DNA of 64,000 bases from Lysobacterales bacterium. Lineage in GTDB: Bacteria; Pseudomonadota; Gammaproteobacteria; Xanthomonadales; Wenzhouxiangellaceae. Both the position numbers and the translations under genes were made by a program. Each line of letters starts with the position of its first letter. The stretch's first letter is position 1. Shown here piece by piece: positions 1 to 64,000 of the stretch. The notes beneath the pieces are model-generated. The model searched no databases. It saw nothing but the letters and a program-made list of their open reading frames with translations, and was not told the origin of the DNA. The stretch covers positions 29,919 through 93,918 of the forward strand of contig PBLG01000017.1 in assembly GCA_002722315.1 (NCBI GenBank), written 5' to 3'.

Positions 1-1
1 C

Positions 2-262
2 AACAACCGCATGGAGGGCATGAGCCTGTTCAACCTCGACGTCGCCGCCATGCTCGGCGGTGCGGGTGCCGGCGGACTGGTATTGAAGAACCGGCTTAAC
101 CGCAGCAAGATCTACGATAACGATTACGGGCTGGTGCTGGAAAGCGACAGCTACGGCAACGTCGCTGTGCAGAACGCGATGTTCGGGACCACAACGCCCA
201 TCCAGGACACCGGCACCGCCAATACCACGACCCCGAACTGGTGCGATCCGCCGGGGTGTTGA
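2..262 (+). CDS. C-terminal end of a right-handed beta-helix protein (5' partial)
   Basis: The reading frame is open to the left edge, so only the last 86 or so residues are seen; the first ATG at 11 is probably internal. The visible part has the rhythm of a parallel beta-helix: short repeats ending in N/G turns such as LVLKNRLNRSKIYDNDYGLV and ESDSYGNVAVQNAMFG. It ends in a low-complexity Thr/Pro/Cys tail. Such proteins are usually secreted or surface carbohydrate-active or adhesive proteins, but no catalytic residue can be identified here. The fold is an inference from the pattern. Confidence 0.5.
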   Translation, partial: NNRMEGMSLFNLDVAAMLGGAGAGGLVLKNRLNRSKIYDNDYGLVLESDSYGNVAVQNAMFGTTTPIQDTGTANTTTPNWCDPPGC

Positions 263-454
263 CTCGGGACACGCGGACGCGCGCAGCGCGACCCGAGCCT
301 TCGAGAACCTTCCGCAGTCGCCGGTAAGTCTCGCCCTTTAAGGTTGAGCCCCCCGACTTGCAATCTGCAGAAACCCGGGTGTAGACTGAAAGCCAGTCAC
401 ATGCAATACCCAGGCATGTGCTCTCGTTGGCATGAGAGGTAGGGGGTAGAAACT

Positions 455-562
455 ATGCACCAACTGACTTTTTCTGGATCGGCACTCATCGCCGCGCTTT
501 TCCGTACAAGGCAAGGTGGCGCCTATGCGTTATGGACATCCGGAGCGCCGGCATGTTCGTAA
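455..562 (+). CDS. Possible 35-residue leader ORF
   Basis: ATG at 455 follows a strong purine-rich ribosome site (AGGTAGGGGGTAGAAACT). The frame reads 35 codons, starts MHQLTFSGSALIAALFRTRQ, and stops at 560-562, overlapping the start of the downstream hydrolase (553) by 10 bases. It could be a translated leader coupled to that gene, or chance. No homologue is recognised. Kept at low confidence because of its length. Confidence 0.25.
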   Translation: MHQLTFSGSALIAALFRTRQGGAYALWTSGAPACS

Positions 563-1638
563 TCACGAACCGCCGAGTCGTCGACAGCGCAACCGGCCTC
601 GACCAGTTCGGCAAGACACCCAACGAGAACGGCAACAACGAACTGCGCCTGGTGCAGGTCACCAAGCGAAAGAAGGGCTACTCGGTCAAGTTCCTCGACG
701 ATCAGCTCGACAAGGGCGAGGCACGAGCGCTGATCGAGGAATTCGAACTCGCCCTTGACCCGGACGAAACCCACTACGCCAGCCTTAAAGTCGCCTGCGA
801 GACGGTTCGGCGTGCACGTGACAAGAAACGCCACATCCTGATTTTCGTGCACGGTTACAACAACGACATGCGCGACGTGATGAAAGCCGCGTTCGATCTT
901 GAAGAGCGCTACGAGGTCGAAGTGCTTCCATTCTCCTGGCCGGCTAACGGCGGCGGGGTAGGGGGCAAGCTCAGCTACCTCGACGACAAGCGCGACGCCC
1001 GCGCGTCGGCGGGTGCGCTCGAGCGCTCGCTCAAGAAAGTCCACGAATACCTGATGCTCATCAGCGAATCGAGCCGCAACGCGCTGCGGGCGAAGGCTGC
1101 GGCAAAGTTCCCCGAGAACGCCGAGCGTCGGGATGCGCTGTACGCCGAACTGCTTCGCAAGGACTGCCCGTTCACCATCAACGGCCTGTTCCACAGCATG
1201 GGCAACTACCTCTACAAGCAGATGCTCAAGAGCACCATCAGCGAAGGCAACCAACTCATCTTCGACAACGTCGTCCTGTGCCAGGCCGACACCAACAACG
1301 CCGGTCATCCCAACTGGGTCGATACGATATCCCACAATCGGCGCGTGTTCATCACCATCAACGAAAACGATTTCGCATTGAGGTTGTCGAGGATCAAGCC
1401 CGGCGACGCCCAGCGCGCGCGTCTCGGCCACTACATCAAGCGACTGGACAGCCGGATCGCGCACTACATCAACCTGACCGATGCCTCCTGGGTGCAGGAA
1501 TCCCACTCGCCGTTCGGCGAACCGGCAAAAAAGAACCAGAAGCTTCGGGAGTTCTTTCGGGCGGCGTTCACGGGTCAACCGGCGGAACTTCCTCTTCGCT
1601 TCCGGTCCGAGGGGAACTGGTACGAAATCCCGAGGTAG
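553..1638 (+). CDS. Alpha/beta hydrolase (DUF900-like serine hydrolase)
   Basis: Predicted 361-residue cytosolic serine hydrolase. The oxyanion-type segment HILIFVHGYNN lies at about residues 94-104, and the nucleophile elbow FHSMGN has Ser at about 215. A later LCQADTNNAGH stretch could carry the acid residue. This arrangement resembles the DUF900/COG4782 alpha/beta-hydrolase group, whose substrates are unknown. I chose ATG 553 because GGAG lies 7 bases upstream; an in-frame ATG at 532 would add seven residues and has no better site. The gene stands alone with no functional partner beside it. Substrate not predictable. Confidence 0.75.
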   Translation: MFVITNRRVVDSATGLDQFGKTPNENGNNELRLVQVTKRKKGYSVKFLDDQLDKGEARALIEEFELALDPDETHYASLKVACETVRRARDKKRHILIFVHGYNNDMRDVMKAAFDLEERYEVEVLPFSWPANGGGVGGKLSYLDDKRDARASAGALERSLKKVHEYLMLISESSRNALRAKAAAKFPENAERRDALYAELLRKDCPFTINGLFHSMGNYLYKQMLKSTISEGNQLIFDNVVLCQADTNNAGHPNWVDTISHNRRVFITINENDFALRLSRIKPGDAQRARLGHYIKRLDSRIAHYINLTDASWVQESHSPFGEPAKKNQKLREFFRAAFTGQPAELPLRFRSEGNWYEIPR

Positions 1639-1727
1639 AGGCCGGTCGGGCTTGCGCCGGCAGACGGACCGAACCTCCGCGCTTGTCGAAGAAGTAAACT
1701 GACAGGGAGAGCCTCGGGAACCGAATC

Positions 1728-2120
1728 ATGACCGTCAAGGAACGCATCGAACACTCCCGCACGCGGATCACCAAGCTGGTGTTCCCGCAGGACACCAACC
1801 CGATCGGCACGCTTTACGGCGGCACGGCGATGAAGTGGATGGACGAGGTGGCGTTCCTCACCGCTACCCGCTTCGCCCGGCGCCAGGTGGTGACGGTGTC
1901 CATGGACCGGGTGGACTTCAAGGTGCCGATCCCCAAGGGCAGCATCGTGGAACTGATCGGCGAGGTCACGCGCGTGGGCAACACCAGCGTGACCGTGACC
2001 GTGCAGATCCTGCGCGAGGATCCGCTGTCCGGCGGCCAGGAACTGGCCATCCAGGGCGAGCTCGTGATGGTCTCGGTCGACGAAAGCATGCGCCCGGTCA
2101 AGGTGATGCCGGGACCATGA
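1728..2120 (+). CDS. yciA: Acyl-CoA thioesterase, YciA-type hotdog fold
   Basis: A 130-residue single hotdog-domain protein predicted to hydrolyse acyl-CoA to free acid and CoA in the cytosol. The segment TNPIGTLYGGTAMKWMDEVA (about residues 23-42) is the conserved active-site helix of the YciA/BFIT group, and DRVDFKVPIPKGSIVELIGEV follows as in family members. Length matches the family. Its stop codon overlaps the ATG of the next gene (ATGA), so the two are probably co-translated. Chain-length preference cannot be read from sequence. Confidence 0.9.
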   Translation: MTVKERIEHSRTRITKLVFPQDTNPIGTLYGGTAMKWMDEVAFLTATRFARRQVVTVSMDRVDFKVPIPKGSIVELIGEVTRVGNTSVTVTVQILREDPLSGGQELAIQGELVMVSVDESMRPVKVMPGP

Positions 2121-3949
2121 ATTGGGGTCGAAGGACGGGTGTCTCCCACGGGCCCCAACCGCATACCACCGGACGGTCCAGTGGGTGGGCGAAACCTTTC
2201 CCGGAGCTCGGTATCGTCTTCCCGATCTTGCTCATTCTGGCGCTCGTGCCGGGCTGTCAGCATCGCTCCGGGCCGGACGCCGGCGACGCGTTGCTGGGTT
2301 CCCGGGTGCTGGTGTTCGACGACGGCATGGACATGCGTGCCATCCAGGCCAGGCTCGACGCCTTGCACGAACGGCAGAAGCTCGACGAATTCAGCGACGA
2401 ACGCTTTGCACTGCTGTTCAAGCCGGGCGAGTACGATCTGACCGTGACCGTGGACTATTACGTGCAGGCCGCCGGGCTGGGCCTGTTGCCGGGCGACGTT
2501 CGGATCAACGGCGCGGTGCAGTCGGTTTCCTCCACATCGAACAACAAGGTCACCACGATGTTCTGGCGCGGCGCGGAAAATTTCCACGTCGAGCCGGACG
2601 CGGACCCGATGCTGTGGGCGGTATCCCAGGCCGCGCCGTATCGGCGCATGCACGTGGCGGGCAACATCAATTTCGACAAGGGCGGCTGGGCCAGCGGCGG
2701 GGTGCTCGCCAATTCCGTCGTCGAAGGCCGGGCCGGATTGACCACCGGCCAGCAGTGGTTTACCCGCAACAGCGAGATCGGGCGCTGGGAAGGCGGCAAC
2801 TGGAACCGGGTGTTCGTCGGCGTCGAGGGCGCGCCGCCGGACCAATGGCCGGACAAACCCACTACGGTCGTCGAGCACACGCCGGTGATTCGGGAGAAAC
2901 CCTTCCTGACCTGGACCGAGACCGACGGTTATTCGGTATTCGTCCCGGCCTTGCGCCGCGACAGCCGGGGCGTGTCCTGGCGCGACGGGCCGGAGGCCGG
3001 CGCGCTAATCCCGATTGAGCGCTTTCATATCGCATACCCCAGTCATGACAATCGGGACGATGCCGAATCCATCAACCGTGCGCTGGCCGGCGGCAAGCAC
3101 CTGTTGATCACCCCGGGTATTTATCACCTGGACAGCGCCATCGAGGTCACCCGGGCCGATACCGTAATGCTGGGCCTGGGCCTGCCGTCGCTGGTGCCCC
3201 GGACGGGCAAGCCGGCCATCGCCACCGCCGATGTCGGCGGGCTGAAAATCGCCGGCATCATGCTGGATGCCGGCCCCGAGCGCTCGCCGTCGCTGCTCCG
3301 CCTGGGTCCCGAGGGCTCGGGCGCGGATCATGCCGAAAACCCCAGCTCGCTGCACGACGTGTACTGTCGGGTCGGCGGGCCCCACGCCGGTCGCACCGAA
3401 GCGTGCATGGTCATCCACAGCAATGACGTGATCGGCGACCACCTCTGGCTCTGGCGCGCCGACCACGGCGACGGCGTGGCCTGGGACGTCAATCCCGCCC
3501 GCCACGGGCTGGTGGTCCACGGTGACGATGTGACGATGTACGGCCTGTTCAACGAACACTTCCAGGGCTACCAGACCTTCTGGACCGGGGAGAGGGGCCG
3601 GACGTATTTCTATCAGTCGGAAATCCCCTACGATCCGCCCAGCGTCGAGCAGTGGAACGACAACGGCCGGCCGGGGTTCGCCTCGTACAAGGTGGCCGAT
3701 TCGGTGCAGGCCCACGGGGCCTGGGGCCTCGGTATCTACAGCTTCTTCCAGGGCGAAGCCGTGGCCAATGACGTGCGCCTGGAAAATTCCGTCGAAGTAC
3801 CCGACAACCCGGGCATCGAGATCCGCCATATCGTCAATTTCGCCGGCTTGAACGGCGGCATCAACCACGTCGTCAACGGCCTCGGCCCGGCCACCGACGT
3901 TGGCGAACTGACGTTGTTCGACGGCTATCCAGTCGATGAATCCCATTGA
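2117..3949 (+). CDS. Secreted lipoprotein with right-handed beta-helix (pectate-lyase-like) fold
   Basis: 610 residues from the ATG that overlaps the thioesterase stop (ATGA). The N-terminus carries a late hydrophobic segment (FPILLILALVPGC) ending in a plausible lipobox, so outer-membrane anchoring is likely. The second half has DDAESINRAL, LLITPGIYHLDSAIEV and successive LGLGLPSLVP, VGGLKIAGIMLDAG and LVVHGDDVTMYGLF turns, the pattern of GH55/pectate-lyase-like beta-helices. Related actinobacterial proteins are often labelled coagulation-factor 5/8-domain or glycoside-hydrolase-like; no activity is assigned here. The frame also stays open upstream to 1835 inside the thioesterase, which I treat as chance. 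Probable substrate class is polysaccharide (inference). Confidence 0.7.
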   Translation: MNWGRRTGVSHGPQPHTTGRSSGWAKPFPELGIVFPILLILALVPGCQHRSGPDAGDALLGSRVLVFDDGMDMRAIQARLDALHERQKLDEFSDERFALLFKPGEYDLTVTVDYYVQAAGLGLLPGDVRINGAVQSVSSTSNNKVTTMFWRGAENFHVEPDADPMLWAVSQAAPYRRMHVAGNINFDKGGWASGGVLANSVVEGRAGLTTGQQWFTRNSEIGRWEGGNWNRVFVGVEGAPPDQWPDKPTTVVEHTPVIREKPFLTWTETDGYSVFVPALRRDSRGVSWRDGPEAGALIPIERFHIAYPSHDNRDDAESINRALAGGKHLLITPGIYHLDSAIEVTRADTVMLGLGLPSLVPRTGKPAIATADVGGLKIAGIMLDAGPERSPSLLRLGPEGSGADHAENPSSLHDVYCRVGGPHAGRTEACMVIHSNDVIGDHLWLWRADHGDGVAWDVNPARHGLVVHGDDVTMYGLFNEHFQGYQTFWTGERGRTYFYQSEIPYDPPSVEQWNDNGRPGFASYKVADSVQAHGAWGLGIYSFFQGEAVANDVRLENSVEVPDNPGIEIRHIVNFAGLNGGINHVVNGLGPATDVGELTLFDGYPVDESH

Positions 3950-4095
3950 ACCCAGAAGCTGAGCAGACCAAGCGATTACTGCGCCGACAGCAGGCGTAGT
4001 CACGGCAACCCGCGAGAGAGACTGTCGCGGTCGTATCCGGGACGGGATCGCTCGCGGGGCGTAAAATATCGGGTTTGCAGCCGGAAATCGATCCG

Positions 4096-5118
4096 ATGAC
4101 CTCCAATCCGAGCAATCGAAAGCGCGTCCTCACCGGCATCACCACCACCGGCACGCCGCACCTGGGCAACTACGTCGGCGCGATCAAGCCGGCGATCGCG
4201 GCCAGCCGGGATGAATCATTCGACTCGTTCTACTTCCTGGCCGATTACCACGCGCTGGTCAAGTGCTTCGAGCCCGAACGCATTCACCGTTCGACGCTGG
4301 AGATCGCGGCCACCTGGCTGGCGCTGGGACTCGATACCTCGCGTTCCGTTTTCTACCGCCAGTCCGACATCCCCGAGATTCCGGAGCTGACCTGGCTGCT
4401 GACCTGCGCGACGGCCAAGGGGCTGATGAACCGCTCGCACGCCTACAAGGCGCAGGTGGCCGAAAATGAAACTGCCGGCGAGGACCCGGATTACGGCATC
4501 AACATGGGACTGTTCTGCTACCCGATCCTGATGGCGGCCGACATCCTGATGTTCAACGCGCACTCGGTGCCGGTGGGCCGCGACCAGATCCAGCACCTGG
4601 AGATGGCGCGCGACATCGCCGGGCGCTTCAACCACCGCTACGGCGAGCATTTCGTGATGCCCGAGGCGGCCACCGACGAGTTCGTCGCCACGCTGCCGGG
4701 TACCGACGGACGCAAGATGTCGAAGAGCTACGACAACACCATCCCGCTGTGGCTGCCGGAGAAGAAATTGCGCAAGGTGATCATGAAGATCAAGACCAAT
4801 TCGCAGGCGCCCGGCGAGCCCAAGGATCCGGACGAGGCCAGCGTGTATTCCGTGTATGCGGCGTTCGCCAGCAAGGCCCAGCGCGCCGAGATGCGCCAGG
4901 CGTTTTCCGACGGCATCGCATGGGGCGAGGTCAAGCAGCAACTGTTCGAGCTGGTCAATGCCGAACTCGAGGCCCCGCGCGAGCGCTTTGATGCGCTGAT
5001 CAACGACCCGAAAAAGATCGAGCGCGAACTGGAGCAGGGCGCCGAGCGGGCGCGCGCGATCGCGACGCCGTTCATCGACCAGCTGCGCCGCGCGGTCGGC
5101 ATCCGTCGGCTTGCCTGA
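4096..5118 (+). CDS. trpS: Tryptophan--tRNA ligase
   Basis: Class I aminoacyl-tRNA synthetase that charges tRNA-Trp. It has the HIGH-equivalent [11 protein letters not shown] (about residues 17-27) and a perfect KMSKS at about 207-211 ([10 protein letters not shown]). [15 protein letters not shown] and the AADILMF segment are characteristic of TrpRS. 340 residues, normal for the family. The ATG at 4096 is preferred to a TTG at 4075. The FAH-family gene follows almost without gap. Confidence 0.97.
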
Positions 5119-5122
5119 TCCC

Positions 5123-5809
5123 ATGGCGCTGCTTTCCGACTGGCGCCCGACCACGCTGAAGCTCGCCGACGGGCGCGAATTCCACGTGCGCCACGCCTGG
5201 TGCGTGGGCCGCAACTACGCCGAGCACGCGCGCGAGATGGGCTCGGACCCGTCCAGGAGCGACCCGGTGTTCTTCTCCAAGCCGGCGTCGGCAATCGTTC
5301 AGGCCGACACCGTCGAATGGCCGCCGGCCACCGAGGATCTGCACCACGAGGCCGAGCTGGTGGTGTTCCTGGGCGCCGGCGGGCGCGACCTTTCCGCGCA
5401 GCAGGCGGCCGGGTGCGTATTCGGTTATGCGGTCGGCTGCGACCTGACCCGGCGCGACGTGCAGGCGCGCGCCAAGGCCGCCGGCATGCCGTGGGCGCTG
5501 AGCAAGGGCTTCGACCAGTCCGGCCCGGTCGGTCTGATCGTGCAGGCCGACGCTTGGCGGCCCGATGAAAACAGGGAAATCCGGCTGGAGGTTGGCGGCG
5601 AGATTCGCCAACGGGCGGTGCTGGGCGACAAGATCTGGCCGGTGGCCGAGCTGCTCTCGAGGTTGTCGCACGAGGTCACGCTGCACCCGGGCGATGCGGT
5701 GTTCACCGGCACGCCGGCCGGTGTTTCCGGCCTGGCCGTCGGCGATGGCGTGGTCGTCGGGATCGACGGGCTGCCCGAGCTTCGATTCGAGATCGTGCCG
5801 CGCCGGTGA
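5123..5809 (+). CDS. Fumarylacetoacetate hydrolase (FAH) family protein
   Basis: 228-residue FAH-fold enzyme, a metal-dependent C-C hydrolase/decarboxylase family acting on oxo-diacids. The metal-site residues are visible: HHEAELVVFLG (the E-x-E style ligand region), GCDLTRRDVQARAK, and the C-terminal FTGTPAGVSGLAVGD. FFSKPASAIV is the usual substrate-loop segment. Length fits short single-domain members (acylpyruvase/fumarylpyruvate hydrolase type). ATG 5123 chosen over an in-frame TTG at 5111. The stop overlaps the GTG of the following crcB gene. Exact substrate uncertain. Confidence 0.9.
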   Translation: MALLSDWRPTTLKLADGREFHVRHAWCVGRNYAEHAREMGSDPSRSDPVFFSKPASAIVQADTVEWPPATEDLHHEAELVVFLGAGGRDLSAQQAAGCVFGYAVGCDLTRRDVQARAKAAGMPWALSKGFDQSGPVGLIVQADAWRPDENREIRLEVGGEIRQRAVLGDKIWPVAELLSRLSHEVTLHPGDAVFTGTPAGVSGLAVGDGVVVGIDGLPELRFEIVPRR

Positions 5810-6198
5810 GCGGCCTTTTCAGCATCGTGACGCTGGCTGCCGTTTCAGCCGGCTGCGCGATCGGCGCGGTGGCGCGTTTCGAGGTCTCGCGCCGCATCGT
5901 CCAGCGCGTCGGCGATTCGTTTCCCTGGGGCACGCTCGTCGTGAATGTGACCGGCTGCATGTCGGCCGGGGCGTTGCTGGCATCTCCCGGCGCCTCCGCG
6001 TCGCCGGTCTGGGTCGCGTTTCTCGGTGCGGGCATCCTCGGCGGCTACACCACGGTGTCTTCGTTCGGCCTGGAGACGGCGCTGATGTTCCGGCGCGGTC
6101 ATGCGTCCGGCGCGCTGGCTTACGTCGGCGCATCGATGTTCGGCTGCGTCGCCGCGACCGGGCTCGGTGCAGCCCTGGTGCTGTGGTTGACCGGCTGA
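5806..6198 (+). CDS. crcB: Fluoride ion exporter CrcB/FluC, first of a tandem pair
   Basis: 130-residue inner-membrane protein with four hydrophobic segments. Fluc-channel signatures are present: LVVNVTGCMSAG (helix 2 Asn) and GILGGYTTVSSFGLE (the helix-3 break with the central sodium/Phe-box region). GTG start at 5806 overlaps the upstream TGA. It probably forms a fluoride channel with the next gene product, because tandem crcB pairs commonly assemble as heterodimers (known for some Gram-positive pairs; inferred here). No fluoride riboswitch could be seen upstream, which is coding. Confidence 0.92.
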   Translation: MSGLFSIVTLAAVSAGCAIGAVARFEVSRRIVQRVGDSFPWGTLVVNVTGCMSAGALLASPGASASPVWVAFLGAGILGGYTTVSSFGLETALMFRRGHASGALAYVGASMFGCVAATGLGAALVLWLTG

Positions 6199-6199
6199 A

Positions 6200-6619
6200 A
6201 TGGCCTCGCATCCGCAGCTGAAACCGTCTCTGTACGCTGCCGTGGCCCTGGCCGCCGCGCTGGGCGGCGGGATCCGTTATTCGATTTCGGTCGCCTGGTT
6301 GCACGCGTTCGGGGACGGCTGGCCATGGCCGACCCTGATCGTCAACGTGCTCGGCTCGTTCCTGATCGCGGCCTACTGGCGCCTTGCCGGTCCCGACGCT
6401 CGTTCCCCCGCCGAGATCGGACGCAGATCGGTCGTGATGGCCGGCTTCTGCGGCGGTGTCACGACCTTCTCGATGTTCGGGCTCGAGACGCTTCATCTTC
6501 TCGACCAGGCGCGCTGGGCCAGTGCGAGCGGCTACGTCGTGCTCACCGGCATCGGCGCGATTGGTGCCGCCTGGTTCGGGCTGCAGGACTTCCGGCACGG
6601 CACCTCGCGGATGGAATGA
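6200..6619 (+). CDS. crcB: Fluoride ion exporter CrcB/FluC, second of a tandem pair
   Basis: 139-residue, four-helix membrane protein with GGIRYSIS at the N-terminus, LIVNVLGSFLIA and FCGGVTTFSMFGLETL, the canonical Fluc motifs (G-x-TTFS-x-F). It begins one base after the first crcB stop, so it is translated from the same message. The two copies differ clearly outside the motifs, so this is an old duplication, not a recent one. Role: passive export of fluoride from the cytoplasm. Confidence 0.93.
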   Translation: MASHPQLKPSLYAAVALAAALGGGIRYSISVAWLHAFGDGWPWPTLIVNVLGSFLIAAYWRLAGPDARSPAEIGRRSVVMAGFCGGVTTFSMFGLETLHLLDQARWASASGYVVLTGIGAIGAAWFGLQDFRHGTSRME

Positions 6620-6658
6620 TGTATCTTCAGCAGCGGTTCCGAAACTCTGAACAATGCA

Positions 6659-6958
6659 ATGTGGGTTGACCTTCTCATCTCGGCGCCCGTGACGCTGTTC
6701 CTGCTATGGCTGTACTGGTATTCCGCGCCGGACAGCGCACCGGGCTGGTCGCGGCTTCTGGATCGCATCGCCTTGCTGATCTCGCCGCTGGCGGTGATCG
6801 TGATCATTGCGGTCGGTCATGCGTGGATCGAGTATCCGGGCATGGGCTTGAACGTGATGCTGGTGGCCGCGGCGTACGTCACGCTGATCTTCGTCCTCGG
6901 ACTGGGATGGATGCAGCGTGCGCTGGCCGTTCGCGGCAATTCGGGCGTCGATTCCTGA
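6659..6958 (+). CDS. Small three-helix membrane protein of unknown function
   Basis: 99 residues with three hydrophobic segments, roughly 5-22, 38-56 and 64-82, separated by short polar loops. The middle loop has a HAWIEYPG segment. No family is recognised. It starts 39 bases after crcB2 on the same strand and may belong to that transcript. Function unknown. Confidence 0.6.
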   Translation: MWVDLLISAPVTLFLLWLYWYSAPDSAPGWSRLLDRIALLISPLAVIVIIAVGHAWIEYPGMGLNVMLVAAAYVTLIFVLGLGWMQRALAVRGNSGVDS

Positions 6959-7050
6959 CCCCGGCGTTCCCTGCATCGCGTGCCACGGGCAAGCACCGCC
7001 CGCGGCGAAAACTTTTCCGGCAGTAGCAAGACACTGGAGCAGCAACACCG

Positions 7051-9813
7051 ATGACCATTCGAATCCTGATCTGCCTGGCCCTGGCCGCACTGCTGGGCGC
7101 CTGCCAGCCTTCCGATATGGGTGAACTGGATCCTGCGCTGCAGGTCGAGGGCCCCGGCGATCCCGCGCCGGCGCCGGAAATCCCGCTGGGCCGGCTGGGC
7201 GATGCGGTCGTGCCGCAGCGCTACGAGCTGGATCTGACCATCGTGCCCGAGCGCGAGCGCTTCTCCGGCCGCGTGGCTGTCGAGATAGACATTCGCGAGC
7301 CGTCGGAACTGATCTGGCTGCACGGCAACCGGCTCGACGTGACCGAAGCCTGGCTGGAGCAGGGCCGGATCCGCATAGACGCGCGCTACACACAGGTCGA
7401 CGAGACCGGAATCGCCCGGCTCGACCTGGTCGCCACGCCGGAGGCCGGCCCGGCCTCGTTGCACTTCCAGTACGACGCGCCGTTCGACCAGGCGCTGGAA
7501 GGGCTGTACAAGGTGGTCGAGGACGACCGTGCCTACGCTTTCACCCAGTTCGAGGCGACCTCCGCGAGGCTGGCGTTTCCGGGCTTCGACGAGCCGGCGT
7601 TCAAGACACCGTTCGAGATTCACGTCACCGCGCCGGCCGACGACGCGGTGATCACCGCCACGCCCGAGATCGCTTCGCGCGCGGTGGGTGATGGACTCGT
7701 GCGCCGAAGCTACGCCGTCACGCCGCCGCTGCCAACCTACCTGATTGCGTTCGCGGTCGGTCCGCTGGACGTGGTCGAGTGGGAACCGGTGCCGCCGAAC
7801 GAAATCCGCGACTGGCCGCTGCCGCTGCGCGGTGTGGCCGCGGCCGGCAAGGGCGGGCAGCTGGAATTCGCGCTGGAAAACACCGCACCGCTGGTGCACG
7901 CGCTGGAGCGGTACTTCGACTACGAAATGCCGTATCCCAAGCTCGACATCATCGCCGTGCCCGATTTCGCCGCCGGCGCGATGGAGAATGTCGGGGCAAT
8001 CACCTACCGCGAGCAGTTGCTGCTGCTCGACGAGAACGATTCGGTCGCCCGGAAGCGGGCTTATGCATCCGTGCACGGCCACGAACTGGCCCACCAGTGG
8101 TTCGGCAACCTGGTGACGCCGAAGTGGTGGGACGATATCTGGTTGAACGAATCGTTTGCCACCTGGATGGCGGCCAGGGTCGCCGAGCAGGCGTTTCCCG
8201 ATCTCGGCTTCGAGGACCAGATGCTCGGCCGGGCGATCGGCGTGATGAACGCCGATGCGCTGGCCTCGGCGCGCCAGGTACGCGAGCCGGTCGAATCCAA
8301 CCACGACATCGCCGGCGCCTTCGACGGCATTACCTATGCAAAAGGCGGCGCGGTGCTTTCGATGTTCGAGTCGTGGGTGGGCGAAGACGCCTTCCGGGAA
8401 GGCGTAAGACTGCACATGAAGCGTTTCGAGCACGATACCGCCGACTACGAGGATTTTCTGACCTCGCTGGCCGAGGGTGCCGATCAGCCCGGCCTGATCG
8501 AAACATTCTCCTCTTTCCTGTTCCAGCCGGGCGTTCCCCTCGTCGCGGCCGACCTGAACTGCGACGGCGACCGTCCGGAACTGCGGGTCGGGCAGAGCCG
8601 TTATCTGCCGTTGGGCTCGACCGCCGATCGCGATCGGCAGTGGAAGATTCCAATGTGCCTGCGCCTGGGCATCGACGACAGCAGCATGCGCTACTGCGCG
8701 CTTGTCGATGACGTACAAAACCGTATCGAGCTGCCGGTGGATTCATGTCCGGACTGGGTCATGCCCAATGCCGACGGCAAGGGGTATTACCGGTTTTCGC
8801 TGGATGATGCCGGCTGGGCGTCGCTTGTGGCCAACGTCGATCAGTTGAGCGAGGCGGAGTCGCGCATGCTGCTGGGATCGTTGTCGGCGGCCTGGCGTTC
8901 CGGCGACATGGGCACCGAAGCGCTGCTGGAGGTCGGGCGAATGCTGGCCGAGGCAGACGATCGCGAAGTCGCCACCGCGCCCATCGGCGACCTGGGCACC
9001 ATGCACTCGCGTCTGGCCGAAACCGACGAGGCGAGGGCAGGTATTGGGAAGATGCTGCGCGAGATGTACGGCGAGCGGATGGACGCGCTGGGCCTGGCGG
9101 CTCGGGACGGCGATTCCACCGACGACAAGCTGCTGCGCTCGACGCTGGCGTCGTTGCTGTCCGACGAGGGCCGCCACGAACCGCTTCGGGACTCGCTGAA
9201 CCAGGCTGTGGACGATTACCTCGACGACCTGGAAATTGCCGCCGGCACGCTCGATCCCGGGCTGGTCGGCACGGCCCTGCGCGTGGCCGTCGAGATGCGC
9301 GATACCGGCTTCGCCGAGGGCCTGTTCCGGCGGGTCCTGGAAAGCACCGACGCCGCGTTCCGCGGGCGTGCGCTGGACGCGCTGGGCGCATCCGAGCGTG
9401 CCGAGATCGGCGCCATGCTGCGCGACCACATCGACGACCCGCGGCTGCGCGACAACGAGGCGATCTCGGTCGCCTTCGGCCAGGTCGGCAACGAGGCCCA
9501 GCGCGAGGCGATGTGGCAATGGGCGCAGGACGAGACCAGGCTGCAGGCGCTGCTGGACCGGATTCCCACCTGGCGCAAGGGCGCCATCGTGGCGATCGGG
9601 TCGGGTTTCTGCAGCAATGCGCGCGCCGACGAAGTCGAAGCCATGTTCGAAAACCGCGTGGAGAGGCTGGAAGGGGGACCGCGCGCGCTGGCGCAGACGC
9701 TGGAACGCATTCGGTTGTGCGCGGCATTGAAAAGTGAATATGCCGATGACGTCACCGATCACTTTGCCGCCGTTTCGGCACCTGGCGAAGGCGCGGTCGA
9801 AGAAGAAGGCTGA
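7051..9813 (+). CDS. M1-family aminopeptidase (alanyl aminopeptidase type), lipoprotein
   Basis: 920-residue zinc metallo-aminopeptidase that removes N-terminal residues from peptides. Signal peptide and lipobox LLGAC (Cys at about 19) predict a membrane-anchored periplasmic enzyme, unlike cytosolic PepN. Exopeptidase motif GAMEN is at 309-313; the zinc site HELAH is at 344-348, with the third ligand Glu367 in WLNESFATW, exactly the HEXXH-x18-E spacing of gluzincins. The C-terminal half is the ERAP1-like helical domain. It is single-gene, followed convergently by the DUF2207 gene. Likely role is peptide nutrition (inference). Confidence 0.94.
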   Translation: MTIRILICLALAALLGACQPSDMGELDPALQVEGPGDPAPAPEIPLGRLGDAVVPQRYELDLTIVPERERFSGRVAVEIDIREPSELIWLHGNRLDVTEAWLEQGRIRIDARYTQVDETGIARLDLVATPEAGPASLHFQYDAPFDQALEGLYKVVEDDRAYAFTQFEATSARLAFPGFDEPAFKTPFEIHVTAPADDAVITATPEIASRAVGDGLVRRSYAVTPPLPTYLIAFAVGPLDVVEWEPVPPNEIRDWPLPLRGVAAAGKGGQLEFALENTAPLVHALERYFDYEMPYPKLDIIAVPDFAAGAMENVGAITYREQLLLLDENDSVARKRAYASVHGHELAHQWFGNLVTPKWWDDIWLNESFATWMAARVAEQAFPDLGFEDQMLGRAIGVMNADALASARQVREPVESNHDIAGAFDGITYAKGGAVLSMFESWVGEDAFREGVRLHMKRFEHDTADYEDFLTSLAEGADQPGLIETFSSFLFQPGVPLVAADLNCDGDRPELRVGQSRYLPLGSTADRDRQWKIPMCLRLGIDDSSMRYCALVDDVQNRIELPVDSCPDWVMPNADGKGYYRFSLDDAGWASLVANVDQLSEAESRMLLGSLSAAWRSGDMGTEALLEVGRMLAEADDREVATAPIGDLGTMHSRLAETDEARAGIGKMLREMYGERMDALGLAARDGDSTDDKLLRSTLASLLSDEGRHEPLRDSLNQAVDDYLDDLEIAAGTLDPGLVGTALRVAVEMRDTGFAEGLFRRVLESTDAAFRGRALDALGASERAEIGAMLRDHIDDPRLRDNEAISVAFGQVGNEAQREAMWQWAQDETRLQALLDRIPTWRKGAIVAIGSGFCSNARADEVEAMFENRVERLEGGPRALAQTLERIRLCAALKSEYADDVTDHFAAVSAPGEGAVEEEG

Positions 9814-9859
9814 GCCGTCGTGACCTGGCCGGCGGCGTCGTTTCGCCGACCCGGCTCCA

Positions 9860-11758
9860 TTACCAGCCGCCGCCCCCGCCACCCCCGCCGCCACCGCCGG
9901 ACGAGCCGCCACCGCCGCCGCCCGAAGACGAGCCCGGCGGCGAGGCCGAGCCGGAAATGCCACTGGACAGCCCGCCGGCCAGCGCGCTGGATATTGCCGC
10001 GCCGCTGAACCCCTTGCCGGTCGTCATGGACGGGCTGTACCAGCTGCGAGACCGGATCGAACCGTCGATCTCGGCCCGGCGAATGGCATCCTCGAAGCGC
10101 TTCGCCCAGGTCTCGGCGCTGTCCAGGGCGATGGCGTACGGCAGCAGACGCTCGAACTCCTCGAGCGTGACCGGCCGCTCCCCGCCGTGGCGGCGCTCGA
10201 TGTCCTCGCGCTCGGCGATGTGCAGGTACAGCTGCAGGCCCTGGATCGCGTCAAGCAGCTCGCGGCCGCGTTCGGTCGGCGCTTTCATCAGCTGGTAGAA
10301 GGTCACGGTCAACACCAGGTGGGCGACCAGGATCAGCAGCGGAATCGCGCCGACCTGCCAGCCGAACACGCCCAGCACGGCAAGGCCGGCGATCACGAAC
10401 GGCACGATGAACAGCGAGGCGAACAGCAGCGGGATTATCGCCAGCCCTGTCGCCTGCCTCCAGCCCTTGACGAGGCCGGCGACGACGATGCTGACGAAGC
10501 CGTTCCATATCACGGCAAAAATTGCGAGAAACGGCGCCAGTCCGGGTTCCGGGGTCTTCGTCAGCAGCGTCATCAAGAGCACCGAGACGATCGCGATCAG
10601 CAGCCCCGGTATCCACCATTTGCGGTTGTGCCTGAAGTAGTGCGATTCCATCTTCGATCGCAGCGCTTTTTCGTGCGCCTTGACCGCCTTGCCGACACGG
10701 GCGTGCCTGGATTGCTCGAACGTCAGTTCGTCGCCGCCGGCGAACAGCGCCTTGAACAGCGCGCGTTCGGTCCTCGAGGTCGGCTCGCCTTCGCCGCGCC
10801 TGACCACGTAGTGCTTCCCGGGCTTGTCGAGCTTCACGTGGCCCGGCACCGCCATGTGGACCAGCGCCGCGGCGGTCGCGGTCTTGTCGTAGCCGAATTT
10901 CAGCACGTAGCGCAGCATGCCGGGCGAGTAGCCTTCCGGCGCCTCGTAGCGCGGGTAGATCGCGCCGGGCAGCGGATCGCGGCCGACCCGATTCCATGCC
11001 CAGGCCTGCCAGCCGATCACCGCGAGCAGGCCGATCAGCCCGACGATCGCGCCGCGGTTGTCGGCCATCATCCGGCGGCCGAGTTCGATTGCGGTCGGTT
11101 CGGGCACCAGCCCCTTCGGAAACCCGACCGCGACGGTCAGGCCTTCGTAGGGTTGCAGCGTCCTGCGGCTTTCGAACACCACCGAGTTCCGGTTCGGCAC
11201 GTTGGCGGTCCACTCGCTGCCCTGCGCGCCGGCCTCGCCAAGGTAGGCATCGATGCGCAGCGCGTGGCGGTCCACGTCGCCCGGCAGCCGCACGGTGGCC
11301 TCGACGGCGTCGATCGGAAACGCCCAGTCGTTGCCGGTGACGTTCCAGTAAAGCTCGTCGTGGGTTTCGAAATGGCCGAGCTGGCGATCCGTCGTGTATT
11401 CGATCCGGTAGCTGTAGTTGCCCGGCTCGAGAAAGGTGTTGGCGTCTCCTATATACAGGCGGGTGCCGCCGGTCACGCCCTCGGTATGCCAGGGCTCGCG
11501 CTGCCCGTCGCGCGTCACGGTCACCACGTCGAAGGGCACCGTGACCCGGTTGCCCAGCGCGTCGCGGTAGACGGTCGGGAAGTCGCGGTAGATGCCGCGG
11601 CGAATCTGCCTGCCTTCGGCGCGAACGTCGATGGTCTCTGCCACGAACAGGCTGCCGTCGGGCTGGATCGTGATCTCCGAGGCAAAGCGTCCGATGCGTT
11701 CGTCGGCGACTGAGACGCCGGCGAGCAGGATCATCAGCGTCGCGAGCAGCGTCTTCAT
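9860..11758 (-). CDS. DUF2207 membrane protein with Gly-rich C-terminus
   Basis: 632 residues. It has a cleavable signal peptide (MKTLLATLMILLAGVSVADE), an N-terminal extracytoplasmic beta-rich DUF2207 domain (GRFASEITIQPDGSLFVAETI, RRGIYRDFPTVY), a membrane helix near 235, two or three more hydrophobic helices around 390-490, and a C-terminal tail of Gly/Ser ending in a run of glycines and Trp. This is the common DUF2207 architecture, which is regularly paired with LemA, as here (overlap of 4 bases with lemA). Function unknown; envelope-associated. Confidence 0.85.
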   Translation of the reverse strand: MKTLLATLMILLAGVSVADERIGRFASEITIQPDGSLFVAETIDVRAEGRQIRRGIYRDFPTVYRDALGNRVTVPFDVVTVTRDGQREPWHTEGVTGGTRLYIGDANTFLEPGNYSYRIEYTTDRQLGHFETHDELYWNVTGNDWAFPIDAVEATVRLPGDVDRHALRIDAYLGEAGAQGSEWTANVPNRNSVVFESRRTLQPYEGLTVAVGFPKGLVPEPTAIELGRRMMADNRGAIVGLIGLLAVIGWQAWAWNRVGRDPLPGAIYPRYEAPEGYSPGMLRYVLKFGYDKTATAAALVHMAVPGHVKLDKPGKHYVVRRGEGEPTSRTERALFKALFAGGDELTFEQSRHARVGKAVKAHEKALRSKMESHYFRHNRKWWIPGLLIAIVSVLLMTLLTKTPEPGLAPFLAIFAVIWNGFVSIVVAGLVKGWRQATGLAIIPLLFASLFIVPFVIAGLAVLGVFGWQVGAIPLLILVAHLVLTVTFYQLMKAPTERGRELLDAIQGLQLYLHIAEREDIERRHGGERPVTLEEFERLLPYAIALDSAETWAKRFEDAIRRAEIDGSIRSRSWYSPSMTTGKGFSGAAISSALAGGLSSGISGSASPPGSSSGGGGGGSSGGGGGGGGGGGW

Positions 11759-12366
11759 GCGTCGCTTGCCGGTGAAGCGACCCCGAGCACCCGGCCGACG
11801 GCGGGCGCCCGGCGGGTCTCGATGCCGGCCGAGAAGAACGCTTCGGCCCTGAAGCCGAACGGGCCGGCCACGAAGCGGTCGGGCACGTGCTGGACGCGGT
11901 CGTTCAATTGACGAACCGCGCCGTTGTAGAAGCGTCGCGCGTGGGCGATATCGTCCTCGACTTCGGTCAACTCGGTGGTCAGCTGGCGGAAGTTCTCGCC
12001 GGCCTTGAGATCGGGGTAGGCTTCGGCGAGCAGCACCAGCTTGCCCAGACCGCCGGCCAGCGCCTGCTCGGCGGCGTCGCGCGCGCCCACGTCATCGGCG
12101 TTCGCGGCCTTTTCCCGGGCCCGTCCGCGCAGCCGCGTGACGTCCTCGAGCACGGTCTTTTCAAAGCCGGCGTATGCGCGTACGGCCTCGACCAGTTGCG
12201 GCACCAGGTCGTGACGCTTCTGGAGCTGGACGTCGATATCGGCATAGCCGGCGCGGACCAGGTTGCGGGCCCGAACGAGCCGATTGAAGATCACGATGGC
12301 CCAGACCAGCGCGCCCAGCGCGAGCAGGGCGAGCAGAAAGAACATGAAAGCGATGCTGGACCACAT
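11755..12366 (-). CDS. lemA: LemA family protein
   Basis: 203 residues. N-terminal membrane anchor (FMFFLLALLALGALVWAIVIF) followed by the conserved LemA helical region: FNRLVRARNLVRAGYADIDVQLQKRHDLVPQLVEAVRAYAGFEK and TELTEVEDDIAHARRFYNGAVRQLND. The C-terminus has the usual FGFRAEAFF. LemA is an envelope protein of unclear biochemical role, often encoded with DUF2207 or TPM-domain proteins; the ATGA overlap with DUF2207 supports a functional pair. Confidence 0.95.
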   Translation of the reverse strand: MWSSIAFMFFLLALLALGALVWAIVIFNRLVRARNLVRAGYADIDVQLQKRHDLVPQLVEAVRAYAGFEKTVLEDVTRLRGRAREKAANADDVGARDAAEQALAGGLGKLVLLAEAYPDLKAGENFRQLTTELTEVEDDIAHARRFYNGAVRQLNDRVQHVPDRFVAGPFGFRAEAFFSAGIETRRAPAVGRVLGVASPASDA

Positions 12367-12406
12367 GCCACGAGTTTAGCCCAAGGCGCGCGACACGCCG
12401 GATGAT

Positions 12407-13219
12407 TCAATCGGCCGGCGTCAGCGATGCGTAGAAGTCGCCGAGCGCGCGATTGACCTCGTCGGGTTTCTCGGCGACCGTCATGTGCCCGCTGTCTTCT
12501 ATCGTCACCAGCCGGGAGCCGCGGATGCGCTGGTGAATGTTGTTCGCTTTCTGCGGCGAAGTGGCGCGATCCTGGTCGGCGGTGATGACCAGCGTCGGCA
12601 GCTCGATCTCGCGAACCCGGTCCAGGATCGACTTTCGCGAGACGACGCCGCGCACCGCCCGGCTGGCGCCGACCCGGTCGTTGGCCGTGACCATGTCCAG
12701 CCAGCGCCGGCGCTCATCGGCGCATTCGGGATCTTCGATGAACCTGTCCGAGAACAGCAGCGGAAGGATCCTGGGCGCGACCTTTTCCAGCCCCAGGAAG
12801 CGGGCGGCCAGGTTCAGCAGCGCGAAACGCGGGCGCTTGGTCCATCGCTCCCGCTCGGCCGAGGTGTTCATCAGCACCAGCGAGCGCAGCAGCTCGGGTC
12901 GGTTCAGCGCCACGCGCTGGGCGACCATCCCGCCCATCGAGAAGCCGAGCAGATGGACCCGCGCGCCATCCAGCGATTCGATCAGCGCGATCGCGTCGTC
13001 GGCCAGCGTGTCGAGATCGTAGCCCTTCCGCGTCACCTCGCTCTCGCCCTGGCCGCGAAAGTCCATCCGGACGCAGCGGAACCGGGACTGCAGTGCATCG
13101 ACCTGGGCGTCGAACATGCGCTGGGAGAACAGCAGGCCGTGAAGCAGGACCACGATTTCCGGTCCGGCGCCCGATTCGACGATGTTCAGGCGGGCATGGT
13201 TGAGGGTCTGCTGTGGCAT
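12407..13219 (-). CDS. Alpha/beta-fold hydrolase
   Basis: 270-residue serine hydrolase of the classic alpha/beta fold: EIVVLLHGLLFSQRMFDAQV (oxyanion HG), nucleophile elbow LLGFSMGGMVAQ (G-x-S-x-G), acid region LVITADQDRATSP and the catalytic His in IEDSGHMTVAEKP. I chose ATG 13219 because GGAG lies 8 bases upstream; an in-frame TTG at 13252 is less likely. It starts 37 bases after crtB on the same strand, so it may be transcribed with the carotenoid operon; a role in xanthophyll ester chemistry would be pure speculation. Confidence 0.9.
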   Translation of the reverse strand: MPQQTLNHARLNIVESGAGPEIVVLLHGLLFSQRMFDAQVDALQSRFRCVRMDFRGQGESEVTRKGYDLDTLADDAIALIESLDGARVHLLGFSMGGMVAQRVALNRPELLRSLVLMNTSAERERWTKRPRFALLNLAARFLGLEKVAPRILPLLFSDRFIEDPECADERRRWLDMVTANDRVGASRAVRGVVSRKSILDRVREIELPTLVITADQDRATSPQKANNIHQRIRGSRLVTIEDSGHMTVAEKPDEVNRALGDFYASLTPAD

Positions 13220-13256
13220 GGGGTGAACTCCGGATTTGGCGTCGCCGATCAAGCTA

Positions 13257-14225
13257 TCACGCCAGCGAATCCGGCGTCCAAAGCCCTTGTCTTGAGCGCC
13301 CGTCGGCGCGCCGCAACCTGCCCCCCAGCACCTGGAGCCCGCCGGTGGCGACGCGCCATGCCTTCCGGGCTTTCGAGGTATAGCTGCGCTCGTCCATGCG
13401 CTGGTGGCCGCGCCTGCGTATCTGCGAGCCGATATCCCGGTACACGCCCCTGGCCGTCGCGATCGCCCAGGCCGCCCGTACCGGCAGCGCGCGCTCGCCG
13501 ATACGCGCAGATGCGTAGTAGGGTTCTGCGGTCTCGATCAGCCGGCAGACCAGCGGAAACGCTTTCGCGCGACATGTCTCTTCGGCCAGATCGGAGACCT
13601 GCAGGTCGGCGGCGCGCAACCAGTCCGCGGGCAGGTAGCAGCGCCCTGCCAGCGCGTCCTCGACCACGTCGCGGGCGATGTTGGTGAGCTGGAACGCCAG
13701 CCCCAGGTCGCAGGCGCGCTGGAGCGTGGCGGTGTCTCGAACGCCCATGATCAGCGCCATCATGATGCCCACCGAGCCGGCCACGTGGTAGCTGTAGCGG
13801 AGCGTGTCGTCCAGCGTCTCCGGTTGCCAACCCGCCACGTCGAGCTCGAAACCGCGTATGTGCGCTTCGACCAGCGCCGGGCTGATCGGGTGCCTGGCGG
13901 CGACTTCCGCCAGCGCCTGGTAGGGCAGGGCGCCGGACGGCGCGCTACTGAGCGCGGCCATCGAATCGGCCCGAAGCCGGTCCAGCGACTCCAGCGATGC
14001 GGTCTGGAGCCGGCCGCGGCCGAATTCCTGGCCATCGGTCACGTCGTCGCAGTGGCGGCACCAGGTATAGAGCAGCATCACGTCGCGGCGCGTCTCGGGA
14101 TCGAACAGCCGCGCCGCGGCGGCAAAGCTCTTCGACCCGCGGGCTATGGTGGCCTGGGCGTGTTGTTCGAGCATCATGTCCATGGCTGCCGTTTGCTGCG
14201 CTTGTCCAATGAATACCTCGGTCAC
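13257..14225 (-). CDS. crtB: Phytoene synthase
   Basis: Squalene/phytoene synthase family: condenses two geranylgeranyl diphosphates to phytoene. The two Asp-rich Mg-diphosphate motifs are visible as HCDDVTDG and NIARDVVEDALAGRCYLP, together with SYHVAGSVGIMMALIMG. The GTG at 14225 overlaps the crtI stop (GTGA) and gives 322 residues; ATG at 14183 would give 308, closer to the family norm, so the start is uncertain. Third gene of crtY-crtI-crtB. Confidence 0.95.
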   Translation of the reverse strand: MTEVFIGQAQQTAAMDMMLEQHAQATIARGSKSFAAAARLFDPETRRDVMLLYTWCRHCDDVTDGQEFGRGRLQTASLESLDRLRADSMAALSSAPSGALPYQALAEVAARHPISPALVEAHIRGFELDVAGWQPETLDDTLRYSYHVAGSVGIMMALIMGVRDTATLQRACDLGLAFQLTNIARDVVEDALAGRCYLPADWLRAADLQVSDLAEETCRAKAFPLVCRLIETAEPYYASARIGERALPVRAAWAIATARGVYRDIGSQIRRRGHQRMDERSYTSKARKAWRVATGGLQVLGGRLRRADGRSRQGLWTPDSLA

Positions 14226-15727
14226 CGGGCCGGGACGGGCAGCCCGAAATCCTCCAGCATCAACCCGGCGGTGGCCCGCGCCGAGCCGACCACCCCGGGA
14301 ATGCCCGCCCCGGGATGCGTGCCGGCGCCGACCAGGTAGAGGTTGGGGATCTTCGGGTCGCGGTTGTGCGGCCTGAACCATGCGGACTGAGTCAATACGG
14401 GCTCGACCGAGAACGCCGAGCCCAGATGCGAATTCAGCTCGTCGCGGAAACCGAACGGGTGCAACGTCCGGCAGGTAACCAGGTCGTCCTTGAGCCCCGG
14501 GATGTGGTGCTTTTCGAGGTAGTCGAGAATCCGGTCGGTGTACTTCGGGCCCACCTCGTCCCAGTCGATGTCGGCCGTGCCCAGGTGCGGCACCGGCGAC
14601 AGAACGTAGTAGGCGCTGCAGCCTTCCGGGGCAAGCGACGGGTCGGTCAGCGTGGGCGCGTGCAGGTACAGCGAGAAATCCTCGGCCAGGTCGGGCGAGT
14701 TGAAGATGTCGTTGATCAGTTCCTTGTAGCGCGGCCCGAACAGAACCATGTGGTGCTTGAGATCGGGGTGGATGCGCTTGAGGCCGAAGTAAATGACGAA
14801 CAGCGACATGCTCCAGTTGCGTTTCTCCAGCACCTTTTTCTGCTTGTGCCCGCGATCGGTGTGGCCCAGCAGCTTGCCGTAGGTGTGCAGCACGTCTGCA
14901 TTGCTGGCCACGGTGTCGAAGTCGGCCGAGTAGCCGTCCTGGGTTGCAAGCCCGGTGATTCGGCCGTCGGCGGTCCTGATCTCGGCCACTTCGCTGTTCA
15001 GCCGGATGGTGCCGCCCAGGTCCTCGAAAAGCCTGACCAGGCCGCGCACCAGCGCGCCTGTGCCGCCGCGGGCGAACCACACGCCCCATTCGCGCTCCAG
15101 CGCGTGTATCAGCGCGTATATCGAAGACGTCTTGAACGGGTTGCCGCCGACCAGCAGCGGATGGAACGAGAACGCCTGGCGCAGGTGTTCGTCCTGGATG
15201 AATTTCGAGACCTGGGCGTAGACGCTGCGGTAGGCCTTGAGCTTCATCAGCGCCGGGGCGACCTTGATCATGGAGCCGAAGTTGAGAAAGGGCACGTGGC
15301 CGAGCTCGAGATAGCCCTTCTCGAACACCGCCCGAGAGTAGTCGAGGAATCTTCTGTACCCGTCGACGTCGGCCGGGTTGCGCTTGCGGATCTGCTCCTC
15401 TAGCCGGTCGGCGTCGTTGGTGTAGTCGAAGACGTCGCCGTCTTCCCAGCACAGTCGGTACATCGGGTCGACCGGCATCAGTTCGACGTAATCTTTCATT
15501 TCCTTGCCGGCGATCGTGAACAGCGCTTCCAGCGCGGAAGGATCGGTGATCACCGTCGGGCCACCGTCGAAGACGAAGCCCTGGTCTTCGTAGACGTAGG
15601 CGCGCCCGCCGGGCTTGTCGCGCTTTTCGAAAACGGTGGTCTCGAAGCCGGCGGCCTGGAGCCGGATCGCGAGGCTCAGCCCGCCGAATCCCGAGCCGAT
15701 GACGGCGGCGCGTTTGCTGGTTGTCAT
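14222..15727 (-). CDS. crtI: Phytoene desaturase (lycopene-forming)
   Basis: 501-residue FAD-dependent desaturase converting phytoene to lycopene. The N-terminal dinucleotide-binding motif AAVIGSGFGGLSLAIRLQAAG is followed by EKRDKPGGRAYVYEDQGFVFDGGPTVI, diagnostic for CrtI. The C-terminal LYLVGAGTHPGAGIPGVVGSA is the family FAD-binding signature. ATG at 15727 sits 7 bases after the crtY stop. Membrane-associated. A longer open frame upstream (to 15991) lies over crtY and is not coding. Confidence 0.97.
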   Translation of the reverse strand: MTTSKRAAVIGSGFGGLSLAIRLQAAGFETTVFEKRDKPGGRAYVYEDQGFVFDGGPTVITDPSALEALFTIAGKEMKDYVELMPVDPMYRLCWEDGDVFDYTNDADRLEEQIRKRNPADVDGYRRFLDYSRAVFEKGYLELGHVPFLNFGSMIKVAPALMKLKAYRSVYAQVSKFIQDEHLRQAFSFHPLLVGGNPFKTSSIYALIHALEREWGVWFARGGTGALVRGLVRLFEDLGGTIRLNSEVAEIRTADGRITGLATQDGYSADFDTVASNADVLHTYGKLLGHTDRGHKQKKVLEKRNWSMSLFVIYFGLKRIHPDLKHHMVLFGPRYKELINDIFNSPDLAEDFSLYLHAPTLTDPSLAPEGCSAYYVLSPVPHLGTADIDWDEVGPKYTDRILDYLEKHHIPGLKDDLVTCRTLHPFGFRDELNSHLGSAFSVEPVLTQSAWFRPHNRDPKIPNLYLVGAGTHPGAGIPGVVGSARATAGLMLEDFGLPVPAR

Positions 15728-15734
15728 TTTGTCT

Positions 15735-16904
15735 CTACTGCTCCCTTCGCATGAATATGTCCTCGCGCACGAGCGGTATCGCCTCGGTAACCGGGACCGG
15801 CGGTTTGCCGACCAGGATGCGCGCCTTTTGGGCAAGTGTGAGTTTTGCCGCGTAAAAATTCGTGATGATGCCTTCCGAGAGCCCGTAGAAGCGCTCCAGC
15901 ACACGGTATCGCTGGTCGGCGCGCCCGGCCCTGAACAGCATGCGATTGAGCAGCCGGAAGAACCGCGTGTACGCCCAGAAGTCCCGGGCAAAGGCTCGCG
16001 TGAATGCCGCCAGCGCAGGCCCGTCCATCGGCCAGTTCGCGGCGATCGCGTCGGCCAGCGCCATCGCCTGCGGCAGCGAGTAGCCCGTGGTCGGATGGAA
16101 CAGCCCGGCCCGCAATCCGGCGCGCGCGACGGGGTCGGCGGCCGGCCAGAAGCGATCGAAGTCGCCGGCCATGAGGATGGGCAGAACGCCGCGCTCGGTC
16201 CGGATGGTCTCCTCTATCGCCCAGCCGTGGTCGGCCGCGTATTCGTCTATGGCCGCGGAAAGTTCATCGTCCGACAGGTCCGCGCCGTCGCTGTAGCGGG
16301 TGTCCTCGACGAGAATCGTGGTCTCGTCGAACGGCAGCAGGTAGATGAACCTGTAGCCGTCGGCCTGCGAGACCGTGGCGTCCATGATCACCGGATACTC
16401 GACGCCGTGTGGCGCACGGGTTCGCAGTTCGCGACCGAGAAACTTCTGGAAGCCCAGTACCGTACCGTCGGCGCTTTCCGGCCCGCGCCCGTCGAGCACG
16501 GCGCCGGCGCGCAGCGTTCGGCCGTCCGCGGTCTCGAGCGACTGCGCATCTAGAGCGGTGACCGGGGTGTCGACATGAATCTCGATGCCCGGACGATCGA
16601 CCATGACGTCTCGAAGCGCGTCCGAGGTGATGCTGAAATATCCGGCCTGAAGTTCGCGCTGCAGTCGCGGAAAGCGCACCTGCTGCCTGGTCCAGGCATG
16701 TTGCACCAGCGGTTCCAGGAAGGCATGCTGGGCCGGCGACAGGTCGCCGCCGTGGAACGACCACGTATGATTTCCGCCCAGCGCCGGTGCGGCTTCGACG
16801 ATGGCGATCCGCACATCGGGGTGGCTTTCGGCCACGCGCAGGGCGATAAGGCAGTTCGAAAGCCCGCCGCCGGCGAGCAGCAGGTCTGGTGCTTCGAGGC
16901 TCAT
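15735..16904 (-). CDS. crtY: Lycopene beta-cyclase
   Basis: 389-residue flavoprotein that closes both ends of lycopene to beta-carotene. Motifs: LLLAGGGLSNCLIALRV (dinucleotide binding, about residues 8-24) and EAAPALGGNHTWSFH, the latter a hallmark of bacterial CrtY. GLRAGLFHPTTGYSLPQAM near the C-terminus is also family-typical. First gene of crtY-I-B and divergent from crtE. Length matches proteobacterial CrtY. Confidence 0.96.
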   Translation of the reverse strand: MSLEAPDLLLAGGGLSNCLIALRVAESHPDVRIAIVEAAPALGGNHTWSFHGGDLSPAQHAFLEPLVQHAWTRQQVRFPRLQRELQAGYFSITSDALRDVMVDRPGIEIHVDTPVTALDAQSLETADGRTLRAGAVLDGRGPESADGTVLGFQKFLGRELRTRAPHGVEYPVIMDATVSQADGYRFIYLLPFDETTILVEDTRYSDGADLSDDELSAAIDEYAADHGWAIEETIRTERGVLPILMAGDFDRFWPAADPVARAGLRAGLFHPTTGYSLPQAMALADAIAANWPMDGPALAAFTRAFARDFWAYTRFFRLLNRMLFRAGRADQRYRVLERFYGLSEGIITNFYAAKLTLAQKARILVGKPPVPVTEAIPLVREDIFMRREQ

Positions 16905-17066
16905 ACGGGTATTGTGCGGTATCGTATGAAGTGCCGGGGTTCACGCGCGATTCACAACGAGGCAGCGTATAGTGCCGATTGTGAAAACGCCACCAAGAGC
17001 GAATTTCTCCCTTCGCGCGCGCCTGTCGCGCAGCGGGGAAGAAATCCACCAGCAGGGAGCCATTTG
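16905..17066. promoter_or_regulatory. Divergent promoter region between crtY and crtE
   Basis: 162 bases between the two carotenoid transcription units, so it must hold both promoters. A GTATAGT-like -10 candidate lies near 16968 for crtE, but no -35 at normal spacing is convincing. GGGAG 7 bases before crtE ATG is a good ribosome site. No operator could be identified. Confidence 0.4.
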
Positions 17067-17999
17067 ATGGCCGCGATAGTCGATGTCGCTTCGGTCGCCG
17101 AAAATCGGCGCAATGCATCTTCCGAGCCCGCCGCGCGCACGATCCGCCTCTGGCGCGATCGGGTCAATAACCGGCTCGAGGAACTCATTCGCGCGGATGA
17201 AGACGCGTGCCCGACGCTGGTCGAGGCGATGCGCTACAGCCTGCTCACCCCCGGGAAACGCGTGCGGTCGCTTCTCGCTCTGCTGACCGCACTGGATTTC
17301 GGTCGCGATCCGCGTCCCTTGATCGACTTCGGTTGCGCGCTGGAACTCGTTCATTGCGCGTCCCTGATGCTCGACGATTTGCCGTGCATGGACAATGCCC
17401 GGATGCGTCGGGGCCAGCCGGCCGCCCACATCCAGTTCGGGGAAGCGACCACGACGCTGGCGGCGATCGCGTTGCTCAACCAGTCGTTCGGCCTGATCGC
17501 TTCGAGTGCGACGCTGGCCGAGCCCGTGAGATGCCGGCTGATCGCGCGGGTCAGCCAGGCCGTCGGCACGGCAGGCCTGGTGTCGGGACAGTCGCGCGAT
17601 CTCGTGGAACGCAAGGGTGGGCTGGACAGTGACGGAATGGCGCGCATCAACCAGCAGAAGACCGGCGTGCTCTTCGAGCTTGCGGTGGTCGGCGGCGGGA
17701 TGATCCTGGATCTTCCGGACGAGCGGCTGGAGGCCCTGAACCTCTATGCGGGCCACGTGGGACAGGCGTTCCAGAGCGCCGACGATCTGCTGGATTGCCG
17801 CGAGCACAGCAAGCATTCGGGCAAGGACTGCGGTGCCGACGTCGACAAGGCGGGCTCGGTGCATCAGCTTGGCGAGACCGCGTTGCGCGAAAGGCTGCAG
17901 GGGGAACTGGCAAGGGCCGATCGCAGGCTAGCGCAACTCGGTCTCGATCGGAGTCTGCTTCGGGCGTTCGTTCTTTCATTGTTCCAGCGTCTCGTCTGA
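17067..17999 (+). CDS. crtE: Geranylgeranyl diphosphate synthase (polyprenyl synthetase)
   Basis: 310-residue trans-prenyltransferase. First Asp-rich motif MLDDLPCMDNARMRRGQP (DDxxxxD form, about residues 105-122) and second motif QSADDLLDC are intact, as is TPGKRVRSLLALL. It supplies GGPP to the divergent crtY-I-B operon. ATG 17067 follows GGGAG by 7 bases; the upstream open frame from 16575 overlaps crtY and is not coding. FPP/GGPP product length is inferred from context. Confidence 0.94.
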   Translation: MAAIVDVASVAENRRNASSEPAARTIRLWRDRVNNRLEELIRADEDACPTLVEAMRYSLLTPGKRVRSLLALLTALDFGRDPRPLIDFGCALELVHCASLMLDDLPCMDNARMRRGQPAAHIQFGEATTTLAAIALLNQSFGLIASSATLAEPVRCRLIARVSQAVGTAGLVSGQSRDLVERKGGLDSDGMARINQQKTGVLFELAVVGGGMILDLPDERLEALNLYAGHVGQAFQSADDLLDCREHSKHSGKDCGADVDKAGSVHQLGETALRERLQGELARADRRLAQLGLDRSLLRAFVLSLFQRLV

Positions 18000-18011
18000 A
18001 GTCTCGCTTGC

Positions 18012-18962
18012 ATGAGCCAGGCCGGTAACGAACCGATCCTCGAGATCGAATCCATCGCATTCGCCTACCGCGACAAGCCGGTTCTGCGCGATATCAGGCT
18101 CGATCTCCATCCAGGTCGGATACTGGCGCTGCTCGGCCCCAACGGCGCAGGGAAGTCGACCCTGATTCGCTGCATCTGCGGCCGCCTGCAACCGGACGCC
18201 GGTCGCGTGAGGGTGAACGGAAACAATCCCCTCGACAACGCATCCGCGCGCGCCGCCACCGGGCTGGTGCCGCAACAGATCGCACTGTACCCGCACCTGA
18301 CCGTCACCGAGAACCTGGCGACGTTCGCGCGCCTGGCCGGCGTGGCCCGAAGGGCGGTAGGCGCTGCGGTGGCCGCAACCATCGACGTCTGCGACCTCGC
18401 CGCTGTCGCCGATCGCCCGGCCGGTCGGCTCTCGGGCGGCTGGCAGCGGCGTGTGAACATCGGCTGCGCGATGAGTCATTCGCCGCGCCTGCTGATTCTC
18501 GACGAGCCCACGGTGGGCATCGATCCGCCGGCGCGCGAGGCGATAGAAAGGCTGCTCACCCGTCTTGCCGGCGACGGACTTGCCGTGCTCATGACCAGCC
18601 ACGACCTGGCCCAGCTCGAGACCCTGGCCGACGGCGTGGCGTTCCTGTCCGAGGGCCGGATCGCGGCGACCGGCGCGCCTTCGGGCCTGATTCGTGAATT
18701 CTTTGGCGCGCGCCGGGATTGTCTCGTGTCGCTGGCCGATCCGCCGGGCGCGGAACTGGCCGCTCGGCTCGAGCAACTCGGTCTGGCGAGCGCCGACCGC
18801 GACCCCTTGCGCTGGCGCGGCATGATCGATGAACGGGAGGCCCGGGACCTTCAGGCGCGGCTGCCGACCGACGCGCCGATCACCGAGCTGCGCGTGCGCC
18901 GCCCCGGCCTGCATTCGCTGTGGAAGCGTCTGTACGGTCGCGATCCGGAGCGACCGGGATGA
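18012..18962 (+). CDS. ABC transporter ATP-binding protein
   Basis: 316-residue ATPase: Walker A GPNGAGKST at about 43-51, signature LSGGWQRRVNIG (a W in place of the usual Q after SGG), Walker B LLILDEPTVGID and H-loop TSHD. The C-terminal extension of about 90 residues is typical of ABC-2 type exporter subunits (CcmA/NodI-like). Starts 12 bases after crtE; its stop overlaps the permease ATG (ATGA). Substrate unknown. Confidence 0.93.
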   Translation: MSQAGNEPILEIESIAFAYRDKPVLRDIRLDLHPGRILALLGPNGAGKSTLIRCICGRLQPDAGRVRVNGNNPLDNASARAATGLVPQQIALYPHLTVTENLATFARLAGVARRAVGAAVAATIDVCDLAAVADRPAGRLSGGWQRRVNIGCAMSHSPRLLILDEPTVGIDPPAREAIERLLTRLAGDGLAVLMTSHDLAQLETLADGVAFLSEGRIAATGAPSGLIREFFGARRDCLVSLADPPGAELAARLEQLGLASADRDPLRWRGMIDEREARDLQARLPTDAPITELRVRRPGLHSLWKRLYGRDPERPG

Positions 18963-20194
18963 TTGCAACCGTCGCCCGGGTGATGTGGCTGGCGCTGCTG
19001 CGCGATCGCGGCGCGCTGATGCTGGCGTTCGCGCTTCCTCCGCTGCTGTTCCTGGTGTTCGCCGAAGTGTTCTCCGGCGCCGGCGACAGCGACCTGGAAA
19101 TGCGCGTGGCGATTCTCGACGAGGCCGGTACGCCGCTGACCGGGAGAATCACGGACGCGATTGCCGGGCTCGACGGCATCGTCGCGGTGTCCGACGGGTC
19201 CGCTCGCGGCGTCGTGCGCGTCGCCGACCTGGAGACGCTGGTCCGGCAGGGGCAGGCCGACGCCGCGGTCTGGCTGCGCGCCGAGCCCGACGGAAACCTG
19301 GATGCAGAGCCGCCGGTGGTCGTCGTCGGCGACGCCTCGCGCGCGCTGGCCGCGGCGGTGGTCACCGGCCGCGTGCAGCGGGTGCTTCAGGCCGAGTTTC
19401 CTGCGCTGGGCGTGGCGCGCGCCGCGTCGCTGGTCGATGCATTGGCGGGTCCTTACACCGATGAGCAGTTGGAGGCGCTGGACCTGGCGCTGTCCGAGCT
19501 GGATGCCGAGGCGCTGGAAGACGAGGACGGCGACACCTCGCAGGACGGCCTGGTCGAGCAGCGGCTCCTGGGCGGCGGCCGCGAGATCGACGACGGGGTG
19601 AGCTATTACGCCGGGGCCGTGGCGATACTGTTCCTCCTGTTCGCCGCCATGCAGGGCGCGATTTCACTCATCGACGAGCGCAATTCCGGCATCGTCGATC
19701 GGCTGGTTGCCGGGCCCGGCGGTTATACGGTTGTGGTCGTGGGCAAGGGGCTTTTCCTGACCCTGCAGGGGCTGGCCCAGGCGACGCTGATCTTCGCCGT
19801 GGCCTGGTGGCTTTACGGCCTGGACTGGTTCGGACATTTCGGGCCGTGGCTGGTCACCGCCTTGCTCGCCGCGGCCGTCTCGGCCTGGCTGGGCCTGCTG
19901 CTGGCATCGCTTTGCAGCTCGCGTCAACAGGCGCAGACGGCGTCTGCATTCGCGGTGCTTATACTGTCGGCCGTCGGCGGTAGCATGATGCCGCGGTTCC
20001 TGATGCCGGGCTGGCTGCGCGAACTCGGCTGGTTCACCCCGAATGCCTGGGTGATCGAAAGCTGGCACGGCATCTTCTGGCGCGGCGACGGTGCGGCCGA
20101 GCTGGCAATCGCCTGGGTCGTGCTGCTGGCCACCGCGCTGGGCGCGATGTCGATCAGCATCTGGCTGGCGCACCGGCTGGCGCGTGAGAAGTAG
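18959..20194 (+). CDS. ABC-2 type transporter permease
   Basis: 411 residues. One N-terminal membrane helix (LMLAFALPPLLFLVFAEVF), a large extracytoplasmic domain of about 190 residues, then five helices clustered in the C-terminal half (AILFLLFAAMQGAI, WLVTALLAAAVSAWLGLLLASL, AWVVLLATALGAMSISIWL). SLIDERNSGIVDRLVAGPGGY is the conserved cytoplasmic segment of the ABC2_membrane_3 group. Pairs with the preceding ATPase. Lying between crtE and crtZ, it might export a pigment-related or lipid molecule, but this is speculation. Confidence 0.9.
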   Translation: MIATVARVMWLALLRDRGALMLAFALPPLLFLVFAEVFSGAGDSDLEMRVAILDEAGTPLTGRITDAIAGLDGIVAVSDGSARGVVRVADLETLVRQGQADAAVWLRAEPDGNLDAEPPVVVVGDASRALAAAVVTGRVQRVLQAEFPALGVARAASLVDALAGPYTDEQLEALDLALSELDAEALEDEDGDTSQDGLVEQRLLGGGREIDDGVSYYAGAVAILFLLFAAMQGAISLIDERNSGIVDRLVAGPGGYTVVVVGKGLFLTLQGLAQATLIFAVAWWLYGLDWFGHFGPWLVTALLAAAVSAWLGLLLASLCSSRQQAQTASAFAVLILSAVGGSMMPRFLMPGWLRELGWFTPNAWVIESWHGIFWRGDGAAELAIAWVVLLATALGAMSISIWLAHRLAREK

Positions 20195-20285
20195 CCGAAA
20201 CGATGACAGGTGAAAGGGCGATGACGCGTTGGCGGCACGCTGAACACTACAATATGAATCCTGCAGGACTCTGGGCTGATACGAG

Positions 20286-20762
20286 ATGAATATCGCCATC
20301 AATGCATTGCTGTTTTTCGGCACGGTCGTCGCCATGGAGGGCGTGGCGTGGTGGACCCACCGCTACGTGATGCACGGCTGGGGCTGGGGCTGGCACAAGT
20401 CCCACCACGAGCCGCGCACCGGGATGTTCGAGAAGAACGACCTGTTCGCCGTGGTCGGCACCGCGATATCGATGTCGCTGATCGCGTTCGGCGCCGAGAA
20501 CCTCGGTCCCACCTGGTGGATCGGCTGGGGCATGGCCGGCTACGGATTCTGCTACTTCGTGTTCCACGACGGCCTGGTTCACCGCCGCTGGCCGCTGAAA
20601 TGGCACCCGAAGAGCGGTTACCTCAAGCGCCTGATTCAGGCCCACAAGATGCACCACGCGGTGCACGAAAAGGACGGGGCGTTTTCGTTCGGATTTCTAT
20701 ACGCACGCCCGTTGCCGGAGCTGAAGCGGCAGTTCCAGGAACTGCAGAATCGCAACTCCTGA
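20286..20762 (+). CDS. crtZ: Beta-carotene 3-hydroxylase
   Basis: 158-residue non-heme di-iron membrane hydroxylase turning beta-carotene into zeaxanthin. All histidine clusters are present: WWTHRYVMHG, WGWHKSHHEPR, YFVFHDGLVHRRW and QAHKMHHAVHEKDG. N-terminal hydrophobic helix and length match CrtZ. With crtE, crtB, crtI and crtY it completes a zeaxanthin pathway. No crtX or crtW was found in the window. Confidence 0.96.
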   Translation: MNIAINALLFFGTVVAMEGVAWWTHRYVMHGWGWGWHKSHHEPRTGMFEKNDLFAVVGTAISMSLIAFGAENLGPTWWIGWGMAGYGFCYFVFHDGLVHRRWPLKWHPKSGYLKRLIQAHKMHHAVHEKDGAFSFGFLYARPLPELKRQFQELQNRNS

Positions 20763-20797
20763 ACGGTCGAGGCGGCTTGAATGGATTGTCCTGAAAG

Positions 20798-20822
20798 GTC
20801 GCGGCGGCGGGGCCGCCGCGAC
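20798..20822. terminator. GC-rich hairpin between convergent genes
   Basis: GTCGCGGCGGC, a 3-base loop and its perfect complement, placed 36 bases after crtZ and just before the end of the minus-strand barrel gene. There is no U-tract on either strand, so factor-independent termination is doubtful. Confidence 0.4.
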
Positions 20823-20838
20823 ACCTGAAATCGATGCC

Positions 20839-21411
20839 TCAGAAGCTCAGCCGCAGGTTGGCGCGGTAGATGTTGAGGTCGAATTCGTAGGTCTCGACCC
20901 CGACGCTGAGGCCGAAGCTCGGATGGAACTTGAACAGCACGTCGGCGCCGAGAATCCCGTCGCCGTTGTCGCCGTCGCTCTGGTAGCCGCCGAACACGCG
21001 ACCCTCGACCATGTCGGTGAAGCCATGGCGCAGGCCGATATCGCCGCGGAAGCCGTCATCGTCGAAAGGGCCTACTTCCAGCGCAGCGTATGAGCCTTCG
21101 AGGAACAGGTCGGTGTTCGGCTGCAGATTGAAGCGGTAGCCGAGGCCGATCTTGTAGAGGTCGGTGTCCAGGTTACCGAGCTCCCAGCGGTCCCAGCTAC
21201 CCTGGGCATAGACGCCGCCGCCGATATCGGCCGACGCCCGGAAATTGAATCCGGTCTCGTTATCCGAGAATCCACCGAGATCGAAGTCGGCCACTGATAC
21301 ACCGCCTTCCAGGTAGCTGTAGCTCAGGTCTCCCCCCGACTGTGCCATCGCCGTGTTGCAACCCATCGTGACTGCCGTCAACGCAAGGCCGGCAAGCATT
21401 GTTGTACGCAT
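20839..21411 (-). CDS. Ax21-like outer-membrane beta-barrel protein
   Basis: 190 residues with a signal peptide (MRTTMLAGLALTAVTMGCNTAMAQ; cleavage likely after AMA). The mature protein is a series of alternating amphipathic strands with short D/G/N turns and ends in RANLRLSF, a C-terminal Phe typical of outer-membrane barrels. DLSYSYLEGGV and LGYRFNLQPNTDLFLEGSYAALE match the Ax21 family of xanthomonads, once proposed as a quorum factor and later reassigned as an outer-membrane protein. ATG 21411 chosen because a signal peptide starts there; the longer open frame upstream is non-coding. Confidence 0.8.
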   Translation of the reverse strand: MRTTMLAGLALTAVTMGCNTAMAQSGGDLSYSYLEGGVSVADFDLGGFSDNETGFNFRASADIGGGVYAQGSWDRWELGNLDTDLYKIGLGYRFNLQPNTDLFLEGSYAALEVGPFDDDGFRGDIGLRHGFTDMVEGRVFGGYQSDGDNGDGILGADVLFKFHPSFGLSVGVETYEFDLNIYRANLRLSF

Positions 21412-21626
21412 TTGGTGTTCTCCTGTTGGTTCATCATTGACCCGGGCCGGAGATCCGGTCGGGATCGCATGCGGTACGAGGACGGATGTACGGGCAGGCG
21501 ATCGGTCGTGGACCGATCCGTTCGTAAACTCAGCGCCCCACCGCTGGTCGCGACGATACACCAATGTTGGACGGTTGTGCAGTGCCGAAAGTAAGTTCGT
21601 TCGATCCGCCGCCGTTCGAGCAGGTT

Positions 21627-22301
21627 CTACGATTCGTGCGGAGCGGCTGCACCGTCGATGAATTCCATCAGGGAGTTCAGCACCCGGTCGGCGGCCTGGA
21701 TGCCCGGGTCGTCGGGCTCGAAGACCGATGGCACGGCGATGACGGTCATGCCGGCGGCCTTGCCCGCCGAGACGCCGGCCGGGGCATCCTCGAAAACCAG
21801 GCATCGCCCGGGTTCCACGCCCAGCTTTTCGGCCGTGGTCAGGAACACCGCCGGGTCGGGCTTGCCGCGTGCCTCGTGGATGCCGGAGTGGGTGAGGTCC
21901 AGAAGGGCGGCCAGGTCCAGTTTTCCGACCACCGCCTCGATTAGCGCCGGCGGCGATGAAGACGCGATGGCGAGTTTCAGTCCGGCGTCGCGAAGCTGGC
22001 GCATGGTCCGGTGCACGCCCGGCAGCGGTTGACCGCGTTCCAGGATCAGCCGCGTGACCTCGGCCAGCACGCGCTCGACCATCTCTTCGACCGGCGGGCC
22101 CTGCCAGTCGAAGCGTTCGTGCCACAGCGACAGCACTTCGTCGATCCGGCGCCCGGCCGTGGCCCGGCACAGCTCGCGCGTGACCGGCACGTCCCAGGGC
22201 GCGTAAGTCGCGATCTCGGCGTCCTGCCACAGCGGCTCGGAATCGATCAGCAGACCGTCCATGTCGAAGATGGCGGCGGTGTAGTCGGACAGGTTGATCA
22301 T
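21627..22301 (-). CDS. hxpB: HAD-family sugar-phosphate phosphatase (HxpB/YniC-like)
   Basis: 224-residue haloacid-dehalogenase phosphatase: motif I AIFDMDGLLIDSEP, motif II IASSS, motif III KPDPAVFL and motif IV VFEDAPAGVSAGKAAGM are all intact. DMDGLLIDSEPLWQDAE is typical of 2-deoxyglucose-6-phosphate/hexitol phosphatases (YniC). The helical cap follows motif I (C1 type). ATG 22301 is preferred over an upstream in-frame codon at 22331. Precise substrate unproven. Confidence 0.88.
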   Translation of the reverse strand: MINLSDYTAAIFDMDGLLIDSEPLWQDAEIATYAPWDVPVTRELCRATAGRRIDEVLSLWHERFDWQGPPVEEMVERVLAEVTRLILERGQPLPGVHRTMRQLRDAGLKLAIASSSPPALIEAVVGKLDLAALLDLTHSGIHEARGKPDPAVFLTTAEKLGVEPGRCLVFEDAPAGVSAGKAAGMTVIAVPSVFEPDDPGIQAADRVLNSLMEFIDGAAAPHES

Positions 22302-22342
22302 TGATTCTGGCGGTGGTTGGGCAGGGTGCATTCTGACGGATT

Positions 22343-22377
22343 CGGAGGTCGGAGGTCGGAGGTCGGAGATCGGAAGA
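22343..22377. repeat. Heptamer tandem array (CGGAGGT)
   Basis: Three perfect CGGAGGT units followed by CGGAGAT and a decayed fifth unit. The same kind of 7-base array recurs at 48146-48190, again just before a REP hairpin pair. Confidence 0.8.
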
Positions 22378-22395
22378 GTCGATTCTGATTGTCTG

Positions 22396-22467
22396 GGGGA
22401 GGCGCATCTTGCGCCGATGAAGACGTCTCGATCATGGCTTTTCCATCGGCGCGAGACGCGCCTCCCA
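22396..22467. repeat. REP-like inverted pair (BIME-type)
   Basis: Left copy reads GGGAGGCGCATCTTGCGCCG and contains the hairpin GGCGCA-TCT-TGCGCC. The right copy, read on the other strand from 22467, is TGGGAGGCGCGTCTCGCGCC with the hairpin GGCGCG-TCT-CGCGCC. Two head-to-tail REPs in inverted orientation, with a compensatory base pair change in the stem. Confidence 0.75.
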
Positions 22468-22499
22468 CAAATTCAGTGCGGCGGGCGGGCCGCTCGGGT

Positions 22500-22527
22500 A
22501 AAAAAATGCCCGGCGCGAGGGCCGGGC
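22500..22527 (-). terminator. Rho-independent terminator of thrB-thrC
   Basis: On the minus strand: GCCCGGC, 6-base loop, GCCGGGC, then A and seven U. It lies about 150 bases after the thrC stop. The 374-base gap between thrC and the HAD gene otherwise holds only the heptamer array and REP pair. Confidence 0.8.
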
Positions 22528-22675
22528 GAGACTGTTGGAGCAGCAGGGAGTGTCCTTGATCGACAGTGAAGTTCGAATTACCCCGCCGATCAAGATAGTT
22601 AGAACGATACACCCTGCCTATCGATTTGTGAAATGAATTGTTTATATGGGAGTCATAGGCAAAAAGGATGGCCCG

Positions 22676-23971
22676 TCACTCCAGCACCCGCGCCAACGCG
22701 CCCAGTTCCGGCGCCATCGGCTCGGCGTGACTGGGGCGTTTCAGAAGTTCTTCCAGCGCCGGTGGCAGGGCGATCTCCCGGCCGATGATGGGCTCGATCA
22801 CGGTCTCGAACTTGGCCGGGTGAGCGGTGGCCGCGACCAGCGCGGGCTGGCGGTGTCCGTCGGCCCGCAGCCTCGAGAGCAATTCCAGCGCGCAGGCGGT
22901 ATGCGGGCACACGATCCGGCCGTGCATTTCGTATTCCCGGCGGATGCACGACTTGATGGCCTCGTCGTCGATGCTCTCGGCATGAATGCCGACATCGCGC
23001 GGGTTGGTGTCGCGGTAGAACCAGGCCAGGCGCTCGAAGTTGCTGGGATCGCCCACGTCCATCGCGTTGGCCAGCGTCCGGAGCCCGGCGCGGCCGCGGT
23101 AGTCGGCGCCGGCGAAATATTCGGGCAGCGTGCGGTTCGCGTTCGTCGCCAGGTAGACGCGGCGGATCGGAAATCCCATGTCGCGCGCAAGGATGCAGGC
23201 CAGCGCGTTGCCCAGGTTGCCGGTGGGCACGATCACGTCCAGCGGCTCAGGACTGCGAAGGCGAACCGCGGCCAGCGCGTAGTAGCTGATCTGCGGCAGC
23301 AGGCGGCCGATCGAGATGCTGTTGGCCGAGGTCAGGCCGTGGCGCTCGACCATTTTCGGATCGCCCAGCGCCTGCTTGGCCAGCCGCTGGCAGTCGTCGA
23401 AGCTGCCCTCGACCCGGAAAGCGTGCACGTTGTCGCCGAACGCGCCGAGCTGGTGCGCCTGGCGACCGGACACGCGCCCTTCGGGATACAGGATGACCAC
23501 GCGAAACCCGGGCTGGCCGTGAAAGGCGGCGGCCACGGCGGCCCCGGTGTCGCCGGAAGTCGCGACCAGGACGGTGCTCGGCGGCGATGATTCCGAGCGT
23601 AGTGCGCCCAGACTGCGCGCCAGAAAGCGGGCGGCGAAGTCCTTGAACGCCGCGGTGGGGCCGTGGAACAACTCCATCATCCAGGCCGGGGCGTCCCGCT
23701 CGGTCGTTTCCAGCGGTTCGATGGGCAGCGGCAGGTTCAGGGCCTCGCGGCAGATCGCGTCGAGCCGGCCGGCCAGCATCGAGCCGTCGAAGAACGGCGC
23801 CAGCACCTGCGTGGCGCATTCGGGCAGGCTGATCCCGGTGCGCAGCGCGCCGGCGTCGAAGCGGGGCAGGGCGGCGGGAACATACAGTCCGCCGTCCGGC
23901 GCCAGGCCGGCCTCGAGCGCTTCGGTAACGCCGGTTTCCAGCTTCGGGTTACGTGTGCTGGTGAATTTCAT
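22676..23971 (-). CDS. thrC: Threonine synthase
   Basis: 431-residue PLP enzyme converting O-phosphohomoserine to threonine. Schiff-base Lys110 lies in GPTAAFKDFAARFLAR; the PLP phosphate loop region VPTGNLGNALACILA and ATSGDTGAAVAAAF are present. N-terminal SFxxALxxGLAPDGGLYVP-type start is visible as EALEAGLAPDGGLYVP. Start codon abuts the thrB stop directly, so the two are one operon. Length fits the family's E. coli type. Confidence 0.97.
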   Translation of the reverse strand: MKFTSTRNPKLETGVTEALEAGLAPDGGLYVPAALPRFDAGALRTGISLPECATQVLAPFFDGSMLAGRLDAICREALNLPLPIEPLETTERDAPAWMMELFHGPTAAFKDFAARFLARSLGALRSESSPPSTVLVATSGDTGAAVAAAFHGQPGFRVVILYPEGRVSGRQAHQLGAFGDNVHAFRVEGSFDDCQRLAKQALGDPKMVERHGLTSANSISIGRLLPQISYYALAAVRLRSPEPLDVIVPTGNLGNALACILARDMGFPIRRVYLATNANRTLPEYFAGADYRGRAGLRTLANAMDVGDPSNFERLAWFYRDTNPRDVGIHAESIDDEAIKSCIRREYEMHGRIVCPHTACALELLSRLRADGHRQPALVAATAHPAKFETVIEPIIGREIALPPALEELLKRPSHAEPMAPELGALARVLE

Positions 23972-24904
23972 TCAGCCGATCTCCACGATGCGTGCGCCGG
24001 GAGCGGCGACCGGCGAGACGAAGGCTTCGGCGACAAGGCCCGCGTCGGCGAACGCTTCGATCATCGCCCGTCCGGCCGATTCGGCAGCGGCCTGGTCGAC
24101 GAACCAGCCGAATACGGTCGGACCCGCGCCCGAGATCGACGCGCCCAGCGCGCCGTGCTCCAGCGCGGCCCGCTTGACCTCGGCAAACCCGGGGATCAGC
24201 GCGGCGCGCCGCGGTTCGACCATCACGTCGGCCAATCCCGAGCGGATGAGTTCGATATCGGACTGGTGGCAGCCGGCGAGGACCTGGGCCAGGTTGGACG
24301 ACTGGGCGACCACGGTCGCCAGGTCGAAAGGCTCGGCCAGGCACTGGCGGGCGTCGCGGGTATTGACCTGGTAGTCGGGATGCACGGCCACCGCTGTCAG
24401 GCCCTCCGGCACGGGGATTGGCACCAGGCGATCGGCGGTGGCCAGCACCAGGCCGCCAAGGAGCTGGCAGCCGACGTTGTCGCCGTGCGCGGCGCCGCTG
24501 GCGACGGCTTCGCCGGCAAGCGCGAACGGGTAGAGCTGCTCGGGCGTCAGATCGAGTTCAAGCAGCGCGGAGGCGGCCACCACCGCCGCGACGGCCGAAG
24601 CCGCCGATCCGCCCAGGCCCGACGCCAGCGGTATGCCCTTTTCGATCGTCAGTTCGATGCCGACATCGATCCGGTGTGCTTCGAGCAGGGCCATGACCGC
24701 GCGCGACGCGGTATTGGATCCGGCATCCAGCGGCAACGCATGGCGGCTGCCGCTGATCGAGGCGATGCGAACGGCGGGCGCCGAAATTCGCGATGCGGTG
24801 ACCCGATCGGCCGGCGCACTCAGCGCGTGCCCCAGCAGGTCGAAGCCGACCGCCGCATTTCCGACGCTGGCCGGCGCCGTCGCCGTTGCGAACGTTACGC
24901 TCAT
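23972..24904 (-). CDS. thrB: Homoserine kinase
   Basis: 310-residue GHMP kinase that phosphorylates homoserine. ATP loop GIPLASGLGGSAASAVAAV at about 86-104, N-terminal APASVGNAAVGFDLLGHAL and C-terminal SISGAGPTVFGWF are the three GHMP motifs. It is the first gene of thrB-thrC; thrA (aspartokinase/homoserine dehydrogenase) is not upstream, where a divergent TonB gene lies instead. Cytosolic. Confidence 0.96.
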   Translation of the reverse strand: MSVTFATATAPASVGNAAVGFDLLGHALSAPADRVTASRISAPAVRIASISGSRHALPLDAGSNTASRAVMALLEAHRIDVGIELTIEKGIPLASGLGGSAASAVAAVVAASALLELDLTPEQLYPFALAGEAVASGAAHGDNVGCQLLGGLVLATADRLVPIPVPEGLTAVAVHPDYQVNTRDARQCLAEPFDLATVVAQSSNLAQVLAGCHQSDIELIRSGLADVMVEPRRAALIPGFAEVKRAALEHGALGASISGAGPTVFGWFVDQAAAESAGRAMIEAFADAGLVAEAFVSPVAAPGARIVEIG

Positions 24905-25536
24905 TCAATCGATCCCGGTGTCACTGATGATCTCATTGGTAGATCCAAGTCATTGATTAGGCTGACCGCATTGCGTGAGGGCGGTCATGTGAATCAGGCG
25001 AATATTCAAATTGTGTTAATATACTCTGACAAGTTCAAAGCAAAGGGCTGGATATATTCCGGAACCCGGCTGCGACTGATTTGCAGTCACTGATGAAAAA
25101 AATTCGTGGTGAACGGGGAATCATCACGATCGAACGACCTGCAGAGCCATTACAAGAATGATATCGCGCTCCGATTGATCGCAGGTTGCTGATCGTGTAG
25201 ATAAACCGAGTTCGGGCTGGCTTCGACCGGCCTGCAATACGATCGTTGTTCGACTGCGCTTTTCGATTGCGCTTCATGATCGTGATTGTTTTCTCGTTTT
25301 ACAGTCGTTCGATTCCTTGATCGGAGTTATGGGATTCGTACGACCTTGTCATCGCGGTGGAGCACTATGACTTTCCCGAACCTTCTCCTGCCGATCGGGA
25401 TCGGCCGGTACGGGAGAGCGATAGTTTCCGTTCCTCATCAGCGGCGTTCTGGAAATGTTCGAGGCAGGATTCCTCGAACCGATTGCCCTGCTTTGTTTTC
25501 CCATTCATTTCTCCATAAAAAGGTGGAAGCGAAGAC
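24905..25536. other. 632-base divergent intergenic region (thrB / TonB receptor)
   Basis: No supported gene. It is more AT-rich than its surroundings and must contain promoters for thrBC and the TonB receptor. A small inverted repeat GACCGC/GCGGTC (about 24965-24987) lies in the thrB leader. Short frames in it have no coding character. No thr attenuator-type leader with Thr/Ile codons could be found. Confidence 0.5.
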
Positions 25537-28020
25537 ATGATGAGCAGAAACAAGTTATCCCAGGCGATTTTCTGGGGCCTGGCGGCCAGCGCAACCACGT
25601 TGCAGGCGCAGGACGAGCAGACCAACCAGGACGAGCGTTCTACCGAAGTCGATCGAATCGTCGTGACCGCGACCAAGACCGAAGAGGTTGATCTGCAGGC
25701 GGCGCCGGTGACGGTTCAGGCACTGAGCGCGGAAGAACTGAGCCAGCAGAACATCGGCAACTTCGACGATCTTCGCAACAATGTCCCCAGCCTGAACGCC
25801 GCAAGCCGCGGCCCGGGCCAGCAGACCATCTTCATTCGCGGCATGGCCGTGCAGCCGATCACCGTCCTCCTTTCCGGCGCACAGGGCACGCAGCCCAACG
25901 TGGCGCTTTACCTCGACGAGCAGCCGGTCACCGCACCGGGGCGCAACATGGATGTCTACGCCACCGACCTGGAGCGCATCGAGGTGCTGCCCGGACCGCA
26001 GGGCACGCTTTTCGGCGCCAGCTCCCAGGCCGGTACGATTCGCTACATCACCAACAAGCCGCAGCTGTTCGAGTTCAATGCCGGCTTCTCCGCCGAGGCG
26101 TCGTTCACCAAGGACGGTGAAATGAACAGTTCGGGCGAAGGCTTTCTCAACATTCCGATCGGCGACAAGACCGCGGCCCGCCTGACGTTCTACAACGTCA
26201 ACTATGGCGGCTACATCGACAACGTGCGCGGTACGTTCACGACGGATCCGGAAATCAACCCGGAATCTGCTATCGACCTCGGTCCGGACGCGACCTACGA
26301 GTCCGTCGACAATAACGAATTGGTCGAAGACAATTTCAACGACAGCTACTACAAGGGCGTGCGTGCGGGCGTCTATCACGAGTTCAACCGCGACTGGAAC
26401 GTGCTCGTGCAGAACACCTACCAGGAGCTCGGCGCCGACGGCGTGTTCGATTATGATCCGGAAATCGGCGACCTGAAGGTCTCGCGTTTCTTCCCGGACG
26501 AACTGGAAGACAAGTTCAACCAGACGTCGTGGACCGTCGAAGGCCGCGCCGGAATGCTCGACCTGATCTATACCGGCGGCTATCTTTACCGCGAGGTCGA
26601 GCAGTCGGTCGATTACACCGGTTACAACAACGCCGGTGCATTCATCGCCTATTACACCTGCACCTACGACAACCCGGCCTATATCGTCAACTACGATATC
26701 GATCCTCGATTCATCACCGAGAATCGCCAGTGCCTGGATCCGACCAAGGGCGTCAGGATCAAGCAGGACCACACGCGCAACACCCACGAGTTCAGGCTCT
26801 CCACGCCGGCCGAAAACCGCTGGCGCTTCGTCGGTGGCGTGTTCTACGACAACTACGAACTCGAGACCCAGGACGACTTCTTCTACCTGGCAACGCCCGA
26901 TCTCGGATTCGCGCCGAATGCGCCGATGGCGGATGCCTTCCAGGTGAATCCGGAAACGCGTCCGCCGGGTGTCGCGTTCTTCAACGACATCTTCCGCAGT
27001 GAAGAGACGATCGCGGCGTTTGGTGAGTTCGGCTACTACCTCATTCCGAATGTGTTGCGTGCATCGATCGGCGCTCGCGTCTACGAAATCGAGTCGGACT
27101 TCAAGGGTTCCTCGAATTTCGCCGACGGCATTTTCCAGGGTTCGGTCAATACCGATCGCGGACGTGACTACGACGTCTCCGGCGGTCATCGTCCGGAACC
27201 GCTGAGCCTCGAGGACGTGATCACCCGATTCAACGTGTCCTACACGCCCAACGAATCGATCATGCTTTACTTCACCCGTTCGGAAGGCTTCCGTCCGCCG
27301 GGCTGGAACCGCGGCGGCGGCATTCCGTCGGCCAACCCGGAATTCCCGACCGTCAGCGCGACCTATGATACCGATGACGTGGTTAACTGGGAACTGGGCT
27401 GGAAGAGCCTGTTCTTCGGCAATTCGCTTCGCATCAACGGTAGCGCCTACTTTGTCGAGTGGACCGATATGCAGGTTTCGCGCTTCGACCCCCAGAACGT
27501 CTCCATCCTGACGTTCATCGAGAACTCGGCCGATTCCGAAATCTTCGGTATAGAGACCGACTTCACCTGGCGCGCAACGCCGAACTTCACGCTGTCGGGT
27601 GCAATCTCGTATAACGACACGGAGTTGACGTCGGTCGACGCCCAGGTGATCGAGCTTGCCCCGGTGGGCAGCCAGCTGCCGCTGGTGCCGGAGCTCCAGG
27701 GCCATCTGCGCGGTCGTTACGAGAAGTCGCTCAACGTCGACTGGGCCGATTCGGGCTACGTGCAGCTTTCAGGCACGTTCGTCCAGCACTCGTTCAGCTC
27801 GCTGGTGGCCGAAGAACGTCGCCGCCAGGCCGGCTACGGCATTCTGGATGCCCGCGCGGGCATTTCGAAGGACAGCTGGACGGTCGAAGCCTTTGTCGAA
27901 AACCTGACCGACAAGCGGGCCGAGTTGTTCAAGAACAACCAGGACGACATCCTGCGGATCACCACCAACCGTCCGTTGACGGCCGGTATCCGCGTGTCCT
28001 ACCGCTTCCTGCCTTACTGA
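25537..28020 (+). CDS. TonB-dependent outer-membrane receptor
   Basis: 827 residues. Signal peptide (KLSQAIFWGLAASATTLQAQ), a TonB-box-like DRIVVTAT at about 37-44, plug domain (PVTVQALSAEELSQQNIGNFDDLRNNVPSL; RIEVLPGPQGTLFGASSQAGTIRYIT) and a 22-strand-type barrel ending in GIRVSYRFLPY. ALYLDEQPVT and LYFTRSEGFRPPGWNRGG are typical of receptors for large organic substrates in Xanthomonadales and sphingomonads. Followed by a terminator and then a TPR-sulfotransferase gene, a pairing often seen in related bacteria. Substrate unknown. Confidence 0.95.
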   Translation: MMSRNKLSQAIFWGLAASATTLQAQDEQTNQDERSTEVDRIVVTATKTEEVDLQAAPVTVQALSAEELSQQNIGNFDDLRNNVPSLNAASRGPGQQTIFIRGMAVQPITVLLSGAQGTQPNVALYLDEQPVTAPGRNMDVYATDLERIEVLPGPQGTLFGASSQAGTIRYITNKPQLFEFNAGFSAEASFTKDGEMNSSGEGFLNIPIGDKTAARLTFYNVNYGGYIDNVRGTFTTDPEINPESAIDLGPDATYESVDNNELVEDNFNDSYYKGVRAGVYHEFNRDWNVLVQNTYQELGADGVFDYDPEIGDLKVSRFFPDELEDKFNQTSWTVEGRAGMLDLIYTGGYLYREVEQSVDYTGYNNAGAFIAYYTCTYDNPAYIVNYDIDPRFITENRQCLDPTKGVRIKQDHTRNTHEFRLSTPAENRWRFVGGVFYDNYELETQDDFFYLATPDLGFAPNAPMADAFQVNPETRPPGVAFFNDIFRSEETIAAFGEFGYYLIPNVLRASIGARVYEIESDFKGSSNFADGIFQGSVNTDRGRDYDVSGGHRPEPLSLEDVITRFNVSYTPNESIMLYFTRSEGFRPPGWNRGGGIPSANPEFPTVSATYDTDDVVNWELGWKSLFFGNSLRINGSAYFVEWTDMQVSRFDPQNVSILTFIENSADSEIFGIETDFTWRATPNFTLSGAISYNDTELTSVDAQVIELAPVGSQLPLVPELQGHLRGRYEKSLNVDWADSGYVQLSGTFVQHSFSSLVAEERRRQAGYGILDARAGISKDSWTVEAFVENLTDKRAELFKNNQDDILRITTNRPLTAGIRVSYRFLPY

Positions 28021-28067
28021 GGATGCGGGCGGGCGGCGCATGCCGTCGCCCGTTGCCCTATGCACGA

Positions 28068-28099
28068 CGGCAGCTCCCCCCGGGGGCTGCCGTTTTTTT
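28068..28099 (+). terminator. Rho-independent terminator after the TonB receptor
   Basis: CGGCAGCTCCCC/CGGGGGCTGCCG stem (one mismatch-type position) followed by seven T. It begins 48 bases after the stop. Confidence 0.9.
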
Positions 28100-28142
28100 A
28101 TCCGGCGGCAATGCGGCCGGGCAGTCACGGTAAACTTCAACC

Positions 28143-30164
28143 ATGTCCAATCAACAATCCACGGCACAGGGAACGGTCGATCCCGCCGATCCCGTCAAGC
28201 AGGCCGAACAGTTGCTCAAGCAAAAGCAGGTGCCGCAGGCGACATCCCTGCTTGAAACCGCGCTCGGCAGTGATCCGGAAAACGCCCAGGCTCTCTACCT
28301 GCTTGCGGTGTGTTACCGGGTGCAGGGTCGATTCGACGATGCCCTGACAACACTGGAGCATCTGCGAACGTTATCGCCGGATTACGCGCGCGCGTGGCAG
28401 GAGATCGGCCACAACCATCGCGATCTCGGCCGCTTCGATGCCGCGATCGACGCGTACGAGCATGCCGTGGAACTGAATCCCGGGCTTGTCGCCAGCTGGC
28501 GGTTTCTCGCCGATGCACACGGCAAGGCCGGCTCGGCCGAGCGCGCGAAGCTGGCCGAGGCCAACTTCAAGCGTCTCAGCGGGCTGCCGCCGGAACTGGT
28601 GGCGGTCACATCGATGATGCACGAGGGCAAGCTGTACAAGGCCGAGAGGATCGTCAGGCATTTCCTGCAGCAGACGCCGCATCATCTCGAGGCGATGCGG
28701 CTGCTGGCCCAGATCGGCAGCCGGCTGAACATTCACGACGACGCCGAGTTCCTGCTCGAGAGCGCGCTGGAGATGGAGCCGGATTTCGATCTCGCGCGCA
28801 TGGATTACGTCAAGGTGCTACACCAGCGCCAGAAATTCGAGCGCGCGTTCGCCGAGGCGCGCAAGCTGCGCGAGCGGATGCCCGGCAACCCGGCCGCCGA
28901 GCTTGCCTACGCCAACCAGTGCTCGGCCGTGGGCAGGTATGACGAGGCGCTGGCGGTGCTTGACCGGCTCGTCGACAGCATCGACAACCCGGCCAACGTG
29001 CAGATGCTCAGGGGCCATGCGCTCAAGACCATCGGCCGGCACGACGAAGCGGTCGATGCTTACCGGGCCGCCTACCTGGATCGACCCTCGCTGGGCGATG
29101 CGTGGTGGTCCCTGGCCAATATGAAGACCTTCGAATTCAGCGACGAAGAGCTGGCGCGGATGCAAGCCCAGGTGGATTCGCCGGGGCTGGGTCGCGTCGA
29201 CGAGTATCACCTGTGCTTCGCGTTGGGCAAGGCATTTGAGGACCGCAAGGAGTATGAGCGGGCGTTCGAATTCTACGCCCGGGGCAACCGCCTCAAGAAG
29301 GACGAATTGAAATACAGCGCCGACCGCATGCAGGCCGATTTCGACCGCCAAAAGGCGTTCTTCACGCCCGAGCGCGTGCAGGCGTTTTCGGGGCGGGGCA
29401 TCGATGCGCCTGATCCGATCTTCATCGTCGGCCTGCCGCGGGCGGGCTCGACGCTGGTCGAGCAGATCCTGGCCTCGCACAGCCAGGTCGACGGCACCCT
29501 CGAACTGCCCAATATCCTGGCCACTGCGCACCGGCTCAACGGCCGGCTGGAACGCGGGCAGGAACCCCGTTATCCGGCGGTGCTGGCCGACCTGGCGCCC
29601 GAGAAGTTCGCCGAGATGGGCCAGACCTACCTCGACGAGACGCGCATCCACCGCCAGGACGCGCCGTATTTCACCGACAAGATGCCCAACAATTTCAGGC
29701 ACATCGGGCTGATCCTGTCGATCATGCCCAACGCGCGCATCATCGACGCTCGGCGCGCGCCGATGTCTTGCTGCTTTTCCGGCTACAAGCAGCTGTTCGC
29801 CGAAGGCCAGGAATTCACCTACAGTCTCCAGGACATCGGCCGCTACTACGCCGGCTATGTAGACCTGATGGCCCACTGGAAAAGCCTCTACCCGGATTCG
29901 ATCCTTCAGGTCGACTACGAAAACGTGGTCGACGAACTCGAACCCCAGGTCCGCCGAATGCTGGATTTCCTCGGGCTCGATTTCGAACCGGCCTGCGTCG
30001 AGTTTCATCGGACGCAACGATCGGTCCGAACGGCCAGCTCCGAGCAGGTGCGCAAGCCCATCTACCGGACCGGGGTGGAGCAGTGGCGAAACTTCGAACC
30101 TTGGCTGGGCGACCTGGAACGTGCCCTGGCCGGCATCAATGAATCAAAACGAGAAGAAACCTGA
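28143..30164 (+). CDS. TPR-repeat sulfotransferase
   Basis: 673 residues. The N-terminal ~400 residues are tetratricopeptide repeats (for example NAQALYLLAVCYRVQGRFDDAL and YARAWQEIGHNHRDLGRFDAAI). The C-terminal sulfotransferase domain has the PAPS 5'-phosphosulfate loop FIVGLPRAGSTLVEQIL near residue 430 and the 3'-phosphate segment RAPMSCCFSGYKQLF. It should transfer sulfate from PAPS to an unknown acceptor (protein, peptide or carbohydrate). Overlaps the AMP nucleosidase start by one base. Confidence 0.9.
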   Translation: MSNQQSTAQGTVDPADPVKQAEQLLKQKQVPQATSLLETALGSDPENAQALYLLAVCYRVQGRFDDALTTLEHLRTLSPDYARAWQEIGHNHRDLGRFDAAIDAYEHAVELNPGLVASWRFLADAHGKAGSAERAKLAEANFKRLSGLPPELVAVTSMMHEGKLYKAERIVRHFLQQTPHHLEAMRLLAQIGSRLNIHDDAEFLLESALEMEPDFDLARMDYVKVLHQRQKFERAFAEARKLRERMPGNPAAELAYANQCSAVGRYDEALAVLDRLVDSIDNPANVQMLRGHALKTIGRHDEAVDAYRAAYLDRPSLGDAWWSLANMKTFEFSDEELARMQAQVDSPGLGRVDEYHLCFALGKAFEDRKEYERAFEFYARGNRLKKDELKYSADRMQADFDRQKAFFTPERVQAFSGRGIDAPDPIFIVGLPRAGSTLVEQILASHSQVDGTLELPNILATAHRLNGRLERGQEPRYPAVLADLAPEKFAEMGQTYLDETRIHRQDAPYFTDKMPNNFRHIGLILSIMPNARIIDARRAPMSCCFSGYKQLFAEGQEFTYSLQDIGRYYAGYVDLMAHWKSLYPDSILQVDYENVVDELEPQVRRMLDFLGLDFEPACVEFHRTQRSVRTASSEQVRKPIYRTGVEQWRNFEPWLGDLERALAGINESKREET

Positions 30165-30937
30165 TGGAATCGAAAGCACATATCGTCGAAAACTGGCTGC
30201 CGCGTTACACTGGAACGCCGCTGGAAGGATTCGGCAAGCATATCCTGCTGACCAATTTCGACAACTACGTCGAGAAGTTCGCCGACCGGATGGGCGTGGA
30301 GGTGCGCGGACGGGACAAGGCCATGCGCAACGCAACGGCCGAGGACATCACCATGATCAACTTCGGCATGGGTAGCGCCAACGCCGCGACTATCATGGAC
30401 CTGCTCAGCGCCGTTTCACCCAGGGCCTGCCTGTTTCTCGGCAAGTGCGGCGGGCTGAAGAAGAAGAACAAGCTCGGCGACCTGATCCTGCCGATCGCCG
30501 CGATTCGGGGCGAGGGCACGTCGAACGACTATTTCCCGCCCGAGATTCCGTCGCTGCCGGCCTTCACGCTGCAGCGCGCGGTGTCGTCGACCGCGCGCGA
30601 CTACGAGATGGATTACTGGACCGGCACGGTCTACACCACCAACCGCCGCGTCTGGGAGCACGACAAGAGCTTCAAGAAGTACCTCCGTCGTACCCGCTGC
30701 ATGGGCATAGACATGGAGACCGCGACGATTTTCATCACGGGCTTCGCCAACCGCATTCCCACCGGGGCATTGCTGCTCGTGTCGGACCAGCCCATGGTGC
30801 CCGAAGGCGTCAAGACCGACGCCAGCGACCGGGTGATCACCGACAAGTTCGTCGACAAGCAGATCGACATCGGCATCGACTCGCTGCGCGAGATTCGCGA
30901 CCAGGGGCGGTCGGTCCGCCACCTGCGCTTCGATTAG
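30164..30937 (+). CDS. amn: AMP nucleosidase
   Basis: 257-residue nucleoside-phosphorylase-fold enzyme predicted to cleave AMP to adenine and ribose 5-phosphate. TMINFGMGSANAATIMDLLS, LFLGKCGGLKKKNKLGDLILP and CMGIDMETATIF match the short-form AMP nucleosidases, which lack the N-terminal domain of E. coli Amn. ATG overlaps the sulfotransferase TGA. Coupling to a sulfotransferase is notable because PAPS use releases PAP/AMP (inference). The TAG stop at 30935-30937 lies at the edge of a palindromic element. Confidence 0.88.
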   Translation: MESKAHIVENWLPRYTGTPLEGFGKHILLTNFDNYVEKFADRMGVEVRGRDKAMRNATAEDITMINFGMGSANAATIMDLLSAVSPRACLFLGKCGGLKKKNKLGDLILPIAAIRGEGTSNDYFPPEIPSLPAFTLQRAVSSTARDYEMDYWTGTVYTTNRRVWEHDKSFKKYLRRTRCMGIDMETATIFITGFANRIPTGALLLVSDQPMVPEGVKTDASDRVITDKFVDKQIDIGIDSLREIRDQGRSVRHLRFD

Positions 30938-31201
30938 TGGTCCTTCAACCTGATAATTACGGATTCAGTTGGTCTGTCAGCGTTCAGGGCAAGGCGCGGC
31001 TTGCAGTGAATGGCCATAGCCCTTTACAAGGGCCGGAACGCTGCCCTGGACGCTGACAGGCCAACCCTCCGGGCGCTCCTGTGGCGCTACGCTGCGGCGT
31101 TCCCGCGCTTGTCAAGGGCGACGGCCATTGACTGCGCACGGCGCCTTGCCGCGAAGCGCCACAGGAACGCTGAACCGCAAGTATCAGGCTGAAGGACCAC
31201 T
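30936..31201. repeat. 266-bp palindromic MITE-like element
   Basis: Starts AGTGGTCCTTCAACCTGATA and ends with the near-exact inverted copy (on the other strand AGTGGTCCTTCAGCCTGATA). The inverted similarity goes on through GGCAAGGCGC, AATGGCC and GCCCTT blocks to near the middle, so each arm is about 130 bases. No coding capacity is supported. Confidence 0.75.
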
Positions 31202-31230
31202 GGGAAGCGCCCGAAAGCTACTGCGCGCGC

Positions 31231-31345
31231 GCCTGACGGCGTGCGGCGGTGCTCGGAATCCTCATGTACCTGAACGTACACTGCGGATCCTGCGCTCCGG
31301 CGCCCACCGCCAGCCGCGCGCTCGCTACGCTTTCGGACGCTTCCT
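31231..31345. repeat. Dispersed GC-rich palindromic repeat (GGAATCC family), copy 1
   Basis: Contains GGCGGTGCTCGGAATCCTCA, a GTAC/GTAC mini-stem and GATCCTGCGCTCCGGCG. On the opposite strand it matches the two copies at 35241-35403 over most of its length. Non-coding. Confidence 0.6.
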
Positions 31346-31384
31346 ACGAATTACAGACGCTTACCGCCACTTTTCCCGCTGCCT

Positions 31385-31412
31385 AAAAAAGGCCCGGCGG
31401 TGTCGCCGGGCC
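31385..31412 (-). terminator. Rho-independent terminator of the CsgG-like pair
   Basis: On the minus strand GGCCCGGCG, a 4-base loop, CGCCGGGCC and six U, 28 bases past the stop of the second gene. Confidence 0.88.
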
Positions 31413-31439
31413 TCGATCGCTCCCTTGCTTGGCTCCCGC

Positions 31440-32447
31440 TTACTGCACTTCGAGCGTGAACTGCGCCGAAACCCAGCCTTCGCGGCCCTGGTCGTCGCGG
31501 ACGTTGACCCAGTCGCCGGCGCGCGCGATCACGTCGACGATCGCGCCGGAATTCAGCGAAAAGACGACGGGGTTCTCTGTGCTCGGACCCTGGCGGACGT
31601 TGAGCGAACTGGCGGTGATCACGACCTGCTCGTTGCTCGCGCCGCCGGCACCGGCGCCACCGCCACCGGCGGAAACGCGGTTGCCCATCGCGTCGTAACG
31701 CATCATTTCCGGCGGCGTCACCGAAATCACGTAGTCGACGGCCGCGCCTATGACCTGGCGAAGCGCCTTCTCGCGCGGCGTGTTCTCCCACGAAGACAGC
31801 GAGCCGCCGAGGCCGACCGAACCGGTGTATCCGGCCAGCGCGCCGCCCAGGTTGAAGTCCTTGGCTTCGCCCTCGACGCTGGTGGCGGCGAGGATTCGGC
31901 TGGTCCGGGCATCGACCACGCGCAGGTCTATCGCCATGTGGGCGCTGCGCGAACCGCCGGCAATCGCGCCGACCACGCGGCCGAGATTGCCGCCGCCCAG
32001 GCTGCCCGAAGTGCCGCCGGAATTGCCGTCGAACTCGGTCACGGCGGCCACCACGAGCAGTTCCGCGCCCTCGATTTCGCCAATGGCGGCCGCGGTACTT
32101 TCGCGCACCCGGCCGCTGGCGCCCAGGTCCTGTTCGCCCAGCACGTCGTCCAGCGCCTGGCGCTCGAGCACGATGTAGCGCCCGGAATTGACCAGCGCGG
32201 TGGTCAGCATGTCGGCCATGCCGTCGCCGATCGAAGGGCTGTACCAGTTCTGCGAATCGGCGGTCTTGTTCTCGAACCGGGCCACGGCGATGCGCGCCCT
32301 GGGGCCGTTGTAGTGATCGGCCTGGGCGTCGGCGATGCTGCGGTCCGAGCCCTCGCGCACGTTGGTGGTGGTGCCGGTGCCGGCCGGGCAGCCGGCCAGC
32401 ATCAGCAGCGCCAGCAACACGGCGGTCAGTTTGATCGTGAGTTTCAT
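31440..32447 (-). CDS. CsgG/HfaB-like lipoprotein with C-terminal SH3b domain (paralogue 1)
   Basis: 335 residues. Lipobox LLMLAGC (Cys about 20). The central domain resembles CsgG-type outer-membrane proteins: ARIAVARFENKTADSQNW, IGDGMADMLTTALVNSGRYIVLER, GAELLVVAAVTEF, DLRVVDARTSRILAATSVEGEA. The last 70 residues form a bacterial SH3-like domain (ITASSLNVRQGPSTENPVVF, GDWVNVRDDQGREGWVSAQF). No curlin genes lie nearby, so the role is probably a general envelope or secretion-channel one. It lies 74 bases after its near-duplicate. Confidence 0.85.
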   Translation of the reverse strand: MKLTIKLTAVLLALLMLAGCPAGTGTTTNVREGSDRSIADAQADHYNGPRARIAVARFENKTADSQNWYSPSIGDGMADMLTTALVNSGRYIVLERQALDDVLGEQDLGASGRVRESTAAAIGEIEGAELLVVAAVTEFDGNSGGTSGSLGGGNLGRVVGAIAGGSRSAHMAIDLRVVDARTSRILAATSVEGEAKDFNLGGALAGYTGSVGLGGSLSSWENTPREKALRQVIGAAVDYVISVTPPEMMRYDAMGNRVSAGGGGAGAGGASNEQVVITASSLNVRQGPSTENPVVFSLNSGAIVDVIARAGDWVNVRDDQGREGWVSAQFTLEVQ

Positions 32448-32521
32448 GACTGGGCTCCCTCCCGAGCTGTCAGTTCATAGTCGTTTGTTGCCTTCCCGAC
32501 CGGATACAGGCAGGTTCCGGC

Positions 32522-33538
32522 TCATTCCACCTTGAGCGTGGCGTCGGCGGAGACCCAGCCCGTGCGGCCCTGGTCGTCGCGCACCTGCACCCAGTCGCCG
32601 GCGCGAACGACCGCCTCGACGATCTTGCCGGCGCTCAGCGTGAAGGCCGCCGCGCTGTCGGTGTTGGGGCCCTGGTGTGCGGTGGCCGAATTTGCCGTGA
32701 TCACGACGCGTTCGCCGCTACCGGAGGCAGCAGCGCCACCGCCGTTTCCGGATGCGGTGCTGACCGGCGCGCCCGAGCCGTCGTAGCGCAGCATCGCAGG
32801 CGGGGTGACCGAGATGACGTAGTCGACGGCCGCGCCGATGACCTGGCGAAGCGCCTTCTCGCGCGGCGTGTTCTCCCAGGACGACAGCGAGCCGCCCAGG
32901 CCGACCGAGCCGGTATAGCCGGCCAGCGCGCCGCCGATGTTGAAGTCCTTGGCCTCGCCCTCGACGCTGGTGGCGGCGAGAATCCGGCTGGTGCGGGCAT
33001 CGACCACGCGCAGGTCGATGGCCATGTGGGCCGAGCGGGAGCCGCCGGAAATCGCGCCGAACACGCGGCCGATCTTGCTGCCGCCGAGGCTGCCGGAGGT
33101 GCCGCCGGAATTGCCGTCGAACTCGGTCACGGCCGCCACGACCAGCAGCTCCGCGCCCTCGATCTCGCCGATCGCCGCTGCGGTATCCTCGCGGATTCGG
33201 CCGCTGGCGCCGAGGTCCTGTTCGCTGAGCACGGTGTCGAGGCTTTCGCGTTCCAGCACGATGTAGCGCCCGGAGTTTACCAGCGCGGTGGTCAGCATGT
33301 CGGCCATGCCGTCACCGATCGACGGGCTGTACCAGTTCTGCGAATCGGCGGTCTTGTTCTCGAACCGGGCCACGGCGATGCGCGCCTTGGGTCCGTTGTA
33401 GTGGTCGGCCTGGGCGTCGGCCATGCTGCGACCCGAGCTTTCGCGAACCTTGACTGTGGTGCCCGCCTGGGCGATGCACTCGGAGGTCATCGAGATTGCG
33501 GCCAGCGCGAAGATCAGGCTAGATATCCAGTATTTCAT
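32522..33538 (-). CDS. CsgG/HfaB-like protein with C-terminal SH3b domain (paralogue 2)
   Basis: 338 residues. Nearly identical to the next gene through the central domain (for example WYSPSIGDGMADMLTTALVN and GYTGSVGLGGSLSSWENTPR), but with a different N-terminus: a signal peptide without a clear lipobox (ALAAISMTSECIAQAG). The SH3b tail is more divergent (SATAHQGPNTDSAAAFTLSAG). First gene of the pair. Whether it is soluble periplasmic or anchored through the Cys in TSEC is open. Confidence 0.85.
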   Translation of the reverse strand: MKYWISSLIFALAAISMTSECIAQAGTTVKVRESSGRSMADAQADHYNGPKARIAVARFENKTADSQNWYSPSIGDGMADMLTTALVNSGRYIVLERESLDTVLSEQDLGASGRIREDTAAAIGEIEGAELLVVAAVTEFDGNSGGTSGSLGGSKIGRVFGAISGGSRSAHMAIDLRVVDARTSRILAATSVEGEAKDFNIGGALAGYTGSVGLGGSLSSWENTPREKALRQVIGAAVDYVISVTPPAMLRYDGSGAPVSTASGNGGGAAASGSGERVVITANSATAHQGPNTDSAAAFTLSAGKIVEAVVRAGDWVQVRDDQGRTGWVSADATLKVE

Positions 33539-33734
33539 AGGGTTTTCCCGGCGTAGTGTCTTGAGCGAAGTTTGGAAACAATGCCCCGGGATTCCGGGGC
33601 ACGATCATGGTATGTCCAATTTATACGAAATTACGGCGCGATGCGCGCCACGTGTGACAGTCGTTCGAGGCGCCGGCGCAATGGCCGTTGCGGCCGACAC
33701 GCGATGCGGGTGGGACCCCGACCCGACGTGCGGC

Positions 33735-35099
33735 TCAGGTGGCCGCCGTGGCGTTCCCGGGCTGATCTGCAGCATCGGGTGAACTCGCGCGCCTGCCTAT
33801 GCCTTCATGCCTGAAGCCCATTTCGGCAAGGTCGCGGGGATCGTAGATATTTCGGCCGTCGAAGATCACCGGCTGGGAAAGCAGGGCCTTGATGCGCTCG
33901 AAGTCCGGACTCCAGAAAGCCTTCCACTCGGTGATAACCACCAGCGCGTCGGCGCCTTCCAGCGCCTCGTACGGGTCGTCGACAAGGGCGAGGTCGTCGC
34001 GCTCGCCGTAGATTCGGCGGGTCTCGGGCATGGCCTTGGGATCGAACGCGCGCACCCTGGCGCCGGCCTCCCACAACGCTTCCATCAGGACCCGGGCAGG
34101 GGCCTCGCGCATGTCGTCGGTCTCGGGCTTGAACGCCAGTCCCCAGAGCGCCAGCGTGCGGCCGGCCAGGTCGTTGCCGAAGTGCAGGCTGATCTTTTCG
34201 AACAGTCGCTGCTTCTGTTTCTGGTTGACCGTTTCCACGGCCTGCAGGATGCGCGCCTGGTGGCCGTGGTCGGCCGCCGTGCGGGCCAGCGCGCGGATGT
34301 CCTTGGGAAAGCACGATCCGCCGTAGCCAACGCCGGGGTAGATGAAGTGGTAGCCGATCCGGGGATCGGAACCGATGCCGATGCGGACCCGCTCGATGTC
34401 GGCGCCAACGCGCTCGGCGATGTTGGCCAGCTCGTTCATGAACGAGATCTTGGTCGCCAGCATCGCGTTGGCCGCATACTTGGTCAGCTCGGCCGAGGCG
34501 ATATCCATGGCGAAGATCTTTTCGCGGTTGCGGTTGAACGGCGCGTACAGGTGGCGCAACTGGGATTCGGACTTCGGGTCGTCAATACCAATAACGATCC
34601 GGTCGGGCGCCATGAAATCCTTGACCGCGGCACCCTCCTTGAGGAACTCGGGGTTGGACGCCACGCGCGGCGTAAACCGGCCCGTCCCGGATTCGGCAAG
34701 CGCTGAGCGCACCTTGACCGCGGTGCCCACCGGCACGGTGGACTTGGTGACCACCAATTGCGACTCGGCCAGTTCGCGACCGATGGTGCGCGCCACCGAA
34801 AGCACCGCGCGCAGGTCGGCCGAGCCGTCCTTGTCCGACGGCGTGCCCACTGCGATGAACAGGATCTCGCCGTGGCGCGTGGTCTCGACCGCGTCGGAGG
34901 AGAACTGCAGCCGGCCGGCGGCGTGGTTGCGCTGCACCAGGCCTTCAAGGCCGGGCTCGAAGATCGGAATCTCGCCGCGGTTCAACGCATCGACCTTGTC
35001 CTGGTCGATGTCCATGCAGACCACGTGGTTGCCCACCTCGGCCAGGCAGGCCCCGGTGACCAGTCCCACGTATCCCGTCCCGAAAATGCTGATGCGCAT
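33735..35099 (-). CDS. ugd: UDP-glucose 6-dehydrogenase
   Basis: 454 residues. Converts UDP-glucose to UDP-glucuronate with 2 NAD+. N-terminal Rossmann motif [20 protein letters not shown], catalytic Cys263 in [16 protein letters not shown], and [20 protein letters not shown] are canonical. Supplies glucuronate for exopolysaccharide or lipid modification; no polysaccharide genes adjoin. Standard length. Confidence 0.97.
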
Positions 35100-35240
35100 G
35101 ATGTGTATCCCTATCCGTTCGTCGTTCCGAGGTTATCGCAGATTGTTTTCAGAAATACTGCGCTCGCAAACTTGCTTCTGACCCCTCCGACAATCGACGA
35201 AGATCGTCGTGAAGCGTAGCGAGCAAGCGCCTGCCGGTGG

Positions 35241-35403
35241 CCGCCGGCGCGCAGGGTCCGCAGTGTACGCGGTTGTACACGAGGAATCCGAGCACCGCCG
35301 GACGCCGGCAGGGGTTTGCGCAGTAGCTTCACGGCGATTTTCGGGGCCGCCGGCGCGCAGGGGCCGCAGAGTGCATGAGGATTCCGAGCACCGCCGGACG
35401 CCG
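35241..35403. repeat. Dispersed GC-rich palindromic repeat (GGAATCC family), two tandem copies
   Basis: Copy at 35241-35307 and copy at 35347-35403 share CCGCCGGCGCGCAGGG, CCGCAG and CCGAGCACCGCCGGACGCCG. Between ugd and the E2 gene this is the only content of a 326-base gap. It is the inverse of the copy at 31231-31345. Confidence 0.7.
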
Positions 35404-35425
35404 CCACGCGCCCGGTCGCGCAGCT

Positions 35426-36733
35426 TCACTGTGATTTTTGAAGGTCCTGGATCATGGCTTTCAAGAACCGAGCGGCCTCGCCGCCGGTGCATACCCTGTG
35501 GTCGAAGGTCAGCGACAGCGGCAGCGTGCGGTGCGCTTCCATGCCGCCGAGCACCGGCACCACTTCGTGGCGCAGCACGCCGGCGGCCACGATGGCCACG
35601 CACGGCGGGTTGACGATGGGCGTGGCGTAGCGGCCGGCGAACACGCCGAAGTTGGACAGCATGATGGTGTAGTCCTTGAGGTCTTCCGGCGGTATCGAGC
35701 GACTCTTCACGTTGTCGCGCAGCCGGTTGATCTCTTCGCGCATCTGCTGGCGGTCCGAGGAATGCACGTCCTTCAGGCGTGCGACGAACAGGCCGTCGGC
35801 GGTATCCACCGCCATGCCCACGTGCATGCCCTTGTGGACCATGCGCACGTTCTGCTCGTCGTCGTACCAGGCGTTCAGGCCCGGTTCGGCCTGGGCGCCG
35901 GCCCACAGCGAGCGCAGCAGGCGAACGGTGATGTCCTCGCCGTGTTGCCAGGCGTGGATGTCGGCGTCGTCCATGATGGTGGTGGCCACGACGCGGGCAT
36001 GCGATTCGCTCATCGCGCGCGCCATGGTCCTGCGCGTGCCGCGGATCGGCTCCCATTCGCCGCTGGGGGCCTCTGCCTTCGCAGGCGCTTCGCGCTTCGG
36101 CTGCGGGCGCTCTGCGGGGCGGGACTCGGGCTTCTCGGGGGCCTGTTTGCGGGTCGGACCCTGCTCGGCCGCCTTGCGCACGTCCGACGAGGTCACGACG
36201 CCTTCGGGCCCGGTGGCTTCCGCGTCGGCGAGATCGACCTTGAGCTTGCGCGCCAGCGCGCGGACCGCCGGCGTCACCTTGACGCCGCCGACGCTGGAGT
36301 GGCTTTGCTTGACGACTTCGTCGGAGGTCGTGACGTTGCCGACCACCGTGCCGGTGTCGGCGCGCTCGTCGCCGGTCTGGCCGACGTCGTCGTCGGCAGG
36401 TTCGACCGCCTGCGGTTCCAGTTTCTGCTCGGAAGATTCCGGCTCGGCTTGTTCCTTGTCGGCAGCCTTGTCTTCACCGGCGTCTTCACCGGCGCCTTCG
36501 CCGGTGTCGAACTCCACCAGCGGCGCGCCGGTCTTGATCACGTCTCCGGCCTGGCCGTGAAACTTCGCGACCTTGCCGGCATAGGGCGAGGGCACCTCGA
36601 CCACGGCCTTGGCCGTTTCCATGGAGACAATCGGGTCGTCGACCTTGACCGTGTCGCCCTCGGCGACCAGCCATTCGACGATTTCGGCATCGGGCAGACC
36701 TTCACCCAGGTCGGGCAGATTGAACGTCTTCAT
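35426..36733 (-). CDS. bkdB: 2-oxoacid dehydrogenase E2 (dihydrolipoyl acyltransferase, branched-chain type)
   Basis: 435 residues: one lipoyl domain with the lipoylated Lys42 in METAKAVVEVP, an acidic/Gln-rich linker, a peripheral-subunit-binding domain (TPAVRALARKLKVDLADAEATGPEGVVTSSDV), and a catalytic acyltransferase domain ending LTFDHRVCTGGEAARFL with active-site His. A single lipoyl domain and TGG in place of the usual DG after the His motif are common in gammaproteobacterial BCKDH-like E2. Overlaps the E1-beta stop (4 bases). E3 is not in the window. Confidence 0.92.
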   Translation of the reverse strand: MKTFNLPDLGEGLPDAEIVEWLVAEGDTVKVDDPIVSMETAKAVVEVPSPYAGKVAKFHGQAGDVIKTGAPLVEFDTGEGAGEDAGEDKAADKEQAEPESSEQKLEPQAVEPADDDVGQTGDERADTGTVVGNVTTSDEVVKQSHSSVGGVKVTPAVRALARKLKVDLADAEATGPEGVVTSSDVRKAAEQGPTRKQAPEKPESRPAERPQPKREAPAKAEAPSGEWEPIRGTRRTMARAMSESHARVVATTIMDDADIHAWQHGEDITVRLLRSLWAGAQAEPGLNAWYDDEQNVRMVHKGMHVGMAVDTADGLFVARLKDVHSSDRQQMREEINRLRDNVKSRSIPPEDLKDYTIMLSNFGVFAGRYATPIVNPPCVAIVAAGVLRHEVVPVLGGMEAHRTLPLSLTFDHRVCTGGEAARFLKAMIQDLQKSQ

Positions 36734-37710
36734 TCGAACTCCATGATTTCGTTGGCCGCGGACACGATTCGTTCCGTGCTCGGCATGTAATTCATTTCAC
36801 TGCGATAAAGCGGCATGATGGTGTCGTAGCCGGTCACGCGCTTGATCGGCGCCTTGAGATGCCAGATGGCCTTCTCGGCCAGGCCGGCGGCAATCTCGCC
36901 GCCGACGCCGCAGTGCTTCGGCGCCTCGTGCACGATCACGCAGCGGCCGGTTTTCTCGACCGATTCGATGATCGTTTCCATGTCGATGGGCGCGACCGTG
37001 GCCACGTCGATCACCTCGGCGCTGACGCCGCTCTTTTCCAGCTCCAGCGCCGCTTCCATGGTTTCCTTGACCATCGCGCCCCAGGTCACCAGCGTGATGT
37101 CCGTGCCGTCTCGCAGCACGAAGCAGACATCCAGCGGCAGTTCCTCACCGTTGTCCTCGACTTCCTCGCGCTGCCAGCGATAGATGCGCTTGGGCTCCAG
37201 GAACACCACCGGGTCCGGATCGCGGATCGCTGCCAGCAGCAGCCCGTAGGCGCGCGACGGCGACGACGGGATCACGGTGCGCACGCCGGGAAAATGGGCC
37301 CAGGTGGCCTCGTTGCTGTCGGAATGGTGTTCCGGCGCGTGGATGCCGCCGCCCCAGGGGGCGCGGAACACCACCGGGCAACTCATCCGGCCGCGGGTAC
37401 GGTGACGAAGCCTTGCGGCGTGGTTGACGATATGGTCGACCATCGGGTACATGAAACCCTCGAACTGGGCTTCGGCCACCGGCTTCATGCCCTGCGACGC
37501 CATGCCGACGCACATGCCGGCGATCATCACCTCGGCCAGCGGCGTATCGAGCACGCGATCGTCGCCGAACTTCTGCTGCAGGCCGGCGGTGGCGCGGAAC
37601 ACCCCGCCGTTGACGCCCACGTCCTCGCCGAACACGACCACGGTCGGGTCGGCTTCCATTTCGTGCGCCAGCGCAAGCGTGACGGCTTCTACAAGCGTGA
37701 TCTCGGCCAT
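36730..37710 (-). CDS. bkdA2: 2-oxoacid dehydrogenase E1 component, beta subunit
   Basis: 326 residues. Transketolase-like pyrimidine-binding domain: VVVFGEDVGVNGGVFRATAG, DTPLAEVMIAGMCVGMA, EAQFEGFMYPMVDHIVNHAA; C-terminal transketolase domain with VIDVATVAPIDMETIIESV. Forms the alpha2beta2 E1 that decarboxylates branched-chain 2-oxoacids with TPP. ATG 37710 overlaps the E1-alpha stop by one base; a longer upstream frame lies over E1-alpha and is not coding. Confidence 0.93.
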   Translation of the reverse strand: MAEITLVEAVTLALAHEMEADPTVVVFGEDVGVNGGVFRATAGLQQKFGDDRVLDTPLAEVMIAGMCVGMASQGMKPVAEAQFEGFMYPMVDHIVNHAARLRHRTRGRMSCPVVFRAPWGGGIHAPEHHSDSNEATWAHFPGVRTVIPSSPSRAYGLLLAAIRDPDPVVFLEPKRIYRWQREEVEDNGEELPLDVCFVLRDGTDITLVTWGAMVKETMEAALELEKSGVSAEVIDVATVAPIDMETIIESVEKTGRCVIVHEAPKHCGVGGEIAAGLAEKAIWHLKAPIKRVTGYDTIMPLYRSEMNYMPSTERIVSAANEIMEFE

Positions 37711-38810
37711 CAGTGGCTCCCTCCCTTGGCCGGGAAGCGACGCGCGATTTCGCGCTGTTCTTCGAGGTGGTGCGGCAGGTCCTTGAACATGTAATTGAAC
37801 ATCGAATCGATCGGCTGCGGGTCGTTGTTGATGCGATCCTGGTATTCCTCGACCGCGGCGTTGACGCGCTCGGCGCATTCGGAAAGCAGTTCCTCTTCCT
37901 TGACCTGGTCCCAGTGGCCCTGGTCGGTGAGGTAGTTGCGAAGCCTGAGCAAGGGTTCCTTCTTCCACGCCGAGTCGACTTCGTCCTGATCGCGGTAGCG
38001 GCGGGCGTCGTCGGCGGTGGTGTGGTCGGAGAGGCGGTAGGTGAGCATCTCGATCACCGATGCGCCGCGTCCTTCGCGGGCCGCTGCGATCGCCTTGTCC
38101 ATCGCCCAGCGAGAGGCGATCAGATCGTTGCCGTCGACCTGGATCGAGGGCAGCCCGCCGGCGATGCCCTTCTGGGCCAGCGTGCGTGCGGTGTTCTGCT
38201 TGGCGCGCGGTACCGAAATGGCCCACTGGTTGTTGACGATCACCAGCACCAGCGGCAGCTTCCAGGCGCTGGCGGCGTTGATCGCCTCGAGGAAGTCGCC
38301 CTTGGACGAGCCGCCGTCTCCGACCACGCTGACCGCAACGCGCGGCTGACCGTGCAGCTTGTAGGCCAGGGCCGCGCCGGCAGCGTGCAGGCACTGGGTG
38401 GCGATGGGCACGCACCAGGGAAAATCATGCTTCGGCCCGGCGAAATCGTTGCCGCGCTCGTCGCCGCCCCAGTACATCAGGACGTCCGACATCTTCACGC
38501 CGCGGAAGAACTGCGCGGCGTATTCGCGGTACATCGGCGCGAAGCAGTCTTCCTCGCGCATCGCCGAACCGATCGCGACGTGCGCCGCTTCGTGGCCCAG
38601 GCAGGATGCGTAGGTGCCGAGCTTGCCGGTGCGCTGCAGCGCCACGGCCTTCTTGTCGAACACCCGGGTCAGCGTCATCAGCCGGTACAGGCTTTCGAGC
38701 TGTTTCGTGTCGCGCGCCAGCGCGGGAATCTGTACGCCGTCGACCAGCCGTCCCTCTTGATCGAGGAACTGGAAAAAGTCGACTTTGAACGAGGCAATGG
38801 TTGCCGCCAT
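37710..38810 (-). CDS. bkdA1: 2-oxoacid dehydrogenase E1 component, alpha subunit
   Basis: 366 residues. TPP-binding motif GDGGSSKGDFLEAINAASAW...VIVNNQWAIS (GDG-x-NN form), YREYAAQFFRG, and LSDHTTADDARRYRDQDEV with phosphorylation-loop-like Ser/His. This matches the branched-chain/acetoin type E1-alpha, distinct from single-chain AceE. First gene of E1-alpha, E1-beta, E2 on the minus strand, so valine, leucine and isoleucine degradation is the likely job. Confidence 0.93.
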   Translation of the reverse strand: MAATIASFKVDFFQFLDQEGRLVDGVQIPALARDTKQLESLYRLMTLTRVFDKKAVALQRTGKLGTYASCLGHEAAHVAIGSAMREEDCFAPMYREYAAQFFRGVKMSDVLMYWGGDERGNDFAGPKHDFPWCVPIATQCLHAAGAALAYKLHGQPRVAVSVVGDGGSSKGDFLEAINAASAWKLPLVLVIVNNQWAISVPRAKQNTARTLAQKGIAGGLPSIQVDGNDLIASRWAMDKAIAAAREGRGASVIEMLTYRLSDHTTADDARRYRDQDEVDSAWKKEPLLRLRNYLTDQGHWDQVKEEELLSECAERVNAAVEEYQDRINNDPQPIDSMFNYMFKDLPHHLEEQREIARRFPAKGGSH

Positions 38811-39013
38811 GAGAAACCTCAGGATTGAAGGGTTTGTTGTTTTCCGCTCGACCTGTGCCGGAACCCCGAGTCCAGACGCTGCGGACGAACGCAGTCAGCG
38901 CGACATTATAACCGTGTGCGGGAGGGTGGCGGAACTGCCAACTCCTCGCGAGGGCAGGGTGGTCGACAAGGCGGGTTAAACTGCGGCCAATTCAAAGATT
39001 CGCAGGAATCTCG

Positions 39014-39862
39014 ATGACCGACCACCCCAATCGCCGCGACCTGGAAAAAGGCATAGAAACCGACCTCGGCGGGCGGCTCGACTACCAGGGCTATCTCGGC
39101 CTGGACCGCGTGCTGGACGCCCAGCACCCGCTGAGCGACCCGCCGCACCACGACGAGATGCTGTTCATCATCCAGCACCAGACCGCCGAGCTCTGGTTCA
39201 AGCTGATCATCCACGAGCTCAAGGCGGCCATCGCGCACCTGGCGTCGGACGACGCCTCGCCGTGTCTGAAGATACTGGCCCGGGTCAAGATGATCCAGCA
39301 GCAGCTGTTCGACCAGTGGGCGGTGCTGGAGACGCTGACCCCCAGCGAGTACATGCAGTTTCGCGACGTGCTCGGATCGGCCTCGGGCTTCCAGTCGTTC
39401 CAGTACCGCTGCGTGGAGTTCCTGCTCGGCAACAAGAACCGCGACATGACGCGCCTTTTCCGCCACCAGCCGGCGGTGATGGCCCAGCTCGAAAGCGTTC
39501 TGGAATCGCCGTCGGTCTACGACGAATTCCTGCGTTACCTGGCCCGTCGAGGCCTGGCGGTGCCGGCCGAATGCATCGAGCGCGACTTTGCCGAGCCGCA
39601 CGAATTTTCCTCCGACCTGGTCGACGTGCTGGTCGAGATCTATCGCGACACCGGTCGATGGTGGACCGAGTACGCGCTGTGCGAGCGGCTGGTCGACGTC
39701 GAGGAGTCGTTCCAGCTGTGGCGCTATCGACACCTCAAATCGGTCGAGCGCATCATCGGTCACAAGACGGGCACAGGCGGATCCAGCGGCGTCGGGTTCC
39801 TGGAAAAGGCGCTTTCGCTGCGCTTCTTTCCCGAGCTCATGGAGGTGCGAACGAGGTTGTAG
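39014..39862 (+). CDS. kynA: Tryptophan 2,3-dioxygenase
   Basis: 282-residue heme enzyme opening the indole ring of L-Trp to N-formylkynurenine. [40 protein letters not shown] and [16 protein letters not shown] are diagnostic; the heme His is in [20 protein letters not shown]. Divergent from the E1-alpha gene. No kynB or kynU adjacent. Confidence 0.97.
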
Positions 39863-39990
39863 CCATGCCTCGTCAGGAGCCGCCGGCAGGCGCTCGGGCA
39901 GGCACTGTAGATTGCCGCGCGGCTGTGCAATAATGCGGCGAGAGGGTAAAAAAATCCTTCGGTTTTCCATAAACAATATGGGGTAGAAAA

Positions 39991-42861
39991 ATGAAACCTG
40001 TTCTGTCCGTTACCGGCCGGCTGTTCGCGGCTTTCCTGATTTCCATTTCCTTTGCTGCATCGGCGCAGACCGTGAACGTTCCCGGCCTCGGCGACGACGT
40101 GACCGTCTACACCGATGCCGACGGCATTCCTACAATCGCCGGCGAGACCGAGGCCGACGTGACGTTCGTTCAGGGTTACCTGCACGCCAGGGATCGCTTC
40201 TTCCAGATGGATTTCCTGCGCCGCGTGGCCTCGGGCACGCTGGGCGAGCTGCTGGGCAGCGGCGCCATCGGCAGCGACATCCAGCTACGAACGCTCGGCC
40301 TGAGGCGCGCCGCGTTCGCCACCTGGGTCGCGCTGTCGCCTGAAGAAAAGGGCTGGGTCAAGGCCTACGCCGACGGCGTGAACACCTGGCTGCGCAACGG
40401 CGCGCTGCCGCCGGAATACGGTCCGCTCGAACTGACTTCGGCCGAGCCCTGGACGCCGGTCGACACGCTCGCCATCGGCAAGCTGCTGGCGTTCCAGCTG
40501 TCGTTCGATTCCAGCGACGTCGACAACACCATCGACCTGCTCACCTACCAGGGCACCGGCGATGTGGTCGGCTTCGACGGCACCGCGCTGTTCTTCGAGG
40601 ACGTCAACCGCGTCGAGCCTGCCGACGAGCGCGTGTCCATCCCGACCTTCTTCGGTGACATCGGCGTCATCGAGGTGCCGGGATCGCAGTCCACCCAGTC
40701 CGGCAGCGGCAAGCAGGCCGCCGGCTCGGTCGCCTGGCAGGGTCCTGACCTCGACGATTCCGTGGTCGAAAGCCTGCGCGAGCACGTCGCGGCGCTGCGC
40801 GCCATCCCGGTCATCGGCGAATCGATCACCGGCGAATTCGGCAAGGCCGGCAGCAACTGGTTCATCATCTCCGGCGAGCACACCGAAAGCGGCTACCCGA
40901 TCCTGGCCAACGACCCGCACCTGGGTCTCGACATGCCGTCGACCTTCACCAAGGAAAACCTCGTCATCCGGTCCGAGAGCGTGGCTGTCAGCGGCGTCGC
41001 ATTTGCCGGCACGCCGCTCGTCATTCAAGGCTGCAACCTGCGCATCTGCTGGGGCTCGACGGTCAACCCGACCGACGTGACCGACTATTTCCAGGAGCAG
41101 TTCCAGGTCAACAACTTCGGCCTGCCGACGCACACCGTGTTCAACGGCGAGCCCGAGCGGCTGAAGCTGGTTTTCCAGTCCTACTTCGTCAACGCGATCG
41201 GCGACGGCCAGCCTGACAACATCGCGCGCGCCGACGTCGGTTACGACGCCGGCGGCATCACCTTCATCGTGCCGCGCCGCAACAACGGCCCGGTCGTCCA
41301 GAACAACGGCGACGGCACCGGCGTTTCGGTCCAGTACACCGGCTGGGGCCCGACCTTCGAGCTGTCGACCTTCCGCGCATGGGCGCGGGCCAAGAACCTC
41401 GAGGAATTCAAGGCCGGCCTGCCCAGCTTCACCATCGGCGGCCAGAACTTCGGCTACGCCGACGTCGACGGCAACATCGCCTACTTCGCCACCGGCACCG
41501 TGCCGCTTCGCGCCGACCTCCAGAACAACACGGTCGACGGCGTGCCGCCGTTCCTGATCCGCAACGGCACCGGCGCCCAGAACCACGAATGGCTGACGCT
41601 GGACGGCGAGCCCGAAGTGACCCGCGGCCTGCCTTACCAGGCGCTGCCGCTGTCCGAAATGCCGCAGATCGTCAACCCGGCTTCCGGCTACATCGCCAAC
41701 GCCAACAACGACCCGGTCGGCGTGACGCTGGACAACAACGCGCTCAACCAGCTGCGTCCGGGCGGCAACGGCATCTACTACCTGGCGCCGGGCTACGCTT
41801 CGCTGCGGATGGGTCGGATCGATCGCGAGATCCAGGACCTGATCGCCCGCGAAGCGCCGATCACGCCGCTCGACATCAAGATCCTGCAGTCCAACAACCA
41901 GCTGCTGGACGCCGAACTGATGATGCCGTTCCTGCTCGAAGCGTTCGAGAACGCCACCGCCGAAGGCGCGTGGCCGGGACTGGCGCAGTTCGCCGCCGAT
42001 CCGGGCATCCAGGAAGCCATCGGCCGCCTGGCCGAATGGGACTTCTCCACGCCCACCGGCATCCAGGCAGGCTTCGATCCGGGTGACAACCCGGTGCTGC
42101 CGCCGGCGCCGACCGACGCCGAGATCGCCAACAGCGTCGCGGCCACCATCTACTCGACGTTCCGCGGCCAGGCCATCGCCAACACCATCGACGGCATCCT
42201 CAACGCCGTCCAGCTCGGCAACAACCGGCCGGGCAGCCGGGCGTCGGTCAGCGCGCTGCTGAACCTGCTCGAGAATTTCGAGCAGAACCAGGGCGTTGGC
42301 GCATCGGGACTGCCGTTCTTCAACGTCGACGGCGCACCCGATCCGGCCTCGGCGCGTGACACGATCCTGCTGGCCAGTCTCAAGGGCGCGCTGGATCTGC
42401 TGGCGAGCGACGAGTTCGCGCCGGCGTTCGCCAATTCCACCGACCAGGACGACTATCGCTGGGGCAAGCTGCACCGCATCGTGTTCGAGCACCCGCTGGG
42501 CGTCAAGCCCTTCAACGTGCCGCGCGGCTTCGGTCTCAACGATTTGAGCGCCGAACTGCCGGGCGTGGCGCGCTCGGGCGGCTACGAGGCGGTCGACGCT
42601 TCCAGCCACAGCGCCCGGGCCGACGGCCTCAACGAGTTCATGTTCGGCTCCGGCCCGGCCCGCCGGGTCGTGGCGCACATGACGCCAGACCAGCCGACGG
42701 TGGATGAAATCATCCCCGGCGGCCGCAGCGGCGTGGTCTCGAGCCCGTTCTACACCAACCAGCTGTTCTTCTGGCTGGTCAACGCGTACCTGCCGCTGGA
42801 TATCGGCGAATCCGATGCGTCGGCCAGCGCGGTGCGGGTGACCACGTTCACCACGCCGTAA
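39991..42861 (+). CDS. Penicillin acylase family protein (Ntn hydrolase), secreted
   Basis: 956 residues with signal peptide MKPVLSVTGRLFAAFLISIS...ASA. Autoprocessed N-terminal-nucleophile hydrolase: the predicted new N-terminal Ser288 lies in KAGSNWFIISGEHTESG, with PILANDPHLGLDMPSTF following, and DADGIPTIAGETEADVTFVQGYLHARDR as the alpha-chain signature. Family members cleave side-chain amides (beta-lactams, acyl-homoserine lactones, aculeacin). GGGTAGAAAA before the ATG is a weak ribosome site. Substrate unknown; the large gaps between motifs suggest an unusual beta chain, not tested. Confidence 0.9.
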   Translation: MKPVLSVTGRLFAAFLISISFAASAQTVNVPGLGDDVTVYTDADGIPTIAGETEADVTFVQGYLHARDRFFQMDFLRRVASGTLGELLGSGAIGSDIQLRTLGLRRAAFATWVALSPEEKGWVKAYADGVNTWLRNGALPPEYGPLELTSAEPWTPVDTLAIGKLLAFQLSFDSSDVDNTIDLLTYQGTGDVVGFDGTALFFEDVNRVEPADERVSIPTFFGDIGVIEVPGSQSTQSGSGKQAAGSVAWQGPDLDDSVVESLREHVAALRAIPVIGESITGEFGKAGSNWFIISGEHTESGYPILANDPHLGLDMPSTFTKENLVIRSESVAVSGVAFAGTPLVIQGCNLRICWGSTVNPTDVTDYFQEQFQVNNFGLPTHTVFNGEPERLKLVFQSYFVNAIGDGQPDNIARADVGYDAGGITFIVPRRNNGPVVQNNGDGTGVSVQYTGWGPTFELSTFRAWARAKNLEEFKAGLPSFTIGGQNFGYADVDGNIAYFATGTVPLRADLQNNTVDGVPPFLIRNGTGAQNHEWLTLDGEPEVTRGLPYQALPLSEMPQIVNPASGYIANANNDPVGVTLDNNALNQLRPGGNGIYYLAPGYASLRMGRIDREIQDLIAREAPITPLDIKILQSNNQLLDAELMMPFLLEAFENATAEGAWPGLAQFAADPGIQEAIGRLAEWDFSTPTGIQAGFDPGDNPVLPPAPTDAEIANSVAATIYSTFRGQAIANTIDGILNAVQLGNNRPGSRASVSALLNLLENFEQNQGVGASGLPFFNVDGAPDPASARDTILLASLKGALDLLASDEFAPAFANSTDQDDYRWGKLHRIVFEHPLGVKPFNVPRGFGLNDLSAELPGVARSGGYEAVDASSHSARADGLNEFMFGSGPARRVVAHMTPDQPTVDEIIPGGRSGVVSSPFYTNQLFFWLVNAYLPLDIGESDASASAVRVTTFTTP

Positions 42862-42899
42862 GCCGACAGCAGCAACCCGTGCCGTCCCCGGGCGGTGCC

Positions 42900-42928
42900 G
42901 AAAATGCCCGCCTCGTGCGGGCATTTTC
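42900..42928. terminator. Bidirectional rho-independent terminator
   Basis: AAAATGCCCGC, loop CTCGT, GCGGGCATTTT. A-tract and T-tract on both sides. Ends the penicillin-acylase gene. Confidence 0.93.
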
Positions 42929-42932
42929 GTTC

Positions 42933-42938
42933 TATAAT
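42933..42938 (+). promoter_or_regulatory. -10 box for rplY
   Basis: Perfect TATAAT immediately after the terminator and 68 bases before rplY ATG. A matching -35 is poor. Confidence 0.6.
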
Positions 42939-43005
42939 GCCGGGCTACCCCGGGGTCTGGTCGCGGACCGCCGGATTTTTTGAACCTGAATACGGAAACT
43001 TCAAC

Positions 43006-43767
43006 ATGACCACCAAGACTTATGAAGTGCCGGCCGAACTGCGCGAAGACGTGGGGAAAGGTGCGAGCCGCCGCCTGCGCCGCCAGAAGAAGGTGCCGGC
43101 AGTTGTTTACGGTGAATCGCGCGATCCGGTCTCCCTGACCCTGGAGCACGATTTCATCCTGCACGCCGCAGACCAGGAATCGTTCCACGCATCGATTCTC
43201 GAGCTCAAGATCGCCGACGGCCGCAAGCAGAAGGTCGTCCTGCGCGATCTTCAGCGCCATCCGTTCAAGCCGACCATCCTGCACGTCGATTTCCAGCGCA
43301 TCAGCGAAGACCACGAGCTGCGCATCGCCGTGCCGCTGCATTTCGTCAACGACGAAGTCAGCCCGGCCGGCAAGAAGAGCGGGGTGGTCATCTCCTACCT
43401 GGTCACCGAAATCGAGATTGCCGCGCTGCCGAAGGATCTGCCGGAATACCTCGAGGTCGACCTGAGCAAGCTGGAGCCGGGCGAACGCATCATGCTGAGC
43501 GAGCTCAAGCTGCCTGAAGGCGTTTCGATTCCGGCGCTGGAGCACGGCGACGACTACGACACCGCGCTGGTCAATGCCATCTTCATCCGCGAAGGCCAGG
43601 GTTCCGGCGAGCTTGCCGCAGAAGCCGACGCCGCGCTGGCCGCAGGCGAAGAGCCGGAGCTCGGCGAGGAAGAAGCCGCCGAGGAAGGTGCCGAGGGCGA
43701 AGAAGGCGAGGAAGGCGAAGACAAGACCGACGACGAGTCCAGGGACAAGTCCGGAGACGACAAGTAG
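43006..43767 (+). CDS. rplY: 50S ribosomal protein L25/general stress protein Ctc
   Basis: 253 residues. N-terminal L25 domain (EVPAELREDVGKGASRRLRRQKKVPAVVYG) binds 5S rRNA; the second domain is the TL5/CTC beta domain (EDHELRIAVPLHFVNDEVSPAGKKSGVV; LPKDLPEYLEVDLSKLEPGE). A C-terminal Ala/Glu/Gly-rich acidic tail of about 50 residues ends the protein. Two-domain CTC form, not the short L25 of E. coli. Followed by pth, ychF as in many proteobacteria. Confidence 0.96.
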   Translation: MTTKTYEVPAELREDVGKGASRRLRRQKKVPAVVYGESRDPVSLTLEHDFILHAADQESFHASILELKIADGRKQKVVLRDLQRHPFKPTILHVDFQRISEDHELRIAVPLHFVNDEVSPAGKKSGVVISYLVTEIEIAALPKDLPEYLEVDLSKLEPGERIMLSELKLPEGVSIPALEHGDDYDTALVNAIFIREGQGSGELAAEADAALAAGEEPELGEEEAAEEGAEGEEGEEGEDKTDDESRDKSGDDK

Positions 43768-43784
43768 TCGGACGCGTCCTTGCG

Positions 43785-44393
43785 ATGAGCAGTCCCTGGC
43801 TGATTGCCGGCCTCGGCAACCCGGGCCCGAAGTACGAAAGAACCCGGCACAACGCCGGGTTCTGGTTTGTGGACGAACTGAATCGTCGCCACGCCCTGCC
43901 GCTGAAGGACGACCGCAAGCTCAAGGGCCGTGCCGCGAAGGCCAGGATAGCCGAGGTCGACGTGGTCGTGCTGGCGCCGGGAACGTTCATGAACGAGTCG
44001 GGCCAGGCCCTGCGGGCCGCGGTGGACTTCTACAAGGTGCCGATCGAACGGGTCCTGGTCGCCTACGACGACCTGGACCTGCCGCCTGGCACCGTGCGCC
44101 TGAAGAAGGGCGGCGGACACGGCGGTCATAACGGTCTCAGGAGCATCTTCCGGCACCTCGGTTCTCCGGATTTCCGCCGCCTGCGCATCGGCATCGGCCA
44201 TCCCGGCCAGGCCGAGCAGGTCTTGCCCTGGGTGCTCGGACGGGCCCGCCCGGACGAAGAGAAAGCGATCCTGGAGGCCATAGACCGCGCCGCCGACGTG
44301 CTCCCGGCAATTCTCGCCGGTCACGACAACCGGGCCATGACGGCCCTGCACACCGCGCCGGATGAAAGCGGCGCTTCTGGCCCAAAGGACTGA
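43785..44393 (+). CDS. pth: Peptidyl-tRNA hydrolase
   Basis: 202 residues. Recycles stalled peptidyl-t[22 protein letters not shown] has the catalytic His; [39 protein letters not shown] and [12 protein letters not shown] are all canonical. Gap of 17 bases from rplY. Confidence 0.98.
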
Positions 44394-44401
44394 GTCTAGA
44401 C

Positions 44402-45493
44402 ATGGGATTCAAGTGTGGCATCGTCGGCCTGCCGAACGTCGGCAAGTCGACCCTCTTCAACTGCCTGACCAGCGGCGAGATCGCGGCCGAGAATTATCCG
44501 TTCTGCACCATCGAGCCGAACATGGGCATCGTGCCGGTGCCCGACCCCCGGCTCGACCAGCTTGCCGCCATCGTGAAGCCCGAAAAGATCATCCCGACGA
44601 CGATGCAGTTCGTCGACATCGCCGGGCTGGTGGCCGGCGCGTCCAGGGGTGAGGGGCTGGGCAACAAGTTCCTGGCGCACATCCGCGAGACCGACGCCAT
44701 CGCCCACATCGTGCGCTGCTTCGTCGACGACGACGTCACCCACGTCGCCGGCCGGGTCGATCCCATCGCCGATATCGAGACCATAGACACCGAGCTGACG
44801 CTGGCCGACCTGGAATCGGCCGAAAAGGCGCTTGCAAGAGCCGCCAAGCAGACCAAGTCCGGCGACAAGGAGGCCAAAGCCATGGCCGCGCTGCTGGAGC
44901 GCGTGGTCGCGCACCTGGGCGAAGGTCACCCGGTGCGCTCCATGGAATTGTCGGACGAGGAGCGCAAGGCGTTGCGCGAATGGCACTTCATCACCGCCAA
45001 GCCGGTGCTGTACGTGGCCAACGTCGACGACACCGCCAATGCCGACAACCCGCTGGTGCAGAAGGTCATCGACTACGCGTCGTCGTCGGAGGCCGTGGTG
45101 GTCGTGGTCTCGGCGGCCATGGAGGCCGAACTGGCCCAGCTGGCCCCGGAAGAACAGGCCGAATTCCTGGCCGACCTGGGCGAGACCGAGCCCGGACTGA
45201 ATCGGCTGATCCGCGCCGGCTACGAACTGCTGGACCTGCTGACGTTTTTCACCGCGGGCCCCAAGGAAGTGCGCGCCTGGACCGTCCACCGCGGCGCCAC
45301 CGCCCCGCAGGCCGCCGGCCGCATCCACACCGACTTCCAGAAAGGCTTCATCCGCGCCGAAGTCACCGCCTTCGACGACTACATCGCCTGCAAAGGCGAA
45401 ACCGGCGCCAAGGCCGCCGGCAAGCTGAGGCTGGAGGGGAAGGAATATGTGGTCAAGGAAGGGGATGTGATGCACTTCAGGTTCAATGTTTAG
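44402..45493 (+). CDS. ychF: Redox-regulated ATPase/GTPase YchF (OLA1 family)
   Basis: 363 residues. G1 [13 protein letters not shown]3 [17 protein letters not shown], helical insert, then the C-terminal TGS domain ([45 protein letters not shown]). OLA1 proteins bind ATP preferentially and act on the ribosome. Gene order pth-ychF is conserved. Confidence 0.98.
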
Positions 45494-45590
45494 GAAGCCA
45501 CCGGAAAACTACTGCGCGTGCGCCTGATGGCGCCCGGCGCCTCCCGTCGTCCCGGACGCGCGCAAGCGTGATCCGGGACCTCGAGACGTA
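45492..45590. repeat. Partial dispersed repeat between ychF and serC
   Basis: GAAGCCACCGGAAAACTACT-GCGCGTGCGCCTGATGGCG resembles 31201-31240, and GTCGTCCCGGACGCGCGCAA resembles 48205-48225. No gene. The ychF stop lies at its left edge. Confidence 0.5.
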
Positions 45591-45624
45591 ACCAAACATC
45601 ATCGACGTGCGCTAACCTGATCCC

Positions 45625-46695
45625 ATGAAAACCATCCATAACTTCAGCGCCGGTCCGGCCGCGCTGCCGTGGCCGGTGCGCGAGCGGCTGGCCGAGGAAT
45701 TCTCGCTCGACGAGGCGCATACCCCGTCGATCGCCGAGGTCTCGCACCGCGGGCCGCGGTTCGCCGGGGTGGCCGAGCGGCTGGAGGCCGGCATTCGCAG
45801 GCTCACCGGCGTCGGCGACGAGCACCACGTGCTGCTGCTGCAGGGCGGGGCGCACCTTCAGTTCGCGATGCTGCCGATGAACTTCGCCCGCGGCCGCACG
45901 GCGGCGTTCACCCTGACCGGGCACTGGGGCGAGAAGGCGTTTGCCGAATCGGCGCGCATCACCGAATCGCGTGTGATTGCATCGAGCGCCGATGAGCAAT
46001 ACCGCGACATTCCCGAACTGGGCCACCTGCCGGCCGACGCCGCCTACCTGCACTACACCGGCAACGAGACCATCCACGGCGTGCAGTTCGAGCAGCCGCC
46101 GGTCGCGGCCGTGCCGCTGGCCGCCGACATGTCAAGCGAGTTCCTGTCGCGGCCGTATCTGTATGCCGATCTCGCGTTTTCCTACGCCGGCGCGCAGAAG
46201 AACCTGGGCGTGGCCGGGCTGACGATCGTGCTGGTCCGGAAGGACCTGGTCGAGCGCATCCCCGACGACCTCCCGCAGTACCTGGACTACCGCACCTGGA
46301 TCGCCTCGGGCTCGATGAAGAACACGCCGTCGACCTTCGCCTGGTACGTGGCCGCCGAGGTGGTGGACTGGATCGAGGCCGGCGGCGGGCTGGCGAAGCT
46401 TGGCGAGCGCAACCGGGTCAAGGCCGACAGGCTTTACTCGGTGATAGATGCCTCGGACTTCTATTCCAACCCGGTCGCGCCCGAGGCGCGCTCAATGATG
46501 AACGTGCCGTTCGTGATGGCCGACGACGACCTGACCATGCGCTTCGTCGAGCAGGCCGAAGCCGCCGGCATGCCCGGCCTCAAGGGCCACCGCGCCGTAG
46601 GCGGCCTGCGCGCCAGCCTGTACAACGCGCTGGGCATGGACGCGGTCGACGACCTCGTGGCCTTCATGCGCGAATTCGAGCGCACGCACGGCTGA
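45625..46695 (+). CDS. serC: Phosphoserine aminotransferase
   Basis: 356-residue PLP aminotransferase of serine and pyridoxine synthesis. N-terminal NFSAGPAALPWPVRERLAEE, LLLQGGAHLQFAMLPMNFA and Schiff-base Lys192 in SYAGAQKNLGVAGLTIVL. Followed, across a repeat, by pheA; the serC-pheA(-aroA) order is common in gammaproteobacteria. aroA is not seen next. Confidence 0.97.
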   Translation: MKTIHNFSAGPAALPWPVRERLAEEFSLDEAHTPSIAEVSHRGPRFAGVAERLEAGIRRLTGVGDEHHVLLLQGGAHLQFAMLPMNFARGRTAAFTLTGHWGEKAFAESARITESRVIASSADEQYRDIPELGHLPADAAYLHYTGNETIHGVQFEQPPVAAVPLAADMSSEFLSRPYLYADLAFSYAGAQKNLGVAGLTIVLVRKDLVERIPDDLPQYLDYRTWIASGSMKNTPSTFAWYVAAEVVDWIEAGGGLAKLGERNRVKADRLYSVIDASDFYSNPVAPEARSMMNVPFVMADDDLTMRFVEQAEAAGMPGLKGHRAVGGLRASLYNALGMDAVDDLVAFMREFERTHG

Positions 46696-46704
46696 GTTCA
46701 CGAG

Positions 46705-46919
46705 GGTCAAAGGCGGAAGACAGCTCTCGCGAAGTCGCAAAGGCGCTAAGGAAAGGCAGATTGAAGAATAAGGCAATTCAAAGCCATGCTCGCTTAGAGC
46801 CGTAGGGAAAGGCCAAGCAATCAACCATCTTTGCCTCTTTCTGCGTCTCCGCGAGGAACACTGCCTCTGCCTTTCGCCTCCCTTCGCGCCTTTGCGCCTT
46901 CGCGAGAGCTGTCTTGACC
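46705..46919. repeat. 215-bp palindromic element between serC and pheA
   Basis: Left arm GGTCAA...GACAGCTCTCGCGAAGTCGC; right arm read on the other strand GGTCAAGACAGCTCTCGCGA-AGGCGC. Arms of about 50 bases with inner CGCAAAGGCGC and AAAGGCAG blocks shared. It fills most of the 267-base gap and is non-coding. Confidence 0.7.
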
Positions 46920-46962
46920 TTTTTTGTTCGATCTCTGCCCTCGGTCGACGTATCATCTACCC

Positions 46963-48081
46963 GTGAGCGACAACAACCCCCAGAAACCCGACCTGGCCGC
47001 CATCCGCAAGCGCATCGACGCGCTGGACGCCGAGATCCAGCGGCTGATCGGCGAGCGCGCGCAGCTGGCGCTGGACGTGAGAAACAGCAAGGGCGCATTG
47101 GAAGGCGGCGCCGAGTACTACCGCCCCGAACGCGAGGCCCAGGTGCTGCGCCAGGTCATTGCGCGCAACGAAGGGCCGCTGAGCGATTCGGTGATGCTGC
47201 GCCTGTTCCGCGAAATCATGTCGGCGTGCCTGGCCCAGCAGGAGCCGATGAAGATCGCCTACCTGGGTCCGGAAGGCACGTTCACCCAGCAGGCGGTCTA
47301 CCGCCAGTTCGGTCACTCGGTGCAGGCCATCGCCATGGGGTCCATCGAGGACGTGTTTTTGCAGGTGCAGGCCGGCGAGGTCGATTTCGGCGTGGTGCCG
47401 GTCGAAAATTCCTCGCAGGGCATGGTCAGCCACACGCTGGACATGTTCCTGAACGCCGAGGTGACCATCTGCGCCGAGGTCGAGCTTCGCATCCACCAGC
47501 ATCTGTTGACCCACGCCAGGTCGCTGGCCGAAATCGAGCGGGTCTACGCCCACGCCCAGTCGCTGGCCCAGTGCAAGCACTGGCTCAAGGCCAACCTCCC
47601 TGAGGCCGAACTGATCGGGGTTTCCAGCAACGCCGAGGCCGCGCGGCGGGTGCGCAGCTCGCCCGAATCGGCCGCGATTGCCGGCGCCCACGCCGCCGAG
47701 GTCTACGGCGTGCCGGTGCTGTTCGGCAACATTGAGGACCACGTCGACAACTCCACCCGCTTCCTGGTGCTCGGCAGAAAACTGCTCGAGCCGTCCGGCG
47801 ACGACAAGACCACGCTGCTGGTCGCCGGCTCCGACGGTCCCGGCGCGCTGTTCAAGCTGCTCGAGCCGCTGGCCCGGCACGGCGTCAACATGAACCGCAT
47901 CGAATCCCGCCCCAGCCGCCAGGGCCGCTGGGATTACGTGTTCTTCATCGACGTCGACGGCCACGTCTCCGAGGCCGGCCTGCGGGAGGCCATGGCCGAG
48001 CTGGAAGGGGAGGCGAGGATGGTCAAGGTGCTGGGGTCGTACCCCAGGGCGGTTCTCGGGAAATTGCCGGAAGCCGACTAG
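46963..48081 (+). CDS. pheA: Bifunctional chorismate mutase / prephenate dehydratase
   Basis: 372 residues. Chorismate mutase domain 1-95 (KRIDALDAEIQRLIGERAQLALDV), prephenate dehydratase domain from KIAYLGPEGTFTQQAVYRQFG with GVVPVENSSQGMVSHTLDMF and the catalytic Thr in DNSTRFLVLG, and a C-terminal ACT domain with ESRPSRQGRWDYVFFID (Phe-binding). GTG start because the N-terminal homology begins there; an in-frame ATG at 46924 lies in the repeat flank. No attenuator leader seen. Confidence 0.96.
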   Translation: MSDNNPQKPDLAAIRKRIDALDAEIQRLIGERAQLALDVRNSKGALEGGAEYYRPEREAQVLRQVIARNEGPLSDSVMLRLFREIMSACLAQQEPMKIAYLGPEGTFTQQAVYRQFGHSVQAIAMGSIEDVFLQVQAGEVDFGVVPVENSSQGMVSHTLDMFLNAEVTICAEVELRIHQHLLTHARSLAEIERVYAHAQSLAQCKHWLKANLPEAELIGVSSNAEAARRVRSSPESAAIAGAHAAEVYGVPVLFGNIEDHVDNSTRFLVLGRKLLEPSGDDKTTLLVAGSDGPGALFKLLEPLARHGVNMNRIESRPSRQGRWDYVFFIDVDGHVSEAGLREAMAELEGEARMVKVLGSYPRAVLGKLPEAD

Positions 48082-48145
48082 GAAACGCGGTTTCCGGGAA
48101 GGGTTTACGGTTGGACGGTCTACGCTTTACGTGGACGAGGTCGGT

Positions 48146-48190
48146 GGTTGTTGGTTGTTGGTTGTTGGTCGGAAGTCGGAAGTCGGAAGC
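48146..48190. repeat. Two heptamer arrays (GGTTGTT and CGGAAGT)
   Basis: GGTTGTT x3 at 48146-48166, then CGGAAGT x2 and CGGAAGC at 48170-48190. The second is the same class as the CGGAGGT array at 22343-22377. Confidence 0.8.
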
Positions 48191-48226
48191 TCCAATTCAT
48201 CATCGTCATCCCGGACGCGCGCAGCT

Positions 48227-48430
48227 GTGGGAGGCCCATCCTGGGCCGAAGATCAGTCCACCCATCGGGGGGAGACGCCCCTCCCACAAAAAACAGGATT
48301 CGCCCCGAAATCCGGCGGCAATCGCCACCCCATCGCGGCAAGGCCGGCTCCCACGCCCGTAGAAAGCCCACGCGTCGAATCCTGTTCCAGGACCTGCTCA
48401 CAGTCGTAGGAGCTTGCTCTGCAAGCGAAG
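48227..48430. repeat. Cluster of four REP-like hairpins
   Basis: (1) 48227: GTGGGAGG with hairpin GGCCCA-TCC-TGGGCC. (2) near 48265-48287, other strand: GTGGGAGGGGCGTCTCCCC. (3) near 48327-48354, other strand: GTGGGAGCCGGCCTTGCCG, stem CGGC/GCCG. (4) near 48407-48426: GTAGGAG, stem CTTGC-TCT-GCAAG. Stems differ but pair within themselves. They occupy the 377-base gap between pheA and trmL. Confidence 0.8.
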
Positions 48431-48458
48431 CTTTTCCGTAAACCGTAAACCATCTTAT

Positions 48459-48935
48459 TCACCCAAACCCAAGCTGCCGCCACGCCTCGTAGAACACCAC
48501 CGCCGCCGCGTTCGACCGGTTCAGGCTCCTGGCCGCGTCGCGCTGCGGAATCTTCACCCGGTCCTCGACGGCAAACCGCGCCAGCACCTCGTCCGGCAAT
48601 CCCCGGGTCTCCGGGCCGAACAGCAGCACGTCGTCGGGCCGGTATTCGATCCGATCGTAGCGCGTGCTCCCGGAAGTCTCCACGACCAGCCAGCGGCGCG
48701 GGCCCAGGGCCTCGATCGCGGCGTCCAGGTCGTCGTGGATCTCGAACGCTTGGCGCTCGTAGTGGTCCAGCCCGGCCCGCCTCAGGCGCCGGTCGTCCAG
48801 CGCGAAACCCAGCGGGCGGACCAGGTGCAGCCGGCTGCCGACATTGGCGCACAGGCGGATCAGGTTGCCGGTATTGGGCGGAATTTCGGGCTGAAACAGC
48901 ACGATTTCGGGCCGCTCTGATAATGTGACGGACAT
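48459..48935 (-). CDS. trmL: tRNA (cytidine(34)-2'-O)-methyltransferase
   Basis: 158-residue SPOUT-fold enzyme that 2'-O-methylates the wobble base of tRNA-Leu. IVLFQPEIPPNTGNLIRLCAN, LLFGPETRGLPDEVLARF and KIPQRDAARSLNRSNAAAVVFYEAWRQ are the three SPOUT knot motifs. ATG at 48935 gives the normal length. Divergent from nrdJ. Confidence 0.95.
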   Translation of the reverse strand: MSVTLSERPEIVLFQPEIPPNTGNLIRLCANVGSRLHLVRPLGFALDDRRLRRAGLDHYERQAFEIHDDLDAAIEALGPRRWLVVETSGSTRYDRIEYRPDDVLLFGPETRGLPDEVLARFAVEDRVKIPQRDAARSLNRSNAAAVVFYEAWRQLGFG

Positions 48936-49000
48936 CAAAAATATTTCGCTCGCAAGTCTTGAAAGTGACGCCGAAACTGCGTACAGTTCCACCTCAAGGG

Positions 49001-49016
49001 GCACAAGATATTGTGT
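49001..49016 (+). promoter_or_regulatory. NrdR box 1 upstream of nrdJ
   Basis: GCACAAGATATTGTGT, two differences from the NrdR palindrome ACACAATATATTGTGT (as I recall the consensus). It lies 111 bases before the nrdJ ATG and 32 bases upstream of box 2. Confidence 0.8.
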
Positions 49017-49032
49017 ACAGAAATTGACCACA

Positions 49033-49048
49033 ACACAAGCAATTGTGG
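49033..49048 (+). promoter_or_regulatory. NrdR box 2 upstream of nrdJ
   Basis: ACACAAGCAATTGTGG, weaker palindrome in the same phase. The 32-base centre-to-centre spacing (about three helical turns) is the spacing NrdR tandem sites normally show. Confidence 0.7.
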
Positions 49049-49126
49049 ACAAGTCGGTCAACAAGCTGTGGATAAGGCCGGAATAACACCGGGTAGACGA
49101 ATCAAATCAATAATGTAGGAGCGGGC

Positions 49127-51271
49127 ATGAGCGTATCGGCCGAGGCACTGAATTCCGCGCTTCCGGAGATCGAGTTCCAGGAAGCGTCCATGGACATCTG
49201 GGACAAGAAATATCGACTTAAATCAAAGAGTGGCGAGGTCGTCGACGAGACGATCGACGACACCTACAAGCGCGTGGCCCGGGCACTGGCCGACGCGGAA
49301 AAGGGTACCGATGCACGCGAGCACTGGTACCGCGAATTCCTGTGGGCGCTGCGTCGCGGGGTCATCCCGGCCGGGCGGATCACGTCCAATGCCGGCGCGC
49401 AGGCATACAAGCCGGCCACCTCGACGATCAACTGCACCGTGTCGGGCACCATCGGCGACTCGATGAACGACATCCTCGGCAAGGTGCACGAAGCAGGCCT
49501 CACGCTCAAGGCCGGCTGCGGCATCGGCTACGAATTCTCGACGCTGAGGCCCAAGGGCGCGTACGTATCCGGCGCCGGCGCCTATACCTCCGGCCCGCTG
49601 TCGTTCATGGACATCTACGACAAGATGTGCTTCACCGTCTCCTCGGCCGGTGGGCGGCGCGGCGCGCAGATGGCCACCTTCGACGTCTCGCATCCCGACG
49701 TGATGGATTTCATCCGCGCCAAGCGCGAGAACGGCGTACTGCGCCAGTTCAACTGCTCGCTGCTGATCACCGACGCGTTCATCGAAGCGGTCAGAAGCGA
49801 GTCCGACTGGCCGCTGGTGTTCCCGGTGCTGGAATCCGAGGCCGGCGACCTGGACCTGGAAGACCCGGAACAGGTGATCTGGCGCGAATGGCCGATCCAG
49901 TCCGGCTACGTCAGCAACGAGGAAGGCCTGGTGGCCTGCAGGATCTACAAGACCGTCCCGGCCAAGCGGCTGTGGAACATGATCATGTCGTCCACCTACG
50001 ATTTCGCAGAGCCGGGTTTCATCCTGGTCGACCGGATCAACGAGCAGAACAACAACTGGTGGACCGAGACCATCCGCGCCACCAACCCCTGCGGCGAGCA
50101 GCCGCTGCCGCCCTACGGCGCCTGCCTGCTCGGCTCGGTCAACCTGACCCGCTTCGTCGACAAGCCCTTCACCGAAGAGGCCAGCTTCAACTTCGACGAG
50201 TACCGCAAGGCGGTCAAGATCTTCACCCGCATGCTCGACAACGTGGTCGAAGTGAACGGTCTTCCGCTGGGCCAGCAGCGCCGCGAGATCGAATACAAGC
50301 GCCGCCACGGCATGGGCTTCCTGGGCCTGGGATCGACGCTGACGATGCTGCGCAAGAAGTACGGCCAGCCCGAGTCGCTGGAGTTCACCGAGAAGGTCAG
50401 CCGCGAAATGGCGGTGGCCGGCTGGGAAGCAGGTCTCGAGCTGGCGCAGGAAAAAGGCCCGGCGCCGATCATGGTCGACGAGTTCGAAGTCACCCCCGAG
50501 ATGCTGCGCAAGCGCCCGGAAATGGTCCGCGACGGCTACAAGCCCGGCGACCGCATTCCCGGCCGCGTGCTGCACGCGCGCTACAGCCGCTACATGCAGA
50601 AGGTGGCCGAGGTTGCGCCGGAGCTCGTGGACAAGCTCGCCGAGACCGGCGCGCGCTTCACCCACCACACCTCGATCGCGCCCACCGGCACGATCTCGCT
50701 GTCGCTGGCCAACAACGCATCCAACGGCATCGAGCCCAGCTTCGCGCATCACTACAACCGCAACGTGATCCGCGAGGGCAAGAAGAGCAAGGAAAAGGTC
50801 AGCGTGTACTCCTACGAGCTGCTGGCCTACAAGACGCTGGTCAACCCGAAGGCGATGCCGTTTTCCGAGGACCCGGAAGAACAGCTGCCGGACTACTTCC
50901 TGACCGCCGAGACGATCACGCCGAAAGAGCACGTCGCCATCCAGGCCGCGGCCCAGAAATGGATCGATTCATCCATCTCCAAGACCGCCAACGTGCCGAC
51001 GGACTACCCGTACGAGGACTTCAAGGACGTCTACCTCTACGCCTGGGAACAGGGCCTGAAAGGCTGCACCACCTTCCGCTTCAACCCGGAAGCCTTCCAG
51101 GGCGTACTGGTCACCGACAAGGACCTGGAGAACACCACGTACGTGTTCGAGCTGGAAGACGGGCAGACGATCGAGCTGAAGGGCGGAGAAGAGGTTGAGT
51201 ATGACGGGGAGACCCACACGGCCGCCAACCTCTTCGATGCATTGAAAGAAGGCTACTACGGCAAATTCTGA
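49127..51271 (+). CDS. nrdJ: Adenosylcobalamin-dependent ribonucleotide reductase, catalytic part (class II, NrdJa)
   Basis: 714 residues. Class II RNR, making deoxynucleotides without oxygen or iron. TSNAGAQAYKPATSTINCTVSG holds the first active-site Cys; GCGIGYEFSTLRPKGAYVSGAG and NPCGEQPLPPYGACLLGSVNL give the catalytic N-C-E motif; TGTISLSLANNASNGIEPSF is also conserved. The C-terminal part is on a separate gene, nrdJb. Controlled by NrdR boxes upstream. Needs vitamin B12; no cobalamin riboswitch was seen. Confidence 0.96.
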   Translation: MSVSAEALNSALPEIEFQEASMDIWDKKYRLKSKSGEVVDETIDDTYKRVARALADAEKGTDAREHWYREFLWALRRGVIPAGRITSNAGAQAYKPATSTINCTVSGTIGDSMNDILGKVHEAGLTLKAGCGIGYEFSTLRPKGAYVSGAGAYTSGPLSFMDIYDKMCFTVSSAGGRRGAQMATFDVSHPDVMDFIRAKRENGVLRQFNCSLLITDAFIEAVRSESDWPLVFPVLESEAGDLDLEDPEQVIWREWPIQSGYVSNEEGLVACRIYKTVPAKRLWNMIMSSTYDFAEPGFILVDRINEQNNNWWTETIRATNPCGEQPLPPYGACLLGSVNLTRFVDKPFTEEASFNFDEYRKAVKIFTRMLDNVVEVNGLPLGQQRREIEYKRRHGMGFLGLGSTLTMLRKKYGQPESLEFTEKVSREMAVAGWEAGLELAQEKGPAPIMVDEFEVTPEMLRKRPEMVRDGYKPGDRIPGRVLHARYSRYMQKVAEVAPELVDKLAETGARFTHHTSIAPTGTISLSLANNASNGIEPSFAHHYNRNVIREGKKSKEKVSVYSYELLAYKTLVNPKAMPFSEDPEEQLPDYFLTAETITPKEHVAIQAAAQKWIDSSISKTANVPTDYPYEDFKDVYLYAWEQGLKGCTTFRFNPEAFQGVLVTDKDLENTTYVFELEDGQTIELKGGEEVEYDGETHTAANLFDALKEGYYGKF

Positions 51272-51274
51272 TGG

Positions 51275-51400
51275 GGCTTCGCCAGGAACTCGTATGCTGC
51301 GTTTCGCGGCACACCGCGCATCCTCACGCACACAACACGTGCGCTCCGGTGTCGCGGTGCTTGCGAAGCCTTGCCTACGAGCCCCTGACTGTGCCCCAGT
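51275..51400. repeat. Palindromic repeat flanking nrdJb, left copy
   Basis: CTTCGCCAG...TATGC-GCGTTTCGCGGC, CCTCACGCAC, TGTGCGCTCCGG and TGCGAAGCCTTGCCTA are shared with 52329-52452 in the same orientation. Non-coding. The 282-base gap between nrdJ and nrdJb also has a CCCGGCC-type hairpin near 51430. Confidence 0.7.
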
Positions 51401-51553
51401 GCGTAGCGGGTTCGGTAAAACCCGTCGTCCCGGCCCCCGAGCCGGGACCCAGCGACTTTCCCGTAGCCCGGGTAAGCGAAGCGCACCCGGGGAACCAACG
51501 AACCAACGAACCAATTAACTGACGCACCAGATCTGGGGTAGGAGAAAAGGAAC

Positions 51554-52330
51554 ATGGCAGTGAACATCGACAAGAAAATCGTGGGCTACCAGGTCAAGGA
51601 CAAGGCCAAGGGCGAGATCAAGGAAGCTGGCGGCACGGCGGCCAAGCCCGAGGCGGGCGGCAAGAAGAAGGCCGACATCATCCGCATGCACGAAAAGGTC
51701 GAGCGGCCCGAGGGCATGGAATGCCTGGAAGGCGCGACCTACAAGATCCGCACGCCGCTGGACGATCATGCCTTGTACGTGACGATAAACGACATCGTCC
51801 TGAATTCCGGCACCGAGCACGAAGTGCGCCGGCCGTTCGAGATCTTCATCAACTCCAAGAACATGGACCACTTCCAGTGGATCGTCGCGCTCACCCGCGT
51901 CATGTCCGCGGTGTTCCGCAAGGGCGGCGACGTCACCTTCCTGTCCGAGGAACTCCAGGCGGTGTTCGACCCCAAGGGCGGCTACTTCAAGCCCGGCGGA
52001 CGGTTCGTCCCGTCGATCGTCGCCGATATCGGCGCGGTCATCGAGCACCACTTCAAGCGCATCGGCCTGCTCGAGCCCGACGAGCTTTCCGAGCAGCAGC
52101 AGCTGATGCTCAAAGAAAAGCGCGCCGAGTTCGAAGCGCGCGAAGCCGGCATCTCGACCCAGCCCGAGCAGATGCCCGAAAAAAAAACGATGAATGAAGC
52201 GGCGGGCGAGGCCGAGGATACGGGCTACCCGGCGGCGGCTTCGCTTTGTTTCAAGTGCAATACGAAGGCGATGGTTTTGCTGGATGGGTGTCAGACTTGT
52301 CTTGCATGCGGCTATTCAAAGTGCGGATAG
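51554..52330 (+). CDS. nrdJb: Ribonucleotide reductase small-chain NrdJb (C-terminal TSCPD-type part of class II RNR)
   Basis: 258 residues. This corresponds to the C-terminal portion of class II RNR that is a separate gene in Pseudomonas (nrdJa/nrdJb). Core DHALYVTINDIVLNSGTEHE, then PFEIFINSKNMDHFQWIVALTR (TSCPD-type fold), and a C-terminal CFKCNTKAMVLLDGCQTC-LACGYSKCG tail whose Cys pairs resemble a zinc site and the redox-active Cys pair that reduces the reductase. It should work with nrdJ; a 282-base gap with a repeat separates them. Confidence 0.9.
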   Translation: MAVNIDKKIVGYQVKDKAKGEIKEAGGTAAKPEAGGKKKADIIRMHEKVERPEGMECLEGATYKIRTPLDDHALYVTINDIVLNSGTEHEVRRPFEIFINSKNMDHFQWIVALTRVMSAVFRKGGDVTFLSEELQAVFDPKGGYFKPGGRFVPSIVADIGAVIEHHFKRIGLLEPDELSEQQQLMLKEKRAEFEAREAGISTQPEQMPEKKTMNEAAGEAEDTGYPAAASLCFKCNTKAMVLLDGCQTCLACGYSKCG

Positions 52331-52452
52331 CGGCTTCGCCAGTCACTCATATGCGGCGTTTCGCGGCGCCGCGTGCTTCCTCACGCACTTGATGTGCGCT
52401 CCGGAGTCACGTGACTTGCGAAGCCTTGCCTATGAGCGGCTGGCTGTGCCGC
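52329..52452. repeat. Palindromic repeat flanking nrdJb, right copy
   Basis: Same element as 51275-51400, direct orientation: GGCTTCGCCAG, CATATGCGGCGTTTCGCGGC, CCTCACGCAC, TGTGCGCTCCGG, TTGCGAAGCCTTGCCTATGA. It begins at the nrdJb stop and ends 45 bases before the restriction gene. Confidence 0.7.
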
Positions 52453-52496
52453 TGCAGTTCAGGATTTCGTCATTCTCCAGGGATGGTTTGGGATAA

Positions 52497-53222
52497 ATGT
52501 TCGAGCGCTTGACTGAAAACGGCTTTGAGATTGTCACTCTTCACCATGCGGAGGCAATTCTTTCCCAGGATATGCCGGAGGCAGTCACGGAACTGGATTC
52601 GGTGCTCGCTAATATCACGTTGCCGATTGAGGAAATCATTCGTGGTGGCGGCGGAGAAGGAAAGCTCACTCAGCGGATTCGGCGCGCGCTGGCCGAATTT
52701 GGCTGGATCAAGCACAATTTCGAGATAAAGAAGACCGTCGACGGCGTAGAAAAGGAATCACTCTCCCATGAAATCGATCACGTTAAGAAGTTCGGGGACT
52801 GGACGTTCGCGCTTGAAATTGAATGGAACAATAAAGATCCGTTTTTTGACCGGGATTTGGAAAATTTCAAGCGGCTTCACGCTGACGGCGTCATTTCGGT
52901 CGGCGCAATCGTGACAAGAGGGTCCTCGTTGCAGGGGGCATTGCGGGAATATGTAGCTAAATTTTCTCGCGACTCGGGATTCTCAGGAATTGAGAATCTT
53001 GGCGAATACTATAGCCCTACTGAACGACAGACCAAGAATATTCAGCGAGCTATCGAGTCAGCTGGAGATTTTCACACTGGATGGGCGAATGCCTTTGTTG
53101 CAGACAAGTTCGGAGAAGCCACGACACACTGGCGAAAACTTGAAGATCGCGTCCATAGGGGCGTCGGTAATCCATGCCCACTCCTTTTGATCGGGATCCC
53201 AGCGCAAATAGTGACATTCTAA
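52497..53222 (+). CDS. Type II restriction endonuclease, BglII-like family
   Basis: 241 residues. ALEIEWNNKDPFFDRDLENFKRLHADGVISVGAIVTRG is the core of the BglII endonuclease family: catalytic acidic residues in LSHEIDHVK-KFGDW and LEIEW, followed by the DRDL helix. It should cut a palindromic DNA site and be protected by the adjacent methyltransferase (15-base gap). Base composition is lower-GC than the core genes, as expected for transferred restriction systems. Recognition sequence unknown. Confidence 0.8.
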   Translation: MFERLTENGFEIVTLHHAEAILSQDMPEAVTELDSVLANITLPIEEIIRGGGGEGKLTQRIRRALAEFGWIKHNFEIKKTVDGVEKESLSHEIDHVKKFGDWTFALEIEWNNKDPFFDRDLENFKRLHADGVISVGAIVTRGSSLQGALREYVAKFSRDSGFSGIENLGEYYSPTERQTKNIQRAIESAGDFHTGWANAFVADKFGEATTHWRKLEDRVHRGVGNPCPLLLIGIPAQIVTF

Positions 53223-53237
53223 GAGCGGGAAACAGCA

Positions 53238-53936
53238 ATGACCGGAAAAGTCTACAAGATAACAGAACCGAATCCATCGAAGGACCTGCTCGAAAAGATT
53301 CCGGGTGAATATTCGACGATTCTTGCCGACCCGCCGTGGCAGTTCCAGAACCGCACCGGAAAGGTTGCGCCGGAACACCGTAGGCTTCTTCGCTATCCGA
53401 CGATGGAGCTGAAGGAGATTATGGACTTGCCAGTCGCGCAACTTGCGGCGGCGTCCTCGCATCTTTACCTATGGGTGCCCAACGCGCTGCTGATGGAAGG
53501 TCTGCGGGTTATGGAGGCCTGGGGGTTTACCTACAAGACTAATCTAGTTTGGTACAAGGTGCGTAAGGATGGTGGGCCTGATGGGCGTGGAGTCGGCTTC
53601 TATTTTCGGAATGTGACCGAGCTTATTTTGTTTGGTGTGCGCGGAAGCATGCGGACCCTACCCCCCGGCCGGCGCCAGGTAAATCTGCTCTCAACGCGGA
53701 AGCGCGAGCATTCGAGGAAGCCGGACGAAATTTACGAGCTTATCGAATCCTGTTCCCCAGGGCCTTACCTAGAGCTTTTCGCACGCTTCACTCAGCCCGG
53801 TTGGTATCAGTGGGGTAACGAGGATGTAGAGGAGAATTCCTTGCATGGTGTTGCTAAAAGGCGGGCTCATACGGAGGGTCAATTGCGGCTTCTGGATTCG
53901 CCTAGAGGCTATCGGATTAACTCAAGGGAGCGGTAA
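53238..53936 (+). CDS. DNA adenine methyltransferase, MT-A70 family
   Basis: 232 residues. The catalytic DPPW motif at 31-34 (ILADPPWQFQNRTG) marks N6-adenine methyltransferases of the MT-A70/M.MunI group; SSHLYLWVPNALLMEGLRVMEAWGFTYKTNLVW is the following conserved region and EHSRKPDEIYELIESCSPGPYLELFAR the SAM-loop segment. It protects the cognate site of the preceding endonuclease. BglII itself uses an m4C methylase, so the pairing here is unlike the type system. Confidence 0.9.
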   Translation: MTGKVYKITEPNPSKDLLEKIPGEYSTILADPPWQFQNRTGKVAPEHRRLLRYPTMELKEIMDLPVAQLAAASSHLYLWVPNALLMEGLRVMEAWGFTYKTNLVWYKVRKDGGPDGRGVGFYFRNVTELILFGVRGSMRTLPPGRRQVNLLSTRKREHSRKPDEIYELIESCSPGPYLELFARFTQPGWYQWGNEDVEENSLHGVAKRRAHTEGQLRLLDSPRGYRINSRER

Positions 53937-54009
53937 TATCGTGATTTTAGCCATATTCCAATTTATATTCACATAGGTGGATTCGACGATTCGGGGCAGA
54001 GACAGAGCG

Positions 54010-55827
54010 ATGGATCAGATAACACTCTCGGAGCGAGCGAAAACGACTATTGGACTAGGAGAGAGTCATTTCCGCGAGTTCAAAAGCGGCGAAGATGGAC
54101 CCCCAGGGTATAAAACTCTTAGGAAGGCGAAAGCGGTTTGCGTTGACGTCGCGAGGACATTGGTTGCGTTTGCTAACGCTGATGGGGGCGAGTTACTCGT
54201 TGGGGTAGAAGATAATTGTCAAATCACCGGTCTGAATGAATTTTCTGAGACCGAACTTGATTTAATCGAAAAAGCTCCGCATACCCACGTTCATGCTGAT
54301 ACTCCTTTACAGAATCTCTCAGTAGCTCGGCTTGAGCTAGATGGGAAGCTGGTTATCTATTTTTCGATTGCCAAAAGCAATTCCTATGTCCACCATACGG
54401 CCGATGGTCGTTGTATTCAGCGACGAGATCTTGAGTCTGTACCGATATCAGCGCAGCAGATTAACATTGAACGTAGAGAAGTGCTATCCCAAGAATATGA
54501 CCGTGAATTTGTTGATGGGGCCCAAGTCTCTGATTTAAATCTTAATCTAGTTAAGATCGTTTCCGATCAGATTTCCTCAGGAATGTCGGCTGAGAAATGC
54601 CTTCAATACTTGAACTTGCTTGAGTACGACAGAATGGGGGTTCGGCTTCGGAGGGCTGCTCTTTTGCTATTTGCGAAGGTGCCAGAAAAGTGGCACCCCA
54701 GATTACAGCTTCGCGTAATGAAGGTCGAAGGTGTCGAGCTTCAATCAGGGTCGGAATATAACGTTAGTGCGGACGAAGTCGTTACCGGCAATATAATTGA
54801 TCTGCTTGAAAATGGCTGGGATGCGCTCAGGCCCTTCCTGGTGCAGCCTGTATTTGGCAGGAATGCAAAATTCGGTCAACGTGTTATGTATCCAGAACAC
54901 GCTTGCACGGAGGCTCTGGTCAATGCGATAGCTCACCGCGATTATTCGCAGGAAGGGCAAGGTATTGAGATCTATATCTATCAAGACCGAATGGAGGTTA
55001 GAAGCCCGGGAAGCTTGCTTTCTGTTATTCGCGTCGAGGATCTAATTGAGCAAAAAGGTGTGCATCATTCCCGGAATGGGCTAATTGCGAGGGTGCTGCG
55101 CGAATTAGGATACATGCGTGAGCTTGGAGAAGGTATTAGAAGAATCTTCGAGTTGATGAAGCGCAACGAACTTGCTGCCCCCAATCTTACGAATACGTCA
55201 TCTACATTCTCTGTTGAGCTCTTTCATCGACCCAGTTATTCAATGCGAGAGCGACTTTGGCTAGACCAGTTTTCAGATTTCGATCTGACTCGGGAAGAAA
55301 AAGTGATCGTTCTTCTAGGTCAAGGTGCGCAGCTAATTGCGCCCCAGGATATTTGGGATGCGTTAGGAATTGTAGATACAGAGCACTATCGGCAAGTTGT
55401 ATTTTCGCTTCAAGAGAAGGGAATCCTTGACAGCCAGCTGAATAAAAATAAGGCACAGAATATTGCTCGAAAGAAGCGGATCAGCGTGAGGAAGATCCCG
55501 AGGTTCGCGATTAGACTTCCATCTTCAATATCGCCAGTTCAAGAGCTTAGCTCATCGGACAGTTGCCGATCTGAAAGTTCATCGCGAAGACTGTGGGTTG
55601 GGAATCTGCCTTTTGATCTGGATGAGAATGATCTTATTGGCTTGTTGCAGGAATATGGTGACGTCGAATATTTTTCCGCCCCTAAGAGCAGCGGTGATAA
55701 GGGTAAGGGCTTTGCTTTCGTCGAGTTTGGAACGGATCAGGCCGCAGAGCAGTTACTAAACGATTCGAGAAAAATATCGCTGCGTGATCGCAGCTTGATT
55801 GTTCAATGGGCGACACCGAGAGCGTAG
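54010..55827 (+). CDS. AlbA_2/Schlafen-type ATP-binding protein with C-terminal RRM
   Basis: 605 residues from ATG 54010 (an in-frame GTG at 53977 would add 11). N-terminal AlbA_2 (Slfn) domain about 14-140: GLGESHFREFKSGED carries E18 and E23, and VAFANADGGELLVGVEDN the following Asp/Glu pair. Middle: a winged-helix and HATPase_c_4-type region, ACTEALVNAIAHRDYSQEG near 296. C-terminal RRM about 526-605: RNP2 LWVGNL and RNP1 KGFAFVEF. Slfn-like proteins of bacteria are often labelled transcriptional regulators; an RRM tail is unusual. It lies 73 bases after the methyltransferase on the same strand and is visibly AT-richer than core genes. Confidence 0.85.
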   Translation: MDQITLSERAKTTIGLGESHFREFKSGEDGPPGYKTLRKAKAVCVDVARTLVAFANADGGELLVGVEDNCQITGLNEFSETELDLIEKAPHTHVHADTPLQNLSVARLELDGKLVIYFSIAKSNSYVHHTADGRCIQRRDLESVPISAQQINIERREVLSQEYDREFVDGAQVSDLNLNLVKIVSDQISSGMSAEKCLQYLNLLEYDRMGVRLRRAALLLFAKVPEKWHPRLQLRVMKVEGVELQSGSEYNVSADEVVTGNIIDLLENGWDALRPFLVQPVFGRNAKFGQRVMYPEHACTEALVNAIAHRDYSQEGQGIEIYIYQDRMEVRSPGSLLSVIRVEDLIEQKGVHHSRNGLIARVLRELGYMRELGEGIRRIFELMKRNELAAPNLTNTSSTFSVELFHRPSYSMRERLWLDQFSDFDLTREEKVIVLLGQGAQLIAPQDIWDALGIVDTEHYRQVVFSLQEKGILDSQLNKNKAQNIARKKRISVRKIPRFAIRLPSSISPVQELSSSDSCRSESSSRRLWVGNLPFDLDENDLIGLLQEYGDVEYFSAPKSSGDKGKGFAFVEFGTDQAAEQLLNDSRKISLRDRSLIVQWATPRA

Positions 55828-55844
55828 CTTCGAATGATAACCTG

Positions 55845-56006
55845 GATATATCTTGACGCCTCCCGCCAGTCAAGCCTGATTCGGGGGTTTTTCCGCCTGG
55901 GAGAACTAACGGGGACATATATGGACGCCTCCCCCCAGTCAAGTCTGTTTTTTCGCTTTTCCGCTTGATCCGGGCCGAACGCGCCTGACTCCCGATTTCC
56001 GCGGGG
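55845..56006. repeat. Dispersed ~95-bp repeat, copy A plus a partial copy
   Basis: Full copy at about 55911-56006: GGGGACATATATGGACGCCT, then CAGTCAAGTC, TTTTTTCGC, GATCCGGGCCGAACGCG and CTGACTCCCGATTTCCGCGG. A decayed copy precedes it at 55845-55896 (GATATATCTTGACGCCTCCC). The 416-base gap between the Slfn-RRM gene and the transposase is otherwise a tandem repeat and unrecognised sequence. Confidence 0.75.
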
Positions 56007-56011
56007 AAAAT

Positions 56012-56075
56012 GGAACAAATTGGACAGGCACGTCTTAAAGGGCGGCGGAACAAATTGGACAGGCACGTCTTAAAG
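56012..56075. repeat. 35-base-period tandem pair (GGAACAAATTGGACAGGCAC)
   Basis: GGAACAAATTGGACAGGCAC-GTCTTAAAG occurs at 56012-56040 and again, identical, at 56047-56075. The GACAGGCAC core recurs inverted as GTGCCTGTCCC near 57397, on the other side of the transposase. Confidence 0.9.
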
Positions 56076-56243
56076 AGCTCGTCCAGGACAAATCTTGGCG
56101 AGCAGCCGTTCCGCCGTCAGGCGGGACGGGGCTTAAACGCCGGTTTCTGCTCGCTTAAGGTCGTTTTTCGGGTTTCGAACCGGATTCCGCGCACGCGAGA
56201 TCTGGCAGCGAGGCCATTTCGGGGCCAGCGGGGGATCTCTTGC

Positions 56244-57293
56244 TTATCGGCCGGGTGAGAACAGGGCGGCGGCTGCGGTCTGGCCTTTCAGGAAGGCTTT
56301 TTCGAAGTGCTCGGCGTATGCCTTGAGCTTGTCCAGCGCACCGAGCGCGTGGGCGAAGCCGAATCTCGGCTTCCTGATGTAGGCCAGGTAGTGTTCCGGG
56401 CGCATTTTCAGTCGCTTCAGGATGGGTGGCAGGTGCTCGGGGATCGAACCCTTCTTGCCCTCGACGATGGCACGGCCGGACCAGTCGACCAGTTCGAGGT
56501 AGTCGGCGGTGGAGTAGGGGATGGCATCTTGCGTGCGCTCGCTGGTGTCTTCCCAGAAGCCAAGCAACCTTACGATGTCGTCACTCAGATCGGGCTTGTC
56601 GGTCGACCTCTTCTCTGGTTCCTGGCGCTGCCCCGGCCCCGGCGTCTGCTTTTCCTGCCAGGCCGCGATTCTCTGCTGAATGGACGTGAAGTCTGAAGCC
56701 TCCGGCGTTTCGGCGATCCCGGCGCGGATCGGATTCAGATCAACGTAAGCCATGGCTGTCAGCACCGCGGCTTCATCCAGCAGCGCCTGACTGGTAAACC
56801 TTGATTGCCAGAAATGCCCGGTCACGTTGTCCTCGGCATTGGCCTGGCGAGCGATCGGTTCGTTGAGGCATTTCATGAACCACGACAGATCAGCAAGTCG
56901 CTTCCGGTACTCCGCGATGTGGTTTAGCGCAACCTGTCGCTGGGCCGGCCTGAGTTCCTGGCCGGCGACGAATGCGCGAACAACGGCCGGGCCGGTAAAC
57001 AGGCGCGTCCAGCGCCTTGCGACCTCCATTTCGTCCCATTCCAGCGCGCTCTGCTCATCGATCTGGAGCACCAGGTGATAGTGGTTCGACATGATCGCGT
57101 AGGCGCAAATATCGATAGCGAAGACCTCGGCCAGCAAGGCCAGCCGGTCCTGGATGTCCTTTTTTCGGGCCGAATAGTCCTTGCCGGTCAGCGGGTCCTT
57201 CCCGCACAGGAAATGCCGCCGAACGCAGCGGGCGATGACGTGATAGAACGGCGTGACCTCGGTGGACACCAGACGTTTACGGGCTTGTGGCAT
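56244..57293 (-). mobile_element. REP-associated tyrosine transposase (RAYT / Y1_Tnp family)
   Basis: 349 residues. HUH-type single-strand transposase: AYAIMSNHYHLVLQI holds the HxH motif (H71, H73). EYRKRLADLSWFMKCLNEPIARQAN with a candidate catalytic Tyr and GHFWQSRFTSQALLDEAAVLTAMAYVDLNPIRAG follow in the family order. Such proteins mobilise or maintain REP hairpins. Tandem and inverted GGACAGGCAC-type motifs flank the gene. No transposon ends were defined. Confidence 0.9.
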
Positions 57294-57570
57294 GGCAAAG
57301 CCTCAAAGGAATGATTTCCTACCAGCCTGGCCAGAGAGCGTTCAGAAGAAAATAGGAAAACAACCCGGATTCGCGTAGGTAAATTTCCTTTTCTGTGCCT
57401 GTCCCGACTTTTGGGCCGTCCTTGTGGGTGTTGGACCAATCCCATCCGGACCAATGCCAGGGAAGTGACGTGTAATGGACTGTTTCCACGTATGGGTATG
57501 GAATATATTCGAATTCCGGTTGTGGCTCAAGGCCGCGACCTTTCAACCACGGTCAATGGAGCAGTACGCA

Positions 57571-58749
57571 ATGACAACACGATTGATGCGAGTGATACTT
57601 GGTCTGAGCCTGCTGCTGGTCAGCTCCCAGACACTGGGACAGGCAATATTGCCGGGTTTCGACAGCCAGACGCTTCCGCGGAATGATGACGATTCCACCG
57701 ATCTGGTGTCCCTGGGATTCACGGTAAATTTCTTCGGGATCAACCGTTCGACGGTGTATGTGAACAACAACGGAAACCTGACGTTCGATCAGCCGCTGTT
57801 CGAGTTCACCCCGTTCGACCTCACGGCCACCTCGCGACAGATCATCGCGCCGTTTTTTGCCGATGTCGATACCAGTGAGGCGGGGCAGCCGGTCACCTAC
57901 GGAACCGGCACATTCGCCGGGCGGCCCGCGTTCGGTGTCAACTACATCGACGTGGACTATTTCGTCAGCAGCCCGGAGCACAATAACCGGAACAGTTTCC
58001 AAGTGATCCTGGTCGATCGCTCGGACGTCCAGGTCGGCGCCTTCGATATCGTTTTCAATTACGATCAGATCCAGTGGGAGACCGGCGAGGCGAGCGGAAG
58101 CGACGCCAACGGTCGCGGTGGGGCCTCGGCGCGGGTCGGGTATTCGAACGGAAGCGGCGACGCCGGAACGTTCTTCGAGCTGGTCGGTTCGGCAGTCAAC
58201 GGGGCGTTTCTCGACGGCGGGCCCAACGCGCTGGTCGGCAACCGGCTGAATTCGGGCGTGAATGGACGCTACATCTTCCAGGCCCGCGACGGGACCGTGA
58301 TCGCACCCAACCTGTTCAACGAAGCCGACGGACAGTGGGTCAACGCCGATCCCGATTTCCAGGGCGCGGGCGAGGGTTTGACGTTCGACTTCTTCCCCAG
58401 CCTGGAGTTGCTCTTCGTTGCCTGGTTTACCTATCCGCTGGAGGCGATCACGCCCGCACAGCCCGGCGGAGTGGTCGATGTGGGTGAACCCGGGCAACGG
58501 TGGCTGACTGCGCAGCTCGATGTCGTTGACAACATTGCCGTCGGTCCGGTGTTTTCCACCGCGGGCGGAGCGTTCGACGCACCGAGAACCGACGTCCAGA
58601 GGTCGGTGCAGGTTGGGGAAATGACCATAGAACTGAACAGTTGCGACAGCGGCAACGTGACCTACAATCTTTTCAACGGGGAGATTACCAGGACCTTCGA
58701 AATCATCCCGTTCGAAAAGCGGGTCAATCCGAACGTGGTCTGCAACTGA
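57571..58749 (+). CDS. Secreted protein with NIDO-like domain
   Basis: 392 residues. Signal peptide (RVILGLSLLLVSSQTLGQA). FTVNFFGINRSTVYVNNNGNLTF and IIAPFFADVDT, then VNYIDVDYFVSS, FQVILVDRSD and FDIVFNYDQIQWE, match the nidogen extracellular (NIDO) domain of adhesion proteins. The C-terminal half is unrecognised. ATG 57571 is preferred because GGAG lies 9 bases upstream. No C-terminal sorting tail. Probably extracellular. Confidence 0.8.
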   Translation: MTTRLMRVILGLSLLLVSSQTLGQAILPGFDSQTLPRNDDDSTDLVSLGFTVNFFGINRSTVYVNNNGNLTFDQPLFEFTPFDLTATSRQIIAPFFADVDTSEAGQPVTYGTGTFAGRPAFGVNYIDVDYFVSSPEHNNRNSFQVILVDRSDVQVGAFDIVFNYDQIQWETGEASGSDANGRGGASARVGYSNGSGDAGTFFELVGSAVNGAFLDGGPNALVGNRLNSGVNGRYIFQARDGTVIAPNLFNEADGQWVNADPDFQGAGEGLTFDFFPSLELLFVAWFTYPLEAITPAQPGGVVDVGEPGQRWLTAQLDVVDNIAVGPVFSTAGGAFDAPRTDVQRSVQVGEMTIELNSCDSGNVTYNLFNGEITRTFEIIPFEKRVNPNVVCN

Positions 58750-58810
58750 TGTACAGCGTTTTCGGAAGCAGGCAGCGACCGGAGCGCTGACGGTTCGCGA
58801 ATCCGGCTCT

Positions 58811-58837
58811 GTCGGGGTGCGAGTTTCGCACCCCGAC
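58811..58837 (+). terminator. Stable hairpin after the NIDO gene
   Basis: GTCGGGGTGCG/CGCACCCCGAC, 11 base pairs, 5-base loop. The tail GGTTTCAG is only weakly U-rich. Confidence 0.55.
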
Positions 58838-58870
58838 GGTTTCAGCCTTCGGACACCAGCGTAGAACCCG

Positions 58871-58968
58871 GAACAACGTGGACATATATGGGCCTCCCTC
58901 TGGTCAGGCCGGTTTTTCCGCTTGATCCGGGCCGAGCGCACGTGACTCACGATTTCCGGGAGGCCGCT
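58871..58968. repeat. Dispersed ~95-bp repeat, copy B
   Basis: GAACAACGTGGACATATATG, CCTC..TGGTCAGGCCGGTTTTT, GATCCGGGCCGAGCGCA, TGACTCACGATTTCCGGG. Same orientation as copy A. The 418-base gap up to the lipoprotein gene holds this and short GGGTGTCC motifs. Confidence 0.8.
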
Positions 58969-59041
58969 TGTCCAGATTGTCGAGATGAGAGAAGAGGGTC
59001 TGCTGACATATATCCGGGCTCTTCGTGGAGAATTCCTACGA

Positions 59042-59095
59042 GGTGGGTGTCCAGACCTGTGTCCTCCGAGTACAGGCCTCCGCCGGGTGTCCGAG
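59042..59095. repeat. Two GGGTGTCC motifs
   Basis: GGTGGGTGTCC at 59042-59052 and GGGTGTCCGAG at 59085-59095, related to the motifs at 60628-60889. Confidence 0.5.
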
Positions 59096-59167
59096 TTCTG
59101 GACACGCGCCGTTTGGGGTTTGCGGTATCATTATTCGTTGATTGATCTTGGCTGTAAGGATGTTTGT

Positions 59168-59767
59168 GTGAGGGCTGGAAATTTCTTTATTGTGATGCTG
59201 GTTGCCTGGCTGTCAGGCTGCGCAAGCATGAATCGTGTCGAGCAGTATGACTACCAATTTGATGGCGAGTCCGGTCAGCTGGCGCCGGTTCGCCTGTACA
59301 TCAATCGCGAGCAGGTAATGGGGTCTGTGCAGGGCGGCATGGTCAACGTGCTTTATCGGGAGATTCGCGCTACAGGAGCATTCTTCGGGGCTGGGTCATT
59401 TATGGAGACGCCCTGGGTAATCGATATCGAGCTGACGTGGTCGTCGAGCGGGGATGCCGGTTCGTTCATTGGCGCGATGGCTTCGGCGGCTTCGCTTGGG
59501 CTCGTTCCGTCGAAGCACGGCCAACACTACCGAGCCGAAGTCGGGATATATGAAAACGGTCTGCTGGTCGACCAGTTTACTGTCGAGGAAGAGTCGACAA
59601 TGGTTTTAAGTGCATACAATTACGCCGAGGCGGTCAGCGGCGAAACTCACGCGACGGCGATGAAGAACCTGGCGCTAAGGATCGTCGAGCAACTCGACCA
59701 GGCCGAAACGATTCCCCGAATCGAGTTATTGAGCGATCCTCCGGAACAGGACTCGATCAGCACTTGA
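59168..59767 (+). CDS. Lipoprotein of unknown function
   Basis: 199 residues. GTG start at 59168 follows AAGGA by 7 bases; signal peptide MRAGNFFIVMLVAWLSGC ends in a lipobox with Cys. The rest is a beta-rich domain (QLAPVRLYINREQVMGSVQGG; WVIDIELTWSSSGDAGSF) without recognised homology. An in-frame ATG at 58985 lies in repeat sequence and is rejected. Probably outer-membrane anchored. Confidence 0.75.
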   Translation: MRAGNFFIVMLVAWLSGCASMNRVEQYDYQFDGESGQLAPVRLYINREQVMGSVQGGMVNVLYREIRATGAFFGAGSFMETPWVIDIELTWSSSGDAGSFIGAMASAASLGLVPSKHGQHYRAEVGIYENGLLVDQFTVEEESTMVLSAYNYAEAVSGETHATAMKNLALRIVEQLDQAETIPRIELLSDPPEQDSIST

Positions 59768-59900
59768 CCCGCCTGACACTACGAGAAGTGTCTAGGCAAC
59801 GTCGCTAGAGCAACATGGAGATCCGCTCAAGGAATCTCTGAACAACTCCGCGCGGGCCGTTGCGCCGGCGCAGAGCTGTACACAGGTTTCCTGAATGGCT

Positions 59901-60512
59901 TCAGGTAATGGTGCTCGTGGCGTTGTTCGAAGACCGAGCCGAGGTTGCAGGTTGCGTGCCGACGTCGACCGAAGCGCCGCCGGCTGCGAGCAGTTCTTCG
60001 ATATAGCGGCGAATCGAGGGCGTGAGTTCACCCTTGGCGTAGATTTTCTGGACAAGCCGGCGCAGGTTATACGCATAGCGCAGCACCGGATCCAGCTTTC
60101 GCTTTTCGGCCTGCAGTTCCGAGCGAGTCTCGGCAAGCTGGGCCTGTGCGGTCTCGAGTTCGGCGCGGGTTGCTTCCAGGTTTTCCCGCATTGCGTCGAG
60201 TTCGGATTCGAGTTCGGCGTTCCGACTTGAACCTGTTTCCTCGGAGGCTGCGAATTTCGCCTTGAGCGCCTCCATGACCTGGGTCGGTTGCGTCTGCGGC
60301 TTCACTTCCGCCAGTTCGCCGACGCCGGAGAGGAGTTCTCGGTAACACTTCTCCAGTTGTCTCTGATCCGACCGCATTCGGTCGAATTTCGCGAGAAATG
60401 CCCTGGTATCTTCGGCGAAGGTCTCCGGATCCGGATAGCTCGAGCGTGTGTCGGTGGCAACGGATTCCAGCCAGCCGATGAACCTGCGATTGCGTGAATA
60501 ATCCTCGAACAT
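59901..60512 (-). CDS. Coiled-coil protein of unknown function
   Basis: 203 residues. No signal or membrane segment. A helical N-terminus (about 1-65), a short Gln/Pro linker, then about 60 residues of heptad-like coiled coil (ELESELDAMRENLEATRAEL, ETAQAQLAETRSELQAEKRK), then a helical tail. Possibly structural or regulatory; no family recognised. Monocistronic on the minus strand between secreted-protein genes. Confidence 0.7.
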   Translation of the reverse strand: MFEDYSRNRRFIGWLESVATDTRSSYPDPETFAEDTRAFLAKFDRMRSDQRQLEKCYRELLSGVGELAEVKPQTQPTQVMEALKAKFAASEETGSSRNAELESELDAMRENLEATRAELETAQAQLAETRSELQAEKRKLDPVLRYAYNLRRLVQKIYAKGELTPSIRRYIEELLAAGGASVDVGTQPATSARSSNNATSTIT

Positions 60513-60803
60513 GGGGTGAGCATACGACGCGCGGGCGAGGATTTCCGGAGAATTTTCAGACGAATTTCCGGATTTGCGAGGCGCGCCTCAGTTCGGTGTC
60601 AGAAGCGCGATCCAGCACGAAAGCAACTTGGACACCCACCTCAATGCCGTTGCTTCGATTTCCCCGGGAATCCGGGATTCGAAGGGGCAGAGAGTGCGCT
60701 GGTGGTCGATTTTTAACCAATGGCGGGAGTTCCAGGCCCGCCGAATCTGGCCGGCGAGGCGATCTGGATCTTTTGAGGTGGGAAAACGGATCGCGAGGTC
60801 GTC

Positions 60804-60889
60804 GTCCGAGCTTTATCTGGTAGGAAAGTTTCTACCAGATGGGTGTCCGAGCATAAGCGGCGCTTTACTACCATGGTGAGTGTCCGAGC
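60804..60889. repeat. Array of GTCCGAG motifs and a hairpin upstream of the surface protein
   Basis: GTCCGAG at 60804, 60845 and 60882 (spacing 41 and 37), the last two as GGGTGTCCGAGC-type motifs. A perfect hairpin ATCTGGTAG/CTACCAGAT lies at 60815-60840. A further inverted GGACACCCACC is at 60630. The 439-base gap before the surface-protein gene holds no gene. Confidence 0.6.
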
Positions 60890-60951
60890 TTTACGCTGTG
60901 AGGAAGGGCATTTATACTTCTGTTGGGTAGGCGTGTCCCGGGGAGAAAGGC

Positions 60952-63794
60952 GTGTTTCGAATACTGACGGTTGCATTGTTTCTTTTTGTGCTGAACGCAT
61001 CGTTTGCCGACGACTGCGCGGCAGACTCGGCTACCGGGACTCCAGACGCCATAGCGGCGAGCGACGGGTCGGAACCGATTGGTGATGCCACCGGCCGAGC
61101 AGCCGGTTTTACGCCGGGAGCCTGGCAAACAGGCTTCGAGATGCCCAACGGGTGCTCGTGGTGGATCGATACGATAGCGGCAGGTCCGAATGGAATGCTG
61201 TATCTCGGCGGCGGTGCGCGGGTCTGCGGCGGTGTAGCAGGCCGACTGTATTCCTACGACCCGGTAACCAGGCAATTTGCCTCGCTTGGTGCCTTCACTA
61301 ATCCAGGCGGTTCGTCACCGAGGGTTTTTGATATCACCATAGACGGAAATCATCTTTATGCTGTTGGCAGGTTCAAATTCATCGATGGCGTTGAAGTCAA
61401 TCATGTTGCCCGTTACGAGCTGTCCTCTGGAACGTGGTCATCGATTGGCGACGGAAATGAAAACGGCATTACCGTGGGTCTTCCGCGTGCCGTAGAGGCT
61501 GACTCCAATAGTGTGTATGTAGGTTTTGGGCGCGAAGGTGAATCTCGTGTTGGTACGCTTGAGGTCAACAGCATCGCGCGCTGGGATATCAGCAGCCAGG
61601 CGTGGTCGGCTATGAATGGAGGTCTGGTCCTGGCGGATGACCTGGATCCGACTTCGAACCTCGCCGCTGTCCATGATCTGGCCTTGGTTGGCGGCACGTT
61701 GTATGTAGGAGGATCTTTCCAGAGCGCCGGCGGAGCCCCAATCGAAGGTTTGGCAACCTTTGCGCCCGTTTCGGGCTGGTCGCAACTTGGGTCCGGCATC
61801 GAGGGTACCGTCGTGGCGGTAGACAGCGATGGGACGACGGTGTATGCAGCCACGAATGATGCCGTTAGCGAGTTCGACGGAGCGACCTGGAGTACGGTTG
61901 CCTCCGATTTGAGTGGATTCGAATTGAGTTCGAGTTTGCCGAATGTCTTGCTGTTGACCGATGGATTCTTGTATCTGGGTGGTTGGTTTACCGCGGTTGA
62001 TGGCTTTGAAGCAAGCAACGTGGCCCGCTTTAATCTGTCTTCACGGGAATGGGAGTCCCTTGGCACGGGGACGGGCAACGGCGTAACCGGGAGCATCATC
62101 GGGTTCCTCTTTCAAACAGCTGTCGACTCGCTGGCAAAGATAGGCGATGACATCTATATCAGCGGTTCTTTGACTGGCGCCGGAACCGATACGATAAATA
62201 ACATCGCTCGGTGGAACGCCACAACCTACGCCTGGGCACCGATCGGACCGGCGGTTGGGAAAGGAGTCAGCGCACAGGATATTTGGGCGTTGGCGACGGA
62301 TGGCACCGAAGTGCTGACTGCCGGACCGTTGACGCAGTCGGGCCTGGAACCCACACGATGGGTCGGCCGGTTCGATATTGTCACGGGTACCTGGTCCGCT
62401 TTTGGCGATGAATCGACGCGGGAATTGCTTGGCGTAACTTCTCAAATCGATTTTGCAGGTGGTGGAATCTTTGCCAATGTATCGGAGGGGCTTACGGACA
62501 GTCTAGATAGTCTGTCGACATTCGAAAACGTCAATGGCATCGTGCGCTGGGACCCGGCGGCGCAGGACTGGGCGAAGATGGGGCCAGCCGACTCGCCGGG
62601 CTTGACGAATGCCGGCTCCACGGCGAGGTCGATCCGGTTGGCGGGGGGGGCGACGCACTTTATGTCAGCGGTTTTTTCGGGCGTGCGGGGGATATTGGGG
62701 CTCACTACATCGCGGGCTGGGACGTCCAGGAACAGACTTGGTCGGCGATGGGCGCTGGCCTCGACACCCCGGCTCGAAGTCTGGCCGTCGCGCCCTCAGG
62801 CGAGGTGTATGTCGCAGGTTCTTTCACTTCGGCCAGCGGTTTTCCCGCCTACCATGCGGCAATGTGGGATCCAGCGGCCGGGATGTGGTCGGGACTGGGC
62901 GGTGGTATAGAAAACCTGGGTGGCCAATCCGGCACTTTTATTGAAGACATTGTTGTGCTGCCCGATGGCGATGTCGTTTTCGCCGGCCGCTTCAATATTG
63001 CCGGGAGCGTTGCTGTCAACAACATTGCCCGTTGGGACGGCAGCCGTTGGCACCCGCTTGGTGACGGGCTTTCCTTGGCCTCCGGCGATCAGGCGTTCGT
63101 CGGAGCTCTGGCCGTTTCTTCCGCAGGCGAGGTATTCGCCGGAGGCGCCTTTGACCAGTCTGGTGATCAGCCGTTGGATCAACTCGGGCGATGGGACGGT
63201 AACGCCTGGTCGGCGGTCGGCCCCAGCTTTGCGGAAAGCGAGGTTGAAGGCGATTCGATTGACGGCATCGTAGTGGTCGGGCCGGACGTGTTCGTTGCCG
63301 GGGATTTTGGTCGGGTTGGTGGTGTGGTTGCGACGAATTTCGCGCACTTCGTCCGCGACTTGGGTGGGCCGGACCTGAACTTGATTGTGACTGGCAGGAC
63401 TTCTGGCGAGGATGCGACAGGTGCGCAGGCTGTTTTTACGATCGATATAGAAAACACAGGTGGTAATAATGCTTTCGACACAGTATTTTCGACGAGGGTA
63501 GCGCCCGCGCCTTCAATCGTGAGCTGGACATGCGTGCCGTTTGCCGAGGGCCGGGCGCGCTGTCCGCAACCAGCTGGCAGCGGCGTGCCCGAGCTGGTTA
63601 TCGACCTGCCGTCCAACGATGGCCTGCATTTCGAACTGCTAGTGGAGTCTGCGCCGCAAACGCTATTTCAGGATCTCTCCGTCGAGGCAGAGACCACATC
63701 GGAGTACGGTGATCCGGGCAATTTCTCTGCATTTGCCAGTACTAGCGTGGCGGTCACGGACGAAGGCGTTTTCAAAAACGGCTTTGAGTTCTGA
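60952..63794 (+). CDS. Large secreted repeat protein, interrupted by a frameshift at a G8 tract
   Basis: Read across a frameshift, one protein of about 945 residues: signal peptide (GTG start at 60952 after GGAGAAAGG), then repeated units of the type NIARWD..W..LG.G....V..LA...G.VYVAGSF (for example VARYELSSGTWSSIGDG, NIARWDGSRWHPLGDGL), a delta-60/Kelch-like repeat fold, and a C-terminal domain ending GVFKNGFEF. The first frame runs 60952-62910, the second continues to 63794. At 62643-62650 a run of eight G shifts the frame: the second frame resumes at GDALYVSGFFGRAG. One extra G, or two fewer, would restore it. Could be phase variation, a pseudogene or a sequencing error. Confidence 0.7.
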
Positions 63795-63909
63795 GTCCCA
63801 CCGCGCGAAAGACCTGAAGTTAAGCGGAGGTATCCCTTGGGTAATGCATGCTTTCGTGCTTTTTCGTCCGTTCCGAACCAAGCGGGGCCGCCTCCCGCTT
63901 ATCGGGAGA

Positions 63910-64000
63910 GAACAACGTGGACATATATGGACGCCTCCCCCTGGTCAAGCCGGTTTTTGCGCTTTTCCGCCTGATCCGGGCCGAGCGCGTCTGACTCCCG
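63910..64000. repeat. Dispersed ~95-bp repeat, copy C (cut by the window end)
   Basis: AACAACGTGGACATATATGG, ACGCCTCCCC, CTGGTCAAGCCGG, TTTTCCGC, GATCCGGGCCGAGCGCG, CTGACTCCCG. Same orientation as copies A and B. No gene in 63795-64000. Confidence 0.8.

Follow-up and report, generated by a model that had tools for sequence, protein, structure and literature searches.

A Schlafen AlbA_2 protein with a C-terminal RRM encoded behind a restriction-modification pair in a bacterial low-GC islet

The window analysed here, a stretch of 64,000 nucleotides, contains a low-GC islet with three genes on the plus strand, and the third of these, which begins 73 bases past an MT-A70 methyltransferase gene, encodes a protein with a Schlafen AlbA_2 domain (Table 1). 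The reading frame runs from an ATG to a stop codon and specifies 605 residues, exactly as the original prediction had placed it; an alternative GTG start at 53977, 11 codons upstream of the ATG, is also open. In 500-base windows the GC content of the islet is 46-56%, as compared to 55-67% on the upstream side and 53-64% on the downstream side. Immediately ahead of the islet are genes encoding the large chain of a ribonucleotide reductase and, separately, a TSCPD-domain protein (49127-52330). Downstream of it we found a direct repeat of 32 nt, present twice at 97% identity (56012-56078), near a Y1/IS200-like transposase ORF on the minus strand (56244-57293; Pfam E 1.4e-4, just below cut-off), and together these may represent a REP-type arrangement. 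No Rfam match at gathering cut-offs was obtained between 48000 and 60000, and no tRNA genes were found in the window. A promoter scan returned no sigma-70-like site where shuffled sequences average 3.1, and is uninformative.

Table 1. Features of the islet and domains of the 605-residue protein, in window coordinates.
Feature	Coordinates	Strand	Basis
Low-GC islet with endonuclease, methyltransferase and Schlafen genes	52490..55830		Composition profile
BglII/BstYI-type restriction endonuclease	52497..53222	+	Pfam Endonuc-BglII, E 4.6e-25
MT-A70 adenine methyltransferase, presumably paired with the endonuclease	53238..53936	+	Pfam E 7.5e-31; PADLOC MTase_II E 2.9e-96
Schlafen AlbA_2 - HATPase_c_4 - helical/putative winged-helix - RRM protein	54010..55827	+	Translation, Pfam, homologues, AlphaFold2 model
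SLFN_AlbA_2, residues 18-146, with E18, E23 and D68	54061..54447	+	Pfam E 3.9e-15
HATPase_c_4, residues 316-404	54955..55221	+	Pfam E 1.6e-22
Helical segment, residues 405-505	55222..55524	+	Secondary structure of the model; without Pfam match
RRM_1, residues 528-594, with RNP2 LWVGNL and RNP1 KGFAFVEF	55591..55791	+	Pfam E 1.5e-10

Relatives of the endonuclease, about 55% identical to it, are encoded on five plasmid records, and conjugative plasmids from Rhizobium and Xanthomonas carry a related restriction-modification (R-M) pair in tail-to-tail arrangement. On the two plasmids inspected, whose gene table is incomplete, no annotated Schlafen gene lies within 4 kb of the R-M pair, so an obligate unit of R-M pair and Schlafen gene is not supported.

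The protein had been described from its sequence as a fusion of AlbA_2 and RRM domains. Both domains, as well as HATPase_c_4, score above the curated Pfam cut-offs (56.9 bits against 25.3 for SLFN_AlbA_2, PF04326), but the HATPase domain and the helical segment that lie between them had been missed. The four motifs named at that time, ESxxxEFK (E18, E23), LLVGVEDN (E67, D68), LWVGNL and KGFAFVEF, are all present in the translation. The AlphaFold2 model of the whole protein has a mean pLDDT of 89.2 and a pTM of 0.73, with a low-confidence linker (residues 511-524, pLDDT below 50) between the helical segment and the RRM; the predicted secondary structure of the helical segment is consistent with a winged helix. 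Just ahead of the HATPase_c_4 match lie E301, N305 and H309, which we take to be N-box-like, and these residues, together with E374, are invariant in 289/289 relatives. A Pfam scan at E values up to 1 recovered no helicase motor domain, which rejects the database name RecG helicase carried by some relatives and suggests that the labels RecG helicase and ATP-binding protein are wrong for some of the proteins that bear them. Pfam shows a single AlbA_2 lobe and no second one, whereas two tandem lobes form the RNA cleft in SLFN11, SLFN13 and SLFN14; a second lobe could come from homodimerisation.

We examined the acidic residues of the AlbA_2 domain in the 289 relatives that retain the full core (five of the 294 family members were left out). 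Where a residue is present, E18 is glutamate in 286/286 relatives and E23 in 285/286, with one valine, while D68 is aspartate in 285 of the 289 and asparagine in four; the exceptionless acidic position is E67 (289/289) rather than D68. This near-invariance of E18, E23 and D68 indicates that the motif is not a chance resemblance. In a profile alignment to human SLFN14 (9nyy), E18 and E23 correspond to chain residues 206 and 211, the latter being the residue changed in the E211A mutant of entries 9uie and 9jr9, and D68 aligns with the second aspartate of GVDD; D68 was also aligned to SLFN13. Since RRM matches dominated when the full-length model was compared with known structures, the AlbA domain was folded alone, and its model matches the catalytic lobe of SLFN13, thereby showing the Schlafen catalytic-lobe fold. 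By alignment, then, the E18-E23-D68 triad appears to be that of the nuclease Schlafens SLFN11, SLFN13 and SLFN14, and the resemblance noted in the original prediction is supported by the alignment and by the fold.

The triad is nevertheless general to AlbA_2 and not special to its fusion with an RRM. It is kept in 54/54 tail-less family members, and among ten distant loci, seven of which have a readable AlbA_2 ORF, it was recognised by eye in six (L058, L060, L061, L066, L073 and L074), the seventh (L072) having aspartate in place of E23. Human SLFN5 keeps the triad and is reported to bind tRNA without cleaving it (excerpt of PMC8789055), and for this reason the triad alone does not prove cutting. 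As a sign of nuclease activity it therefore survives in part: it is aligned and near-invariant, but it is shared with AlbA_2 proteins at large and with a Schlafen reported not to cleave tRNA.

The architecture is not rare in databases: AlbA_2, HATPase_c_4 and RRM occur together in 118 of the 120 matches listed (of 2641, the protein's own record included) from a search of 5.8 billion proteins. A second search, with a 651-residue relative from an Anaerolineales MAG (L022) as query, uncovered a sister group whose members have a cold-shock domain at the position of the RRM; 33 of the 120 matches listed (of 2296) carry the Pfam cold-shock label, and the query's own match stays below the cut-off (18 against 27 bits). 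We sorted 294 family members, namely the matches listed from the two protein searches and 54 ORFs from genome loci, with custom profiles self-built from labelled members, and obtained 150 with an RRM, 90 with a cold-shock domain, 54 with neither and none with both. The 90 cold-shock members, assigned by custom profile, comprise 89 from the L022 search set and L022 itself as a locus, and the ratio of the two tails is biased because members were drawn by two queries. The 53 genome loci (54 ORFs) that remained after 14 of 67 had been left out as fragments or distant gave 25 RRM tails, one cold-shock tail and 28 ORFs with neither. No RRM ORF lies near the tail-less relatives at the sampled loci, and this, together with the 28/54 tail-less locus ORFs, indicates that the core does not require a tail. 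Supply of an RRM or cold-shock domain in trans to the short relatives was rejected, as none was found in 55 loci; the cold-shock ORFs outside Schlafen genes number two, at distances of 1.65 kb (L024) and 4.5 kb (L016). Two core-only relatives of about 410 residues are encoded in tandem at L046 (7941-9221 and 9265-10503), and at L042 (7911-9531) the core and helical segment occupy two overlapping ORFs, which may reflect a genuinely split gene or a frameshift introduced by sequencing.

The predicted C-terminal RRM keeps its RNA-stacking positions. Among rows with a residue at the position in a plain alignment, W529 is aromatic or histidine in 39/40, F568 in 40/40 and F570 in 40/40. The RRM has a mean pairwise identity of 36%, as compared to 63-67% from AlbA to HATPase, the core being the most conserved part of the protein. 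At the RNP-type positions, 91-100% of the cold-shock tails have an aromatic residue or histidine; conservation of RNP1 columns taken from the profiles is partly circular, since the profile seeds were cut around RNP1-like patterns, whereas the 40-row RRM counts are unaffected. Two different RNA-binding folds occupying the same place, with their contact residues kept, are the best evidence for an RNA-binding tail, and the cold-shock relatives suggest that this tail would be an exchangeable module. In the core tree (79 rows, a fast method, with 23 of its 76 inner branches left open) one change between RRM and cold-shock domain suffices, and repeated swapping between the two is not supported; with 'neither' as a third state, nine changes are counted.

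The Schlafen protein is the sole AlbA_2 match and the sole RRM_1 match in its genome, which was judged 85% complete. Close copies are absent from five other genomes of the genus and 19 of the family, three of 40 relatives searched give a weak match that covers part of the core at 26-29% identity, and in a sample of 398 genomes from the phylum its own genome alone has a match at E 1e-60. Given the low-GC islet and the lack of close copies in the sampled relatives, horizontal arrival seems probable. None of 100 matching plasmid records and none of 27 matching phage records covers 80% of the protein (top rows 27% identity over 73% and 31% over 58%, respectively), and blastn found no match in 20,395 E. 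coli records.

In order to describe the surroundings of tailed relatives, we scanned neighbours at 25 loci, 24 with an RRM and one with a cold-shock domain, the broken locus L030 not being among them. The scan covered 78 of 110 ORFs; the 32 left out were mostly spurious-looking or very long, and L018 lost all of its neighbours in this way. Among the matches listed, defence genes could be placed within three genes of the Schlafen gene at five loci: a C5 methyltransferase with Vsr (L003), a type IV enzyme (L005), NERD-UvrD (L007), DUF4297-HerA (L008) and HNH (L052). One further near ORF matched NsnA and was not placed at a locus. At the other 20 loci, which include L018 with no scanned neighbour, no defence gene was placed within three genes, and many relatives' loci appear by eye to sit amid housekeeping genes. 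A distal control (132 of 133 ORFs) also gave PADLOC matches, to 58 families over 132 proteins, and the two sets are unmatched, as near ORFs were at least 100 residues long and distal ORFs at least 150. We examined 25 of 100 near and 25 of 58 distal PADLOC families, and the neighbouring ORFs come from a custom longest-ORF rule that performs poorly in high-GC genomes. Because the control is not empty, we claim association and not enrichment, and conclude that the association of relatives' loci with defence genes is modest. Two further loci were noted. On a contig from a viral collection, L069, a Schlafen gene with an RRM tail occurs together with a gene for Zot, a filamentous-phage assembly protein (1-1044 and 5995-7887), as if the Schlafen gene were carried by a filamentous prophage. 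At L027 (5265-12262) a tail-less relative lies amid ATPase-like ORFs and an HNH-like ORF, an arrangement that by eye is Septu-like.

Among the human Schlafens are antiviral enzymes that cut tRNA. Schlafen partner domains are helicase and SWADL in the excerpted text of PMC5862951. The 605-residue protein shares the AlbA-type catalytic-lobe fold and aligned carboxylates with SLFN13, SLFN11 and SLFN14, but the eukaryotic proteins have two lobes, whereas it has one, with HATPase and RRM partners. The AlbA domain of SAMD9 (9o0d, tRNase domain; 7ksp), an animal antiviral protein, has other partner domains, and DIP2311 of Corynebacterium diphtheriae (3lmm), uncharacterised in its entry, aligned over model residues 22-408 only, which excludes the RRM. 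Core residues 43-407 also match positions 53-437 of the 1121-position PADLOC pAgo profile (E 9.2e-24). Some long Argonautes carry an N-terminal Schlafen AlbA_2 domain (excerpt of PMC6299218) and thus share the core, but Pfam gives no PIWI match in the 605-residue protein.

Closer bacterial parallels exist. According to the portion of PMC12839542 available, which cites a preprint, bacterial Schlafen RNases linked to phage defence have already been reported, and those with a minimal histidine kinase and a wHTH are linked to BREX loci in at least 1017 taxa. These proteins likewise have AlbA_2 followed by HATPase, and the helical segment described here may correspond to their wHTH; the present family differs in adding a C-terminal RRM or cold-shock domain, and in the window the gene has a type II R-M pair next to it. 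Where RRM is mentioned in that portion, it concerns DUF499 ATPases and not Schlafens. The second parallel is TrlG of Photorhabdus, also annotated recG, which likewise combines AlbA_2 with HATPase_c_4 and restricts growth at raised temperature and in vivo; most temperature-tolerant clones were mutated in TrlG, and the whole three-gene operon in trans restored restriction (excerpt of PMC7554251). TrlG differs in that its published Pfam map has no RRM, it belongs to a three-gene operon and it is induced by a temperature up-shift (same excerpt).

The reading we prefer, with a probability of roughly 0.45, is that of a single-protein, RNA-gated RNase acting mainly against phages. In this scheme the RRM would bind an RNA, either the trigger or the substrate, so that the C-terminal module would give RNA specificity, and the ATPase-like part would act as a gate on cleavage, with tRNA as the probable target. 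By binding ATP, the HATPase may bring two AlbA lobes together into a two-lobed RNA cleft, an arrangement we propose because eukaryotic Schlafens build this cleft from two lobes and the 605-residue protein has one. Cleavage would then stop translation and with it phage growth, an abortive outcome. The observations behind this reading are the domains, the aligned triad, the SLFN13 fold match, the stacking positions, the cold-shock sister branch, the islet and the R-M neighbour, and the BREX-linked Schlafen RNases and TrlG lend it support from the literature. Against it stand the 20/25 loci without a placed defence gene, the many genes that by eye have housekeeping neighbours, the distal control with its own PADLOC matches, the single AlbA lobe as opposed to two in SLFN13, the SLFN5 precedent, the generality of the triad in AlbA_2, the 28/54 tail-less locus ORFs, the R-M pair found elsewhere without an annotated Schlafen gene, and the use of the whole operon in the TrlG complementation.

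Some of these points would suit a DNA- or RNA-binding regulator, in which AlbA_2 binds without cutting and controls neighbours such as the R-M pair. Schlafen AlbA_2 is treated as DNA-binding in the excerpt of PMC6299218, the database names of some relatives read putative DNA binding domain-containing or ATP-binding protein, SLFN5 provides a triad-bearing protein reported not to cleave tRNA (excerpt of PMC8789055), and the gene sits behind the R-M pair in the window. We consider a regulator unlikely, as catalytic-type carboxylates that are near-invariant in 289 relatives are not obviously needed for binding alone, the R-M pair occurs elsewhere without an annotated Schlafen neighbour, and neighbours vary between loci, which leaves no constant target gene.

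A housekeeping or stress RNase, or a ribosome-associated factor, could instead cleave or remodel cellular RNA at heat, cold or starvation, outside defence, with a tail that recognises stress-exposed RNA. The many loci that lie, by eye, amid housekeeping genes and the presence of an RRM tail in one branch but a cold-shock tail in another would fit such a role, and TrlG, which restricts growth at high temperature and has no such tail in its Pfam map (excerpt of PMC7554251), supports it as much as it supports an antiphage function. The GC content of the islet and the lack of close copies in sampled relatives fit an accessory gene, and defence neighbours occur in the window and, among the matches listed, at 5/25 loci; a stress role is thus also an improbable explanation. 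That the RRM tail serves self-inhibition or localisation (for example as a ribosome or mRNA tether), with the trigger sensed by the HATPase or the helical segment, would agree with the 28/54 tail-less locus ORFs, the triad kept in 54/54 tail-less members and the strong conservation of the core, but the RNA-stacking positions of the tail are kept, and we regard this as very improbable.

The antiphage RNase we prefer would also fit the earlier suggestion of a bacterial RNA-targeting nuclease, which gains from the triad alignment and the fold; as an idea it was preceded by the bacterial Schlafen RNases with a phage-defence link (excerpt of PMC12839542). Among the literature matches listed, a scope without preprints and most subscription journals, we found no description of an AlbA_2-RRM or AlbA_2-cold-shock architecture. 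The tie between bacterial Schlafens and phage defence is thus known, and judging from the portions of the cited sources available, what is apparently new is the built-in RRM or cold-shock tail.

A more far-reaching version, which we hold to be doubtful, is that these proteins are one-protein RNA sensors, in which a plug-in tail would read phage or phage-exposed RNA, an ATP-driven dimer would act as the switch, and tRNA cutting would abort infection. If this is true, the family would be a bacterial counterpart of the RNA-sensing antiviral Schlafens. In this family the step at which RNA is probably recognised stands out as a separable module, and since the RNA-binding tail is built in, trigger and substrate can be tested through one small domain or through natural RRM and cold-shock members.
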